64,000 nucleotides of DNA from an uncultured bacterium. GTDB taxonomy: Bacteria; Nitrospirota; Thermodesulfovibrionia; Thermodesulfovibrionales; Thermodesulfovibrionaceae. Shown here piece after piece: positions 1 to 64,000 of the stretch. The stretch covers positions 1 through 64,000 of the forward strand of contig CALDSV010000021.1 of assembly GCA_937924475.1 (NCBI GenBank). Reading direction: 5' to 3'. How positions within the stretch are numbered: the first letter of the stretch is position 1; each line of letters starts with the position of its first letter. A program made the translations under genes and the position numbers. The notes below the pieces were generated by a model that had not been told where the DNA came from, did no database searches, and saw only the letters and a list, made by a program, of their open reading frames with translations.

Positions 1-2
1 CA

Positions 3-140
3 ATCTCATCGCAGACTTTTTCAGAAAAACCATGGAAAACAGGATTTGTAAAAATATATGAACTTACTGATATAATAGATGCACAAACAATAGGAAAGGA
101 AAATAAAACCATAGATGAAGAAGACGCCTTTATTGTATAA
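3..140 (+). CDS. C-terminal end of an unidentified protein (truncated by window start)
   Basis: Open frame 3 from the window edge to TAA at 138-140 (ISSQTFSEKPWKTGFVKIYELTDIIDAQTIGKENKTIDEEDAFIV*). Confidence 0.45.
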   Translation: MSSQTFSEKPWKTGFVKIYELTDIIDAQTIGKENKTIDEEDAFIV

Positions 141-329
141 TTTAGTGATGATTCTGCAAACCTATGTTGAAAACTTTAAAAACCGCTGAGGTTTGCAAAA
201 ACCCAGAAAAAAGCTCTTTGAAATCAGAGACTTACAAAGGAATAGTTTTTGAAATTTTAGATATGCTTTTTGGTCTGTCTTTAGTGAAAATCAATGAAAA
301 ATAAAAAAAAACAAAAAAGGAGGTAAAGC

Positions 330-1073
330 ATGAAACAATTAAGACAAGCAAAACTATTAACAGTACTGGTTCTTATGGTATTTATTCTAACTGGTTGTGC
401 TCATATGATGAGTGCTATTGACAATGCAGATCTGCAAGCACAAGTAAAAATGCTTCAACCTATATTACTTGATCCTGTGACCAAAGGAAAAAATAAGACA
501 GTATTTGTTGAGGTAAATAATGTCTCTCAAATGCAGATAGACCCACAGCAAATTAAGCAACTTATAGAAAATAAGCTTACTGAAAAAGGCTATAAGATAG
601 TTTCTGATCCATCTGAAGCAGGTTATACAATTTTAGCTACTGTTTCTTATACGGACTATGGGAGAAAAACTGGAACTCAAGAAGGAGGCGCAACAGGTGG
701 TATTTTGGGTGCTTTAGGAGGTGCATTGCTTGGTAATAGTAGAGATACTTCCATAGGTTTAGGACTTGCTGGAGCATTAGTTGGTAGCATTGGAGGTGCG
801 TTAGCAGGAAAGGCTGTTAAGATAGAAACTTACGCTGGAGTTGTAGATGTACAGATTCAAGAAAAAACAGAAAATCCAGTAGTAGGCAAAATAGTAACTA
901 ACGCTAATCAGGGAACAGCAACAACTATTCAGACAGAGCAACAGGTAAATACAGATCGTCAAATATACAGAACCCAAATAGCTTTCACATTAAAGCAGAC
1001 AAATATAGATGAGCTTGAAGCGGCTAACGTTGTCGCTGAAAAAGTAGCAACACAAATAGCAAACTTGTTTTAA
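330..1073 (+). CDS. traT: TraT-like outer membrane lipoprotein (complement resistance protein family)
   Basis: Lipobox LTGC, glycine-zipper region GGILGALGGALLG...GLAGALVGSIGGALAG, C-terminal region as in TraT; RBS aaggagg upstream. Confidence 0.8.
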   Translation: MKQLRQAKLLTVLVLMVFILTGCAHMMSAIDNADLQAQVKMLQPILLDPVTKGKNKTVFVEVNNVSQMQIDPQQIKQLIENKLTEKGYKIVSDPSEAGYTILATVSYTDYGRKTGTQEGGATGGILGALGGALLGNSRDTSIGLGLAGALVGSIGGALAGKAVKIETYAGVVDVQIQEKTENPVVGKIVTNANQGTATTIQTEQQVNTDRQIYRTQIAFTLKQTNIDELEAANVVAEKVATQIANLF

Positions 1074-1084
1074 AAAATAAATAA

Positions 1085-1242
1085 GTCCAAACAGGTATCC
1101 CTAACGTTAGGGGCTGAGACTTCTTTCAAGATAAGTCTGGAAGTGTGTTTTTGGTCCAAACAGGTATCCCTAACGTTAGGGGCTGAGACTTGTCCCAGTT
1201 CCTATTTAGAAACCTAACTAGGTCCAAACAGGTATCCCTAAC
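1085..1242 (+). CRISPR. Short CRISPR array: two 36-nt repeats plus a truncated third (21 nt), two spacers (33 and 32 nt); no cas genes in window
   Basis: GTCCAAACAGGTATCCCTAACGTTAGGGGCTGAGAC at 1085-1120 and 1154-1189; GTCCAAACAGGTATCCCTAAC at 1222-1242; intervening sequences unrelated to each other; strand not determined. Confidence 0.75.
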
Positions 1243-1253
1243 ATCCCCCATTC

Positions 1254-1362
1254 CGTCATTGCGAGGGAACCTCCAGGTGCCCGAAGCAATCTAATCGCAC
1301 CCTATTACCATGAAGGCGTGCAAGACGAGATTGCTTCGTCGCTTACGCTCCTCGCAATGACA
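1254..1362. repeat. Dispersed palindromic repeat element (locus A): CGTCATTGCGAG...GAAGCAATCT / AGATTGCTTCGTCGCTTACGCTCCTCGCAATGAC
   Basis: Inverted arms at 1254-1292 and about 1327-1362; same arm motifs recur at about 29.5 kb and 58.1 kb. Confidence 0.85.
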
Positions 1363-1622
1363 GAGAGTGAAACCCTCGCAATGACAATAAAATAAACATC
1401 ATCGCAATGGCATCTGCATACTGTCATTGCATACTAAGTTAATAATGCCCTTAGAGCAAAATATTGAGACTGCAAGGTTATATTCGTAGGAGATGCTTTC
1501 AGGCCAATTTTATAAAACTAAGAAAGAATAGATAATTAGGTATGTTTTAATGCTTTGCATAATTTCCCTAAAAAACAGTTATTGCTCAGAACAATATTTT
1601 TTTGCTATATTATGATATTTAA

Positions 1623-1696
1623 GGCGGCGTAGCTCAGTTGGTCAGAGCAGACGGCTCATATCCGTCGTGTCAGGGGTTCGAATCCCTTCGCCGCCA
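1623..1696 (+). tRNA. tRNA-Met (anticodon CAT)
   Basis: Cloverleaf: acceptor GGCGGCG/CGCCGCC, D arm, anticodon arm GACGG-CTCATAT-CCGTC, T arm AGGGG-TTCGAAT-CCCTT. Confidence 0.93.
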
Positions 1697-1699
1697 TTT

Positions 1700-3862
1700 T
1701 TATTTTATAATTGGCTCCATTTCTAAGGCAGGATGATTTACATTTGTTAGAAATTCCACAAGACACTCAATATCTTCACAAATTGTCTCATCAGCAATCT
1801 TATTGAGTAGATCAGGAACTCCTTCTTCCTCTGCTCTTTTAATAAAGGTATCTTTTACTCTCTCTTTTAATTCCTTTGTCATCCAAACGATTCTTTGTAT
1901 TCCCCCATCACCTTTTAAAAATTTTCTTGAGGTAATATAGTTAACACCAATACCCATAAAGCCGGGAGTTTGAACACCTCCTCCGATCATTCCTGCTAAA
2001 GTGGAAAATTTCATGCCTACTGGTGTTATACCTGTATATCCACGATTTACAATCATTACTCCATTGGCCTCTGGCACTACTGCTACGATACATTCAAAAC
2101 AACCGCAGGAAGTCATAGGATTTTCCATTATGGAGTATAGATTTACTCCCTCTGTTTCTCCACCAGAGTGTCTTTTTACGTAGTCATCAATTCCGGAGTA
2201 TCTGCCGAGTATAGAATTTATTAGTTGTCCCTTTTCTATGGGTTGATTACCTCCTGTGGGTTCTATTTCATAGGATGCTTTTGCATCAAGCCAAGTGAAA
2301 GCTCCACAAAGTCCAGGTCTTTCAGGTGTTATTACACAAACATGCTTTGGTGCAAAGCTTTGACAGAGTAAACAAGAATAAAATTTATCAACCTCTTCAT
2401 CAGTAAGGTTTGCCAGTCTTAGATCTCTTTCTTTATATTCTTTTCTTGCCTCTTGTCGAAGAGTTAATACATCCTTTTCCTCAACATAAAGAAAAACTTC
2501 CACTTTGTCAACTATGCTAAGAAATTTTGCCTTAATCATGTTTGCTAAGATAATTCCTATGTGTTGAAGTTTTATTCCCGCCTCCTTCGCCTTTTTGCTT
2601 ATTCTTATCCAATTTATGTCTCTTTGTCCAATATGCCAAAGCCCTTCCGCTTCGTTTATAAAGGTATGAATCTGTCGCTCTATAACAGGTTCAAAGTCTT
2701 TCTGCATTTTTCTCCCTGCAATATTTATCACAATTCCGAGGGGCATTTTGCCACCCTGTTCATAACGTTCTTCCACATTGGATCCGATTATTTCAATTCT
2801 TCCATCCTCTACTTCTTTTAAGTCTTTCATTCTAACCCATTCAAAAGCAGGCGTTTTTTGCCCCCCAAATTCTATGAAAGTATCTTCTTTTCTTACTCTC
2901 TCTCCCTCAAAAGCTGGTCCATAGGCTACAGGAATAGGAGGCTTTTCAACAACTATTTTTAATCCTCTTGTTTCAATTGCTTTTTTTACTATTTTTGAAT
3001 TATCCTGCTCTGAACTAAGAAGTGGATATTCGGCTATAGAGGGAATTAAAATTTCCGGAGAATCTCTATCTGTAACTACAGGGATTGCAAATATGGCTGC
3101 ACCCAAAGCCATGGAAACAGCTTTTTCATCAATTTTTCCAAAGGCAAGGGCAAAGGCATTTATTCTTTTTCTTACATAATTAATTATTTCTTCTTTATTA
3201 CCAGCTGATTGCCCTCCAAAAATTAAAGAAGCCCTAACAGCCCAATCAATAACAAAAGAGGCATCTTCTGTCTTCGTACCAACGGGCACTACATAAGCCT
3301 CAAAGCCATATCTTTCACCTGTTTTGATAAATTCCTCAGCTATAGAACCTACAAGGAAGGTAAGTATCTTTTTTTCTTGTAATTCTTTCACAATTTTTAT
3401 GAGTTTTTCTATATCCAGACTTCCTAATAAAACCGCTACTGCTGGAATCCTTCCGTCTACAAGTTGAACTCCCAGTGTTCTTTGAATTGTATCCCCAAGA
3501 AAACCAAAACATTTTTGGCACTGCATCTTTTCTTCAAAAAGCTCGGCAAACTCTTCATGAAAAACAAAATACAGAATAGCAAAAATTTCAGCAATATAAA
3601 GATAATTTAGAGCAATATCAATAGGTTCTAGAGGACAGGAGAGTTTTTCCTCTCTTCTGCTGCAAAAATCTATTAATTCTCCTAAATTGTGCAATTTAAT
3701 GCCTTCAATAGCATAAATTAAGGGAAATCCGTAAGCTGTGTCAGGAGGTTCAATTGGGAAAGACTCACCTTTTATAGTAACTAATTTGTCTAAGAGTGCT
3801 TCTGTCTTTTTTAATAAATTTTCTGTCTCTTTCTTTGTAATTTCAGCTAATTTTTCTATCAT
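1700..3862 (-). CDS. acsB: CO dehydrogenase/acetyl-CoA synthase, acetyl-CoA synthase subunit
   Basis: 720 aa; A-cluster cysteines SCLLCQSFAPKHVC...GLCGAF and the SCGCFEC motif. Confidence 0.95.
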   Translation of the reverse strand: MIEKLAEITKKETENLLKKTEALLDKLVTIKGESFPIEPPDTAYGFPLIYAIEGIKLHNLGELIDFCSRREEKLSCPLEPIDIALNYLYIAEIFAILYFVFHEEFAELFEEKMQCQKCFGFLGDTIQRTLGVQLVDGRIPAVAVLLGSLDIEKLIKIVKELQEKKILTFLVGSIAEEFIKTGERYGFEAYVVPVGTKTEDASFVIDWAVRASLIFGGQSAGNKEEIINYVRKRINAFALAFGKIDEKAVSMALGAAIFAIPVVTDRDSPEILIPSIAEYPLLSSEQDNSKIVKKAIETRGLKIVVEKPPIPVAYGPAFEGERVRKEDTFIEFGGQKTPAFEWVRMKDLKEVEDGRIEIIGSNVEERYEQGGKMPLGIVINIAGRKMQKDFEPVIERQIHTFINEAEGLWHIGQRDINWIRISKKAKEAGIKLQHIGIILANMIKAKFLSIVDKVEVFLYVEEKDVLTLRQEARKEYKERDLRLANLTDEEVDKFYSCLLCQSFAPKHVCVITPERPGLCGAFTWLDAKASYEIEPTGGNQPIEKGQLINSILGRYSGIDDYVKRHSGGETEGVNLYSIMENPMTSCGCFECIVAVVPEANGVMIVNRGYTGITPVGMKFSTLAGMIGGGVQTPGFMGIGVNYITSRKFLKGDGGIQRIVWMTKELKERVKDTFIKRAEEEGVPDLLNKIADETICEDIECLVEFLTNVNHPALEMEPIIK

Positions 3863-3886
3863 TTGCTCTTTCTCCTGGTGAAATTC

Positions 3887-5233
3887 TTATGCTCTTTTTT
3901 TGACATAATTTTTCAAAAAGGCAGGAATTCCGTTGGCTTCCTTGGTACCTATTATTACTTTCCAACCTGGAAGTTTATCCTCTATGGCACCTTTAAGCAT
4001 TGCTACATAGCCTGGAATTATAATTTCCCTGTGATTGAGCATATTTTCTATTCCTTTTTCTTTGATAAATTGGGCAATTTTATTAGCTGAAAATTTTCCT
4101 GCTGCCCAAGCTGTAAGGACACTTAATCCATCACAATCCATAATTGCAAGCCAAGAGGGAACTTTGCTATTTTCAATCTCTCCTTTTACAAGGAAGTATG
4201 TAAGAGCAAAATTTGTAGTTATAAATAGAGGACTATTAGCATCTGCTCCTCCAATTTTGTATATATCTTCTTTAACTTGCATAGGAACTTGAGGATCAGA
4301 ATAAATATTCTGCTTCAGTGTAAAAAGAAGAATATTTTTCCACTTTGGAATACTACTCAGCACAACAATTGATGAATACTTTAGAATTCCTAATGTAGCC
4401 AATAAAGTTTCATAAAATTCATCCTCTTTATTGGCAAATGTAATAATAGGATATCCCAAGGCTTTCACACCCTTTTTAAGGGCTGCTCTTCTTATTATTG
4501 TGTTGTCTACTAAAAGTTCACCTGCTGAAGAAGGTTGAGTATCAATTACGAGATTTTCTACTCCTTCAGCTCTTAAAGCCTCAGTAAGTTTAATTATTCT
4601 CTCAATTCCTTTTGCAGAGACTGCAAGGGGAACATCATATTTTTTTGCAATTTTTGCCATTTCAGAGTAATTTTCTTCTATAGCAGCATAAATGATAGGC
4701 TTTCCAAGTTTGTAGTTTTCAATTGCAGCATCAGCTATTTCTGGATCTTTAATTCCGAAGATTAAAGGAATCTTGGGACATTTTGTTAGTAATTTTTGTA
4801 AAGCTCTTAAAAAAATTTCTAAATTTTCAGACTCATTTTTTAAAAAGATGGACTCAATCTTTAAAATTTGTCCAACTCTCTCTAAAGAAGAATCCAATAC
4901 TTCATCAATTAGGCTTTCTATTTTTTCCTCATTGTCTTTTATTTCCAGTGCTAAAACTGTTGGATTGAAAAACTTTTTTTCATGCCTGAAAAGCACACTT
5001 TCTTCGCCTATTTTTATTCTTTCATGTTCAGTTCCAAAATATACAGCTTTTATAGGAGGAGTAGAAGCCTCTTTTAGTTTAGCCTTTACCTCTTCTGACA
5101 CATCCGGACATTGTTCAATCTTTGCTTGCCCTTGAGCAACTTTCATGGCAAAGGCAAGACAAGTGGGAAATCCACATTTTTTGCAGTTTGTTTTAGGTAG
5201 TAGTTTGAATATTTCAATTCCAGTTAAAGCCAT
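3887..5233 (-). CDS. acsC: Corrinoid/iron-sulfur protein large (gamma) subunit
   Basis: N-terminal 4Fe-4S motif CKKCGFPTCLAFAMKVAQGQAKIEQCP; directly upstream of acsB. Confidence 0.93.
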   Translation of the reverse strand: MALTGIEIFKLLPKTNCKKCGFPTCLAFAMKVAQGQAKIEQCPDVSEEVKAKLKEASTPPIKAVYFGTEHERIKIGEESVLFRHEKKFFNPTVLALEIKDNEEKIESLIDEVLDSSLERVGQILKIESIFLKNESENLEIFLRALQKLLTKCPKIPLIFGIKDPEIADAAIENYKLGKPIIYAAIEENYSEMAKIAKKYDVPLAVSAKGIERIIKLTEALRAEGVENLVIDTQPSSAGELLVDNTIIRRAALKKGVKALGYPIITFANKEDEFYETLLATLGILKYSSIVVLSSIPKWKNILLFTLKQNIYSDPQVPMQVKEDIYKIGGADANSPLFITTNFALTYFLVKGEIENSKVPSWLAIMDCDGLSVLTAWAAGKFSANKIAQFIKEKGIENMLNHREIIIPGYVAMLKGAIEDKLPGWKVIIGTKEANGIPAFLKNYVKKRA

Positions 5234-5245
5234 TTTAAACCCGTT

Positions 5246-7864
5246 TCATTGAAGTATCTGATAGAATATTTCAAATGCTCTATCTAAAGCCTCTCCGTCA
5301 GGACATCCACCTTGAGCCATGTCAGATTTACCCCCTCCTTTTCCTCCCACTTGTTGAGTGATTGTTTGGAGAAGTTTTCCCGCGTTATATTTATCTACAA
5401 TGTCTTTTGTTACGGATAGAAGAAGTATAGCTTGCCCATCTTTTTTCGATGCCAATAAAATTACAGCAGGTTTAATTTTTTCCTTTATTTTATCTGATAA
5501 AAATCTTAAACTTTTTACATCAAGGTTTTCAATTTTTACTGCCAAAGCTTTTACTCCCTTTATTTCCTTGGCTGTTTTTATAATTCCTTCAATATCTTTT
5601 GTAAGGAGAGTACTCTTTAATTTTTCAATTTCTTGATCTTTCTCTTTCATTTCTAAGAGAATTTTTTCAAGGACTTTCAAGGGATCTGAAGATTTAAGAA
5701 GGGCTGAAATTTGCATTAACTTTTGCCTATTTTCTATGGCAAACTTCCAAGCATTCATACCTGTTACAGATTCAATTCTTCTTATGCCTGATGCAACAGA
5801 GGCTTCTGAAATTATGTAAAAGCTGCCTATTTCACCAGTAGCATTGCAATGAGTTCCTCCGCATAGTTCTTTACTAAAACCAAGTATTTTTACAACTCTT
5901 ACTGTATCTTCATATTTATCCTCAAAAAGAGCTATTACTCCTTCCTCTAAAGCTTCCTCAAGAGTTTTAATCTCAATTTGTATTGGTAAATTCTCCAGTA
6001 TCTTTTCATTGACAATCTGCTCAATCTCTCTTAATTCTTCATCTGTTAATGCTTCAAAATGAGTAAAATCAAAACGAAGCCTTTCAGGTGCTACAAGACT
6101 TCCTGCCTGTTTTACATGGTCACCTAATACTGCTCTTAAGGCAGAATGGAGAAGATGAGTAGCAGTATGATTTCTTTTTATAGCTTGTCTTCTTTCAATG
6201 TCAATTTTCGCAAATACTTCTATCCCTTCCCTTAAAACTCCTTCAATTACTCTTACCTTGTGACAATGAATACCAGAGATTTTTTTTGTATTTAATACTT
6301 CAGCTTTACCATTTTTCCAAATAATTTTACCTGTATCTCCCACCTGTCCACCGGACTCTCCATAAAAGGGTGTATGTAGAAGAAATACCTCTCCCTCTTC
6401 GTCTTTATTTAATTCTCTTGCTTTTTGTCCCTTCTTCAGAAGGGCAAAAACTTTTGTCTCTACCTCTTCTTCCGTGTAACCGACAAATTTTAGATTTTCT
6501 TTATGATTAATTATCTCTTTATAAGCTGGGCTTAAACCAATATCTTCGATTTTTTGAGCTGATCTTGCCCTTTCTCTTTGTTTGTTAATTGCTTCTTGAA
6601 ATCCTTTTTCCTCGATTTTAAAACCCACTTCCTGAACCATTTCTCTAAGTAAATCAAGAGGAAGTCCATAGGTATCGTAAAGTCTAAAAATTTCATCTCC
6701 TGGTATTGTATCCGATTTGGAAGTCTTTAATTTTTCTATGATTTCATTAAAAATCTGAACTGCTCTGTCAAGGCTTCTTAGAAATCTCTCTTCCTCAATT
6801 TTAATAACCTTTTCAATTCTTTCCTTTTCACTTACTATTTCAGGATAAATTTCTCCTAATTTGGATACCACTGGTTCTACAAATCTATAAAAAGTAGGAT
6901 TATCATAACCTAAAAGTTTTATATGTCTGGAAGCTCTTCTTATTATTTTTCTTAATACATAACCTCTACCTTCATTGGATGGAATTAATCCTTCAGCTAT
7001 CAGAAAGGTTGTAGCTCTAATATGATCTGCGATCACTTTTATTGATACATCTGTCTTTTTATTTTCACCGTATCTTGTGTTTATAACAGAGCATATTTCA
7101 GAAATTATCGGTTCAAAAAGATCAGTGTCAAAGTTGGTTCTCTTACCTTGCATAACAGCTGTGATTCTTTCAAGACCCATTCCAGTGTCAATGCTTGGCT
7201 TAGGAAGAGGAGTAAGTTTTCCTTTTACATCCTTGTTGTATTGCATAAAAACAAGATTCCAAAGTTCAAGAAAACGATCACAATCACAACCAACAGCGCA
7301 ATTAGGTTTACCACATCCAAAATCTTCGCCTTGGTCAATTATTATTTCAGAACAGGGTCCGCAAGGTCCTGTATCACCCATTTGCCAGAAATTATCCTTT
7401 TCACCAAGCCTTACAATTCTGTCAGGAGGAATACCAATTTCCTTTTCCCATATTTTTGCTGCTTCATCATCTTCTCTGAAAATGGAAACCCACAACCTTT
7501 CCTTGGGAATCTTGAAAATCTCAGTAAGAAGTTGCCAAGCAAATTTTATTGCTTCTTCCTTAAAGTAGTCACCAAAGGAAAAATTACCCAGCATTTCAAA
7601 AAAAGTATGATGCCTTGCTGTATGCCCCACATTTTCAATATCGCTATGTTTTCCACCTGCTCGCATACATTTTTGACAGGAAGTAGCCCTACTGTAAGGT
7701 TTTTTTTCTTCACCTAGGAAGACTCTTTTGAATTGCACCATCCCTGCATTAGTAAACAACAAAGTGGGGTCTTCTTTTGGAATAAGGGGAGAGCTTTTTA
7801 CATATTCATGTCCCTTTTTAATAAAGTAATCCAGGAAGAGACTTCTTATTTCAGAACTTTCCAT
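5246..7864 (-). CDS. alaS: Alanyl-tRNA synthetase
   Basis: 872 aa; RSLFLDYFIKKGHEYVKSSPLIPKEDPTLLFTNAGM; C-terminal GGKGGGKSDMAQGG. Confidence 0.98.
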   Translation of the reverse strand: MESSEIRSLFLDYFIKKGHEYVKSSPLIPKEDPTLLFTNAGMVQFKRVFLGEEKKPYSRATSCQKCMRAGGKHSDIENVGHTARHHTFFEMLGNFSFGDYFKEEAIKFAWQLLTEIFKIPKERLWVSIFREDDEAAKIWEKEIGIPPDRIVRLGEKDNFWQMGDTGPCGPCSEIIIDQGEDFGCGKPNCAVGCDCDRFLELWNLVFMQYNKDVKGKLTPLPKPSIDTGMGLERITAVMQGKRTNFDTDLFEPIISEICSVINTRYGENKKTDVSIKVIADHIRATTFLIAEGLIPSNEGRGYVLRKIIRRASRHIKLLGYDNPTFYRFVEPVVSKLGEIYPEIVSEKERIEKVIKIEEERFLRSLDRAVQIFNEIIEKLKTSKSDTIPGDEIFRLYDTYGLPLDLLREMVQEVGFKIEEKGFQEAINKQRERARSAQKIEDIGLSPAYKEIINHKENLKFVGYTEEEVETKVFALLKKGQKARELNKDEEGEVFLLHTPFYGESGGQVGDTGKIIWKNGKAEVLNTKKISGIHCHKVRVIEGVLREGIEVFAKIDIERRQAIKRNHTATHLLHSALRAVLGDHVKQAGSLVAPERLRFDFTHFEALTDEELREIEQIVNEKILENLPIQIEIKTLEEALEEGVIALFEDKYEDTVRVVKILGFSKELCGGTHCNATGEIGSFYIISEASVASGIRRIESVTGMNAWKFAIENRQKLMQISALLKSSDPLKVLEKILLEMKEKDQEIEKLKSTLLTKDIEGIIKTAKEIKGVKALAVKIENLDVKSLRFLSDKIKEKIKPAVILLASKKDGQAILLLSVTKDIVDKYNAGKLLQTITQQVGGKGGGKSDMAQGGCPDGEALDRAFEIFYQILQ

Positions 7865-7867
7865 GAA

Positions 7868-8203
7868 TTAGTCCTCACCCACAATTCTTTGTTCATTACT
7901 AATTATGTAAGTTAGTTTACCATCAACAAATATTAGCCTTGATTTTAATAAACCTAAGGAAGAAGAATATATCCACTCTTCTCTTTGTTTTCCTTTTTCA
8001 GGAGTAAGAATTCTCGTAGATGAAGGAGGTCCCCAGGCATATCTTACCTGTTCTTTGGTCATTCCAAGAGCTATTTCTCCTTTCACAATTCTCTCCTGAA
8101 CATCAGGAGGATAACTTTTGATCTCCTCATAAGTATACCTTACTCCTTGCGATGCACAACTTGCTAAGAAAAGTGCCACTAATAACGAGATAAAAACTTT
8201 CAT
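7868..8203 (-). CDS. Small lipoprotein, BamE/SmpA-like
   Basis: Signal and lipobox LFLASCAS; GMTKEQVRYAWGPPSS as in SmpA/OmlA proteins. Confidence 0.6.
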   Translation of the reverse strand: MKVFISLLVALFLASCASQGVRYTYEEIKSYPPDVQERIVKGEIALGMTKEQVRYAWGPPSSTRILTPEKGKQREEWIYSSSLGLLKSRLIFVDGKLTYIISNEQRIVGED

Positions 8204-8218
8204 CTTTAGTCCTCCTTT

Positions 8219-8695
8219 TTAAATTTCTTTTTGAGAAGATTCAAAATCTATGAAAGTTTTATCACTTAAACATTTTTTTACTGTGTCCCAGGAAAATCCT
8301 CTTCTTAGAAGAAATCCTGCAATTTTTACTTTTCTTTTATCAAAAGGCAAATCAATTAAAAAATTTTTTTTCCTTTCAAGAAGCTTTTTTGCTATTGAAA
8401 GTTCGTCTATTTCAGGAAGATTTTCTAATTTATCCCTCTCTATTCCTTTTCTCATTAAATAATTCTGCAAACCCATTTTGCCTAAAAATCTCTCCTCTGC
8501 AATTATATTTGCTCTTTGAATAAATTTAAAGTCGTCTAAAAATCCTTTTTTCTTAAGATATTCAAGGGTTTCTAAAATATCTTTTTCTTTAAAACCTTTT
8601 TTCCTAAGCTTTTCTTCTAACTCAGCTTCTGTTCTGTCCCTAATGCTTAAAAGTTTTAAAGCAGCCTTTAAAGATTCATAATGTTGTTTTTTCAC
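8219..8695 (-). CDS. recX: Regulatory protein RecX
   Basis: Three-helix repeats ([24 protein letters not shown]), overlaps the 3' end of recA. Confidence 0.88.
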
Positions 8696-9704
8696 CTTCA
8701 GAGACCTTTGGATTTTTTAATCCATAAGCTTCATATACTTTTGATGTTATTTCCCCCAAAATTTCAGGATGGTTTTTTAAATAATCTTTTGCATTCTCTC
8801 TACCTTGGGCAAATCTAACACTCTTGTAATTATACCAAGCACCGGATTTTTCAATTATTCCTTTCTCTACAGCAAGATCAAGAATTTCACCTGTTTTAGA
8901 TATTCCCTCATTAAAATATATATCAAATTCAGCTTGTTTGAAGGGTGGAGCCACTTTATTTTTTACTATCTTTACCCTTACTCTTCCTCCTGTGGTATCT
9001 TGTCCTTCTTTTAATGTGTCTGTTTTTCTTATATCCAACCTCATGGAAGCATAAAATTTTAAGGCAGTGCCTCCAGGTGTTGTCTCTGGATTCCCAAACA
9101 TTACACCAATTTTGTGTCTCAATTGGTTTATAAATATTACAACAGTTTGAGACTTGGAAATAGCTGCAGTGAGTTTCCTTAAAGCCTGACTCATAAGTCT
9201 TGCCTGTAGTCCAGGTAATGCATCACCCATTTCTCCTTCTATCTCTGCTTTTGGCACTAAAGCAGCCACAGAATCAATAACAATAATATCAACAGCACCG
9301 CTACGAACAAGAGTTTCTGTGACCTCTAAAGCCTGCTCTCCTGTGTCTGGTTGGCTTATAAGAAGATCTTCAATATTAACACCTAATTTTGAGGCATAAT
9401 TAATATCTAAAGCATGTTCTGCATCTATAAAAGCAGCAACTCCTCCCAGCTTTTGGGCTTCAGCGATTGCATGGAGGGCAAGAGTAGTCTTACCTGAGGA
9501 CTCTGGACCAAATATTTCTATTACTCTTCCTCTTGGATAGCCTCCAACGCCAGTGGCTATGTCAAGGGTTATAGAACCGGTAGGTATTACACTGATGCCT
9601 TCTGTTAAAGCACCCGTGCCAAAACGCATTATTGAGCCTTTTCCAAAATTCTTCTCAATCTGAGAAATAGCCATTTCTAAAGCTTTTAATTTCTCTTTGT
9701 TCAT
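8676..9704 (-). CDS. recA: Recombinase RecA
   Basis: Walker [17 protein letters not shown] start region, full length 342 aa. Confidence 0.99.
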
Positions 9705-9716
9705 AAAACACCCCAG

Positions 9717-10328
9717 TTAATTGTTTAAAGTCTTTTTTATTATACCATTTATATTCTTACTGAAAGGAAATCTCTCTATGACCTCATATATGGAACCATC
9801 TGGAGTAAGCGTGCTTTTCATTAGGACAAACTCCTCTACCTTGAAAGATAAATTATTCTCATGGATTTCTTGTTTAATGATTCTAAAATTTTTCCAAATT
9901 TTTTCAAATAAGAATTTACCATTATTTAAATTTTTAACCCTTCCTACAGTTATGTGAGCGTTGAACTGTCTGTCTTCCCTTTTAATATTAAATTTTTCCA
10001 TTTCTTCTGATATTTTAGTTGCCAATTCCTTAAGAGTGGCAGAAAAGGCTAAACCTATCCATAAAACCCTAATTTTAGATGCATTAGGGAAAACTCCAGG
10101 GTGAGAGATTTTTAGAACAAAGGGTGAAAAATTCTTCTTCAAGTTTTTTAGAGAGTCAATCAAGAGGGGTATTGAAACATTCTCTACATCTCCAAGAAAT
10201 TTCAAGGTAATATGTAAATTATCTTTTTTTACTAGATTTATACCTTCCCATGGAGAGTTTAAATTAACGATTTTATCTATGAGGTCTTTTATATGTTCTG
10301 GTAGCAGTATTGCTATAAAACATCTCAT
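9717..10328 (-). CDS. thpR: RNA 2',3'-cyclic phosphodiesterase (2H family)
   Basis: MRCFIAILLPE; HITLKFLG and HITVGRVK 2H motifs. Confidence 0.9.
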   Translation of the reverse strand: MRCFIAILLPEHIKDLIDKIVNLNSPWEGINLVKKDNLHITLKFLGDVENVSIPLLIDSLKNLKKNFSPFVLKISHPGVFPNASKIRVLWIGLAFSATLKELATKISEEMEKFNIKREDRQFNAHITVGRVKNLNNGKFLFEKIWKNFRIIKQEIHENNLSFKVEEFVLMKSTLTPDGSIYEVIERFPFSKNINGIIKKTLNN

Positions 10329-10331
10329 AAA

Positions 10332-10772
10332 TTATGATACCATCAGGTAAATTCTTAGTAAAAGATTTGTTATCAATCCAGCAATAATATCGTCAAGCAT
10401 TATTCCAAATCCTCCTTTTATTCTCTTTTCCACTAGTCTAATTGGAGGTGGTTTTAATATATCAAAAAATCTGAACAATAGAAAACCCAAAAACAGATTT
10501 ATTGGAGTAGGTTCTATCAAAAATACAGCAGTGAAGTATCCTACAATTTCATCTATAACTATATAAGGAGGATCTTTTTCTCCACATCTCTTTTCTATAT
10601 TTTCCGAGCAGATTACTCCCAAGAGAAAAATAAAGAGGAGAATAAATGACATAGACAAATCTGAAGGTTTAAGGATTAATAATATGAGCATTGCAATAAC
10701 AGAAGCAACAGTACCAGGGGCTACAGGGAAATAACCTATGAAGAAAAAACTTGCTATTAGTCTGCAAAACAT
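10332..10772 (-). CDS. pgpA: Phosphatidylglycerophosphatase A
   Basis: FFIGYFPVAPGTVASV, DEIVGYF, RFFDILKPPPIR, MLDDIIAG. Confidence 0.9.
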   Translation of the reverse strand: MFCRLIASFFFIGYFPVAPGTVASVIAMLILLILKPSDLSMSFILLFIFLLGVICSENIEKRCGEKDPPYIVIDEIVGYFTAVFLIEPTPINLFLGFLLFRFFDILKPPPIRLVEKRIKGGFGIMLDDIIAGLITNLLLRIYLMVS

Positions 10773-10887
10773 TTGTTAATTTTAACATAAAGTTTTTTGT
10801 TCATACTTTATTAATGATCTAATCAATTACTTTTGATGCTTTTGAATTCCTAGAGCACAGTTTTGCTTCTCAGGACAATGGTTTAGT

Positions 10888-10917
10888 TTGACCAAAAGGT
10901 ATATTTTTTGATATAAT
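10888..10917 (+). promoter_or_regulatory. Putative sigma70 promoter for the Ni/Co uptake operon
   Basis: TTGACC (10888-10893), 18-bp spacer, TATAAT (10912-10917). Confidence 0.65.
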
Positions 10918-10924
10918 TTTTTCC

Positions 10925-10982
10925 AAGCCATGAAGGCTTAATAAAGCTCAGAAGAGCTTGAATCCTTCATGGCTTTTTTTAT
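10925..10982 (+). promoter_or_regulatory. Leader hairpin with U-tract (candidate attenuator / structured RNA)
   Basis: Outer 12-bp stem AAGCCATGAAGG (10925-10936) / CCTTCATGGCTT (10964-10975), inner AAGCTC-AGAA-GAGCTT (10944-10959), then a T-run; lies between promoter and first CDS. Confidence 0.7.
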
Positions 10983-11012
10983 TTTTAAAAATTTCTAAAA
11001 AAAGGAGGTATT

Positions 11013-12161
11013 ATGCAAAAATTTCTTTTATTTCTCTTGGCATTATTATTACCTACAGCAGTAATGGCAGTTGATATTTCAGAAAAATTTGCCATCTCTG
11101 GTTCTGCTACTACAGTTTATCAATGGCTTAGAATGAGCAAGGGTTATGTGAACGCAGAAACTCAGGAAAAAACAAAAGACAGAGGTTCTGCTGTAGTTGA
11201 TTTCAATGTTTCATTTCATCCAACTGAGAATAACGAATTTTTCTTAAGGGCGAGCTTTGCAAAAGGAAGCGGTTTTCATTCTGAAAATTCAGGATATCCC
11301 TTTATTTTAAACCCCTATGCAGATGACCTCTTAATTGACTTGCACAACATAAATGGGCATGCAAGGGATCATTTGCAAGAACTTTGGTATTCTCATAAGT
11401 TTGAAATTCAGAAAGATATTTCTCTTAAAATGACTGCAGGAATAATTGATTCTACAGCCTTCATCGATGACAATGCCTATGCTAATGATGAAATTAGTCA
11501 GTTTATGAATGAGGCATTTGTTAATAATCCTCTTGCAAATCTACCAAGTTATGATGCAGGTGCAGCAATTGAATTAGAATGGGATAAATTTCATCTGAAA
11601 ATTGTGGGAATGCGTTCAAAGAATGAAAATAAAAATATGGATGAAAAAAAATATAACTGGTTAGGAGCCCAAATTGGATACAAGCTTGACACAACTCTTG
11701 GAGAAGGGAACTACAGATTTTATGCTTACACTACAAACAAGAGATTTGAAAACTGGGATGCTGATGCATACAAGGCATTAAAAGGCATAGGAGTAAGCTT
11801 TGATCAACAATTTATAAAAGAAACTTTAGGTGCCTTTTTCAGGGCAGGCATTCAATCTGCATCAGCAAAGGTAGACTTCAATAGAATGGTTTCTTTTGGA
11901 TTAAATCTAAATGGTAATGTATGGGGAAGAAAGGATGATGAAATAGGTATTGGCTATGCCTATCTGAAGAGTCCCTCAAAAAATGAAGATTTGAAGAATT
12001 CTCACATATTTGAAGGATACGTAAAATTTAATCTCTTTAGTTACAAATTTCTAAGCTCAAACATAACCTTAGATTATCAGTATATTCGTGACAATGCTCG
12101 AGATTCTGATAGCACAAAGGCAGGTCATATATATGCCGTAAGATTTAATGTTAACTTTTAA
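11013..12161 (+). CDS. Outer membrane porin-like beta-barrel protein
   Basis: Signal peptide [19 protein letters not shown], Opr-like barrel sequence, C-terminal AVRFNVNF. Confidence 0.65.
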
Positions 12162-12175
12162 GGAGGTATCATAAG

Positions 12176-12946
12176 ATGAAAAAATTCTCAATTTTTTTGC
12201 TTTCTTTATCTATATCTTTATTTTTTGGCACTTTAGCCTTTGCTCATTTTGGAGTTATAATGCCCTCTGATGATATTATTGGTGAGAAAGATCCTAAGAA
12301 ACTGACATTAAAAGTTTACTTTATGCATCCCTTTGAACAAGAATGGTTAAACATGGAGAAACCAAAAACCTTTGGAGTTTTCTTTGGAGAAGAAAAAATT
12401 GATTTACTTAACAGCCTTTTAAATAGAAAAATAAAAGGCAAAGATGCTTGGGAGGCTTCCTTTACTATTAAATCTCCTGGTGACTATATCTTTTATCTTG
12501 AACCACAACCCTACTGGGAGGCTGCTGAAGAAAAATTTATAGTTCATTATCCTAAGGTGGTAGTGCAAGCATTAGGTAAAGAAGAAGGATGGGATAAAGA
12601 GATAGGGCTACCTATTGAAATTGTTCCTCTTACAAGACCTTATGGACTTTGGGCTGGAAATGTTTTTCAAGGTATTGTAAAGGTTAATGGAAAACCTCTT
12701 CCCTTTGCTGATGTGGAAGTGGAGTACTTTAATGAAGGAGGTAAAGTAAAACCTCCAAAGGATGCCTATGTCACTCAGGTAATAAAAGCCGATGCTAACG
12801 GAGTCTTTACCTATGCTATTCCAAAGTCTGGATGGTGGGGATTTGCTGCCTTAACCACAGCTCCATACAAAATTAAAAAAGAGGGGAAAGAATATCCTGT
12901 GGAAATGGGAGGAATCATTTGGGTTAAAGCAAGGGAGATGAAATAA
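12176..12946 (+). CDS. DUF4198-like periplasmic protein associated with Ni/Co uptake
   Basis: Signal peptide; [10 protein letters not shown]...; [14 protein letters not shown]; immediately upstream of cbiM. Confidence 0.75.
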
Positions 12947-13539
12947 TGCATATATCAGAAGGAGTTCTTTCAGCGCCGGTGCTAATTACCGGCGCTGTTT
13001 TATCTTTAGGAGGTCTTACCTTAGGTTTAAAAAGAATAAAAAACGAAGACATACCAAAGGTGGCAATTTTATCTTCAGCTTTTTTTATTGCGTCTCTTAT
13101 TCATGTTCCCATTGGACCTACTTCTGCCCATCTAGTATTAAATGGACTTTTAGGAATGCTTCTTGGTTGGGGAGCTTTCCCGTCCATCTTTGTTGCTTTA
13201 ATTCTTCAAGGAATTTTATTTCAGTTTGGTGGACTTACCACTTTAGGAGTAAATACCTTTTCAATGGCTATGCCAGCAGTGCTTTCCTACTATGTTTTTA
13301 AAGGATTTTTAAAAGGAGGAAAAAATATAGCTTTCTTAGGTGGGTTCTTAGGTGGAGTTTTTTCTCTGCTTCTTGCTGCTTTATTTATAAGCCTTGCCCT
13401 AATCGAAACTGAGAGAAGTTTTACAGCAGTTGCTGGAACTCTCCTGGTAATGCATATTCCCATTTCTATAATTGAGGGAATTATTACTGGTTTTGTGGTA
13501 GTATATCTAAAAAAAGTTAAACCGGAGGCTTTAGGATGA
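12946..13539 (+). CDS. cbiM: Cobalt/nickel ECF transporter component CbiM
   Basis: N-terminal [13 protein letters not shown] (metal-binding MHI start), multi-TM. Confidence 0.93.
   Translation: MHISEGVLSAPVLITGAVLSLGGLTLGLKRIKNEDIPKVAILSSAFFIASLIHVPIGPTSAHLVLNGLLGMLLGWGAFPSIFVALILQGILFQFGGLTTLGVNTFSMAMPAVLSYYVFKGFLKGGKNIAFLGGFLGGVFSLLLAALFISLALIETERSFTAVAGTLLVMHIPISIIEGIITGFVVVYLKKVKPEALG
12971..12997 (+). other. GC-rich intragenic hairpin at the 5' end of cbiM
   Basis: CAGCGCCGGT-gctaatt-ACCGGCGCTG followed by TTTTATCTTTA; perfect 10-bp stem. Confidence 0.7.
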
Positions 13540-14126
13540 ATCGATTTTTTAATCCATTTTTTTATCTTTTCTTGATTCTGCAAATTTCTTTTATTTTATG
13601 TAACTTTGCCTATGCTCACAAAGTAAGTACTTATGCATACAGAGAAGGTGATATAGTTTTTGGAGAGTGTTACTTTGTTGATGGTTCACCCTGTAAAAAC
13701 AGTAAAGTAGAGGTTTATGATTCAAAGGGAAAGAAAATACAAGAGCTTTCTACAGATGAAAAAGGTAAATACAGTTTTAAAGCTCTGGAAAAGGGAACCA
13801 TAAAAATAGTGATTCCTGCTGGTGAAGGTCATAAAGCAGAGTATGTTCTGAAAGGATTAAAGGAAATAGATACAGATAAAGACATTAGCACGACAAAAAA
13901 GGAAGATAAATCATTTAAGCCTCAAGCATCCATAAACAAAGATGAAATAAGACAAGTTATTGATGAAGCCTTAGATGTGAAATTACAGGGTTTAAGAAAT
14001 GAACTTATGGACATAAGAAAACAAATGGATAGAGTAAGTTTAAGGGAGATTATAGGAGGGATTGGATATATTGTGGGAGTATGGGCTATAATAATGCTTT
14101 TAAAAAGAAAAAAAGATGCATCTTGA
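13536..14126 (+). CDS. CbiL-like accessory protein (signal peptide, Ig-like/carboxypeptidase-regulatory-like domain, C-terminal TM)
   Basis: Lies between cbiM and cbiQ; DSKGKKIQELSTDEKGKYSFKALEKGTIKI; C-terminal TM and Lys-rich tail. Confidence 0.6.
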   Translation: MNRFFNPFFYLFLILQISFILCNFAYAHKVSTYAYREGDIVFGECYFVDGSPCKNSKVEVYDSKGKKIQELSTDEKGKYSFKALEKGTIKIVIPAGEGHKAEYVLKGLKEIDTDKDISTTKKEDKSFKPQASINKDEIRQVIDEALDVKLQGLRNELMDIRKQMDRVSLREIIGGIGYIVGVWAIIMLLKRKKDAS

Positions 14127-14859
14127 GGAATTTTCAGAAGGAAAAAGTTTTCTTCATAGGACGGATCCCAGAGTAAAAATTTTAATATTTGCCTTATTTA
14201 GTCTAACCTGTGCTTTATCCTCAGGTATAAAGATCCCTGCTATCTTTCTTGCCTATTCCTTCATTCTTCTTGCCATAGCAAATCTAAGGACAAAATCGGT
14301 TTTTTCAAGAGTATTAATAGCAAATTTTTTTATTGCCTTTATATGGCTTTTTATTCCCTTTAGCTACCAGGGAAATCCTTATATGAACTTAGGACCCATA
14401 AAGATAAGTTATAAAGGATTAAAATATGCTCTTTCCATAACTCTAAAAGCCAATGCCATAATTATAGCTACCATAGCGCTTATTTCTACATCCTCAGTAT
14501 TTTCTCTTGCTCATGCTATGCTTCATTTGAAAATGCCTAAAAAAATTGTTACAATTTTCTTTCTCTTTTATCGTTATATTACAGTAATTCACGAGGAGTA
14601 TACAAAGATAAGAAAAGCAGTTGCTCTAAGAGGTTTTGTTCCAAAGACTAATATTCATACCTATAAAACCTATGCTTACATTATTGGAGGAATGCTTTTA
14701 AAAAGCTATGAAAGAGCAGAAGAGATCTACAGAGCCATGCTTTGTAGAGGCTTTAAAGGATATTTCCCTCTCGTTGAGCATTTTCAATTGAGAAAACCTG
14801 ATATAATATTCGGTATTATTTCAGCAGCAGTCATAATTTTAATTGGAGTTAATAGTTGA
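14116..14859 (+). CDS. cbiQ: Cobalt/nickel ECF transporter T component CbiQ
   Basis: RTDPRVKILIFALFSL; ERAEEIYRAMLCRGFKG coupling motif. Confidence 0.93.
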   Translation: MHLEEFSEGKSFLHRTDPRVKILIFALFSLTCALSSGIKIPAIFLAYSFILLAIANLRTKSVFSRVLIANFFIAFIWLFIPFSYQGNPYMNLGPIKISYKGLKYALSITLKANAIIIATIALISTSSVFSLAHAMLHLKMPKKIVTIFFLFYRYITVIHEEYTKIRKAVALRGFVPKTNIHTYKTYAYIIGGMLLKSYERAEEIYRAMLCRGFKGYFPLVEHFQLRKPDIIFGIISAAVIILIGVNS

Positions 14860-15506
14860 AAGCACCCTTAATAAGCCTTAAAGATATATCCTTTAGTTAT
14901 GGTGACAGAAAAGTACTTGACTCTATAAACTTAGAGATTTATGAAGGTGAAAGAATTGGCTTAATTGGCTCAAATGGTGCAGGAAAAACAACGCTTCTTT
15001 ATCTCATAATGGGATTACTTAAACCTCAAAAAGGAGCAATAGAAATACTGGGAAAAGGAAGAACTAAGGAAAAAGACTTCATAGAAGTAAGACAAAAGAT
15101 AGGCTTTCTTTTCCAGGACTCTGACAATCAACTTTTCTGTCCCACAGTAAAAGAAGACATCGCTTTTGGTCCCCTAAATCTTGGTAAGACAAAAAAAGAA
15201 GCAATGGAAATTGTAAGGGAGACCTGTAAAATTTTGGGAATAGAAGGTTTTGAGGACAGAGTTACTTATAAACTCTCTGGAGGTGAAAAAAGGCTTGTTG
15301 CCTTAGCCACAGTAATTGCCATGAAACCATTATGCTTTATTTTAGATGAACCCTCTGCCGGTGTTGATGAAAATAATGTGGAAAAAATAGTGAAATATTT
15401 AAAAAATAATGCAAAAACTTATCTAATTGCCTCCCATGATAGAGAATTCTTAAAGGATACAGTAGAAAAAATCATCACTTTGGAAAAGGGTAAGATTAAA
15501 TATTAA
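14856..15506 (+). CDS. cbiO: Cobalt/nickel ECF transporter ATPase CbiO
   Basis: Walker A GSNGAGKTT, signature LSGGEKR, Walker B CFILDEPSAG. Confidence 0.94.
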   Translation: MKAPLISLKDISFSYGDRKVLDSINLEIYEGERIGLIGSNGAGKTTLLYLIMGLLKPQKGAIEILGKGRTKEKDFIEVRQKIGFLFQDSDNQLFCPTVKEDIAFGPLNLGKTKKEAMEIVRETCKILGIEGFEDRVTYKLSGGEKRLVALATVIAMKPLCFILDEPSAGVDENNVEKIVKYLKNNAKTYLIASHDREFLKDTVEKIITLEKGKIKY

Positions 15507-17985
15507 GTGTTTTGCCAATATGAATATTAATATCAAGGGGGACTTTAAGAGTAAAATTAAGCATTTCTTCCCTGACAATTTCCTTTAATTTTTCAACTTC
15601 TCCCTCTGCTACTTCAAGTACTATCTCATCGTGAATTTGAAGAACCATTTTTGCCCATAGATTCTCTTTTTTTATTCTCTCATAAATCCTTATCATGGCA
15701 ATTTTTATTATGTCTGCTGCTGAGCCTTGAACTACTGAGTTTACCGCTACTCTTTCAGCCTGCTTCATGAGGAATTGATTTGGACTGTTAATGTCTCCCA
15801 CAGGACGAATCCTTCCAAAAAGTGTTCTTACATAGCCTTCTTTCTTGGCAAAGGCAATGGTATTCTCAATAAATTCTTTCACCTTAGCATATCTTAAAAA
15901 ATAAAGATCAATTAGCTCCTGAGCTCGTTCATAGGGAATTTTAATTGACTCAGAAAGACCAAAAGAGCTTATACCATAGGAGATTCCAAAGTTTACTGTT
16001 TTTGCTATTCTTCTATGCTCCTCTGTAACTTCCTCTTCCCTTAAGGAGAAAAGTTCCATAGCTGTTCTTTTATGAATGTCTTTGCCTTGCTTAAATGCTT
16101 CAATTAATGAAGGATCTTCACTTAAATGTGCTAAGATTCTTAATTCAATTTGTGAATAATCAGCACTTAGAAATATAAAGCCTTCTTCTGGAATAAATAC
16201 TTCTCTTAGAAGCTCTGCCCATTGCCCTTTTACAGGAATGTTTTGGAGGTTTGGTTCGCTGCTTATAAGTCTTCCTGTGCCTGCTACTGTCTGAGACCAT
16301 TTACAGTGAATTCTTCCAGTCTTTTTGTTTATATAGTCTTTCAGAGGCTGTAGATATCCTGTAAGAAGTTTGTTAAGAATTCTAAAGTTGATTACTTCTT
16401 GAGGAAGCTCATGCTGAAGGGCAAGTTCTTCCAGTACCTCCATCTCAGTTGAACGTGCCTTTTTCCCTCTTTTTCTGCTTTTAAGCTGTAACTTATCATA
16501 TAAAATCTCAGAAAGCTGTTTTGGTGAGTTTATGTTAAAAGGTTTGCCTGAAAGGAGATAAATTCGGCTCTTTATTTTCTCAAGCTCAGTACCTATCTGT
16601 TCTTTAAGATCTTCCAGTTTATCTAAATTAATTTTAAGACCAGAAATCTCCATATGAGATAAAACTTCTATGAGAGGCATCTCAATGTTAAAATATAGTT
16701 CTTCAAGCTGTCTATCCTTTAAAATCGATTTTAATCTCTCATAAAGTTCAAACATTAAATTTAGCCTATGATTTAAACCTAAGGATTCATCATAAATTTT
16801 ACCCAAATATTCAAGTGTAATAGTGTTAAAATCATACTTACCTCTGTTGGGATTGATAAGGTAAGAGGCCACTGAAAGGTCAAAATAGGGAGGAGATATG
16901 GTTAAGCCTGCTTCTATGAATTTTTTAAAGAGCTCTTTTGCATCGAAAAAAATTTTTAACCTATCTGAATTTAAAATTTCTCTTAAATTGCTATCTTTTA
17001 AGCTTAATTGTTGAAAAGTATTCTCTTTGCCTACAATTATTTTGTCTCCTAAGGTGAAAAGGGCAAATTTTTCATGTTCTTCCATATCTTTAGTTAAGTT
17101 TGATTCATGAGTCCTTTGGAGATTAGCCTCCTTTTGTATTTCTTCTTTTGATAAAACTTCTTTTATTAAGGAGGTAAATTCTAATTTCTGGAAAATCTCA
17201 ATGAGTTTTTTCTTATTCCAATCTCTTATTTCCATCTCCTCTAAGGACAAATCAATGGGTACTTGGAGATTTAATTTTACAAGCTCCTTGCTAAGCTTGA
17301 GTGATTCTATGTTCTCTTTTATTAATTTTGCTACCCTTGGAGGTTTAAGTATGGGAAGATTTTTTAAAATCTCTTCAACAGAGCCATATCTCCTTAAAAG
17401 TTCTATAGCAGTTTTCTCTCCAATGCCTTTTACTCCGGGGATGTTATCAATGGAATCTCCTACTAATGCCATAAAATCAACAAGTTTTTCAGGTGGCAAA
17501 CTATATTTTTTCAGGACAAAATCTCTGTCAATGATTAAATCATTTAAAGGATCGTAAATTTTTACTCTATCTGAGACAAGCTGAAGCATGTCCTTGTCAA
17601 GAGTAACTACATAGACTAAAGGTTCAATTTTTAATGCTATGGTGGCAATGATGTCATCTGCTTCATAGCCAGGAGCTTCAAATCTTTTTATTCCAAAGGC
17701 ATCAATAATCTCTTTAATGTATTCTAATTGAAGAGGTAAATCCTGGGGAGTTTCTGGCCTTGTTATTTTGTATTCTTCATAGACTAAATGTCTTTTTGTG
17801 GGATGAGGACTATCAAAAGCAATAAGCAAATTTTGAACTTTTCTCTCTTTAATCAGTTTAAGCAGCATTCTTGTAAAGCCATATACTGCATTTGTAGGTA
17901 TTCCTTTTGATGTGCTTAGTCCCTTTATGGCATGATAAGCTCTATAGACAAAACAGCTTCCATCAAGAAGATATACTTCACTCAT
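15496..17985 (-). CDS. polA: DNA polymerase I
   Basis: 5'-3' exo domain (GDSIDNIPGVKGIGEKTA) and polymerase motifs (SADYSQIELRILAHLS, RRIAKTVNFGISYG, QIHDEIVLEV). Confidence 0.97.
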   Translation of the reverse strand: MSEVYLLDGSCFVYRAYHAIKGLSTSKGIPTNAVYGFTRMLLKLIKERKVQNLLIAFDSPHPTKRHLVYEEYKITRPETPQDLPLQLEYIKEIIDAFGIKRFEAPGYEADDIIATIALKIEPLVYVVTLDKDMLQLVSDRVKIYDPLNDLIIDRDFVLKKYSLPPEKLVDFMALVGDSIDNIPGVKGIGEKTAIELLRRYGSVEEILKNLPILKPPRVAKLIKENIESLKLSKELVKLNLQVPIDLSLEEMEIRDWNKKKLIEIFQKLEFTSLIKEVLSKEEIQKEANLQRTHESNLTKDMEEHEKFALFTLGDKIIVGKENTFQQLSLKDSNLREILNSDRLKIFFDAKELFKKFIEAGLTISPPYFDLSVASYLINPNRGKYDFNTITLEYLGKIYDESLGLNHRLNLMFELYERLKSILKDRQLEELYFNIEMPLIEVLSHMEISGLKINLDKLEDLKEQIGTELEKIKSRIYLLSGKPFNINSPKQLSEILYDKLQLKSRKRGKKARSTEMEVLEELALQHELPQEVINFRILNKLLTGYLQPLKDYINKKTGRIHCKWSQTVAGTGRLISSEPNLQNIPVKGQWAELLREVFIPEEGFIFLSADYSQIELRILAHLSEDPSLIEAFKQGKDIHKRTAMELFSLREEEVTEEHRRIAKTVNFGISYGISSFGLSESIKIPYERAQELIDLYFLRYAKVKEFIENTIAFAKKEGYVRTLFGRIRPVGDINSPNQFLMKQAERVAVNSVVQGSAADIIKIAMIRIYERIKKENLWAKMVLQIHDEIVLEVAEGEVEKLKEIVREEMLNFTLKVPLDINIHIGKTLNI

Positions 17986-19207
17986 ATCTTAAAGCCTCAA
18001 TAGGATTAAGGGTTGATGCCTTATAAGCAGGATAGAATCCAAAAAAAACTCCTACGAAAGCAGAAAAACCAAAGGCAATTATAGCAGAAAAAAGGGAGAT
18101 GCTCACAGGCCAGTCCATTAAAGATGACACAGCCAAGGAAGCACCTATACCTAAGAGTAAGCCGAATACTCCACCAATAGTGGTAAGAAAAACTGATTCA
18201 ATAAGAAACTGCATTCTTATATCTTTTGGTTTTGCTCCCACTGCCATTCTTATCCCAATTTCCCTTGTTCTCTCTGTTACAGAGACAAGCATTATATTCA
18301 TTATGCCTATGCCACCTACTAAAAGAGAAACAGAGGCAATTGCTCCAAGAAGTATTGACATAGTTTTTGTTGATTCCTCAGCAGCTTTTAGCATTTGAGT
18401 AAGGTCCATAACTGTAAAGTCATCTTCCTGATTGGGACCTATTCTGTGTCTTTGTCTAAGCAGTGTTCTTATTTGTTCTGTTGCCTGAGGAATGCTTTCA
18501 AGAGAAGAGGCTTTTACATAAATTAATCTAACCCTACCTGGAAGGGTCTGTCCAAAAAGAGTTCTCTGAGCAGTTGTAATAGGAACATAAATAATATCAT
18601 CCTGATCCTGACCAGTAAGAGATTGCCCTTTTTTGTCAAGAACTCCAATAACCTCGAAGGGAATTTTTTTTATTCTAATAATTTTTCCAAGGGGATCTAC
18701 CTCTCCAAAGAGCTTTTCTGCCACTGTTTGTCCTATTACTGCCACCTTTGTTCCACTTCTTACATCCTGTTCATTTATAAATCTACCCCATAGCAATTCC
18801 CACTCTCTTACAGTAACCATCTCTGGTGTGGTACCTATTATTGCTGTTGCCCAGTTCTGATTTCCAAAAACCACCTGAGCTGTTCCAGTTATTGCAGGAG
18901 CAACAGCCATCACAGCTGAACATTCCCTCCCTATAGCCTCAGCATCTGCCATGGTAAGAGTTTGTTGTGTGCCATGTCCCATTCTTATTCCACCTTGAGT
19001 TGTTGCTCCGGGAAGAACAAGAATTAGATTACTTCCAATACTTGAGATTTGTTTAGAAATCTTTTCACTGGCACCACTACCAATGGCTATCATTGTTACC
19101 ACAGCCCCTACACCTATGATGATTCCTAAAATAGCTAAAAAGGAACGCATGGCATTTGCTCTTAAGGCTCTCAAGGCTATGTTAATTATGGAAGTTATTG
19201 AAATCAT
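17978..19207 (-). CDS. MacB-like ABC transporter permease
   Basis: [21 protein letters not shown] and MacB_PCD/FtsX architecture. Confidence 0.9.
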
Positions 19208-19908
19208 AATTTTTCATCCACAGGACAAACTTTTGAGTCACATACTATTTTACCATCAAGAAATCTTATCTGCCTTTTTCCAAAAGCTGCTATGTCTGGT
19301 TCATGAGTAACAATGATAGTTGTAAATCCCTGTTCCTCATTGAGTTTTTTGAATATTTCCATAATCTCCAGACTTGATTTTGAGTCTAAGTTTCCTGTGG
19401 GTTCATCAGCAAGGATTATAGAAGGACTATTTACAAGAGCTCTTGCAATGGCAACTCTTTGCTGTTGTCCTCCACTAAGCTGTCGTGGATAATGATTAGC
19501 CCTATCGGAAAGCCCTACCTTTGAAAGTATATGAAGAGCTAACTCTTTCCTCTTTTTTGCAGAGATTCCTGCATAAATAAGAGGAAGCTCCACATTCTCA
19601 AGAGCTGTTGCTCTTGGAAGAAGGTTAAACTGCTGAAAAACAAAACCTATTTTTTTGTTTCTTATCTCAGCCAATTGGTCTAAGCTAAAGGTAGATACAT
19701 CAACACCATCAAGATAGTATTTTCCTGATGTGGGAGTGTCAAGACATCCAATAATATTCATAAAAGTTGATTTACCTGAGCCAGAAGGACCCATTATGCA
19801 GACAAACTCTCCTTTTTCAATTTTTACCGTAATGTTATCTAAAACTCTTATTTCAAACTCTCCAAACTTATAGACTTTTACTATGTTTTCAAGCTCTATG
19901 AGGGACAT
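19204..19908 (-). CDS. MacB-like ABC transporter ATP-binding protein
   Basis: [28 protein letters not shown]. Confidence 0.93.
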
Positions 19909-19910
19909 AG

Positions 19911-21104
19911 CTAAAATCGTATTGGAGGACGAGCTGTCGTAGAGCCATCTTTTTTCTTTGTAGCAATGTCAACTATTACTTCATCTCCCTCTTTTATGTC
20001 TCCCTCGACTACTTCTGTCCATTCTCCATCACTTATTCCTGCTTTAATGTTAATTCTTAAAGGTTTTTCATCTCTTATAACCCATAAACCCTCTTGCTTT
20101 TTGTCATCTTTTCTTATATTTTGGCGTGATTTCTCGTTGGTATCTGAACTATCAGGCATTTTAAACCTTAGAGCAGAATTAGGAATCTTTAGTACATCTT
20201 TTTTTTGAGCCACCACGAATGTAACATTTGCTGTCATACCTGGTTTAAGAAGAAGGTGGTTGTTTTCCACAGAAATTACCACAGTATAAGTGACTACATT
20301 TTGAGTTACTGTAGGTGAGAGTCTTATTTGAGAGACAATTCCTTTAAATCTTCTATCAGGATAGGCATCCACAGTAAAACTTGCCTCTGTTCCTAATCTA
20401 ATTTTTGAGATGTCTGCTTCATCTACATTTGTCTCAACCTGCATTTTTGTAAGGTCTGGTGCTATTGTAAATAGCGTTGGAGTCTGAAAGCTTGCTGCCA
20501 CAGTCTGGCCTACTTCAACATTCTTTGCAATAACAACACCATTGACTGGAGATACAATTTTTGTATAGCCTAAATTTGTTTTTGCTTGTCTTACTCCTGC
20601 CTCTGCCTTTTTGACCTGGGAAAGAGCAATTTCGTATTGGGCTTTTGCTGTGTTAAAGGCTGTTTCAGCATCATCAAGTTCACTTCTTGCAATAAGGTCT
20701 TTTTTGAAAAGCTCCTCCTTTCTTTTCAGCGTTCTTTCTGCGTCTTTTAAGTTTACTTCTGCCTTTAGAAGATTTGCCTTTGCATTAAGAAGGTCTGCTT
20801 CAGCTTGTTTTAACTCATTTTCAAAGGGGGTAGGGTCAATCTGAGCAATAAGCTGACCTTTTCTTACCTGAGAATTATAATCAGCATAGAGTGCTACTAC
20901 TGTTCCTGATACTCTTGTTCCAACAATAATTGTTGTTACAGGATTAACATTACCTGTAGCAGTCACTTTTTGAGTTATCTCGCCTTTCTGAACCTTTACA
21001 GTTCTATACTGTGTTTTTTTTGAGCCTGAAAGAATAAGAACTAATACTCCTAAAAAAATGACTAATCCCACACTTAAGATTAACAAAGTTTTTTTCTTTT
21101 TCAT
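19911..21104 (-). CDS. MacA-like periplasmic adaptor subunit
   Basis: N-terminal [21 protein letters not shown], coiled coil, lipoyl halves. Confidence 0.9.
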
Positions 21105-22384
21105 CTGTCTATCCCCATTGTTTTCTCTATCTCTGCATAAGTTACATTGTAGTCATAAACTGCCTGCCAGTATTGAGTATTTGTCTGCTCATAAAGAACT
21201 ATAGCATCAACAACTTCAATAGAACTTCCAATCCCTACCTCATATCTTGCCATAGCAAGATCAAGATTTTCTTTAGCCTGCTTTACTGCTAACTTTGAAG
21301 TTTCAATCTTCTGTTCAGCCTCCCTAAGCTGAACAAAAAGACTTTTTATCTGGGATATAATCTGCTGTTTAAGGGACTCTTCTCTGTATTGATAATATGC
21401 CACATCAGCCTTTGCTTGTTTTAGTTTATAAGTTGTTGACCATCCGCTAAAGATTGGTAAATTTATCTGAAGAAGGAGACTCCACCCTTTGTTTAGGGGA
21501 AATTCTTCTCCTCTATAACCATACTTTCCTGTGCCTATTAAAGTTGGCAAATATTCCCTTTTAACTAAATCCTCAGAGTATATAGATGCCTGCTTGTTGA
21601 ATTTTATCTCCTGAATTTGAGGATTTCTTTCAATGGCAATGTTTATAGATTCTTTCTCATCAAGTTTTCTAATGACATAATCTTCATCCCTTATATCAAA
21701 ATCAGGCATCTCAATCATTCCCATGGCGACTTTTAAATTTAAGAGAGCCTGCCTTAATGTTTTTTCAGCTGTAATTAGATTAAGCTTTGCATTGCTTAGT
21801 TCCACCTCTGCCTTTGTTACTTCAATCTTCGGCTTAAGTCCTACTTCATAAAAACCCTTGGCAAGCTCAAGATGCCTTTGTGCCTGTTTTAAAACTTCCC
21901 GAGAAGTTTCAAACTGTTTCTTTGCTTTAAGAAGATTAAAATAGGCTGATTTAACATTGTAGACTATCTCCAGAATAGTTTTTTTATCCTGTGATTCTGT
22001 TGCTTTATAGATTTCTCTCTGAATATCTATCTTTGTGGAAGTTTTTCCAAAATCAAAAAGTGTCTGGCTTAGGGAAATCTGTCCTGAGTAATTTTTTGAG
22101 TAGTCCTCTCTTATTTTTGTCTCTTCATAGCTTCTTTGATAGCCAAAGGATAAATCAATCTCAGGAAAGTATCCTGAGCGTGCCTCACCTATTTTAAAAA
22201 AACTTTTGCTTACCTGTTGCTTTGAGGCAAGAAGCTCTGGGTTTCTCTCTAAGGCTATTTGAAGGCAATCTCTTAGGGTAAGGATTTGAGTATTTTTATC
22301 ACTCTCAGCAAAAGTATAAGGTATAAAGATACTGAAAAGACAAATATACAAGGTAATTAAACTTAAAAATTTCAGGGACTTCAT
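21101..22384 (-). CDS. TolC family outer membrane efflux protein
   Basis: Signal peptide; LTLRDCLQIALERNPELLASKQQV; two OEP repeats. Confidence 0.92.
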   Translation of the reverse strand: MKSLKFLSLITLYICLFSIFIPYTFAESDKNTQILTLRDCLQIALERNPELLASKQQVSKSFFKIGEARSGYFPEIDLSFGYQRSYEETKIREDYSKNYSGQISLSQTLFDFGKTSTKIDIQREIYKATESQDKKTILEIVYNVKSAYFNLLKAKKQFETSREVLKQAQRHLELAKGFYEVGLKPKIEVTKAEVELSNAKLNLITAEKTLRQALLNLKVAMGMIEMPDFDIRDEDYVIRKLDEKESINIAIERNPQIQEIKFNKQASIYSEDLVKREYLPTLIGTGKYGYRGEEFPLNKGWSLLLQINLPIFSGWSTTYKLKQAKADVAYYQYREESLKQQIISQIKSLFVQLREAEQKIETSKLAVKQAKENLDLAMARYEVGIGSSIEVVDAIVLYEQTNTQYWQAVYDYNVTYAEIEKTMGIDR

Positions 22385-23475
22385 TGCTTATGAATTACAT
22401 CTTTTAACTTTACCCCAGTATTCACAGTGACATCTACATAGGGAATAACAGACATTCCAGGCCAAAGAGGATAGTTAGGATCAAATTTTGAGTCTATTAT
22501 TATCCTTACAGGAATGCGTTGGACAACTTTAACAAAGTTTCCCGTTGCATTTTCTGGAGGAAATAGGCTAAAAACCGCACCTGTGCCAGGCTGGAAACTT
22601 GCTACATGTCCTTTGAAAACTTTTCCTGGATAAGCATCAACTTTAATTTTTACAGGTTGTCCTACTCTCATTTTTTCTATCTGAGTTTCCTTAAAATTTG
22701 CTCCAATCCATATGTTTTCTTCGTCAACCACTGCCATAATCAACTGACCAGGACGAATATATTGACCAACCTCTACTGACCTTTTAGCAACTCTTCCATC
22801 TATGGGCGAAAAAATAACAGTTCTTTTTAAATTAATCTCTGCTACTTTTAATTCTGCCTGGGCTTTCTCTATCTGATGAGACTGAGTTTTAAGTTTTATT
22901 GAAAGAGTATTTATTAATGATTCTACTTCTTTTATTTGGGATTCTGCTGCCTTTTCCTGTGCCTGTGCTACTCTTAGTGAGGCTTCTGCTGAATCAAACT
23001 TGCTTTTTGAAACAAGGTCTTCTTGATAGAGGCTCCTTATTCTTTCGTATTCTCTCTCTGCAAGCATTCTTTGAGCTATGGCAGCTTGCAAATTTGCCTG
23101 TGCACTTCTTAGTCTTGCTTGAGCTTCCTGTAAAGAGGAACCTATCTCTTTTTGCTGATTCTGGAGAGTGTTAACAGTAGATTTTTTAGCATTTAACTCT
23201 GCCAAGTAATCATCACTTTCTATTTCAACCAAGGGTTCTCCCCTTTTTACCCTTTGGTTGTAGTCTACATAAACTTTAACTACTTTTCCTGAAACCTGAG
23301 GAGCTATAGGAACAATTGTTCCTTCAATGTAAGCATCATCAGTTCTTTCATAAACAACATAGTAATAAATCTCTCTTCCCATGAAAATTAAAGCCACAAG
23401 AGTTATAAATATAAGGGCAATGATTTTTAATTTCTTGGAATTTTTAAATTTCACACCGATTCCAAAAAAACTCAC
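22381..23475 (-). CDS. HlyD/EmrA-type membrane fusion protein
   Basis: YVVYERTDDAYIEGTIVPIAPQVSGKV, EmrA-like. Confidence 0.9.
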   Translation of the reverse strand: MSFFGIGVKFKNSKKLKIIALIFITLVALIFMGREIYYYVVYERTDDAYIEGTIVPIAPQVSGKVVKVYVDYNQRVKRGEPLVEIESDDYLAELNAKKSTVNTLQNQQKEIGSSLQEAQARLRSAQANLQAAIAQRMLAEREYERIRSLYQEDLVSKSKFDSAEASLRVAQAQEKAAESQIKEVESLINTLSIKLKTQSHQIEKAQAELKVAEINLKRTVIFSPIDGRVAKRSVEVGQYIRPGQLIMAVVDEENIWIGANFKETQIEKMRVGQPVKIKVDAYPGKVFKGHVASFQPGTGAVFSLFPPENATGNFVKVVQRIPVRIIIDSKFDPNYPLWPGMSVIPYVDVTVNTGVKLKDVIHKQ

Positions 23476-24788
23476 TATTTATTACCTCCAGCAAGTATCT
23501 CATTATTGACAAAACCTTTAAGAAGGGTGCCTGTTGCCTGTCTTAGCCTGAGTATTGCCAGTTGATAGTTATACTGAGCATCCAAAAGTTTTTTTTCAGC
23601 CGTAAGAAGGAAAGTATTTGCATCAGTAACATCAATACTGTTTGCCAGTCCAAACTGGTATTGCTTTGAAACAGAATTAAAGTTGTCTTTTGCATAGGCT
23701 ACTTCATCCTCTAAGGACTTAATAGTATCCCTAAAAGTAAGGTAATTGAAATAGGCAGATTCCACATCTATAAAGACTTCTTTTACAGTATCCTCATATT
23801 GTAATTCTGCCTGCCTAAGTTTAGCTTTTGCCTCACTTAGTTCAGCTCTTCTTAAGCCTCCTTCAAAAATAGGGAAATTTATAGAAGCAATGGCATACTT
23901 TGATTCTTTGTTTGTGAACTGATTTGAAGGGTCTTGGTCAAGCTTTTGATAAGTGGCTGAAAGAATTAAGTAGGGGAAAAAAGAACCAATTACATAATTT
24001 ACATTCTTTTTTGCTATTTCCTTTGCCATGGAGGCAGCTTTTATTTCAGGTCTTTCATCTTTTGCAAATGCTTTTAAATGGTCAAGGGTAAGATTTAAAT
24101 AAGGATCATTAAGTTTTTCTTCTAAAATTTCAAAATCTCCCTCTAAGCCTACATCCCTTGCAAGATTAGACTTAGCAACTTTTAAATTATTCTTTGCAGA
24201 GATAAGTTCTGCTTCAGCTCCGCTTAGCTCTGCCTCTGCTCTTAAAAGGTCTGTTTTCGTAACTTCCCCTACTTTTAGTCTAATTTTTGCTGCATCTCTA
24301 TGTTTTTTTAGCCTTTCCACATTAGTCTGTGCTATCTCTACAGCTCTCTTTGCCTTTAAATAATAATAAACATCTTGAGCAACTCTAAGAAGATATTGTT
24401 CCTTGAAGGAGTTTACTTCAAACTCAGTCTTCTTAAAGGCATCCTTTGCAGAGGACAGAGCAGTAAACTCCTTACCTCCCAAGGAGAGTCTCTCCTCTAA
24501 GGTTATTCCGTATATTTTACTTTTATTAGGCTGAATAATCTGAGAGTTTACAAGCTTTGATTCAGAATATTCAGTGTATTTTCCAAAGGCTGTAAGGGTA
24601 GGTAAAAGTCCTGCAAGAGCCTTATATTTACCTTCTTCTGAAATTTTCAGATTCTCCTCAACAATTCTTATCCTTTCAGCTTTTTTAAGGGCTAAGGAGA
24701 AAAGGTCATTTATTGTATAATTTTGTTGAGCCCAAGCCTCTAAGGAAAAGAAAAAAACTGCAAACAAAAGAATAATAAATTTTTTCAT
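23475..24788 (-). CDS. TolC family outer membrane efflux protein
   Basis: MKKFIILLFAVFFFSLEAWAQ signal peptide; start moved to the internal Met with RBS (ORF track starts at 24824). Confidence 0.9.
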   Translation of the reverse strand: MKKFIILLFAVFFFSLEAWAQQNYTINDLFSLALKKAERIRIVEENLKISEEGKYKALAGLLPTLTAFGKYTEYSESKLVNSQIIQPNKSKIYGITLEERLSLGGKEFTALSSAKDAFKKTEFEVNSFKEQYLLRVAQDVYYYLKAKRAVEIAQTNVERLKKHRDAAKIRLKVGEVTKTDLLRAEAELSGAEAELISAKNNLKVAKSNLARDVGLEGDFEILEEKLNDPYLNLTLDHLKAFAKDERPEIKAASMAKEIAKKNVNYVIGSFFPYLILSATYQKLDQDPSNQFTNKESKYAIASINFPIFEGGLRRAELSEAKAKLRQAELQYEDTVKEVFIDVESAYFNYLTFRDTIKSLEDEVAYAKDNFNSVSKQYQFGLANSIDVTDANTFLLTAEKKLLDAQYNYQLAILRLRQATGTLLKGFVNNEILAGGNK

Positions 24789-24789
24789 T

Positions 24790-25380
24790 TTATTTCCTCC
24801 TCGTTCCTTCATAAAAAATATCAAGAAAAGTAGAAAGATTTTTTCTCAAGTTTATTTTTCTCTTAAAAATCTCTTTCTTTATGAATAGATTAAAGAGAGC
24901 TCCAAAAAATCCCATGGCAGCACTTTCAGTATCAATATCCCTTACAAATCCTTTGTTTTTCATTTCTTCAAGATAATTAGCAAAGGTTAAATACAGTTCG
25001 CTCATTATCTTGCTCTGAATTTCTTTTATTTCCTTGGGATATTGAAAGATTTCTCCATGCATTATGCGAATTAGATCTCTTTTTTGTTTTAGTAATCTTA
25101 GATAATAATCGGCAATTTTATCCAAGACAAGACGGTAATCCATATTTTCAGTCTTAGATAGAAATTCCCTTAGAGTAGGGATGAAAGATTTACTTATCAA
25201 TACCTCTTTAAATAATTTCTCTTTAGTAGGAAAATATCTAAAAAGAGTTATTTCAGCAATGTTAGCCTCTCTTGCTATATCTCTTGTAGTTGTTCCAAGA
25301 TAACCTTTTTGTGAGAATAATTTTAAGGCAGACATTATAATTTTTTCTTTTGTGCTAAGCATGGTAGTAATTACTAACAT
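24790..25380 (-). CDS. TetR family transcriptional regulator
   Basis: TetR_N HTH (TTRDIAREANIAEITLFRYFPTKEKLFKEV); true start may be the Met at 25362. Confidence 0.92.
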   Translation of the reverse strand: MLVITTMLSTKEKIIMSALKLFSQKGYLGTTTRDIAREANIAEITLFRYFPTKEKLFKEVLISKSFIPTLREFLSKTENMDYRLVLDKIADYYLRLLKQKRDLIRIMHGEIFQYPKEIKEIQSKIMSELYLTFANYLEEMKNKGFVRDIDTESAAMGFFGALFNLFIKKEIFKRKINLRKNLSTFLDIFYEGTRRK

Positions 25381-25401
25381 ACATGAATTTAAGGAACAAT
25401 G

Positions 25402-28026
25402 TCAAGAATTTGGAGACATAAAATTCTTAACGAATTCTATCTCTTCATCCTTAGATTGTAAACTTCCTCTTAATTTCTCATCCATTATTTTTTCAAAAAT
25501 TTTACTGTAAATTGGGCCAGGTGGAATATTTAGCTTTTTTAAGTCTTCACCTTTAATTAAAGGTTTGATGAATCTTAATTTAGTAAGAAACAGAGAGATT
25601 GCCTTTTTTTGCCATTTTTCTGCAAAAATCATCATTAATATTAAAGTTTCTATAGGGAGGGTTTTTAACAATTGATAAATTCTCACAGGATCTTCACTGT
25701 CAAGAAGCTTTAGAGTTTTATCTGCCTCTTTTAAGGCAGATAAAATTTTGTTTCTTATGTGATGAGGGGCATTAATTCTCTCTAAAAACTGAACTCTTTC
25801 ATTGTAATCTAATTGCCAAAGCATAACCATTAAATATATGTTTTCTACTTGATAGGATTCTTTTAAAAATAGTAACTCAAAGCCCTGAACAACTTCATAA
25901 GCTTTTCTAAGCAATTCTACAATATTTTTTTCCTCTAACTTGGGATGGATAACTTTCAATAATCCATACTCTTTGAGCCTTTTAACAGCATTATATGAAA
26001 TTGTCTCTCTTAGAAGGAGCATTAACTCCTCGTAAAGCCTTGAACCTTCAATTTTTTCAAAAAGTCCCATTTTAACTGCAAGTTTTATAAGATTTTCTGT
26101 GTGTTTCGATATGCGAAAGCCTAATTTCTCAGCAAATCTTACAGCTCTTATTGCTCGAGTAGGGTCTTCTACAAAGCTTAGATTATGTAAGACTCTTATT
26201 CTTTTATCCTTTATATCTCTCTGTCCGCCAAAAAAATCTAAAAGGACACCAAAATCCTTTGAATTAAGCTTAACTGCAAGGGCATTTATGGTAAAATCTC
26301 TTCTATACAAATCTTTTTTAATTGAAGAAGTCTCAACTTTTGGTAATGATGCTGGTGATTCATAATACTCTGTTCGTGCTGTGGCTATGTCTATATGTAA
26401 ATTTATTTTTTCCCCATTTTTTATAAATTCCTTTAATATTCCAGCTGTGGCAAATCTATGATGAGGTGTTACTTTCCCTTTTATCCTTTCAGCAAGATTT
26501 TTCGCAAACTTTATCCCATCACCCTCTACAACTATGTCTATGTCTGTGCTGGGAATGCGCATAATAAGATCCCTCACAGAACCTCCTACCAAATAAGCTC
26601 CGTATCCCAATTCATCAGCTATTTCACCTGCTGAAAGTAAAATTTTGTACACTTCTTCAGGAAAAAACTCTTGTAAGAGATTAGCCACATTCCTTTTCAC
26701 TTCTTCAGAGGGTTCTTCTCTAATTTGTGAAATTCTTTGTTTTCTCATTAGCTCTTCATAGAGATTTCTTAAAATATCAGTTCTTGTTATGACCCCTAAA
26801 ACTTTGTCATCTTTTAGTATGGGAACAAACCTTTGATTAAGTTCCACCATGTTTTTCTCTATTTCCATTATTGATGTGTCCTCTTCAGCTGTATAGGCAT
26901 CAGTGGTTGCAAAATCTCCCACTCTTGAGTTTTGTAATCCATGAAAGATTGCTTTCTCCACTACACCCCTTGTAATTATACCCCAATATTTACCATCTCT
27001 TATTACAGGCATAGCATTTATTCCATATTTTGTCATTATTTTCTCAACTTCTTTTATAGGTGTAGTCCAGTTAACGGAAATTACAGGAGTTGTCATTAGA
27101 TCCTTTGCAACTCTGAGAGGTTTAATATGACTTTTAACAGCACTTAATAGTTCCTCTATCAAAAGATTTAAAGGCATGTCTTTTATGGTTGCACTTCCTG
27201 CTGCCCAGTGACCACCGCCGCCAAAAATTGATAGAATGTTGCCTATGTTAATTTCGGGAATATTGCTTCTTCCAATTATAAGCAATTTATCTTCCATGGC
27301 AATTATAATGAACAAAGCATCAGTATCGATTATATCCATTACTTTATGAGCAATATGAGATATGTCTTGAGAGAACTCTAAAGTTCCATGAGCAATATTT
27401 ACTCTTTTACCCTCTATGACATACTCTTTAAGATTATTTAAAATTTCATTAAAGAGAGTAATCTCTTCCTTTGAAAATTCATCCTTTAAAAATTTAGATA
27501 CCAGATTGAGATTTGCTCCCTTTTTTAGCAAATAAGCCACAGCTTCAACATCTCGAGGGGTTGTGGAAGGGAAAAGAAGTGATCCTGTTTCTTCATAAAT
27601 TCCAAGACATAAAAGAGTAGCTTCAATGGGCGATAGGGGAATGTTTTTTTTTCGAAAAATCTCTGTAAAAAGTGAAGATAAAGCACCTATATGTTCAATA
27701 ATTTCAAAATCTGCCCTTATCTCATCTTCTACAGGAGGATGATGGTCATAAAGATGAATCTTTATACCAGGTTTTAAAAAAATCGAAAGTTCACCAATTC
27801 TTCCCTTACTGCGAGTATCAACTATGATTAGAGTTTTTACTTTTTCTTCTTCTATTTCCTTTAATTTTTTTATCTCGAAAGGTTTAAAAGTATCAAAAAA
27901 AAGCTTAACTCTTTTTTCCATGGAACCAGGCAAAACAACAACAGCCTGAGAATATAATTTTTTAGCTGCCATACAGGAAGCTATGGAGTCAAAATCTGCA
28001 TTAAGATGTGTTGTAATTAACTGCAT
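25402..28026 (-). CDS. Multidomain DHH phosphoesterase - CBS pair - poly(A) polymerase/tRNA nucleotidyltransferase
   Basis: DHH-type (LNADFDSIAS, LYDHHPP), DHHA1-type GGGGHWAAGSA, CBS (AKDLMTTPVISV...), PAP/CCA (YLVGGSVRDLIMRIPSTDIDIVVEG). Confidence 0.92.
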   Translation of the reverse strand: MQLITTHLNADFDSIASCMAAKKLYSQAVVVLPGSMEKRVKLFFDTFKPFEIKKLKEIEEEKVKTLIIVDTRSKGRIGELSIFLKPGIKIHLYDHHPPVEDEIRADFEIIEHIGALSSLFTEIFRKKNIPLSPIEATLLCLGIYEETGSLLFPSTTPRDVEAVAYLLKKGANLNLVSKFLKDEFSKEEITLFNEILNNLKEYVIEGKRVNIAHGTLEFSQDISHIAHKVMDIIDTDALFIIIAMEDKLLIIGRSNIPEINIGNILSIFGGGGHWAAGSATIKDMPLNLLIEELLSAVKSHIKPLRVAKDLMTTPVISVNWTTPIKEVEKIMTKYGINAMPVIRDGKYWGIITRGVVEKAIFHGLQNSRVGDFATTDAYTAEEDTSIMEIEKNMVELNQRFVPILKDDKVLGVITRTDILRNLYEELMRKQRISQIREEPSEEVKRNVANLLQEFFPEEVYKILLSAGEIADELGYGAYLVGGSVRDLIMRIPSTDIDIVVEGDGIKFAKNLAERIKGKVTPHHRFATAGILKEFIKNGEKINLHIDIATARTEYYESPASLPKVETSSIKKDLYRRDFTINALAVKLNSKDFGVLLDFFGGQRDIKDKRIRVLHNLSFVEDPTRAIRAVRFAEKLGFRISKHTENLIKLAVKMGLFEKIEGSRLYEELMLLLRETISYNAVKRLKEYGLLKVIHPKLEEKNIVELLRKAYEVVQGFELLFLKESYQVENIYLMVMLWQLDYNERVQFLERINAPHHIRNKILSALKEADKTLKLLDSEDPVRIYQLLKTLPIETLILMMIFAEKWQKKAISLFLTKLRFIKPLIKGEDLKKLNIPPGPIYSKIFEKIMDEKLRGSLQSKDEEIEFVKNFMSPNS

Positions 28027-29007
28027 TTATTTATATTTTTGTGCAATTTCTTCAATGGAAACTAATTCTCTGCTATCATACAAAGTTGATATAGCAGAAG
28101 TATAGGTATGAATGTTACTCTCCTCCATGGCAGCTATAGGATTTAAACCACCTACCACTATCATTCCTACTCTATCTATCCCAACGGGAATGTCTAAAAG
28201 GGGCTGATTAGGTTCTCCAAACATTATTATTCCTTGAAATCCTCTTTTTTGCATTAGAGAATAAATTTCTTTTACTCTGTCAAGACATACAATAGGAATC
28301 TCTCTAAAGCTTGCTAAAATTCGGCCTGAACCATTACTGATAGCTCCCAATACATCAGTCATTTTACTCCTTATAAATATTTCAAGAGGATCCAAGGATG
28401 TTCCATCATAGCTTATAATAGCATTGAATTTGTAGGGTTTATGTTCTCGTATCTCTAAGACTCCACCAAATTTTGAAACAACTGGTATTGCATTTTTTAA
28501 TAAAATCGAATTTAAAGTTACGCTGCAAACAGTTCCGATGCAAACATGCCCTGTAGGAACAAGTATATTTTCACTATCTTCTTCAAGAATAAGTATTCTA
28601 TCACTCATAACATAAGGAGAATTCGAGACAATCTCCAATGCTTTTAATGCCTTTTTCAGTTTATTCTTGGGTATATAGGTAATGTTCAAAATTAGTTTAC
28701 CTTTCATGGAATCCAAATCAAAATCAGAGAGATAACTTAAGGTCTCAATTTTGTTTATGATAAAACCTACCTTTTCTATAGTACTTGCTGTCTCAAGTTC
28801 TTTAACACCCTTATCAGTAATTCTTCTACCTTCTTTCCCATAAACCTTAGTAAGCCCTCTCTCATCAAGAATTTTCAGATGATATCTTACAGTTCTCTCA
28901 GAGAGATTAATGCCGTACATTTTTAGTTTTTTTGCGATCTCTTTTGAGCCTATGATTTTGTTTTCCTTGGATAAAATTTTAAGTATAGATAAAAGTGTTT
29001 TATTCAT
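28027..29007 (-). CDS. NrpR-like transcriptional regulator (winged helix + single NrpR/DUF128 domain)
   Basis: N-terminal HTH (GSKEIAKKLKMYGINLSERTVRYHLKIL...), NrpR domain (GTVCSVTLNSILLKNAIPVVSKFGGVLEI; VPVGIDRVGMIVVGGLNPIAAMEE). Confidence 0.85.
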   Translation of the reverse strand: MNKTLLSILKILSKENKIIGSKEIAKKLKMYGINLSERTVRYHLKILDERGLTKVYGKEGRRITDKGVKELETASTIEKVGFIINKIETLSYLSDFDLDSMKGKLILNITYIPKNKLKKALKALEIVSNSPYVMSDRILILEEDSENILVPTGHVCIGTVCSVTLNSILLKNAIPVVSKFGGVLEIREHKPYKFNAIISYDGTSLDPLEIFIRSKMTDVLGAISNGSGRILASFREIPIVCLDRVKEIYSLMQKRGFQGIIMFGEPNQPLLDIPVGIDRVGMIVVGGLNPIAAMEESNIHTYTSAISTLYDSRELVSIEEIAQKYK

Positions 29008-29111
29008 TCTTCCTCCCTTTTTGAGTCTTCTAAAATTATAACACGCCTTTTAACCTCATGGTAATAAGGAGAAGTACATAATATCTCTTTAGAAAACTGA
29101 GCTCCCTCTAT

Positions 29112-29143
29112 TATTTAGGTAATTATCTATTTAGGTAATTATC
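29112..29143. repeat. Perfect tandem duplication of 16 bp (TATTTAGGTAATTATC x2)
   Basis: Direct reading of 29112-29127 and 29128-29143. Confidence 0.9.
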
Positions 29144-29183
29144 AGGAGAGAAATTTTTAAGAAAACTAAAAAACTTTTTGACA

Positions 29184-29256
<73 letters not shown>

Positions 29257-29430
29257 ATCAAAAATAGGATACAAAAAAACTTTTCAAAAGGTCAACTTAT
29301 TGATTTAAATTCTACTTATTAGGAAAAGAAGTTACTTGCTAAGATAGTTCTCTTGAGTTGACTGTAATAAATCATTCTAAGTAGCCTTGAAAATCAACAG
29401 TTCCTCATAGCATCTTTCCGTCCTTGCAAG

Positions 29431-29690
29431 CCTACCCCCTCATTCTGTCCTTGCGAGCAGTCCTTTTTAATCGTCATTGCGAGCAGTCCGTAAGGACTGC
29501 GAAGCAATCTCATCCTTTTCCCTTATGGGGGGACATGTACGAAGAGATTGCTTCGTCGCTTACGCTCCTCGCAATGACACTAGGGGGGGGATGCGTACAA
29601 CGAGATTGCTTCGGGTGCTAACGCACCCTCGCAATGACCCCTTCACCGTCATTGCGAGCAGTCCGTAAGGACTGCGAAGCAATCCCCTGT
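29431..29690. repeat. Dispersed palindromic repeat island (locus B), about five half-units
   Basis: CGTCATTGCGAGCAGTCCGTAAGGACTGCGAAGCAATC (two near-identical copies), GAGATTGCTTCGTCGCTTACGCTCCTCGCAATGAC, GAGATTGCTTCGGGTGCTAACGCACCCTCGCAATGAC. Confidence 0.92.
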
Positions 29691-29744
29691 TGCAAGAAAT
29701 CTTTAGGTGCCCCCTGAAAATCCTAGGATGCTACTATAAAGTAA

Positions 29745-29788
29745 AAGTCCTTGCAAGGACCTTTTTAGCCTTGTCCCCGCAAGGACTT
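29745..29788 (-). terminator. Likely terminator of the MCP gene: GTCCTTGCAAGGAC palindrome plus a partially overlapping alternative arm
   Basis: 14-bp palindrome at 29747-29760 followed on the minus strand by TTTTAC; alternative pairing AAGTCCTTGC (29745-29754) / GCAAGGACTT (29779-29788). Confidence 0.5.
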
Positions 29789-29807
29789 AATATTGAAAAT
29801 ATTGATT

Positions 29808-31427
29808 TTAAACCCTAAATTTATCAATAGCTGTTTTAAGCTCCCCACCCAGTCTTGCTATGTCACTTGCTGTCTGGGCTGACTGATCCACTGCAAGGGA
29901 TATCTCTTTTGATCCTTCTGCTATGCTACCTACATCCTGTGTAACATGGTCTGTTACTGAAGACATCTGCTCTGTGGCTGAGGCTATCTGTTGTATCATG
30001 CTCTGAAGTTCCTGGGCTTTTCCTAATATCTGCCCAAGCATGTTTGCTGCTTGCTGACTTAGTTCTACTCCACTTTGGACTTTCTTCGTGGCATCTTCCA
30101 TGGAGCCTTCTGCCACATCTACTTCACTTTGTATTCCCCTTATCATTTCAGCTATTTCATCTGTTGCCTTAGCGGTTCTTTCTGCAAGTTTCCTTACTTC
30201 ATCTGCTACTACTGCAAAGCCCCTGCCTTGCTCTCCTGCCCTTGCTGCTTCAATTGCTGCATTTAATGCTAAAAGGTTTGTCTGGTCTGCTATGTCTTTG
30301 ATTACTGTCACTATCTCTCCTATCTGACGGGAACGGTCTCCTAATACATTGATTACTTCTGAAAGTTTCTGGATGGCTCCTTCTATTACCCTTATTTCTC
30401 TTGCTGTGTTTTCTGTCATGTCTTTCCCTTCTTTTGCTACATTGGCAGTTGTTACACTTACCTCTGCTATGTTTGAGGCATTCTTTGCTATGTCTACTAC
30501 TGTCTGGCTCATTTCTTCTGCAGCAGAGGCTATTTGACTTGCACGCTCTGTCTGGCTCTTAAGATTACGGGATATTTCCTCTGTTGTTGCTGAAAGCTCT
30601 TCTGAAGAGGAGGCAAGAGAGTTTGATATGGTCTTTGATTCTGCTATTAGGTTTTTTATGCTAACTATTGCATCTCTAAGGGATTTTCCAATCATGCCAA
30701 GTTCGTCTTTACTGTCAGTTTTTATCTGAACAGTAAGGTCTCCATGAGCTACTCTCTCAAGGGCTACCTTAAGCTCTGATACAGGTTTTTTAACTGAACT
30801 GGATATAAATAGGCTAAAGGTTACTCCTACTGCCACAATAACTAATGTAAGTATGATTAGAACCACTATTTCCCTTCCTATAAGAAAAATTACTTCTTTT
30901 AATCTTTTATCTAATCTATTATTATGAAAACTTACCTCTTCATCAAGGGCTTTATATATTTTTGCAATTTTAGGTTTACTTTCTTCATTATACGTTTTCA
31001 TTGCTTCGTCTTTCTTACCTAAATTTACAAGCTCTATGATTTTGTTATTTATAGGAGCTCCTTCTTTTATAGCGTTTTCAATGTTTTCAAGAAGTTTCTT
31101 GCCTTCTTCTGTGTGGGTAGCTTTTCTTATGGCTTCAAGGTTTTCTCTGTACTTTGCTCTGTTTTCTTCAATTGCCTTCTTTAGTTCTTCCCTCTCTTTA
31201 TTATCTACTGAAAGAATATAATCTGGTATCGCAGACATTATATTTTTTACTCTTTCTTTAACTTCATAAGCTTTGTTTAGTTTGTCTAAGCGTTCGTCAA
31301 TATCATTAACATTAGTTTTTATTTGACTTAGTTGAAAAAGTGTTACTATACCTAAAAGTAATGCAGAGGCAATAATTATCCCAAAACCAAATCCAAGCTT
31401 TTTACCTATTGTAAGATTCTTAAACAT
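29808..31427 (-). CDS. Methyl-accepting chemotaxis protein
   Basis: 4HB-type sensor, HAMP, signalling hairpin [20 protein letters not shown] and [34 protein letters not shown]. Confidence 0.96.
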
Positions 31428-31438
31428 ATCTTCCTCCT

Positions 31439-31957
31439 TTATCCTTCAATGGCAGTTTTTTCTGCCACAGAAATCATGCTTTGGCTTTCTTCTTTCCCAA
31501 TTAATCTGTCCATGTCAAGAAGTATGATTAGTCTGTCTTGTAGCTTTGCAATGCCTGAGATGAATTCTGTGCTTACAGAATAGGTCATAGAAGGCGGAGG
31601 CTCTACTATGTCTTTGGATATCCTTAATACTTCTGATACAGTGTCTACTACAACTCCTATGGTTACTCCCTGGATGTCCATTATCATTATTTTTTGTTTG
31701 CTACGGTCTTCTTCTTCAGGTAAACCAAACATTTTCCTTAAGCTTACTACTGGAATTACTTTCCCCCTTAAGTTAATAACTCCTTCAACATAATAGGGCG
31801 CATTGGGAACTCTTGTTATTTCTTTCATTCTGTTAATTTCCTGCACTTTAAGAATGTCTACAGCGTATTCTTCTTGAGCAAGAGTAAAAGTTACAAGCTG
31901 AAGTAAATCTCCTCCTTCTGTTTGTCTTGTCTGTTTTGCCACTAAAGCTGTATCCAT
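31439..31957 (-). CDS. cheW: Chemotaxis protein CheW
   Basis: [24 protein letters not shown]...[19 protein letters not shown]. Confidence 0.93.
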
Positions 31958-32077
31958 TTTCTTATCCCCCCTTTTAATTTTTTTTCATTATACACTTTTT
32001 AAGAGAAAAACAACACTTATTTTTGTACATCCTTTTAATCAGTTATAATATAAAAAAATAAAATACGGAGGAGTTTT

Positions 32078-32278
32078 ATGGAATGTAAGTTGGAGAGAAA
32101 TAAGAAAATTTGCACCTGCACCTATGAACCCTGTGAAAAAAAAGGTATATGCTGCGAATGCCTTCATTATCACAGAAAAAGAGGAGAATTACCCGCCTGC
32201 TTTTTTACTCCTGAGGTGGAGGCAACCTATGACAGAAGCATAAGAAGATTTATTCAAATGCAGGGAAGTAAGAGGTAA
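32078..32278 (+). CDS. Small cysteine-rich protein (DUF6485-like)
   Basis: [46 protein letters not shown] ggagg upstream. Confidence 0.75.
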
Positions 32279-33122
32279 TATCCTCTAAGAACACATTATC
32301 CGCATTCTCTATTTTTTGAGCCAGGTTTACCCTGGCTATTTTTATCCCTCCGTAAAGTGCATATCTTCGTGAAGTAAAGATTGTTATGCACTTTTTTGAA
32401 AAGATTATTTTACCTGCCAAATAGGGGTCATGTCCCCTAATGAAAAGAGAAGCGTTATGGGATTGTAAAAATTCAATGAGTCTATCTTCATTAAATCTGG
32501 GGATTTCATAACCTCTAAAGATGGGTGAATTTTCAACATCTGCCCAAAGAATGTCCAGTATTAAATCTCGCCTTGATTTATCATCTATTAATTTACTATT
32601 CATAGGGAAACCAGCATGGGAGGCAATAACTCCATTTTTAGTTTTTATCATAAGAGGCATTTCTCTGAAAACCTCCACAGCTATTTTGTGAATCTTGACT
32701 CCGAAGCTACCAAAAGTGTCAATTAATACTTTATCAAATTCATAGGGATAACAAAACACAGCATAATGAGCTTCATGATTACCTTTAAGTAGATATACTC
32801 TATTAGGAAAGAGGGTTTTTAGGATACACAAAAAGACAACATTATAAATAGCCCCCTCGGGTTCTGGTTCTCTATCAATGTAATCTCCAATAAAAATTAG
32901 TAACTTATCACTTTCTTTGATAAATCTTTGCACTATATATTTCGTTACCCTAAAATCGCCATGCGTATCACCTATAAAGATAGCTTCTCCTTCGGAAGAT
33001 TTTAGATTTAAGAAAGGAGGTTCTTCAAAAAGAACCTCTTTTGCCTTTGAAAGACTCTCTATTATATCATCAGGACCAAACTCTCTAACTAAATCAGGAT
33101 TAGAGACTACCTCCGAAAGCAT
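32250..33122 (-). CDS. PPP-family metallophosphoesterase (Ser/Thr protein phosphatase-like)
   Basis: [35 protein letters not shown] motifs. Confidence 0.88.
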
Positions 33123-33738
33123 CTTTTAACTCCTCATGGTTTCCATCAGATGCTACTTTTTTAATAAATTCCTGGGCATCTTGAGAATTAATGGCTTTTA
33201 AGGCGTTTATTATGGCAATTTTTACTGCTAAACTTTTTTCATTGTTAAAGGCTTCAATAAGATATTTTAAGGATTCTTGCATTTTAAGTCTGCCAAGAGA
33301 CTTTGCTGTTGCCTCTCTAACTAAAACTTCAGGGTCCAGCAAACCCTCCTTAAGTATCTCCATTAGCCTTTTACTAGGAGGAAAGTCCCCTAAGGCTTCA
33401 GCAACATAAGATTTGAGAGAGGGACATTCATGATGAAAAAAATGATCCTCAAAGAATCTCAAAAGTGCCTCTTGAGCTTGAGGCGTTTTCATATGACCAA
33501 GCATCCTAATAGCTCTTATTCTGTATCGCCAATCTACACCCCTGGCATCAGCCAAATCTACAACCACTTTAAATTTCTCTGTACTTTTAAATTCTTCTAA
33601 AAATTCAGTGTTAGAAATTTTTTCTCTCCAATTTTTAACATCAATCTCTTTAAGGAGATCATCAATGGTGTATGCAGAAGAGGGGGTTATGAAGAGAAAT
33701 AAAAAGAGAAAACTTAAGAAGGGAATAAATTTTATCAC
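33100..33738 (-). CDS. Secreted HEAT-repeat protein
   Basis: Signal peptide; repeats IRMLGHMKTPQAQEALLRFFED, AEALGDFPPSKRLMEILKEGLLD, AKSLGRLKMQESLKYLIEAF. Confidence 0.78.
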   Translation of the reverse strand: MIKFIPFLSFLFLFLFITPSSAYTIDDLLKEIDVKNWREKISNTEFLEEFKSTEKFKVVVDLADARGVDWRYRIRAIRMLGHMKTPQAQEALLRFFEDHFFHHECPSLKSYVAEALGDFPPSKRLMEILKEGLLDPEVLVREATAKSLGRLKMQESLKYLIEAFNNEKSLAVKIAIINALKAINSQDAQEFIKKVASDGNHEELKDAFGGSL

Positions 33739-33788
33739 TTTACACCTCCACAGGTATTTTTTTTGTCTCTATTGATTATAATATAACT

Positions 33789-34364
33789 ATGAAATGGAAA
33801 AAAGAAAGACAGGAACTTGTAAGAGTGGCAAAAAAATTATACAGAAAATGTTTAGTTACAGGCAGTAGCGGAAATTTGAGCCTTAGAGTGGATGAGAGAT
33901 GTATTTTAATTACTCCTCGTGCAAAATGCTACGAAAAACTTAAACTTGAGGATATAGTTATTATAGACTTTGAGGGTAACACAATAGATGGTAATAGAGA
34001 ACCTTCTTCAGAAAAAAGCCTTCATATAGAAATTTACAAAAAAAGACAAGATGTAAACTCTATAATTCATACTCACTCTACATCTGTTTGTGTGCTTGCT
34101 GCTTTGCAGTTACCGATCCCTTTAATTTTGGATGAACAAGAAACTTTCTTGGGTGGAAAAATTGAAGTAGCTAAATACGCACCTGCAGGTAGTGTGGAAC
34201 TTGCTATGGAAGCAGTAAAAGCTTTAGGTAATAATAGAGCTGTTATTCTTTCAAAGCATGGGGCTGTAGTTGTAGGAAGTTCTCTAAGAGAAGCCTTTGA
34301 TATGTGTGAACTTTTAGAGAGACTAAGCAAAATTTATTTATTTATAAAGTTGCTTAATCACTAA
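33789..34364 (+). CDS. Class II aldolase/adducin family protein
   Basis: TGSSGNLSLR, LHIEIYKKR, IIHTHS, LSKHGAVVVG. Confidence 0.9.
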   Translation: MKWKKERQELVRVAKKLYRKCLVTGSSGNLSLRVDERCILITPRAKCYEKLKLEDIVIIDFEGNTIDGNREPSSEKSLHIEIYKKRQDVNSIIHTHSTSVCVLAALQLPIPLILDEQETFLGGKIEVAKYAPAGSVELAMEAVKALGNNRAVILSKHGAVVVGSSLREAFDMCELLERLSKIYLFIKLLNH

Positions 34365-35330
34365 TCATTGTTTCTCTAAGTAATTTAACACATAATCCCT
34401 TACTCCTTCTTCCAAAGATGTAGTTTGACAATGATAACCAAAGGATTTAATTTTATCCATCTCAGCTTTTGTATAATATTGATATTTTCCAATCAAAATT
34501 TCGGGCATATCAATATATTCAATATTTGGTTCCATTCCTAAAGCAGAAAAAACAGCCCTGGCAAGGTCATTCCAACTACGAGGATTGCCTGTGCCTACAT
34601 TAAAGATGCCATTAATTTCAGGTTTATCAAGAAAGAAAAGAGTCATATCAACAGCATCTTTTACATAAATAAAATCTCTTAATTGTTCTCCATCTCTGTA
34701 CTTAGGATGATAGGATTTAAAAAGTTTTATTTTTTTGGATTTTTTTATTTGTTCATAAGCTTTAAGCACCATACTTCTCATAGAGCCTTTATGTTCTTCT
34801 CTTGGTCCGTAAACATTAAAATATTTTAAACCAACAATTTTATTTATAATCCCTTTTTTAAAAGCCCAAAGATCGAATATTTGTTTTGAATACCCGTAAG
34901 CATTAAGCGGTCTTAGTTTAGGAATTATTGAGTGCTCATCAGAAAAACCTAAGGATCCGTCACCGTAGGTAGCTGCTGAGGAAGCATAAATAAATCTCAC
35001 ATTCTGTTCTATGGACCAGATAGCAAGAGTTTTTGTATACTCATAGTTGTTTTCCATAAGAAAATCCACATCTTTTTCTGTAGTGCTACTTCTCGCTCCA
35101 AGATGGATTATTGCTTTAATATTCTCATTAAATTTCCTTTTTTTTATGGCTTCAATAAATTTGTCTTTATGAAGGTAGTCCTCAAAAGCCAGATCCACAA
35201 TATTTTTCCATTTTTCTGAGCAATTAAGGTTGTCTACAATCAGAATTTTTTCCTCTCCCAATTCATTAAGTCTTTTTACTAAATTTGAGCCTATAAAACC
35301 TGCACCACCTGTTACTATTAGGTATTTCAT
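34365..35330 (-). CDS. rfaD: ADP-L-glycero-D-manno-heptose 6-epimerase
   Basis: GGAGFIGSNLVKRLNELGEEKILIVDNL; YASSAATYGDG; YFNVYGPREEHKG. Confidence 0.92.
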   Translation of the reverse strand: MKYLIVTGGAGFIGSNLVKRLNELGEEKILIVDNLNCSEKWKNIVDLAFEDYLHKDKFIEAIKKRKFNENIKAIIHLGARSSTTEKDVDFLMENNYEYTKTLAIWSIEQNVRFIYASSAATYGDGSLGFSDEHSIIPKLRPLNAYGYSKQIFDLWAFKKGIINKIVGLKYFNVYGPREEHKGSMRSMVLKAYEQIKKSKKIKLFKSYHPKYRDGEQLRDFIYVKDAVDMTLFFLDKPEINGIFNVGTGNPRSWNDLARAVFSALGMEPNIEYIDMPEILIGKYQYYTKAEMDKIKSFGYHCQTTSLEEGVRDYVLNYLEKQ

Positions 35331-35935
35331 ATACTCATCCTCCTTGCTAATTCAATCCACGGAAAATGTTGAAGTATTTTTACAAGCCTGTTTAGCTCGC
35401 CTGAATTTATGAATTCAATTTTTTCTTCCTCACTAAAAAGTCCGTAAAAAGGGGTTGTTTCATAAAGAGCTTTCCCAAGATAATTTTCAGAGGGTTTGAG
35501 GACATCTTCAGGTCTTGTGTAAAAAGGATCTTCTCCTTCTTTACAAGGTTTTCCAAAAACATTGAATTGCCTACAGGCAAGAGGTCTCATAGGATATATA
35601 GAACAAACATTGTTAATCATAAAAGGACAGGATTCACCTTTGGAGTGTTTAATGAGGGCGACTTTTATTTGACTTCTGAGGGGTTCTTTAACTTTTTCCA
35701 TGACATACCAGTATATTCCTACTATCTCTATAGGATACAAGGGAATATCTCTGTGGGTGTTACAGCAATTACTGCAGCCTCGATGGCAAGCAATTTTCTT
35801 CCCTGCCCTTTGAGCTTTTTGAATGTCTTTCAGTACACCTTCATCCATAATAGCATAGGCATTAAGGAGAAGAGAAAGCCACTTATGAAGCTTCTCATCC
35901 TCAGGAAAGAATAGTCTGAATTTATTGCCTTTCAA
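35327..35935 (-). CDS. YkgJ family cysteine-cluster protein
   Basis: CHRGCSNCCNTHRDIPL...CPFMINNVCSIYPMRPLACRQFNVFG. Confidence 0.88.
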   Translation of the reverse strand: MKGNKFRLFFPEDEKLHKWLSLLLNAYAIMDEGVLKDIQKAQRAGKKIACHRGCSNCCNTHRDIPLYPIEIVGIYWYVMEKVKEPLRSQIKVALIKHSKGESCPFMINNVCSIYPMRPLACRQFNVFGKPCKEGEDPFYTRPEDVLKPSENYLGKALYETTPFYGLFSEEEKIEFINSGELNRLVKILQHFPWIELARRMSI

Positions 35936-36293
35936 TTCTGATTTTTTTTGCTCCTTTTAGGCTTTTAAGTATAGATGGGTCATCAAGAATTCTTCCTACT
36001 ATATTTACCTCACTGGCAGGTACTGGATCTTCACCTTCACTAAGGGGTGTTTTTCCAAAAAAGATTGCCAAAGCATTGCCCGGTGGCCAATAGCCAATAT
36101 CACCGATTTTAACTCTTGTAGTTGCTGTGCTGTCTAATTGAAGGCTTAAGTCTATAGAAAAATAAAATTCATCTCCCCATTCCCTGATATAGCTTTCTAT
36201 AGGAAGAGCTTCATAAATCTTTTTTGCACAGTCTGTATCAAATAGTTCAGCTTTTATCTCGTAGTCATCAATAAGTATCTTTATCTTATGCAT
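35922..36293 (-). CDS. Cyclophilin-like fold protein (TM1367-like)
   Basis: [41 protein letters not shown]. Confidence 0.85.
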
Positions 36294-37518
36294 TTTTAGC
36301 TTTCTCCTTTTGTTTGTATATTAGAATTGGAGAGGATTTCTTATTTACTACATCTTCGTTAATTATACACTCTATAATTCCCTTTTCTGAGGGAATTAAA
36401 TACATTACATCGAGCATTATATCTTCCAGTATGCTTCTTAAAGCTCTGGCGCCGGTTTTTCTCTCAATGGCTTTCTTTGCAATAGCACGCAGTGCATTTT
36501 CACTAAAGGTAAGTTTTACACCGTCCATACTGAAGAGTTTCTGATACTGTTTTACAAGAGCGTTTTTAGGTTTTGTTAATATCTCTACCAAAGCACTCTC
36601 ATCCAGTTCTTTTAAGGTAGCAACTACAGGAAATCTACCCACAAACTCTGGAATCATTCCATATTTTATTAAATCTTCAGGCTCAACCCGAGAGAGTAAG
36701 TCCTCTTCTGTTTTTTTTGCCGTATCAGAGAGAAAGCCGATTGTTCTTTTACCAATTCTCTTTTTAATAATCTCTTCAAGGCCAACAAAAGCACCACCAC
36801 AAATAAAAAGTATATTAGTTGTATCAAGCTGAATGTATTCCTGATGAGGATGTTTTCTTCCACCTTGGGGAGGTATATTGGCTAAGGTGCCCTCAACTAT
36901 TTTGAGTAAAGCTTGCTGAACTCCTTCTCCAGAGACATCTCTGGTAATTGAGGGACTGTCTGATTTTCTGCTTATTTTGTCAATTTCATCTATGTAAATA
37001 ATTCCGATTTGGGCACGTTCAATGTTAAAGTTGGCATTTTGAAGAAGCTTAAGGAGAATATTTTCTACATCTTCGCCCACATATCCTGCTTCTGTAAGAG
37101 TAGTTGCATCAGCTATAGCAAAGGGGACATCAAGAAATTTTGCAAGAGTTTGAGCTAAAAAAGTTTTACCTGTCCCTGTAGGACCTATAAGCATTATATT
37201 ACTCTTTTGTATTTCATCTGATGGGCTGCCTTTGAATATTCTTTTGTAGTGATTGTAAACTGCCACAGAAAGAATTTTTTTTGCTCTTTCCTGTCCAATT
37301 ACATAGTCATTCAAAAAATTATGAATTTCCTGTGGTGTTGGCAAAGTTGTTTTCATGCCTTCAATAGAAGAGAGTCTTTCTTCCTCAAGAATTTCATTGC
37401 AAAGAGATACGCATTCATTACATATGTATACACCATCACCAGCAATTAATTTTTTTACCTCTTTTTGAGATTTACCACAGAAGGAACATTTTAATATTTC
37501 ACCGTTTTTCTTTGCCAT
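36286..37518 (-). CDS. clpX: ATP-dependent Clp protease ATP-binding subunit ClpX
   Basis: Zinc finger CSFCGKSQ...[23 protein letters not shown]. Confidence 0.98.
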
Positions 37519-37529
37519 TTTACTCCCAT

Positions 37530-38117
37530 TTATTTTTTTATTGCATTAATAACTTCATCTACAATTCCGTATTGTTTAGCTTCCTCAGCAGACATGAAAA
37601 AGTCTCTTTCTGTATCTTTTTGAATTTTTTCTATGGGTTGTTCTGTATGTTTTGATAAAATCCCATTAAGGATTTCTTTCATTTTTAGAATCTCTCTTGC
37701 ATGAATCTCTACATCTGTAGCTTGTCCATAAAATCCACCAATAGGCTGATGAATCATTACTCTTGAATGGGGAAGGGCAAATCTTTTACCTTTTGTTCCT
37801 GCAGCTAATAAGACACATGCCATAGAGGATGCTTGTCCAATACAGTAAGTAGCAATATCAGGTTTTACATATTGCATTGTATCATAAATAGCAAGTCCGC
37901 TTGTTACCATGCCACCTGGAGAGTTGATGTATATATGAATATCTTTATCAGGATCTTCTGTTTGGAGAAAAAGAAGTTGAGCAATTACTACGTTAGCAAC
38001 TTGATCATTTATCTCTGTACCAATGAAAATTATTCTATCCTTAAGGAGTCTTGAATAAATATCATAGACTCTCTCTGTTCTACCAGTTTGTTCTATAACA
38101 ATAGGGACAATGCTCAC
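37530..38117 (-). CDS. clpP: ATP-dependent Clp protease proteolytic subunit ClpP
   Basis: [30 protein letters not shown]. Confidence 0.98.
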
Positions 38118-38119
38118 TT

Positions 38120-39352
38120 TTAGACCTCCTCATTTTTGATTGTTTTTGATTTTTGAAGAAGAATATTTAAAACTTTATTCTGAAATATGGAGTTCTGAAA
38201 AACATCCAAGGAACCATATCTTGAAAGGTAGTACTGGATAACTGCCTGAGGAGTAGCACTGTATTTTTTTGCCATATTATTTATTTCCTCCTTTATGTCT
38301 TCCTCTGTAACGCTTACGCCCTCTTTATCTCCTATAACTTGAAGTAAAATAAACATTTTTACATTTCTCTTTGCAATTTCTGTTATTTTATCCATCTGTT
38401 CTACAATATTTATGCCCATTTTTTCATATTCTTCAGCAATTCTTCTTATTTCCATCTCTATAAGTCCCTCAGGAAGTTCGAAATTGTGTTTTTCAAGGAG
38501 CTTATTTAAAATTTCCATTTTTTTCTTCTCTTCAGCTTGCTCTTTTTTTGCTCTTTCAAGGCTTTCTCTTACATGAATTTTAAGCTTTTCCATATCTTCA
38601 AAGCCTAATTCTGCAGGAAGTTCTTCTAAAGGTATGTCTTTTCTTCTTTTTATATCTTTGACAGTTACTTGAAAATTAACATTTTTCCCTGCGAAATCTG
38701 CAATTGAATCCTCAGGGAAATCAATCTCCATTGTAAAGCTCTCTCCTTTTTTTCTGCCTATTAGGGCATTAGAAAACTCTTCAGGAAAAGGACCGTATCC
38801 TAATCTATAAACAAAATCTTTTGCCTCTTTACCTATATTGGTTTTATAATCTATTACTATTAAATCCTCTTTCTGAGCAGGTTCTTCTGTTGGTTCGTAA
38901 ATACCTCTTTGTTTTGAGAGGTTCTGAAGAACCTCTTCTATGTCTTTATCCGTTACTTCTATAGATATTTCTTCTATCTCAATCCCTTCATAGTTAAGGT
39001 TTTCAATTTCTGGAAGGGTTTCCACAATTAATTCAAAATAAAGAGGTTCATTTCTCTTAATGTCAATTGCATCTTCTGCCATAGGAGGTAATAGAGGCTT
39101 CACATTTGCTTCCTTTACAGCTTTATCATAATACTGAGAGACAAGTTTTTCCAGAACTTCTGATTCAGCATCTTTACCAAATTTCTTTTCAATTATTGAC
39201 AGAGGTGCTTTACCTGGTCTAAAACCAGGAATTTTAGCTTTTCTTTGAATTTCTTTTAATGCCTTCTGAATCTCTCCCTCTACCACTTCTGCAGGTATTT
39301 CAATTTTAAGCCTTTTTTTAGTTTTTGAAATTTCATCCACTCCCTTTAACAC
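38120..39352 (-). CDS. tig: Trigger factor
   Basis: Ribosome-binding region [19 protein letters not shown], PPIase middle domain. Confidence 0.96.
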
Positions 39353-39389
39353 ATTTCCTCCTTAGAATAAAAAGTTTATCAAATTAAGT

Positions 39390-40202
39390 TTAAAAGTCAG
39401 GGACGAATTTTGTCAATTTAAAGAGCCTATTTTTCATTATTTCATAAAGAATTATAGAGGCTGACATGGCCACATTCAGACTTTCTGCTCTGCCTAATAG
39501 AGGAATTCTACATGATGTATGAGGAATCTTTTTAAAATATAGCCCTGCACCATGAGCTTCATTTCCAAATAAAATGGCTAAGGGTGATGATAGGTCAATT
39601 TCAAAAATCATTTTCTCTGCCTTAGGCTCAGTTATTATAAGCCTTAGTGAATGCTTATTTATGAATTCTTCAATTTCATCTTCATTAGCTTTGTAGAGAG
39701 AAATGAAAAATATGCTTCCTGCCGAAGCTCTTATGACTTTTGAAGAAAGAGGGTTGCAGCTTCCAGTGGTAAAAACTAAAGCATCAATTCCAAAAGCCTC
39801 TGCAGTTCTAATAATAGTACCCATGTTTCCGGGATCTTGAACTTTATCTAAAATAACTAAAACATCACATTTTTTTAATTTTGCCTCCCCTAAATTTTTT
39901 ATTTTCCAAGAAACAAGGGCAAATATTCCCTGCGGATTTACTGTATCAGAAATTTTATAAGCTACCTTTTCAGAAATTTTAATTAATTCAAGATCTTTCC
40001 CCTCTAAGGTCTTTATGTAATCTCTGTGCTTCGAAATAAAGATATCAGTAAGGAGTATTTTTTCTACTCTATGGTCTTTTTGAGCCTCTAAGACTGTTTT
40101 AACTAAGTTGAGCCCTTCGATAAGGATTTTCTCAGATGGAGATTTTTTAAGTTTTAGGATTTCTCTTATTAATGGATTATCAATACTGACAATGTTTTTC
40201 AT
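39390..40202 (-). CDS. TrmH/SpoU family RNA methyltransferase
   Basis: [53 protein letters not shown]. Confidence 0.93.
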
Positions 40203-41718
40203 CAGAGAGTTTTTTTATTGCTAAGGGTAAATATTCTATTAAATCAAAGGCTATGATGCCATGATATCCCTTATTTAAGGCTGCTAAATCACCACTTAAA
40301 CCATGAAGATATACTCCCAGCACACTGGCATAGAAGGGATCTAATTTTTGCCCAATTAAAGATGCTATAATCCCTGTTAAGACATCACCTGAACCTCCTG
40401 TTGCCATTCCCGGATTCCCTGTAGTATTTATAAAAGTTTTTCCATCCTCATTAGCTACCACAGTAGGTACACCTTTGAGAACAACAGTACAGTTGAAAAC
40501 CTTCGCTACTTTCTGAGCTATTTCGATTCTTTGGGCTTCAATCTCTTTTACTGGCATTTTTATTAATCTGCTTAATTCTCCTGGGTGTGGTGTTATTACT
40601 GTCTTTGTCTTTGCTTTTCGGAGTAAATTTTCATCAGTACTTAAAAGAGTTATTCCATCAGCATCAATAACAAGGGGTACATTACAACTTGTAAGTAGAA
40701 ATTTTAATATTTCTAAGGTATCTTCATTTATTCCTACTCCTGGACCAAAGGCAATCACATCTGCTCTTTCCCTTATAAATTCTTCTAAAGGTTTAATTGC
40801 ATCTTTTGAAATAGTTTTAGTGTTACAGGGCAAGGCGAGAATCATTTCCTCTAAAACCTTGGCTTGAAATACAACTTTAAGAGCCGCAGGTACTGCTATT
40901 GTTACCAGTCCTGAGCCAGCACGGAGCGCGCTCTTTCCACATAAAAGAGCAGCTCCTGTCTTTCCAACAGAACCAGCAATTACCAGCAGATGACCATAGG
41001 TGCCTTTATGAGAATAGGATGGTCTTAGGGGCAGTAAAGAGGTAGCTATTTCTTTTGTTATTAAGGAAACTTTTAAACTTTCCGATTCTATAAGTTCCTT
41101 TGGAAATCCAATGTCTTCAATATAAAGGGAACCTACATAATCTCTTGCAGGGTATAAGAAATGGCCTCTTTTGGGGATCCCAAAAGTTACAGTTATTTTT
41201 GCTTTCACAGCACAACCTAAAATTTCACCAGAATCAGAGGATACTCCTGAAGGTAAATCTACTGCCACTACAGTTTTATTAAGAGAATTCAAATATTCAA
41301 TTAATTTTGCAAGATCTCCTTCAATTTTTTTCTTAAGCCCTGTACCAAAAATAGCATCTATGAGCACATCGGCATGGGCAAGTTCTATTTCTGTGGGATA
41401 CCGTGCAAACACCTTTAGCCCAAATTTCTCTGCAATGTATATTTGTTTTTTGCAATCCTCTGATAATTTATCCTCTGGAAAAGGTTGGAATATTTTAATC
41501 TTGTAACCTTCATTTTTTAGGATTCTTCCAACAGCAATTCCGTCACCACCATTGTTACCCGGTCCAGCTAAAATGATTAAATTTTTTGGTTTAAGTTCTA
41601 TTATATGTTTTACCACTGACAAAGCTGCTCTTTCCATAAGAACCATGGAGGGTATGCCATAATTTTCAATAGTTAATTTATCTATTAGGGCAATTTCCTC
41701 TGCTGTGACTACTTTCAT
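40180..41718 (-). CDS. nnr: Bifunctional NAD(P)H-hydrate epimerase / ADP-dependent dehydratase
   Basis: YjeF_N ([16 protein letters not shown]) and YjeF_C ([27 protein letters not shown]). Confidence 0.95.
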
Positions 41719-41775
41719 GGTCTTTTTCTCCTGTTTTTGTAATTATATCACAATGGTATAATAGTCTAAAAAGGA

Positions 41776-42510
41776 TTGGAGGAATTTACCATGAAAAAGG
41801 CTATGTTGTCATTATTTATGATTCTTTGTCTTTGTAATTTTACAAATGCCGGCATTTTAGAGGATTTTTTAAAAGGTATACCTTCTTTTCAGTCTAATCA
41901 ATTAGACTCTGATACTACCTCAGCAGGACTCAAAGAAGCTCTATCAATTGGAACAAGAAATGCCGTTTTATCGGTATCTAAGGTGGATGGATATTTCAAA
42001 AATGAAGCAATAAAAATTCTTTTACCAGAAAGCCTCCAGAATGTAGCAAACATACTAAGTAAAATTAGTTACCAGAAGCAAGTTGATGAATTTATACTTA
42101 GCATGAACAGAGCTGCTGAAAAGGCAGCACCAAAGGCAAGAGACATTTTTTTAAATGCCATAAAGGAGATGACCATAGAGGATGCCTTTAAAATTCTGAA
42201 AGGAAATGACACTGCAGCAACAGATTATCTTAAGGAAAAAACCAGTGATAAACTTTATGAATCATTCAAGCCAATAATTTCTAAGAGTATGAATGAAGTA
42301 GGGACAACAAAAGCCTATAAAAATATGATGGGGAAATATGTTTTATTCATTCCTTTTACTGGCTTAGAATCCTTTGATCTTGATCATTATGTTACAACAA
42401 AAGCCTTAGATGGACTTTTCTATATGATAGCTCAAGAAGAAAAAAAGATAAGAACAGATCCCGCAGCTCGAGTAACTGAACTTTTAAGAAAAGTCTTTGG
42501 GAGTAACTAG
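41776..42510 (+). CDS. DUF4197 family secreted protein
   Basis: Signal peptide; [35 protein letters not shown]. Confidence 0.85.
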
Positions 42511-42721
42511 CTTAAATTTAGGCTATGACAGTTATAGGTTGAGGTGTCTTGATGACCTTTAACTCTTTTAAATTAATAGGGTCTAATTTCTATTTCATCT
42601 CTGCCCTTTTAAACAATTCTTTGTTTAATCATAGAAAAAATTAACTTACCTCTATAGAAATATTTTGAGTTAGATATGCTCCTTTTTATAAAACAAAATT
42701 TTGAATTATAATAATAAGGCA

Positions 42722-44248
42722 ATGGCAAATAGAGAAAAATGGCAGTCAAAGTTAGGACTTATTCTTGCTACAGCAGGGAATGCTGTGGGACTTGGCAATA
42801 TTCTGAGATTTCCATCAAAGGCAGCTCTTTATGGTGGTGGAGCCTTTATGGTTCCCTATTTTATTGCCCTTCTTTTAATGGGATTACCTCTCATGATTAT
42901 TGAATGGGTTATTGGGAAATATGCTGGCAAACATGGTCATGGCTCAATGACAGGTATTTTAGGGCTTTTCTTTAATCATTCAAGCTGGGCAAGAATATTA
43001 GGTTCATTAGGTGTAGCTATTCCCCTTTTGATATGCATGTATTATATTTATATTGAATCTTGGACCCTAGGATTTGCCTTTCTTTCTCTTTTTCAAAAAC
43101 TTCCAATGCCGGTTCAAACGGAAATTCCAAAAGAAGCTATAAAGCCTTATGTGGAATTCTTCAGAACCTATACAAATCCATCTCTTATTGCTTATGTTTT
43201 TTTACTCATTACCTTGGCTATCAACTGGATTATTTTACAGAGAGGAATTGTTAAGGGAATAGAATTTACAGCAAAAATTGGAATACCTGCTATTTTTATC
43301 TTTGGTATTATTCTCGGAATCATCTCTCTTTCTGCCAAAGAATGGAGTGGACTTGAAGGTCTTAAATTTATTTATAATCTAAATTTTTCTGGCATCACTG
43401 ATGCAAAGGTTTGGGTTGAGGCAGCAGGTCAAATATTTTTTACTTTATCCCTGGGAATGGGTGCAATAGCTGTCTATGCAAGTTATACTTCACCTAAGGA
43501 AGATATTGTAAAGGCTGGTTTAAAAACGGCAGGGATTAATGAAGCAGTAGAGCTCATAATTGGCGCATCCATAGCGATTCCTGCTGCCTTTGCCATGTTT
43601 TCTGCCTTGGCTATTCCTGATCTTGCTAAAGAGGGAACTTTTCGATTAGGATTCATGACAATGCCAGCAGTATTGATGAACCTATCTTTTGGTTGGCTCA
43701 TTTCATCAGTGTGGTTTCTATTACTTTTTTTGGCAGCCCTTACATCTACTTTAGCCCTAATTCAACCACTAATAGCTATGCTTGAAGATGAAATGAAGTG
43801 GAATCATACAAAAGCTGTAGCAGTATCCATGATGGTTATAACTTTGGGTGCTCATTTGTCAGTTTTCTTGCCTAACTTCATAGATGAATTAGATTTTTGG
43901 GCAGGAGCAGTAATGTTACTGTTTTTCGGACTTATAGAAATAATTGTCTTTGTTTGGATATTCGGCATTAATAATTTTTATAGAGAACTGATTGAGAACA
44001 CCTCTCTTAATCTTCCCAAGGCATATGTCTATATTATCGCTTTTATTTCTCCTTTATTTTTGCTGTTAATTCTTTACTTTTGGGTAATAAAAGAACTTCC
44101 CGCTGTATTAATTACTGATGATCCCACGAAGATTGTGGCTCGTATATTTATTCTTGTTTTGCTAATCTTTCTTGCTTTTATTGCCATAAAGAGTAAACGA
44201 ATTGTTCTCAAAGATTTAAGATACATAAGAACAATAAAAAAAGACTGA
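42722..44248 (+). CDS. Sodium-dependent transporter, SNF/NSS family
   Basis: KWQSKLGLILATAGNAVGLGNILRFPSKAALYGGGAFMVPY; start placed at MANREKW (ORF track begins at an upstream TTG, 42701). Confidence 0.93.
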   Translation: MANREKWQSKLGLILATAGNAVGLGNILRFPSKAALYGGGAFMVPYFIALLLMGLPLMIIEWVIGKYAGKHGHGSMTGILGLFFNHSSWARILGSLGVAIPLLICMYYIYIESWTLGFAFLSLFQKLPMPVQTEIPKEAIKPYVEFFRTYTNPSLIAYVFLLITLAINWIILQRGIVKGIEFTAKIGIPAIFIFGIILGIISLSAKEWSGLEGLKFIYNLNFSGITDAKVWVEAAGQIFFTLSLGMGAIAVYASYTSPKEDIVKAGLKTAGINEAVELIIGASIAIPAAFAMFSALAIPDLAKEGTFRLGFMTMPAVLMNLSFGWLISSVWFLLLFLAALTSTLALIQPLIAMLEDEMKWNHTKAVAVSMMVITLGAHLSVFLPNFIDELDFWAGAVMLLFFGLIEIIVFVWIFGINNFYRELIENTSLNLPKAYVYIIAFISPLFLLLILYFWVIKELPAVLITDDPTKIVARIFILVLLIFLAFIAIKSKRIVLKDLRYIRTIKKD

Positions 44249-45171
44249 TGCAAAATTTTTACAAAGAGATAGCAAGTATTAATATTTACGAGCTTTTTTT
44301 TAAAGCAAATAAGATTCGTGAAAAATACAAGGCTAATAAAGTTGAACTTTGTGCAATTATAAATGCAAAAAGTGGTCTTTGTTCTGAAGATTGCATTTTT
44401 TGTGCCCAATCTTCAAGGTACAATACTAATGTGCCTTTATATTCCCTAATTGATAAGAATAAAATTATAGAAAAAGCCAAAGAAGCTAAAAAATACGGCG
44501 TTAAGAGATTTTCTATTGTCATAAGTGGAAAAAAACCATCAAAAAAAGAGTTATTTAAAATAGGTGATTGTATTGAAACAATGGCAAAAATAGGGATTTA
44601 TGTATGTGCCTCATTGGGATTGTTAGATTATGATGAAATTGTTTATTTGAGAGATAGAGGTCTTCATAGGCTCCACTGCAATATTGAAACATCCGAGAGT
44701 TTTTTCCCTAAAATATGTACAACTCATAATTTTTCCCAAAAGATTAAAACTCTTAAGGAAGCTAAAAAAGCTGGGCTTTCTGTCTGTTCTGGTGGAATTT
44801 TTGGAATAGGAGAGAGCTGGCAAGACAGAGTAGAGATGGCAGAAATTTTAAAGGAGATAAATGTTGATTCTATTCCCATTAATTACCTAACTCCCATTAA
44901 GGGAACACCCTTGGAAAATATGAAAATTATTGCTCCCTTAGAGGCTTTAAGGATAATAGCACTTTTCAGGCTTATCTTAAAGGACAAAGATATAAGAGTT
45001 TGTGGAGGACGACCTTTACTTAAAGAGTTTGCCTCTTGGATTTTTCTTGCAGGTGCTAACGCATTAATGACAGGAGATTATCTAACAACTAAAGGAATAA
45101 GCTACAGCAATGATTTAGCCTTTATAAGAGAACATGGACTTGAGGTGGACGGATGTGGTCCATTAGAATGA
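44248..45171 (+). CDS. bioB: Biotin synthase
   Basis: Radical SAM motif CSEDCIFCAQSSRY; NYLTPIKGTPLE; GGRP. Confidence 0.93.
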   Translation: MQNFYKEIASINIYELFFKANKIREKYKANKVELCAIINAKSGLCSEDCIFCAQSSRYNTNVPLYSLIDKNKIIEKAKEAKKYGVKRFSIVISGKKPSKKELFKIGDCIETMAKIGIYVCASLGLLDYDEIVYLRDRGLHRLHCNIETSESFFPKICTTHNFSQKIKTLKEAKKAGLSVCSGGIFGIGESWQDRVEMAEILKEINVDSIPINYLTPIKGTPLENMKIIAPLEALRIIALFRLILKDKDIRVCGGRPLLKEFASWIFLAGANALMTGDYLTTKGISYSNDLAFIREHGLEVDGCGPLE

Positions 45172-45878
45172 GAGCTTCTAAAGAGGAAAAACATATCTCA
45201 GGAGCAGAGGGAATTTATAGTGAAAAGGAAATTAAAAGAGTTTTAAGTAAATATCTCACAAGAGCTTTAAATCACTGTCGGGGAAAGCCTGATAAAATCG
45301 TTCTAACAATAGAGAAAATAAAAGAGGAGATTATTTTTGTCTCTCCTTTAAAAATCCATACTTACTTTTCAGATTCTCCTGAGTCAGCTTTTTATTTTAT
45401 TAAAGATAAGTTAAAATCTTTAAATATCTCTGAAAAGGCAATACAAAAGGCTTTTTATGTGATAAAAAATTGTCCTTTAAGAGGTGCTACTTTAATTGAT
45501 TATTTAAGCGGTGAGAGACTGGAAAGGGATTTACAAAGAGGTGTTAGAGTATCAAGAATCCAAATGGATAGTAAAAAAAGAATTGAAATTATTAGAAAGG
45601 TAAAAAATATATCTCCAGATCCTGCAAGAACAGTGGAAGCCTTAACAATCGCATCAAAAGTTTTATCTCGCAAAGAAGTACTTGCAGAGGTTTGCATTTC
45701 CGATAACCCTGATTATACAACAGGATATGTGGCTTCAAGAGATTTTGGATATTTAAGAATAACTAACATAAAAACTCAAGGAGATAACGCCGGAGGAAGA
45801 GCTTTTTTTATAAAAACACCTTGTGAAATTGATAAACTCATAGAATTTCTGGAAAGGAAACCAGTAATAGTAAAATGA
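45153..45878 (+). CDS. bioW: 6-carboxyhexanoate-CoA (pimeloyl-CoA) ligase
   Basis: RMRASKEEKHISGAEGIY; YTTGYVASRDFGYLRITNIK; GGRAFFI. Confidence 0.92.
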   Translation: MWSIRMRASKEEKHISGAEGIYSEKEIKRVLSKYLTRALNHCRGKPDKIVLTIEKIKEEIIFVSPLKIHTYFSDSPESAFYFIKDKLKSLNISEKAIQKAFYVIKNCPLRGATLIDYLSGERLERDLQRGVRVSRIQMDSKKRIEIIRKVKNISPDPARTVEALTIASKVLSRKEVLAEVCISDNPDYTTGYVASRDFGYLRITNIKTQGDNAGGRAFFIKTPCEIDKLIEFLERKPVIVK

Positions 45879-46759
45879 AATACGATAAAATTTTCCTAAT
45901 AGGTAATCCCATTGCTGGTGGCGGAGCCCTAAAAAAATTAAAAAAGGCTGAATTAATCCTTAAAACAAAGGGAATTCCCTTCGAAACTCTGTTAACTAAA
46001 AAAAAAGGTGACGGAGAACTATTTGCAACAAGAATCAGAGAGAATGAAAAGGACAGAATTCTTGTTATTGCTGCTGGTGGCGATGGAACTTATAATGAAA
46101 TTGCCAATGGTTTGGTCTACTCCACAATACCTCTTGCAATTCTTCCTATGGGAACTACCTCTGTCTTAGCAAAGGAATTAAAAATACCCAAGGATATTAA
46201 GAAGGCTATAGAGCTTGCCATAAATGGTCCTGTTACCAGAATACATCTTGGTAAAATAAAAAACAAAGAAAAAGAGAGATTTTTTCTTTTAATGGCAGGA
46301 ATAGGATTTGATGGTCTTGCAGTATACAATGTAGATCTTAAGAAGAAAAAACATCTAAGAAAACTTGCCTACCTATGGAGTGGAATTAAAACCCTCATTA
46401 CTTATAAACCTCTTAAACTTAAAATCCATAACGGAGTCTCCTTAAAGGCTTATACCGTAGTGATAAGCAAAGCCTCATGTTATGGAGGAGATTTCAAGAT
46501 AGCTCCAGATATAACTTTGCAATCTCCTTTTTTCTCTGTTTTTGTCTCTAAAACAAAATCCAGAATAAGATTGGCTCAGCAAATCTTAGGTGTGATTTTT
46601 GGAAAGCACCTGGGAATGAAAGAGACTGAATATTTTAGAACAGAAAGCCTCAGAATATTAGGAGACAGCCATGTCCAAATTGACGGAGATTACTTTGGAA
46701 AAACTCCAGTACAGATAAGGATTGTTAAAAATGCTCTTAGCCTTGTTTGCCCTGAATAA
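45875..46759 (+). CDS. Diacylglycerol/lipid kinase family protein
   Basis: NPIAGGG, AAGGDGTYNEIANGL, LPMGTTSVLAKEL, DGDYFG. Confidence 0.9.
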   Translation: MKYDKIFLIGNPIAGGGALKKLKKAELILKTKGIPFETLLTKKKGDGELFATRIRENEKDRILVIAAGGDGTYNEIANGLVYSTIPLAILPMGTTSVLAKELKIPKDIKKAIELAINGPVTRIHLGKIKNKEKERFFLLMAGIGFDGLAVYNVDLKKKKHLRKLAYLWSGIKTLITYKPLKLKIHNGVSLKAYTVVISKASCYGGDFKIAPDITLQSPFFSVFVSKTKSRIRLAQQILGVIFGKHLGMKETEYFRTESLRILGDSHVQIDGDYFGKTPVQIRIVKNALSLVCPE

Positions 46760-47528
46760 AATCTGTTTTTGAGGGTTTATATCCTTTTTCAAACATTAAA
46801 ATTATACTAATTCTTCTGTTTCTCGGATCCTTTGGATTCTCCTGTATTAAAGGCATTGTATCTGCATAGCCTACCACTCTTGCTATCTTTGCTGGATCAA
46901 CACCATTAGCCTCTAATTCTCTTCTCGCTGCAGAAGCTCTCTCTGTTGAGAGTTCCCAATTAGTAATTTTGCCTCCTTTGAAGGGGACAGCATCAGTGTG
47001 TCCTTCCACTGCAATGCGAGCATTTTCATCCTTAATGTTTTCAGCCACTACTCTTAAAATTTCTTTTGCCTTATCAGTAGGCACAGAAGATGATAAAGGA
47101 AACATTGGATCTCCCTCAAGGTCAACAATTTGAATTCTAACTCCTCCCTCTACTGTTTCAATCATTATGTGATCTTTAAGTTCTTTCAATTTCTCTTCTA
47201 TAACTGTTTTTAACTGCTCCTTTAGTCTCTCAGCAGCTTTTTCACCTGTAACTGGTTCAACGGTTGTTTTTATCTCTGTATGGATTGATGAGGATTGCTC
47301 CATGAAAGACTTTCCTGATTGTTGAAAAAGATTGAAGGTTCTGAAATAGTCTGCTACAGCAGCTCTTTTTTCAGGTTCTACCATGGTGATAAGCCAAAGA
47401 AGCAAGAAAAAAGCCATCATGGCAGTCACAAAATCAGCATAAGCTACTTTCCAGCTTCCACCATGATGATCACCGTGACTTTTTTTAATTTTCTTTATAA
47501 TTATTGTAGATTTAGATTTATCTGCCAC
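46737..47528 (-). CDS. motB: MotB-like flagellar stator protein (OmpA C-terminal domain)
   Basis: WKVAYADFVTAMMAFFLLLWLI; EGHTDAVPFKGG...NWELSTERA. Confidence 0.92.
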   Translation of the reverse strand: MADKSKSTIIIKKIKKSHGDHHGGSWKVAYADFVTAMMAFFLLLWLITMVEPEKRAAVADYFRTFNLFQQSGKSFMEQSSSIHTEIKTTVEPVTGEKAAERLKEQLKTVIEEKLKELKDHIMIETVEGGVRIQIVDLEGDPMFPLSSSVPTDKAKEILRVVAENIKDENARIAVEGHTDAVPFKGGKITNWELSTERASAARRELEANGVDPAKIARVVGYADTMPLIQENPKDPRNRRISIILMFEKGYKPSKTDFIQGKQG

Positions 47529-48384
47529 TTTTTAATGCCCTAATCTCTTCCTCTAACTCATAAAAAGAAGGTCTTAAATGAGGCGGTATACTTCTTCTGG
47601 CAAACTCAACAGCTATTTGAGGAGCTGCACCAGCTACAAAAGATACTAAGCCAGCTTTTATCATCTGTAGAAACTCTTTCTCTTCATTGATAGTGGACTC
47701 AAGTCTCCTTGCAAGAGGACCAACAAAACCATAACACATGAGGACTCCCATAAAGGTTCCTACTAAAGCTGCTCCAATGCTATGACCTAATACTTCAGGA
47801 GGTTCTTTTATTTTCTGCATTGTTATAACAACACCTAAAACAGCTGCTACAATTCCCAAGCCCGGTAGTGAGTCTGCCACTGTAGTTAGACTTTTAACTG
47901 GTCCAGCTTCAGTTTCATGAAGAGTTTCTAATTCATTGTCAAGAATACCTTCTAATTCATAGGGAGAAATGGTAGTTGTCATGACAGTCCTTAGAGTATC
48001 AGTAAGAAGTGCAAGGGCATGATGATTTTTAAGGAATTTTGGATATTTAGAAAAGATCGCACTATTTTCGGGATCCTCTACATCTTGTTCAATGGAAATG
48101 AGACCCTCTTTCCTTATTTTTGTAAATATTTCATTCAACATTAACAAGGTTTCGAGATAGTCTCTCTTAGAATAAGAACCTCCACCTATTATTGTTTTAA
48201 TTGCTCCTTTTATAACGCCTTTTAAAACATGCATAGGAGACATAATTATGAGAGCACCTAAGGCAGCACCAAAAATGATAACTACCTCTGCTGGTTGAAA
48301 GAGAACTGATAAATTTCCATGTTCTAAAATATAACCGCCTACCACAGCTCCTAATACAACCGCTGCACCAACTATTACAAGCAT
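47518..48384 (-). CDS. motA: MotA-like stator protein
   Basis: VVLGAVVGGYILEHG; DSLPGLGIVAAVLGVVITM; EFARRSIPPHLRPSFYELEE. Confidence 0.93.
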   Translation of the reverse strand: MLVIVGAAVVLGAVVGGYILEHGNLSVLFQPAEVVIIFGAALGALIIMSPMHVLKGVIKGAIKTIIGGGSYSKRDYLETLLMLNEIFTKIRKEGLISIEQDVEDPENSAIFSKYPKFLKNHHALALLTDTLRTVMTTTISPYELEGILDNELETLHETEAGPVKSLTTVADSLPGLGIVAAVLGVVITMQKIKEPPEVLGHSIGAALVGTFMGVLMCYGFVGPLARRLESTINEEKEFLQMIKAGLVSFVAGAAPQIAVEFARRSIPPHLRPSFYELEEEIRALKSGR

Positions 48385-48929
48385 TATAGGCTCCTTTTTT
48401 CTCTCAAAATTTGTCTTTCTCTATAGAAAACAAATTTTACTATTTGATCTCTCACTTCCTCTTCAATATTGATAAATTTCACACCGATTTTATAACCATC
48501 AGCTATAGCTTCAGAATAAATAACTTCACCATACAGAAACAATGCTAAGGGTGAGGGAGTTTCTAAAACCATTTTTAGTTCTAAAAAATCCCCCAATTCA
48601 TAAGGACATTCTGATATAAAGCTCATTCCTCCTCCGCTTATATCAACCTTATGAAAAGGTAAGTTGGAAAAACCTTTTTGCTCCATGGTTATTATATTTA
48701 TAAGAAAATCCAACTTTTGATTTAATACCTTTAACCACTCTGCAAGAGCACCATCAGAGGGCTCTTCAGAAGGTTTACTAAGTAGAAGATTTATATCATA
48801 AGAAAGTCTTGCTTTAACCTTCTCTTTCTCTTTTTCTGATAAGATTCGTATACTTAGCGGTATATATGCTTCAACTCTTGAAAACTCTCTCATACAATCA
48901 TCACCTAAATTGTCTCTTATTTTACTCAC
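48384..48929 (-). CDS. PilZ domain protein with an internal helical insertion
   Basis: N-terminal RVEAYIPL and DISGGGMSF motifs, separated by a long predicted-helical region. Confidence 0.75.
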   Translation of the reverse strand: MSKIRDNLGDDCMREFSRVEAYIPLSIRILSEKEKEKVKARLSYDINLLLSKPSEEPSDGALAEWLKVLNQKLDFLINIITMEQKGFSNLPFHKVDISGGGMSFISECPYELGDFLELKMVLETPSPLALFLYGEVIYSEAIADGYKIGVKFINIEEEVRDQIVKFVFYRERQILREKRSL

Positions 48930-49567
48930 TTTAATATTATGAGTTCAACTCTTCTATTTTTTGCTCTTCCCTCTTGAGTCTCATTTGATTCAATTGGCTT
49001 GTATTCTCCGTATCCAGCTATAGTAAATCTGTCAGGTGATAAGCCCTCTTGTATCAAAAAATGCAATACCGATGCAGCTCTTGCTGCTGATAATTCCCAA
49101 TTTGATTTATAAATTGACTCAGATGAAAGAGGAATATTATCAGTATGTCCTTCAATCAAAATTTTATTTGGAATATTCCTAAGATAATCTGAGATTCTTC
49201 TTAACCCCTCTATAGATTCCCTCTTCAGAAAAGCCGATCCTGAATCAAATAATAAGGAATTGGGAAGCCTAATTATAACACCTTTTAAGTCAGATTTTAT
49301 CTCCACGCCAGAAATATCATTTAGGAGTTTCTTTAAATCTTCAATCACTGCCCTATTTCTGTCTTCCTCAAAAGGAATTGGTTCGTCAATTACTTTAAAA
49401 GCTTTTCTTAAGGAACCAGTAAATTTTTCTGCTTTCCATAAATCTATGGTGGACAGAGAAAATAGCGCTACAAAGAAGGTGAATAAAAGGGTAAGAAAGT
49501 CAGAGTAGGAAATAAGCCATCTGTGCACATTATCATCTTGTTGATTTAATTTTCTCTTTAGTTTCAC
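48926..49567 (-). CDS. MotB/MotD-like stator protein (OmpA C-terminal domain)
   Basis: HRWLISYSDFLTLLFTFFVALFSLS; EGHTDNIPL...NWELSAARA. Confidence 0.9.
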   Translation of the reverse strand: MKLKRKLNQQDDNVHRWLISYSDFLTLLFTFFVALFSLSTIDLWKAEKFTGSLRKAFKVIDEPIPFEEDRNRAVIEDLKKLLNDISGVEIKSDLKGVIIRLPNSLLFDSGSAFLKRESIEGLRRISDYLRNIPNKILIEGHTDNIPLSSESIYKSNWELSAARAASVLHFLIQEGLSPDRFTIAGYGEYKPIESNETQEGRAKNRRVELIILK

Positions 49568-50325
49568 AATCTTTCCCTTTGTCTTTCAGTTATAAAAGAT
49601 TCCAGTTTAGCCCTTAAATAGTAGGGATTCATTCCCGCTTCAATACCAAGTATTCCTTCAGTCATTAACTCCATTAATATTATTTCTTCTTCTATTTTAT
49701 TGATGATTCGTTTGCTAATGGGAATAAATAAAAGGTTAGCTGAGCCTACTCCATATATGGTTGCCACAAAGGCAGTGGCTATTCCAACTCCTATTTTTGT
49801 AGGATCTGTAACATTTTTCAAAACATGTATTAATCCTAATATAGCTCCTATAATCCCTATAGTAGGTGCATAGCCCCCAGCTGCTTCAAAGATCCTTGAG
49901 GCTCTCTTCATCATATCTTCATAAGCAAAAATTTCTCTTTCTAAGGCTTCTCTGATTAAATCAGCACTTAAACCGTCAATTATATATGTAATGCCTCTTC
50001 TTAAGAAAGGATCTTTAATGTTTTCTGTCTCATTTTGGAGGGCTAAAAGTCCTTTTCTTCTCGCAATAACTAATAGGTCAAGAATTCTGCTAATTGTATC
50101 TTCATAAGAGAGTTTTTTATTAAAAAATATGACCCTAAGTGAGTTAATTGCTAATTTTAAATCCTTAAGAGAAAAACTTAAAAGAACCGCTCCCAAGGTA
50201 CCACCAAATACAATAATTGCAGCAGCAAGCTGTATTAGGTGAGAAGTGGTGCCTCCCTCTACTAAATTTCCTACAACAACGGCACCAATTCCTAATAGTA
50301 ATCCCAACAGTGCTATGAAATCCAT
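49564..50325 (-). CDS. MotA/MotC-like stator protein
   Basis: [45 protein letters not shown]. Confidence 0.92.
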   Translation of the reverse strand: MDFIALLGLLLGIGAVVVGNLVEGGTTSHLIQLAAAIIVFGGTLGAVLLSFSLKDLKLAINSLRVIFFNKKLSYEDTISRILDLLVIARRKGLLALQNETENIKDPFLRRGITYIIDGLSADLIREALEREIFAYEDMMKRASRIFEAAGGYAPTIGIIGAILGLIHVLKNVTDPTKIGVGIATAFVATIYGVGSANLLFIPISKRIINKIEEEIILMELMTEGILGIEAGMNPYYLRAKLESFITERQRERL

Positions 50326-50379
50326 TACTAAAGTATAAAATTATCCAATTCATAAATCAAGTGGTAAAATTATATAATC

Positions 50380-51336
50380 ATGGCAAAAACTTTATTGATC
50401 CTTTTAGGACCTACAGCAGTAGGTAAAACCGAAATTTCCATTTATCTGGCAAAATTACTACAAACTGATATAATTAGCGCTGATTCAATGCAGATTTATA
50501 AATACATGGATATAGGAACCGCTAAGCCTTCCTCCCAGCAACGTAAAGAAATCATTCATCACATGATTGACATTGTAGAACCTTGGGAGTATTTTAGCAC
50601 AGGAGATTACATAGAGAGAGTTAAAAAAGTTATTGAAAAACTTATATTCTCTAAGAAAATTCCACTTATTGTAGGCGGTACAGGTCTTTATCTAAGAGCA
50701 ATGACAGAGGGAATTTTTGAAGGAGCTAATGCAGATTGGAATTTAAGAAACGAACTCATGGAGAAGGAAAATGAAAACCCCGGATATCTTTATAAATTAC
50801 TAAAGAATTTAGATCCTAAAGCAGCATCAAAAATAAATCCAAAAGATTTAAGAAGAATAATAAGGGCTTTGGAAGTTTTCTATAAGGAAAATATGAGCAT
50901 TAGTGAAATGAGGAAAAAATTTACAAAACCATTGCCTTGGGAATTTTTAAAAGTTGGTATTACAAGAGACAGAAAAGAATTGTATAAAAGAATAGAAAAA
51001 AGAGTAGATTTAATGAAGGAATTAGGATTAATAGAAGAGGTCAGAGAAATCCTAACTTTAATCAAAAAAAACTGCCATGACATGAGCCGTCCAATTCCAT
51101 CTTTACAAGCAATTGGATATAAAGAATTAGCTGCTTATCTTGCAGATCTTATCAGTATTGACGAGGCTATCAGATTAATAAAAAAAAGAACTAAAATGTA
51201 CGCTAAAAGACAGTTTACGTGGTTTAAGAGAGAGAGAGACATTCTGTGGTTTGATATCACAGGTAGAGAGGATTATGAGGAAATAGCAAGGGAAATTCTA
51301 AAAGAAATAATGCCTAAGATTTCATTTAATTTTTAA
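50380..51336 (+). CDS. miaA: tRNA dimethylallyltransferase
   Basis: LLGPTAVGKTEISIYLA, ISADSMQIYKYMDIGTAKP, RQFTWFKRE. Confidence 0.97.
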   Translation: MAKTLLILLGPTAVGKTEISIYLAKLLQTDIISADSMQIYKYMDIGTAKPSSQQRKEIIHHMIDIVEPWEYFSTGDYIERVKKVIEKLIFSKKIPLIVGGTGLYLRAMTEGIFEGANADWNLRNELMEKENENPGYLYKLLKNLDPKAASKINPKDLRRIIRALEVFYKENMSISEMRKKFTKPLPWEFLKVGITRDRKELYKRIEKRVDLMKELGLIEEVREILTLIKKNCHDMSRPIPSLQAIGYKELAAYLADLISIDEAIRLIKKRTKMYAKRQFTWFKRERDILWFDITGREDYEEIAREILKEIMPKISFNF

Positions 51337-51348
51337 TAAACCATGAAT

Positions 51349-52035
51349 TCAGCATTTTTTCTTTGACAGTTCTAAATCTTCTATAATTTTACCATCTAAC
51401 ATTTTTACAATTCTTTCTGTTCTCTCTGTGAGTTCTATTTCATGAGTGACCATTATTACTGTTTTCCCTTCCATATGCAATTTACAGAAAATATCCATTA
51501 CAATTGCTGTATTTTTTGAGTCTAAATTTCCTGTAGGTTCATCAGCAATTATTAAAATTGGATCATTTGCCAATGCCCTTGCAATAGCTACTCTCTGTTG
51601 CTCTCCTCCTGAGATTTGAAAAGGTTTTCTCTTTTCTTTTCCACCTAATCCTAATTTTTGAAGTAGTAAAGCAGCTTTTTCTTTTGCATCTTCTCTGCTA
51701 ATTCCAGCTTTTACCATGGGTACCATAACATTTTCAAGAAGGCTAAACTCAGCAATTAAATAGTGGAATTGAAAAACAAAACCAAATTTCAAATTTCTAA
51801 AATGAGCTATCTTACTGCTCTCGGTAAATTCGATTTTCTCTCCCTCCACATAGACTTCACCACTACTTGGAATGTCTAATAAACCAAGGATATAAAGAAG
51901 AGAACTTTTTCCAGAACCAGAAGGACCAATAATACTTATGAACTCACCTTTTGATATGGATAGATTAATATTTTTCAGTATAGTCTCATCTCTAATTTTC
52001 TTACTAATGTCTCTTAACTGAATAACTATACTCAA
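51349..52035 (-). CDS. LolD/MacB-type ABC transporter ATP-binding protein
   Basis: [35 protein letters not shown]. Confidence 0.92.
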   Translation of the reverse strand: MSIVIQLRDISKKIRDETILKNINLSISKGEFISIIGPSGSGKSSLLYILGLLDIPSSGEVYVEGEKIEFTESSKIAHFRNLKFGFVFQFHYLIAEFSLLENVMVPMVKAGISREDAKEKAALLLQKLGLGGKEKRKPFQISGGEQQRVAIARALANDPILIIADEPTGNLDSKNTAIVMDIFCKLHMEGKTVIMVTHEIELTERTERIVKMLDGKIIEDLELSKKKC

Positions 52036-53285
52036 GCACTGCTCCTGAAGATATCGATAGGATTAAGTTTTGAAGCCTTATAGGAAGGATAAAAAGCTGC
52101 AAAGGTGGAAAATACAAAGGCAAATAAAACTCCATAGATAAAGTAAAGAGGATCTCTATCTAAGGCAAAACCTTTTGTCCTTACTAATCCCTCAACACTC
52201 ACATTAACAGAGGCTAAAAACTCTTGAATGCCATAGCCAAGTAAGCATCCAAATAAAGCACCTAAGAATCCAATAGTAACTCCATGAAATACGAATATTC
52301 TTATTATGTCCTTATTTTCATACCCCAAAGCTTTTAGAATAGCTATATCTCTTTTTTTCTCAAGTACAGTCATCATTATAATATTAAATATTCCGAAGGC
52401 AGAAACAATCAAAATTGCAAAAACAATCATATAGGTTATGTAATTTTGGATTTTGAAGAGCTGTAAAAAATTTCTGAAAGCTTTTTGCCAACTTTCTGTG
52501 TAGTAACCAGTTTCATTTTTTATCTTTTCAGCAATTTCATTTGCTTGATAAACATTTTTTACTCTGAAAATTATTTCATTTACCTCATTAGGTTTGTTAA
52601 ATATGGTCTGAAGAGTTTTCAAGTTCATGTATATCCTTGTCTGATCAAGCATAGTTATACCTGAATCGAAAAAATCTACTACCTTAAAAAGATGAGTGAT
52701 CCCATTAGGAGTAGTAATTATTACTTTTTTGCCCATCTCGTCGATCCCTAAATCCCTTGCCAGGAGCTTGCCAATTATGATGCTATCTCTGTCAGAGATA
52801 AGAACATCTAACTTTTTATTAGAAATAAATTTATCAATAACTGAGGCTCTTCTCTCTAAGGTAGGATCAATACCAACTAAAGTGGCAGACTTATCAACAG
52901 TTCCATAACGCACAATACCCTGTCCTGTAAGATGGGGAGCTATACCTATTATATTAGGATCTTTTTCAAATTTTTTGATTAGGAATTTATAGTCGATTAT
53001 TTTGTCTTTAAGTTCTTTTGGTTTCGCACCAAATATGCTAAAACTTACTCCTTCACCATATACTTTCCTTAAAATTCTTTCCTTGTCAGGTTCATCTTTT
53101 ATTTTTAGGGTTACATGAGCATTCAAGTCTAAGGCTTGTTCAATAAAATATTTCTGAAAACCATTCATTAAAGAAGCCATGGCAATAAAAGCTCCAACAC
53201 CTATGGATACACCTATTATGGCTACTATGGTTTGTCTTTTTCTCTCAAAAAGCAACTTAAGGGTCACAAAAAATATATGATTCAT
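52032..53285 (-). CDS. LolC/E-type ABC transporter permease (FtsX domain)
   Basis: MacB_PCD-like N-terminus, VLEKKRDIAILKALGYENKDI. Confidence 0.9.
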   Translation of the reverse strand: MNHIFFVTLKLLFERKRQTIVAIIGVSIGVGAFIAMASLMNGFQKYFIEQALDLNAHVTLKIKDEPDKERILRKVYGEGVSFSIFGAKPKELKDKIIDYKFLIKKFEKDPNIIGIAPHLTGQGIVRYGTVDKSATLVGIDPTLERRASVIDKFISNKKLDVLISDRDSIIIGKLLARDLGIDEMGKKVIITTPNGITHLFKVVDFFDSGITMLDQTRIYMNLKTLQTIFNKPNEVNEIIFRVKNVYQANEIAEKIKNETGYYTESWQKAFRNFLQLFKIQNYITYMIVFAILIVSAFGIFNIIMMTVLEKKRDIAILKALGYENKDIIRIFVFHGVTIGFLGALFGCLLGYGIQEFLASVNVSVEGLVRTKGFALDRDPLYFIYGVLFAFVFSTFAAFYPSYKASKLNPIDIFRSSA

Positions 53286-54442
53286 TTTATTATTTCTTGT
53301 CCCTCTGTTAAGCCCTCTAAAACAAGAAGATTACCACTATATTTTTCAGGGGAAACTTTAACTTTTATCTTTTTTGGTTTACCACTCTCTAAAACTACTA
53401 CGTAACCATCTTTATAGGCTGACTGAGGAATAAAAATTCCTTCAATTTCACTGATAATTACATTTGCCTCCACAGTTAATCCAAAAAATATAGGTTTCAT
53501 ATAATTCACTTGAGCCTTTACTTTAACAGTTCTTGTAGTTCTATCAGATTGACTTTCAATAGTTTTAATATTTCCTTCAAAAATCTCTCCTGGATAAGAA
53601 TCAAGGGTAACATAGACCTTCATTCCCTCTTTTATTCTTGGAATGTATTCCTCATCCACAAAAAGAATTGTTTCGAGGTTTTCCTCATTACCTACAGAAA
53701 GCAAAGGAGCATTCTGTTGCATGGGATTTACATAATCACCTTCATTAACAAATCTCCTTAGAATTTTCCCATTTATGGGAGCTTTGATATAGTATTTATT
53801 GAGTTCAGAAGATAAAGCTTGTCTTTTAGCTTTAAGGCTCTCAAATTGATAATTTAGATTTGTAATAATGTCTTTGTATTGATTAATTTGTCTTTCATAA
53901 TCCCTTTTAGCTACTTCATATTCCCTCTTTATATCTTCAAATTTTTCTTTTGATATTAATTCTTCTTCAAAGAGAGCTCTTTTTCTGTTAAAATTTTTCT
54001 CTATATTTTCTAATATAGCCTTCTTAATTTCAATATTATTTATTAATTCCTTTCTAAATTCAGACTCAGGTTTTAGTCTCTCTCTCACAGAAGCAAGTTG
54101 AGCTTCCACCTCTTTAAGGTTTTCCTTTACAGGAGAATTTGATATGATTAGAAGTAACTGACCTTTCTTAACTGATTGACCTTCCCTTATTAAAATTTTT
54201 TCTATTTGTCCTGACACCTCTGGTTTAACTAATACGCTATCAGAAGAATCAATGTAACCAGAGGCATAAACAGAAACTACCATTTTTTTCTTTTCTACTC
54301 TGTATTTTTCTATTTTGGAAGGCTTAATAATAAGAAATGATATGGATCCTAAAAAAAGTATCAAAAGAGAGATAAAAAAAATTAATTTCCAACCTTTTAG
54401 TTTCACCTTCAAACTTAATTTTAACATAATTCTTTTTTCCAA
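53282..54442 (-). CDS. MacA/HlyD-type periplasmic adaptor
   Basis: N-terminal TM, VKPEVSGQIEKILIREGQSVKKGQ, coiled coil, second lipoyl half. Confidence 0.88.
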   Translation of the reverse strand: MEKRIMLKLSLKVKLKGWKLIFFISLLILFLGSISFLIIKPSKIEKYRVEKKKMVVSVYASGYIDSSDSVLVKPEVSGQIEKILIREGQSVKKGQLLLIISNSPVKENLKEVEAQLASVRERLKPESEFRKELINNIEIKKAILENIEKNFNRKRALFEEELISKEKFEDIKREYEVAKRDYERQINQYKDIITNLNYQFESLKAKRQALSSELNKYYIKAPINGKILRRFVNEGDYVNPMQQNAPLLSVGNEENLETILFVDEEYIPRIKEGMKVYVTLDSYPGEIFEGNIKTIESQSDRTTRTVKVKAQVNYMKPIFFGLTVEANVIISEIEGIFIPQSAYKDGYVVVLESGKPKKIKVKVSPEKYSGNLLVLEGLTEGQEIIK

Positions 54443-54678
54443 GTTTAATTGCGAATGTCATAAACCCATAAAGTCTAATATGGAGATAAAAAAATACATA
54501 CAATAATTTTACCAATAGCATATTACGTAGGATTATTAAAAGAATGAATTCGTGAGTTTTTAAGAAACTAAGATTTCAATAAAATATCTATCAATGGGAT
54601 TAGAAATTATAAATAAAATCTATTTGACCTCAAACACAGAAATGTTTAAATTTTATATAAAAATTTAAGGGAGGTATT

Positions 54679-55947
54679 ATGAGCAAAGATTACACACCTT
54701 TATGGAAAGAGTTAGGATTAGACTTAGTTAAACATGATGGACTTTTATCTGTCCTTTCTGATGCCTACAAAAATATTTATCTTTCTCAGAAAAATAGGCC
54801 TGAAGGAATGAAATATTTTGATTTTGTCATATCGGAAGTTCATGGATTAAGAATTGAAGAACTTTATGAGGCAAAAAAAGAAAAGAGAAAAGTTATAGGA
54901 ACATTCTGTGTTTATGTGCCTGAAGAGCTTGTGCTTGCAGTAGATGGAGTTTATGTGGGATTATGTGCTGGTGCTGAAGTAGGCTTTGAAGAAGCTGAAA
55001 AATATGTACCGAGAAACACCTGTGCTTTAATAAAAGCCTTCATGGGATTTAAGCTTTCAGGTTTATGTCCTTATGTAGAACTTACAGACTTAATTGTGGG
55101 AGAGACAACCTGTGACGGAAAAAAGAAAGCTTATGAAATTTTTGATGAAATTACAAAAAAGATGTATGTTATGGAAATTCCAAACATGAAAAATGAAGAA
55201 GACAGGCAGCTATGGCTCAATGAAGTAAAAAAATTTAAAAATAAACTTGAAGAAATCTCTGGTAAACAAATAACCTTAAGTTTTCTTAAAAAATCCACTG
55301 AAATTGTAAATCAGAAAAGGAAAGCTCTTCAGAGGCTAAGTAGCCTTAGAGCCTACGATCCACCGCCTATTTCAGGGCTTGATTCTTTACTGGTAAATCA
55401 GATTGCCTTTTATGATGATCCTGTAAGATTTACAATGAAGGTTAATGAACTTTGCGATGAAATTGAAGAGAGAGTGAAAAAAGCTGAGGGAGTTGTTCCA
55501 AAGGGAACTCCGAGAATTTTAATCTCTGGAAGTCCTTTTGCAATTCCTAACTGGAAACTTCATGCAATAGTGGAAAACAGTGGTGCCATCGTGGTAGGCG
55601 AGGAGTCATGTGTAGGATACAGAAATTTCAGGAATTTAACTGATGAAAACTTTAACTCCATAGATGAAGGTATAGAAAAGATTGCCTCAAGATATATGAG
55701 TATTGACTGTGCTTGCTTCACTCCCAATACTGAAAGGATTGATAATGTAACAAAGTTATACAAAGACTTAAAGGCAGATGGAGTAATTCACTACGCCTTA
55801 CAATTCTGTACTCCCTACATGATTGAAGCCTTTAAAATAGATAGAAAAATTGATTTTCCCTTTTTGCGAATTGAAACAGACTATAGTATGGAAGATTTTG
55901 GCCAGCTTAAAACAAGAGTGGAAGCTTTTATTGAGACACTTAAATGA
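54679..55947 (+). CDS. Double-cubane-cluster-type reductase (2-hydroxyacyl-CoA dehydratase D-component superfamily)
   Basis: GTFCVYVPEELVLAVDGVYVGLCAGAE, LIVGETTCDGKKKAYE; RBS gggagg. Confidence 0.85.
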   Translation: MSKDYTPLWKELGLDLVKHDGLLSVLSDAYKNIYLSQKNRPEGMKYFDFVISEVHGLRIEELYEAKKEKRKVIGTFCVYVPEELVLAVDGVYVGLCAGAEVGFEEAEKYVPRNTCALIKAFMGFKLSGLCPYVELTDLIVGETTCDGKKKAYEIFDEITKKMYVMEIPNMKNEEDRQLWLNEVKKFKNKLEEISGKQITLSFLKKSTEIVNQKRKALQRLSSLRAYDPPPISGLDSLLVNQIAFYDDPVRFTMKVNELCDEIEERVKKAEGVVPKGTPRILISGSPFAIPNWKLHAIVENSGAIVVGEESCVGYRNFRNLTDENFNSIDEGIEKIASRYMSIDCACFTPNTERIDNVTKLYKDLKADGVIHYALQFCTPYMIEAFKIDRKIDFPFLRIETDYSMEDFGQLKTRVEAFIETLK

Positions 55948-56690
55948 GTGTTCTTGGCATAGACATTGGTTCAAGATACATAAAAGCTGTATTGTTTGAA
56001 AAAGGAGAGGTACAAGAATGGATAAAAATTGAAACTTCCTATGATCCACTAAATAGAAGTTTAGAAATATTAAAAAAATACAAGCCTGAAAAAATTGTAG
56101 CAACAGGATATGGAAGACACCTTTTGAGCTTTAATGGAAAAATTCCTACCATCACAGAAATCAAAGCCTTTGCAATAGGTGCAAAGGCTTTGATTTCAAC
56201 TTGTAGAACAATAATTGACATAGGTGGACAAGATACAAAAATAATAACACTTGATGAAAGAGGAAATATAAAGAAATTTGAGATGAATGATAAATGCGCA
56301 GCAGGCACTGGAAGATTTCTTGAGATAATGGCATCAGCCTTGGGTTATTCCATTGATGAATTTGGAAATATAGATATAAACCTTGAAACTCCTTTACAGA
56401 TAAGTAGCATGTGTACTGTTTTTGCTGAATCCGAAGTCATATCTCTTATTACAAAGGGATTGCCTCGGCATGAGATAGCTTTTGCAATCCATAAATCAAT
56501 TTCAAAGAAGGTAGTCTCTATGCTAAAAAAAGTAGACATTGAGGAAGACATTGTCTTTGCTGGAGGCTGTGCAGAGAATCCTTTACTGAGGAAATTAATT
56601 GAAAGACAGATAAATAAAAAAATTATCGTTCCTGAAAAACACGATTACTTAGGCGCCTTAGGTGCTGCCATATACTTAAAAAATAATTGA
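55944..56690 (+). CDS. 2-hydroxyacyl-CoA dehydratase activase-type ATPase (BcrAD/BadFG/HgdC)
   Basis: LGIDIGSRYIKAV, TIIDIGGQDTKII, NDKCAAGTGRFLE, FAGGCAENPLL. Confidence 0.93.
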   Translation: MSVLGIDIGSRYIKAVLFEKGEVQEWIKIETSYDPLNRSLEILKKYKPEKIVATGYGRHLLSFNGKIPTITEIKAFAIGAKALISTCRTIIDIGGQDTKIITLDERGNIKKFEMNDKCAAGTGRFLEIMASALGYSIDEFGNIDINLETPLQISSMCTVFAESEVISLITKGLPRHEIAFAIHKSISKKVVSMLKKVDIEEDIVFAGGCAENPLLRKLIERQINKKIIVPEKHDYLGALGAAIYLKNN

Positions 56691-56966
56691 ATCATCATCT
56701 AAAGCGCCGCCAATCTCATGCAGTCTTTGCACATCAACTCCAGCTTGTCTGAATAATGCTCCGTCAAGATTAGAGCTTATTCCCTGTAGTAAAAGTTCAG
56801 GGATAACAAATGTTGCATTAGGAGTAGCCTGCTCTTCTTTAATTTTCTCTTCAGATACAGTGATTTCATCAAGTTGATAAATTTTTGTAGTATCCTCTGC
56901 ATAGGATATAGTAAACATGGAAAGTAAGATTAAAAAAATCAAAAAAATCATTTTATCCTCCTCCAA
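56676..56966 (-). pseudogene. Truncated TonB-dependent receptor (signal peptide and start of plug only)
   Basis: YQLDEITVSEEKIKEE...NLDGALFRQAGVDVQRLHEIGGALDDDSI then stop; barrel absent; overlaps the 3' end of the activase gene. Confidence 0.75.
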
Positions 56967-57640
56967 TAAAAGATTTTTACCAAGGCATAATCTTTAAGAT
57001 AGAGATGTTCTCCCTTAAAGCATATGGATTTTAAGAGTTTTTCTTTTTCCCCACAAAAAAGTTCTCTTCGGTGTCTCCACTCCCAATGTTCAAAAACTTC
57101 ATTAAGGTCATGATACACAAAGGAGCTTTCACAAATATAGGAATACTTAAATATCAATGAGTATTCAGGATAGATAAAATTAATACTTGGAAGGTCTAAA
57201 TTTTTCTCGGTAATAAGAAAAACTCCTTCAATTTGGGAGTTAAAAAGCTTAAGTAAAGAGCCTTCAAGTCCATCTTCAGTAAGATGTAAGCTATTACAGG
57301 CCAAAGCAAGCTGGAAATCTTGAAGCTCAAAATAAGCTAAATCTTCAAATCTTCTTGGATCAATTTTTATATTTATTCCATATTTTATAGAGTTTTCATA
57401 GATGTATTTTTGCATGGAATCTGAAGGCTCCAAAGCTACTACATTACAGCCTATCTTCATTAAGTGAAAACTTAGGACACCATCGCCTGCTCCTATATCA
57501 AGGACTTTTATGCCCTGAGGTATTAGATTTGAGAGAATAATTTTTATGGGCTCGTGATATGGATTATGCTTGCGCCAAAGCTTATACCATCTTGTATTCT
57601 CATTCCAGTAAGAAATCTCTTTTATTTCATTAGCTAACAT
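56948..57640 (-). CDS. Class I SAM-dependent methyltransferase
   Basis: KVLDIGAGDGVLSFHLMKIGCNVVALEPS; start moved from TTG 57679 to ATG 57640 because the upstream codons lie in a terminator-like hairpin. Confidence 0.82.
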   Translation of the reverse strand: MLANEIKEISYWNENTRWYKLWRKHNPYHEPIKIILSNLIPQGIKVLDIGAGDGVLSFHLMKIGCNVVALEPSDSMQKYIYENSIKYGINIKIDPRRFEDLAYFELQDFQLALACNSLHLTEDGLEGSLLKLFNSQIEGVFLITEKNLDLPSINFIYPEYSLIFKYSYICESSFVYHDLNEVFEHWEWRHRRELFCGEKEKLLKSICFKGEHLYLKDYALVKIFYWRRIK

Positions 57641-57648
57641 AATCAAAT

Positions 57649-57687
57649 AAAAAAGCCACGGCTTAAGGCTTCTGCCCAAACCGTGGC
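57649..57687 (-). promoter_or_regulatory. Leader hairpin with U-tract (candidate attenuator / structured RNA), second copy of the 10925 architecture
   Basis: Minus strand: GCCACGG-TTTG-GGC-AGAA-GCC-TTAAG-CCGTGGC-TTTTTTATTT. Confidence 0.7.
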
Positions 57688-57727
57688 CTTCATGACCACT
57701 TATAGAATATTTTAAAGCTTAAAATTA

Positions 57728-57745
57728 ATCAGTCTTCTGACTGAT
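57728..57745. promoter_or_regulatory. Inverted repeat ATCAGTC-TTCT-GACTGAT upstream of the methyltransferase leader
   Basis: Perfect 7-bp arms read directly. Confidence 0.45.
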
Positions 57746-58013
57746 AATGAATAATATATTAATGAAATTTCGTTCCTTTGTCAACTCTTTTCATTACTTC
57801 TTTGATTACTATGTGAAAATGTTAAACCTATGAAACTCTCCTTCTTAAGGATAGACAATCGGTGGAAGACATTATAAAAAAATTATCTTTTATCTCCGAA
57901 AAGAGGATTAAGTTCAGCGTAAGGTGCTATCTAGCACACTAAATCAAAGTATAAGGGTCCTGTATAAGGGCCTTGCTACATTTTTTATGTCATTGCAAGA
58001 CTGCTTTTACCCT

Positions 58014-58336
58014 TTGTCATTGCCAAAACCCATAAGGGTGCGAAGCAATCTCCTCCCACCCCTTTTACAGTAAAAGCGTACAAAGGCGAGATTACTTCCC
58101 CCTCGCAAAGCTCGGGGTCGCAATGACTGTTTGGTTGAGATTGCTTCGTCGCTTACGCTCCTTGTAATGACAGAATAGAGGGTCATTGCAAGGCTCACTA
58201 AGTGAGCCGTGACAACCTCCTTCTCGTCATTGCGAGCAATCCAAAGGACTGCGTGGCAATCCCTTTGTAGGCTTTTTCGGTAAAAAATGTGGAAGATAAG
58301 ATTGCTTCGGGTGCTAAAGTACCCTCGCAATAACAA
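58014..58336. repeat. Dispersed palindromic repeat island (locus C), about six divergent half-units
   Basis: TTGTCATTGC...GAAGCAATCTC, GAGATTGCTTCGTCGCTTACGCTCCTTGTAATGAC, GTCATTGCAAGGCTCACTAAGTGAGCC, CGTCATTGCGAGCAATCCAAAGGACTGCGTGGCAATCC, AGATTGCTTCGGGTGCTAAAGTACCCTCGCAATAAC. Confidence 0.88.
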
Positions 58337-58417
58337 GAGAGGCATTGACAATTGAGAAGGTTACAGTGCTACAAAAAATTAGCGTTTTAAAAGAGGGATG
58401 AGATTTTTCAGGGATTT

Positions 58418-59281
58418 TTAAATATCCCTCAAAATGCTTTTTAGTTCATCTACTGTAAGTTCATATTTCTTTTTACAAAAATAACATTCAATTTGTATGG
58501 TTTTACCCTCTCTTATCATCTCCTCTATTTCATATTTTCCTAAGGTTATTACTGCCCTTATTACTCTATCTTTTGAGCAAGGACAGTTATAGACTACTTT
58601 ACTTCTTTGTAATATTTCTATGGGAAGTCCTGTGGCTTCCTCTAACATTTGCAACGGATCTAAGCCTTGAAGAATCATGGAGGAAGAAGAATGACATCTC
58701 TGAAGCTTTCTTTCGAGAAAATCTATTATTTCAGATTTAGTTTGAGGCATAGTTTGGATCATAAAACCTCCGGCGGCTTTTACTGAATTATCCTCATCAA
58801 TATATACACCAAGTGACACAGCTGAAGGTATTTGTTCAGACACGTTCAAATAATAGGCTAAATCTGTTGCAATCTCTCCAGTTTGAAGAGCAACACTACT
58901 TTGATAAAACTCCCTTAATCCCAGATCTCTTATTACATTGAGAAATCCCTTGCCTACAGCTCTTCCCACATCAATCTTTTCATCTTTTAGTCCCATATAT
59001 ATATGAGGTCTTTTTACATAGCTACGAACATTGAAAAGCCAATCAGACTCTGCCACTGTCTCCTGTAAAGGGCCATCACCTTTTACTTGAATCATTACTT
59101 TTTGTTTTTCTTTCAAGGTTGAAGCAAGAAGGAGAGCTCCTGCAATAACTCTTCCCATTGCTGCTGTCGCCGTTGGCCAAGTATCATGAATTTTACGCGA
59201 CATCTCTACAGTATCTGTACAATTAACTGCCGCAACTAAGACATTTTCATCTTTAATTAATCCCTTAACAATCTCATCCAT
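58418..59281 (-). CDS. hslO: Redox-regulated chaperone Hsp33
   Basis: C-terminal zinc site CPCSKDRV...CYFCKKKY. Confidence 0.95.
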   Translation of the reverse strand: MDEIVKGLIKDENVLVAAVNCTDTVEMSRKIHDTWPTATAAMGRVIAGALLLASTLKEKQKVMIQVKGDGPLQETVAESDWLFNVRSYVKRPHIYMGLKDEKIDVGRAVGKGFLNVIRDLGLREFYQSSVALQTGEIATDLAYYLNVSEQIPSAVSLGVYIDEDNSVKAAGGFMIQTMPQTKSEIIDFLERKLQRCHSSSSMILQGLDPLQMLEEATGLPIEILQRSKVVYNCPCSKDRVIRAVITLGKYEIEEMIREGKTIQIECYFCKKKYELTVDELKSILRDI

Positions 59282-60071
59282 TGATGTAAACCTCCACTGG
59301 AGTTCCTTTTTTTATGCTTAAGGTTTCAGAAGCATTACCCTTGTATAAAAAAATTTCTACTAAATCATCACTGTTTATCAAGGCAGCTGGCTTATTTGCT
59401 GCTTCTGAATAAAAATTTACAAAGGGAAGTGAAAGGCCTTTTAATATAGCTTTTGTTGGTTTTCCCTTTTCTATTCTTATATTTGTTATGAGATTACCAA
59501 ATTGATCAATGTGAACAACTTGTCCTAAAATTTTGAGTGCCTCCCTCTCTTTTACTATGATTGGCTCAGGGATTGAAAATTTTTTAACTTCTATGAGGGC
59601 TTTCCCAAAATCCTCGATTCTTATGCCCTTGGAAAGCAATGCAGCAGCAGGAGCGAATAAATCCCTTCCTTGAAAAGTTGGACTCTTTTTTTTCAAAAGG
59701 TATTTTAGATTCTCTATTTCAAACGCCTTAAAGTTATTATCTCTTATTAGATAACTTATTGTGCCATTGTCTGGAGACAAAAAGTAATGATCGTCTATTT
59801 GAGCGACTATTGCTTTCCTTTTTGACCCCACTTCAGGGTCAACAACAGCCACATGAATTGTTCCGGAGGGGAAATATTTGTAACTACTATAGAGTACATA
59901 AGCAGCTTCTTCAATATTATGCCTTTCAATGTTATGAGTTATATCAACAATTTTAACAGAAGGGTTAATTGATAAGATAACACCTTTCATCTGTCCTACA
60001 AAAGGATCACTGTAACCAAAATCCGTAAGTAAGGTTATTATTTTAGTCTGTGACTGTTCCAATAAGGTCAT
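59274..60071 (-). CDS. SAM hydrolase / SAM-dependent halogenase superfamily protein (DUF62)
   Basis: ITLLTDFGYSDPFVGQMKGVI, VAVVDPEVGSKRKAI, FLSPDNGTISYL, HIDQFGNLITNI; start shortened from 60110 to reduce overlap with pyrD. Confidence 0.88.
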   Translation of the reverse strand: MTLLEQSQTKIITLLTDFGYSDPFVGQMKGVILSINPSVKIVDITHNIERHNIEEAAYVLYSSYKYFPSGTIHVAVVDPEVGSKRKAIVAQIDDHYFLSPDNGTISYLIRDNNFKAFEIENLKYLLKKKSPTFQGRDLFAPAAALLSKGIRIEDFGKALIEVKKFSIPEPIIVKEREALKILGQVVHIDQFGNLITNIRIEKGKPTKAILKGLSLPFVNFYSEAANKPAALINSDDLVEIFLYKGNASETLSIKKGTPVEVYING

Positions 60072-60957
60072 TAATGTCTTTAATTCCCTCAGTGATAAGA
60101 AAATTTTCAATTCCTTTTATTACTTCCATGGCAGATAAAGGATTTATAAAGTTTGCTGTTCCTACCGCTACAGCCTTTGCACCAGCAATTAAAAATTGCA
60201 AGGCGTCCTCTGCTGTTATTATTCCGCCTATTCCTATAATAGGTATTTGTACTACTTTTGATGCCTCCCAAACCATCCTTAATGCTATGGGTCTAATGGC
60301 AGGACCAGAAAGTCCACCTACAGGATTTCCTATAACACTTCTTCTTGTCTTTATATCAATTACCATGGCAGGCACTGTATTTATAAGGGATATGGCATCA
60401 GCTCCTTCATCTTCACATATTTTCGCCATCTCTGCAATGTCTGTCACTTGAGGAGAGAGTTTTATTATCAAAGTTTTATCTGTAACTTTTCTTACCTCCC
60501 TCACTGCTTCTTTAAGAAGTTCTGGAATTAATCCCATTTTTCTCCAATGGCTATTCTTATTTGGACATGATACATTCATCTCTAAAGCATGAACTCCATC
60601 AGTGTCGTTTAGTCTCTCTGCTAATTCTATGTATTCTCGAAGATTTTCACCAAAAAAATTTACGATTATTTTTGTATCAAAACGTTTTAAAAAAGGGAGC
60701 TTCTCTTTAACAAAGTAAGAATAACCTATATTTTGAAGTCCAATGGAGTTTAACATTCCACAAGGAGTTTCATATATTCGAGGAGGTGGATTTCCCTCTT
60801 TTGGATTTATAGATAAACCTTTTATGACAATCGCTCCTAAGAGGCTTAAATCAAAAAACTGTGAATATTCAAGACCATAGCCAAAAGTTCCTGATGCTGT
60901 AACAACAGGATTTTTAAGAATTAATTTGCCTACTTTAACCTCAGTGTTTGGCTTCAT
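60043..60957 (-). CDS. pyrD: Dihydroorotate dehydrogenase, catalytic subunit (class 1B)
   Basis: KNPVVTASGTFGYGLEY, NVSCPN, VIGNPVGGLSGPAIRPIALRMV. Confidence 0.95.
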   Translation of the reverse strand: MKPNTEVKVGKLILKNPVVTASGTFGYGLEYSQFFDLSLLGAIVIKGLSINPKEGNPPPRIYETPCGMLNSIGLQNIGYSYFVKEKLPFLKRFDTKIIVNFFGENLREYIELAERLNDTDGVHALEMNVSCPNKNSHWRKMGLIPELLKEAVREVRKVTDKTLIIKLSPQVTDIAEMAKICEDEGADAISLINTVPAMVIDIKTRRSVIGNPVGGLSGPAIRPIALRMVWEASKVVQIPIIGIGGIITAEDALQFLIAGAKAVAVGTANFINPLSAMEVIKGIENFLITEGIKDINDLIGTVTD

Positions 60958-61706
60958 AATTTTAATTCATCAATTTTAAAGACAGGTCCTTCAGTGCAAA
61001 CTCGCTTAAATCCCTCTGTTGTTTCAATAACACATCCTAAACAAGCACCTAAACCACAAGCCATTCTCTCTTCCACAGCCACAAAACATTGTAAGTTACT
61101 TTGATTCTCTTCTAATATTTTTCTTAATTCCTTAATCATAATCATAGGTCCGCAAGCATAAATAGGTAAGTTAAGTTTTAATCCTTTTTCTCTAAAAGTC
61201 TCTGTTACAACTCCTTTGTATTCACCCCTACCACATTCAGTTGATATGAATACTTCCTTGCATAAATTTTTTAATTCCTCATAAAACAATATTTCACTGA
61301 GATTCCTCGCTCCATAGAAAAGATAAGCTCTTTCGGGGAATTTCTTAATCAAATAAAATACAGATGCAATTCCAATCCCACCTGCAATTACAGCAAACTC
61401 TCCCTGAGGGAAAGGATACCATCTACCGAAAGGACCTGTAATTTGTATTTCTTCACCCAGTGAAAGTTTGCTCAAAATCTTTGTACCTTTACCTTTAACT
61501 CTAAAGAGAAAACTTATTTTATCACCCTCTAAATCAAAAATACTTAGGGGCCTTCCTAATAAAGGGTCATATCTTTCATTCATTTTCAGTAAGAAAAACT
61601 GTCCAGGTTTAGCTTCTAAGGGATCTGAAACCTTCAAAGAAAGAAGATGTATTTCATCAGTTAAGGCTTGATTTTTAATGATCTTTAATTTATTTATCTT
61701 ATTCAA
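60954..61706 (-). CDS. pyrK: Dihydroorotate dehydrogenase electron transfer subunit
   Basis: FAD/NAD domains; [31 protein letters not shown] 2Fe-2S motif. Confidence 0.94.
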
Positions 61707-62172
61707 AGCTTATGGAAATTATCTCGTAGTTTAGTGTTTTTGCCGGAGCTTTGATTGTCACTTGATCCCCTACCTTTTTCCCTATAAGAGCTTTACCTAC
61801 CGGCGAGGTTACAGAAATTTTCCCATTATTTACATCTACTTCCTCGGGACCAACAAGGTGAAATTCTCTTTCTTCTTCTGTATCAAGGTCAAAAACTTTA
61901 ACCTTTGCACCAAAAACAATTTTATCGTGACTTAGCTTTGAAGGATCTATAACTTGTGCACGGGATAATTTTGCCTGTAATTCTTGTATTCTTCCTTCAA
62001 TGAAAGATTGCTTTTCCCTTGCTGCATGATACTCTGCATTCTCTGAAAGATCTCCATGAGCTCGGGCTTCAGCAATTGCTTTTATTACTGCTGGCCTTTC
62101 TATTTTAATTAGTCTATCTAATTCTTCCTTAAGCTTCTCATAGCCTTCTGGAGTCATAGGAATTCTCTCCAT
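61699..62172 (-). CDS. greA: Transcription elongation factor GreA
   Basis: [46 protein letters not shown]. Confidence 0.97.
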
Positions 62173-62357
62173 CCCAAATTCCTCCCTAATTCAATTTAAT
62201 AATATATTTAATTTAGCAAAAAATTCTTATATTTTGCCAATTTATGATTAAGGTCTACCTTTAAAACTCACTTCCTTCTTAACAGGCTTTAGGTTCCTAA
62301 GTAGTGAATGAAATGCTATATCAATAGAACCTTAAGGCTTAACTAACAGGAAATTTT

Positions 62358-63194
62358 TTACCACAAAAGTTCTTTTTTCATTAATTTATCATACAAGTCC
62401 CTTGGTAAAAAACACGATTTATGAAGCTCTTCGGTATAAAGTTTTGTAGGAACTTTTATAGGTTTTCTTATTTGGCGTGGATCTAAGGATTTAGATCCAA
62501 CAGAAAAAGTCCACCAATTCCCTGCATAAGTGGCAATGCTTGCAGTATAGAGATCAACAATTGGGAAAATGAGTTTCATTGAATTTTGTACCTCATAGAC
62601 AAGGTCTTTATGAAAAATTAAAGACTCTGATAGAGTAACAAACATCCCATTTTCCGTAAGAGCATCTCTTACTGATTTGAAAAATTCTACTGTAAAGAGA
62701 CTTTTAGCAAAACCTATTATATCTGTAGAGTCTACAAATATTACATCAAGGGAATTCTCCATACCCTTTATAAATTCAGCTCCATCCATGCATCTGATCT
62801 CCACTCTGGGATCGTCGATTGAAGAGGATACCGATGGAAAAAATTGCTTCGAGACCTTTATAACCTCTTCATCAATCTCAATAAAATATAATTTACTAAC
62901 ACAATCATGCTTTAAAACCTCCCTTACAGCACCACCATCTCCACCACCTATTACAGCTACTGTTTTTGCCTCTGGATGAGAATGCATTAAAACTTGAGTA
63001 AGCATTTCATGATAGATAAATTCATCCCTTTCTGTAAGCTGTACAACATTATCAAGGACAAGAATTTTACCAAAATAAGAATTTTCAAAGACCATTATCT
63101 CCTGAAAGGGACTTCTACCTTTGTAGAGAATTTTCTCTACCTCATAGGTATACTGTATAGGTGCATAAGGATCTTTTTCAAAAAATCTAATCAT
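62358..63194 (-). CDS. speE: Polyamine aminopropyltransferase (spermidine synthase)
   Basis: LVLDNVVQLTERDEFIYHEML, VIGGGDGGAVREVLKH. Confidence 0.95.
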   Translation of the reverse strand: MIRFFEKDPYAPIQYTYEVEKILYKGRSPFQEIMVFENSYFGKILVLDNVVQLTERDEFIYHEMLTQVLMHSHPEAKTVAVIGGGDGGAVREVLKHDCVSKLYFIEIDEEVIKVSKQFFPSVSSSIDDPRVEIRCMDGAEFIKGMENSLDVIFVDSTDIIGFAKSLFTVEFFKSVRDALTENGMFVTLSESLIFHKDLVYEVQNSMKLIFPIVDLYTASIATYAGNWWTFSVGSKSLDPRQIRKPIKVPTKLYTEELHKSCFLPRDLYDKLMKKELLW

Positions 63195-63204
63195 TTTATT
63201 CCTC

Positions 63205-64000
63205 CTATATTAAAAATGTTTTTGGAATGGAAAATCCATTGAATTCTGAAGCATAAGATATGGTATATGCTCCTGCAGAGAGGATAAGTATGAGGCTACC
63301 CACATCAGGTTCTGGTAAAATAACACCCTTGTCTATAACATCAAAACTATCACAGCTTGGACCTGCAATTGTCCATTCTTTCTCTTCTCCTCTACTACCA
63401 ACAATATATTGATATTTAATACCTCCGATACTTTCCATCAATCCATTGAAAACCCCCACATCTATATATAACCAATTTTCATCTCCTCTTTGAGCTTTAC
63501 CTATTATTTTAGATACAAATACTCCAGCATCTCCTACAACTGCTCTGCCAGGTTCAATAAAGATCTCCGTATCGGGAAAATTTTTCTGCAGTATAGAATC
63601 AATTTTACTTTCAATGGTCTCAATGGTAGGTACTTTTTTGAGATATTCTATGGGATAGCCCCCACCAATGTTAAGTATCTTTAAGGGAATATTCTCTTTC
63701 TTAGCTAATTCTTTTACCTGTCGAGCCTTATCAATTGCTGTATACCAGTTATAGATATTACTACACTGAGATCCTACATGAAAAGTTATACCAACTGGCT
63801 CAAGCCCCTTATTTCTTGCATATACTAATAACTTTACAGCCTCTTCCATTTCTACTCCGAATTTTTTACTTAAAGGCCATTCACTTCCCTCATTGGGAAC
63901 ACTTAGACGCACATATACTTTTTTACCTGAGGCATATTTTGCAAGCTTGTCTACCTCTGCAAAAGAGTCAAAGGCATAATAGTCTATTCCATACTCAATG
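63205..64000 (-). CDS. Ornithine/lysine/arginine decarboxylase, alanine racemase-like fold (5' end beyond window)
   Basis: GITFHVGSQC, NIGGGYP, EPGRAVVGDAG, GPSCDSFDVI; reading frame stays open to the window edge. Confidence 0.9.
   Translation of the reverse strand, partial: IEYGIDYYAFDSFAEVDKLAKYASGKKVYVRLSVPNEGSEWPLSKKFGVEMEEAVKLLVYARNKGLEPVGITFHVGSQCSNIYNWYTAIDKARQVKELAKKENIPLKILNIGGGYPIEYLKKVPTIETIESKIDSILQKNFPDTEIFIEPGRAVVGDAGVFVSKIIGKAQRGDENWLYIDVGVFNGLMESIGGIKYQYIVGSRGEEKEWTIAGPSCDSFDVIDKGVILPEPDVGSLILILSAGAYTISYASEFNGFSIPKTFLI

Follow-up and report, generated by a model that had tools for sequence, protein, structure and literature searches.

In the window (the whole stretch of DNA analysed here, 64,000 nucleotides), a methyltransferase operon on the minus strand and a porin-nikKMLQO operon on the plus strand are both preceded by a hairpin that ends in a U tract. 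The initial annotation had proposed these structures as a candidate structured-RNA leader shared by two putative metal-uptake operons, which raises the question of what the RNA does and what acts on it. Our reading, to which we give a probability of roughly 55%, is that both leaders work in cis as antitermination switches, within a nickel-uptake regulon that does not depend on NikR, and that the most likely factor is the DUF3842 protein, usually together with CooT.

Tandem hairpins and terminators in two leaders

Hairpins followed by U tracts were indeed present at both sites, folding far better than shuffled sequences (z = −6.1 and −5.1), and folding confirmed the AGAA-capped inner hairpins that had been described in both leaders (Table 1). 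At 57649-57687 the stem proved to be nearly continuous: it is interrupted by a single bulge and lacks the large, asymmetric internal loop that had been proposed. The initial annotation had also missed H1 of the methyltransferase leader and H2 of both leaders, and it did not describe the competition of hairpins with the terminator, which is what makes these leaders informative. Each leader carries tandem hairpins, the second of which overlaps an intrinsic terminator, that is, a G+C-rich stem and then a U tract; because the terminators are located in 5' leaders, we regard them as attenuators and not as gene-end terminators. In the methyltransferase leader, H1 is separated by a linker from H2, and the 3' half of H2 is the beginning of the terminator 5' arm. 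Since H2 and the terminator stem have bases in common, they are mutually exclusive. When either leader was folded without the terminator 3' arm, small hairpins formed; with the 3' arm, the terminator formed.

The promoter-like site of the porin leader is strong, has H2 directly after it and is present in orthologs. That of the methyltransferase leader came from a scan whose result over the whole region was not above chance; its spacing is also visible in orthologous leaders, and the predicted transcript start, at about 57749, lies just 5' of H1.

Table 1 Features of the two leaders and of the genes that follow them
Feature	Position	Strand	Evidence or remark
Methyltransferase leader: promoter-like site, TTGACA, 17 nt, TAATAT	57756..57784	−	10/12 consensus matches
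H1 hairpin, AUCAGUC-AGAA-GACUGAU	57728..57745	−	folding; ortholog comparison
H2 hairpin, GUGGUC-AUGAA-GGCCAC, antiterminator form	57683..57699	−	folding with and without terminator 3' arm
H3 hairpin, AGAA loop, tip of terminator stem	57666..57677	−	folding; both-side changes at two pairs
Intrinsic terminator, GCCACGGUUU...CCGUGGC-UUUUUUAUUU	57645..57691	−	folding; R1 match at 57647-57690
SAM-dependent methyltransferase, first gene 3' of leader	56948..57640	−	Methyltransf_25, 1e-8
TonB-dependent receptor gene fragment, 96 aa	56676..56966	−	continues in relatives
Porin-nikKMLQO leader: promoter-like site, TTGACC, 18 nt, TATAAT with TG	10888..10917	+	11/12 matches
H2 hairpin, AAGCC-AUGAA-GGCUU, predicted transcript 5' end and terminator 5' arm	10925..10939	+	folding; covariation
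H3 hairpin, AAGCUC-AGAA-GAGCUU	10944..10959	+	folding; kept in orthologs
Intrinsic terminator, AAGCCAUGAAGG...CCUUCAUGGCUU-UUUUUAUUU	10925..10985	+	R1 match 10924-10981, E 4e-11
Operon: OprB-type porin, DUF4198 (NikK-like), CbiM/NikM, NikL, CbiQ/NikQ, ABC ATPase (NikO)	11013..15506	+	family profiles

Covariation had been claimed from a comparison of the two leaders with each other, which is a weak basis, and it is the ortholog alignments that show it properly. Orthologs of both first genes were taken from about 80 relatives, the methyltransferase being found in 30 of 81. The leader layout is kept in the genus Thermodesulfovibrio and in the order, with compensatory changes. Among methyltransferase leaders (10 orthologs), both-side changes occur in all seven pairs of H1, with compensatory changes in 7/7, and in three terminator/H3 pairs, giving 17 both-side-change cells in the alignment vs 6.1 in shuffles; the terminator stem has one A-U to G-C compensatory change, the H1 loop is AGAA or UGAA in most orthologs, and H2 is invariant in 10/10. 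A set of 23 leaders covered other families of the order besides the genus. Pairing in its terminator stem is 96%, and in 10 of the 23 sequences a C-G pair that H2 (as in the porin leader) forms with the 3' arm of the terminator is exchanged for U-A.

The hairpins follow a common loop rule, (N)NGAA. The loops seen are AGAA, UGAA, CGAA, AUGAA, AAGAA, ACGAA, AGGAA and UCGAA, and the closing pair is mostly C-G. When the loop alone (C-(N)NGAA-G) was used to choose sites, pairing extended over all of the next three flanks at 59% of leader sites vs 7% of background sites, with all six standard pairs seen at each flank. An additional (N)NGAA hairpin, a feature unused by the covariance model described below, lies in the 100 nt before H2 in 87 of 194 distinct elements (shuffled leaders: 3.2 ± 1.8). 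Methyltransferase leaders combine H1, H2 and H3, porin leaders H2 and H3, and leaders of a TonB protein (loci L130 and L100) H1 and H2. These varied sets suggest a requirement for at least two hairpins in tandem.

Further units are added in some leaders. Two complete attenuators stand in tandem within one leader at L193 (3260-3380) and in the L106 and L124 leaders. Extra (N)NGAA hairpins occur 3' of the terminator near the start codon at L043 (1400-1480), L044 (1394-1480) and L291 (2600-2720, minus strand), the last belonging to the leader of a TonB receptor in the same genome as the window; they hint at a second, translational layer of control.

As to the genes behind the leaders, NikL of the porin operon is an equivalog match above the family cut-off, and the CbiQ equivalog was also matched. 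Of the methyltransferase/TonB-receptor operon that had been annotated, the methyltransferase stood, and the receptor gene is a truncated fragment that ends after 96 codons, abutting convergent 2-hydroxyglutaryl-CoA dehydratase genes; it runs on in the sister genome (L032) and other relatives.

Distribution, target genes and comparison with known RNAs

The covariance model R1, searched in 177 genomes of the order, found the element in 111 of them, and when 84,980 species genomes were scanned by pattern, at least 120 loci were obtained. Among the matches listed, these lie in Nitrospirota, Desulfobacterota, Clostridia (Eubacterium callanderi, Phascolarctobacterium, Tepidibacter, Alkalibaculum and others) and Spirochaetia; a few, such as those in Bacillus and Woesearchaeota, are likely chance matches. 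Acetobacterium wieringae is another carrier. Well over a hundred further copies exist, and the 5'-leader position held for them as well: most inspected copies are 5' leaders of nickel-uptake genes and do not lie 3' of genes. Two further R1 matches in the genome of the window, C58:8714 and C64:430 (apparently within coding sequence), are weak and were taken as chance.

The genes 3' of the elements encode NikM/CbiM, CbiQ, NikK (DUF4198), NikL, NikA/NikB-type ABC transporters, LarE, TonB receptors, TonB, ExbB/D, porins, a SAM methyltransferase, CooT paralogs, DUF3842 and FmdE. Among the matches listed, 69/120 elements have a nickel-set gene no more than 2.5 kb downstream, vs 6 that have one in the divergent direction. 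Because NikL, LarE and CooT are among the targets and the RNA exchanges with NikR (see below), nickel is probably favoured over cobalt as the metal concerned. The leader also allows nickel-transport genes to be recognized from sequence.

Some elements of the genus precede genes for a UbiX-like flavoprotein or Mfd, which have no obvious link to nickel. Full H1-H2-H3 elements stand before the UbiX-like gene in the genome of the window (L091, 612-663 and following, contig C64) and before mfd (transcription-repair coupling factor) in three other species (L099, L101, L129); both kinds of leader share a CACCCCUUA...UAAGGGGUG hairpin further downstream, close to the ribosome-binding site. A protein of 65-80 aa with a conserved HWxxHNxEH-type motif and without a Pfam family recurs in element-controlled operons (L117, 6860-7069, minus strand; L114, L116, L120, L124, L107, L098, L102 and L112), and it may be a small nickel-binding protein.

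Comparison with Rfam 15 gave no matching family for the element at the gathering threshold, and relaxing the threshold gave no meaningful match (E up to 5, four element loci). A literature search of open papers found no nickel-uptake riboswitch and no nickel antiterminator. Relative to Rfam 15 and the open literature, the RNA is undescribed so far. The guanidine-II (mini-ykkC) riboswitch, whose loop is ACGR, resembles it in its small tandem hairpins and similar loops (ACGAA here); however, the loops here can also be AGAA, UGAA, AUGAA or AAGAA, the targets are nickel-uptake genes, and the guanidine-II covariance model had no match. The NiCo (czcD) riboswitch is likewise a leader RNA tied to nickel/cobalt genes, but it controls efflux via a four-way junction, whereas here uptake genes are preceded by simple hairpins; its covariance model had no match at the gathering score and none at E up to 5 (four element loci).

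The closest likeness is to the leaders bound by ANTAR proteins (eut, nas, ami), in which two small tandem hairpins have conserved loops, the second hairpin overlaps a terminator and the bound hairpin form permits read-through (PMC3369931), as we propose for the leaders here. Nevertheless, the hexanucleotide loops of ANTAR leaders have A as their first base and G as their fourth (PMC3369931), and the loops here are (N)NGAA loops of 4-5 nt that do not follow this rule. ANTAR-domain proteins were found nowhere in the genus and were absent from 170/177 genomes of the order, the other 7 having weak matches. Since both the loop rule and the protein fail, we rejected an ANTAR antitermination system.

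Exchange with NikR and the candidate regulator

A survey of 2009 found NikR in fewer than half of the organisms with NikABCDE, suggesting NikR-independent regulation (PMC2667541). The target set of the RNA is like that of NikR, namely NikMQO, NikK, NikL and related uptake genes (PMC545781); the difference is that NikR is a DNA-binding protein with the operator GTGTTAC-N13/14-GTAACAC and that the element here is a leader RNA. In the 177 genomes, with counts uncorrected for shared ancestry, RNA and NikR occur together in 2, RNA only in 109, NikR only in 34 and neither in 32; both genomes with the two have weak RNA matches. NikR is absent from the genus, and outside the order it is present in 2 of 43 RNA-bearing genomes. 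Within families, NikR without RNA was found in G067 (family f3) and in G047 and G158 (family f13), and G147 (family f2) has RNA without NikR amid NikR-bearing relatives. The recurrence of this exchange speaks against a mere effect of lineage.

The protein whose distribution nearly matches that of the RNA is DUF3842 (PF12953): again uncorrected for shared ancestry, both are present in 101 of the 177 genomes, RNA only in 10 (mostly incomplete bins or weak matches), DUF3842 only in 21 and neither in 45. DUF3842 and NikR occur together in 2 genomes, with partial DUF3842 matches. Outside the order, DUF3842 was found in 40/43 RNA-bearing genomes, and in 0/14 control genomes. The two are also physically linked: DUF3842 is within 2.5 kb of 14/120 elements among the matches listed, and in Desulfobacterota the order is DUF3842, then element, then NikM or ExbB. 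In the order, DUF3842 usually adjoins the nickel protein CooT, and in the genome of the window the DUF3842-CooT pair stands divergent to the gene of a TonB receptor, which is preceded by a multi-hairpin element of its own.

The predicted structure of DUF3842 is a Rossmann-like domain (pLDDT 92). A fold search gave weak Rossmann-like matches without a close solved relative, no recognized RNA-binding domain was found in the protein, and our literature search of open papers found no mention of it. DUF3842 could also be a nickel chaperone that accompanies the regulon without controlling it. CooT (PF10133; solved relative 6FAN) is present in 160/177 genomes of the order. Since it is near-universal and occurs in NikR genomes too, CooT by itself cannot explain the pattern, and we rejected it as the sole regulator.

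Proposed mechanism and its alternatives

The initial suggestion, which offered a choice between an attenuator that responds to metal, a small riboregulator and a leader bound by protein, is supported, and protein-dependent antitermination is the specific mode that we now favour. When nickel is sufficient, the unaided nascent RNA would fold the long terminator soon after the promoter, and transcription would stop. When nickel is scarce, an RNA-binding protein, most likely DUF3842 and usually paired with nickel-binding CooT, would recognize two or three tandem (N)NGAA-loop hairpins (H1, H2, H3); closed H2 would withhold the terminator 5' arm, and RNA polymerase would read into the uptake genes. 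Nickel binding to the factor would release the RNA. We take the hairpins to be the recognized unit and binding to lead to read-through because hairpin and terminator forms exclude each other and because H1 and H3 share a loop code, which in their case is not forced by the terminator. From the nickel-uptake targets we infer a factor that binds RNA at low nickel and releases it on nickel binding. The RNA and the regulon are well supported; what we presume in this scheme is that nickel acts as the signal, that the response runs in the stated direction and that DUF3842 or CooT contacts the RNA.

With chances a little short of even, DUF3842, usually with CooT, may be the first nickel-responsive RNA-binding antiterminator, a new system that would replace NikR in many anaerobes of several phyla. 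If this is true, the RNA offers a concrete answer to how uptake is regulated without NikR in many anaerobes, among them sulfate reducers and acetogens, that need nickel for their hydrogenases and CO dehydrogenases; the conserved protein DUF3842 gains a function and CooT possibly a regulatory role, and the leaders represent a new tandem-hairpin antitermination code.

An unlikely alternative is that nickel, a nickel complex or some other small ligand is sensed directly by the RNA, which would then be a riboswitch of tandem hairpin aptamers that works without protein, similar in style to guanidine-II, DUF3842-CooT being another nickel-handling part. Metal riboswitches exist, the loops of the tandem hairpins are strongly conserved, and DUF3842 is without a known RNA-binding domain. 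However, read-through is what the conserved hairpin state gives; a ligand stabilizing that state would therefore turn on the uptake genes, the opposite of what nickel itself should do. The hairpins are also small and simple for selective metal binding, and the near-perfect swap of NikR and DUF3842, with the physical linkage, points to a protein partner.

It is rather improbable that this partner is a different RNA-binding protein that reads the hairpins, with DUF3842-CooT relaying the nickel signal or simply being co-inherited. Co-occurrence of genes cannot separate an RNA binder from its partner, and the predicted fold of DUF3842 resembles dehydrogenase/flavodoxin-like Rossmann folds. Nevertheless, among the handful of families tested none was so tied to the RNA, CooT being near-universal and ANTAR absent.

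That the structures are plain intrinsic terminators or chance similarities without a regulatory role is very improbable, even though they are bona fide terminators and some pattern matches outside the main groups look like chance. They lie in 5' leaders just after promoter-like sites, the extra hairpins are conserved, and pgpA (10332-10772), the gene preceding the porin leader, is divergent, so this leader has no upstream gene to terminate. The distribution of the elements, with its excess of nickel-set genes downstream over the divergent direction, refutes this reading. Attenuation via a leader peptide, from an AUG AAG GCN small reading frame starting in H2, is barely credible: many leaders keep ATGAAGGC at H2, but the frame is not conserved, having three codons (AUG AAG GCU UAA) in the porin leader and 16 codons ending before the methyltransferase in the methyltransferase leader of the window, and running in frame with the methyltransferase in L033. 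In addition, roughly one in two H2 hairpins has ACG in place of AUG.

Open frames that resemble copies of a dispersed repeat (RDCxxV...IARNDE / SVSDEAI type) are present close to each of the two leaders on the minus strand, at 58007-58351 in the window and at 2782-3030 of L291, and are themselves on the minus strand.
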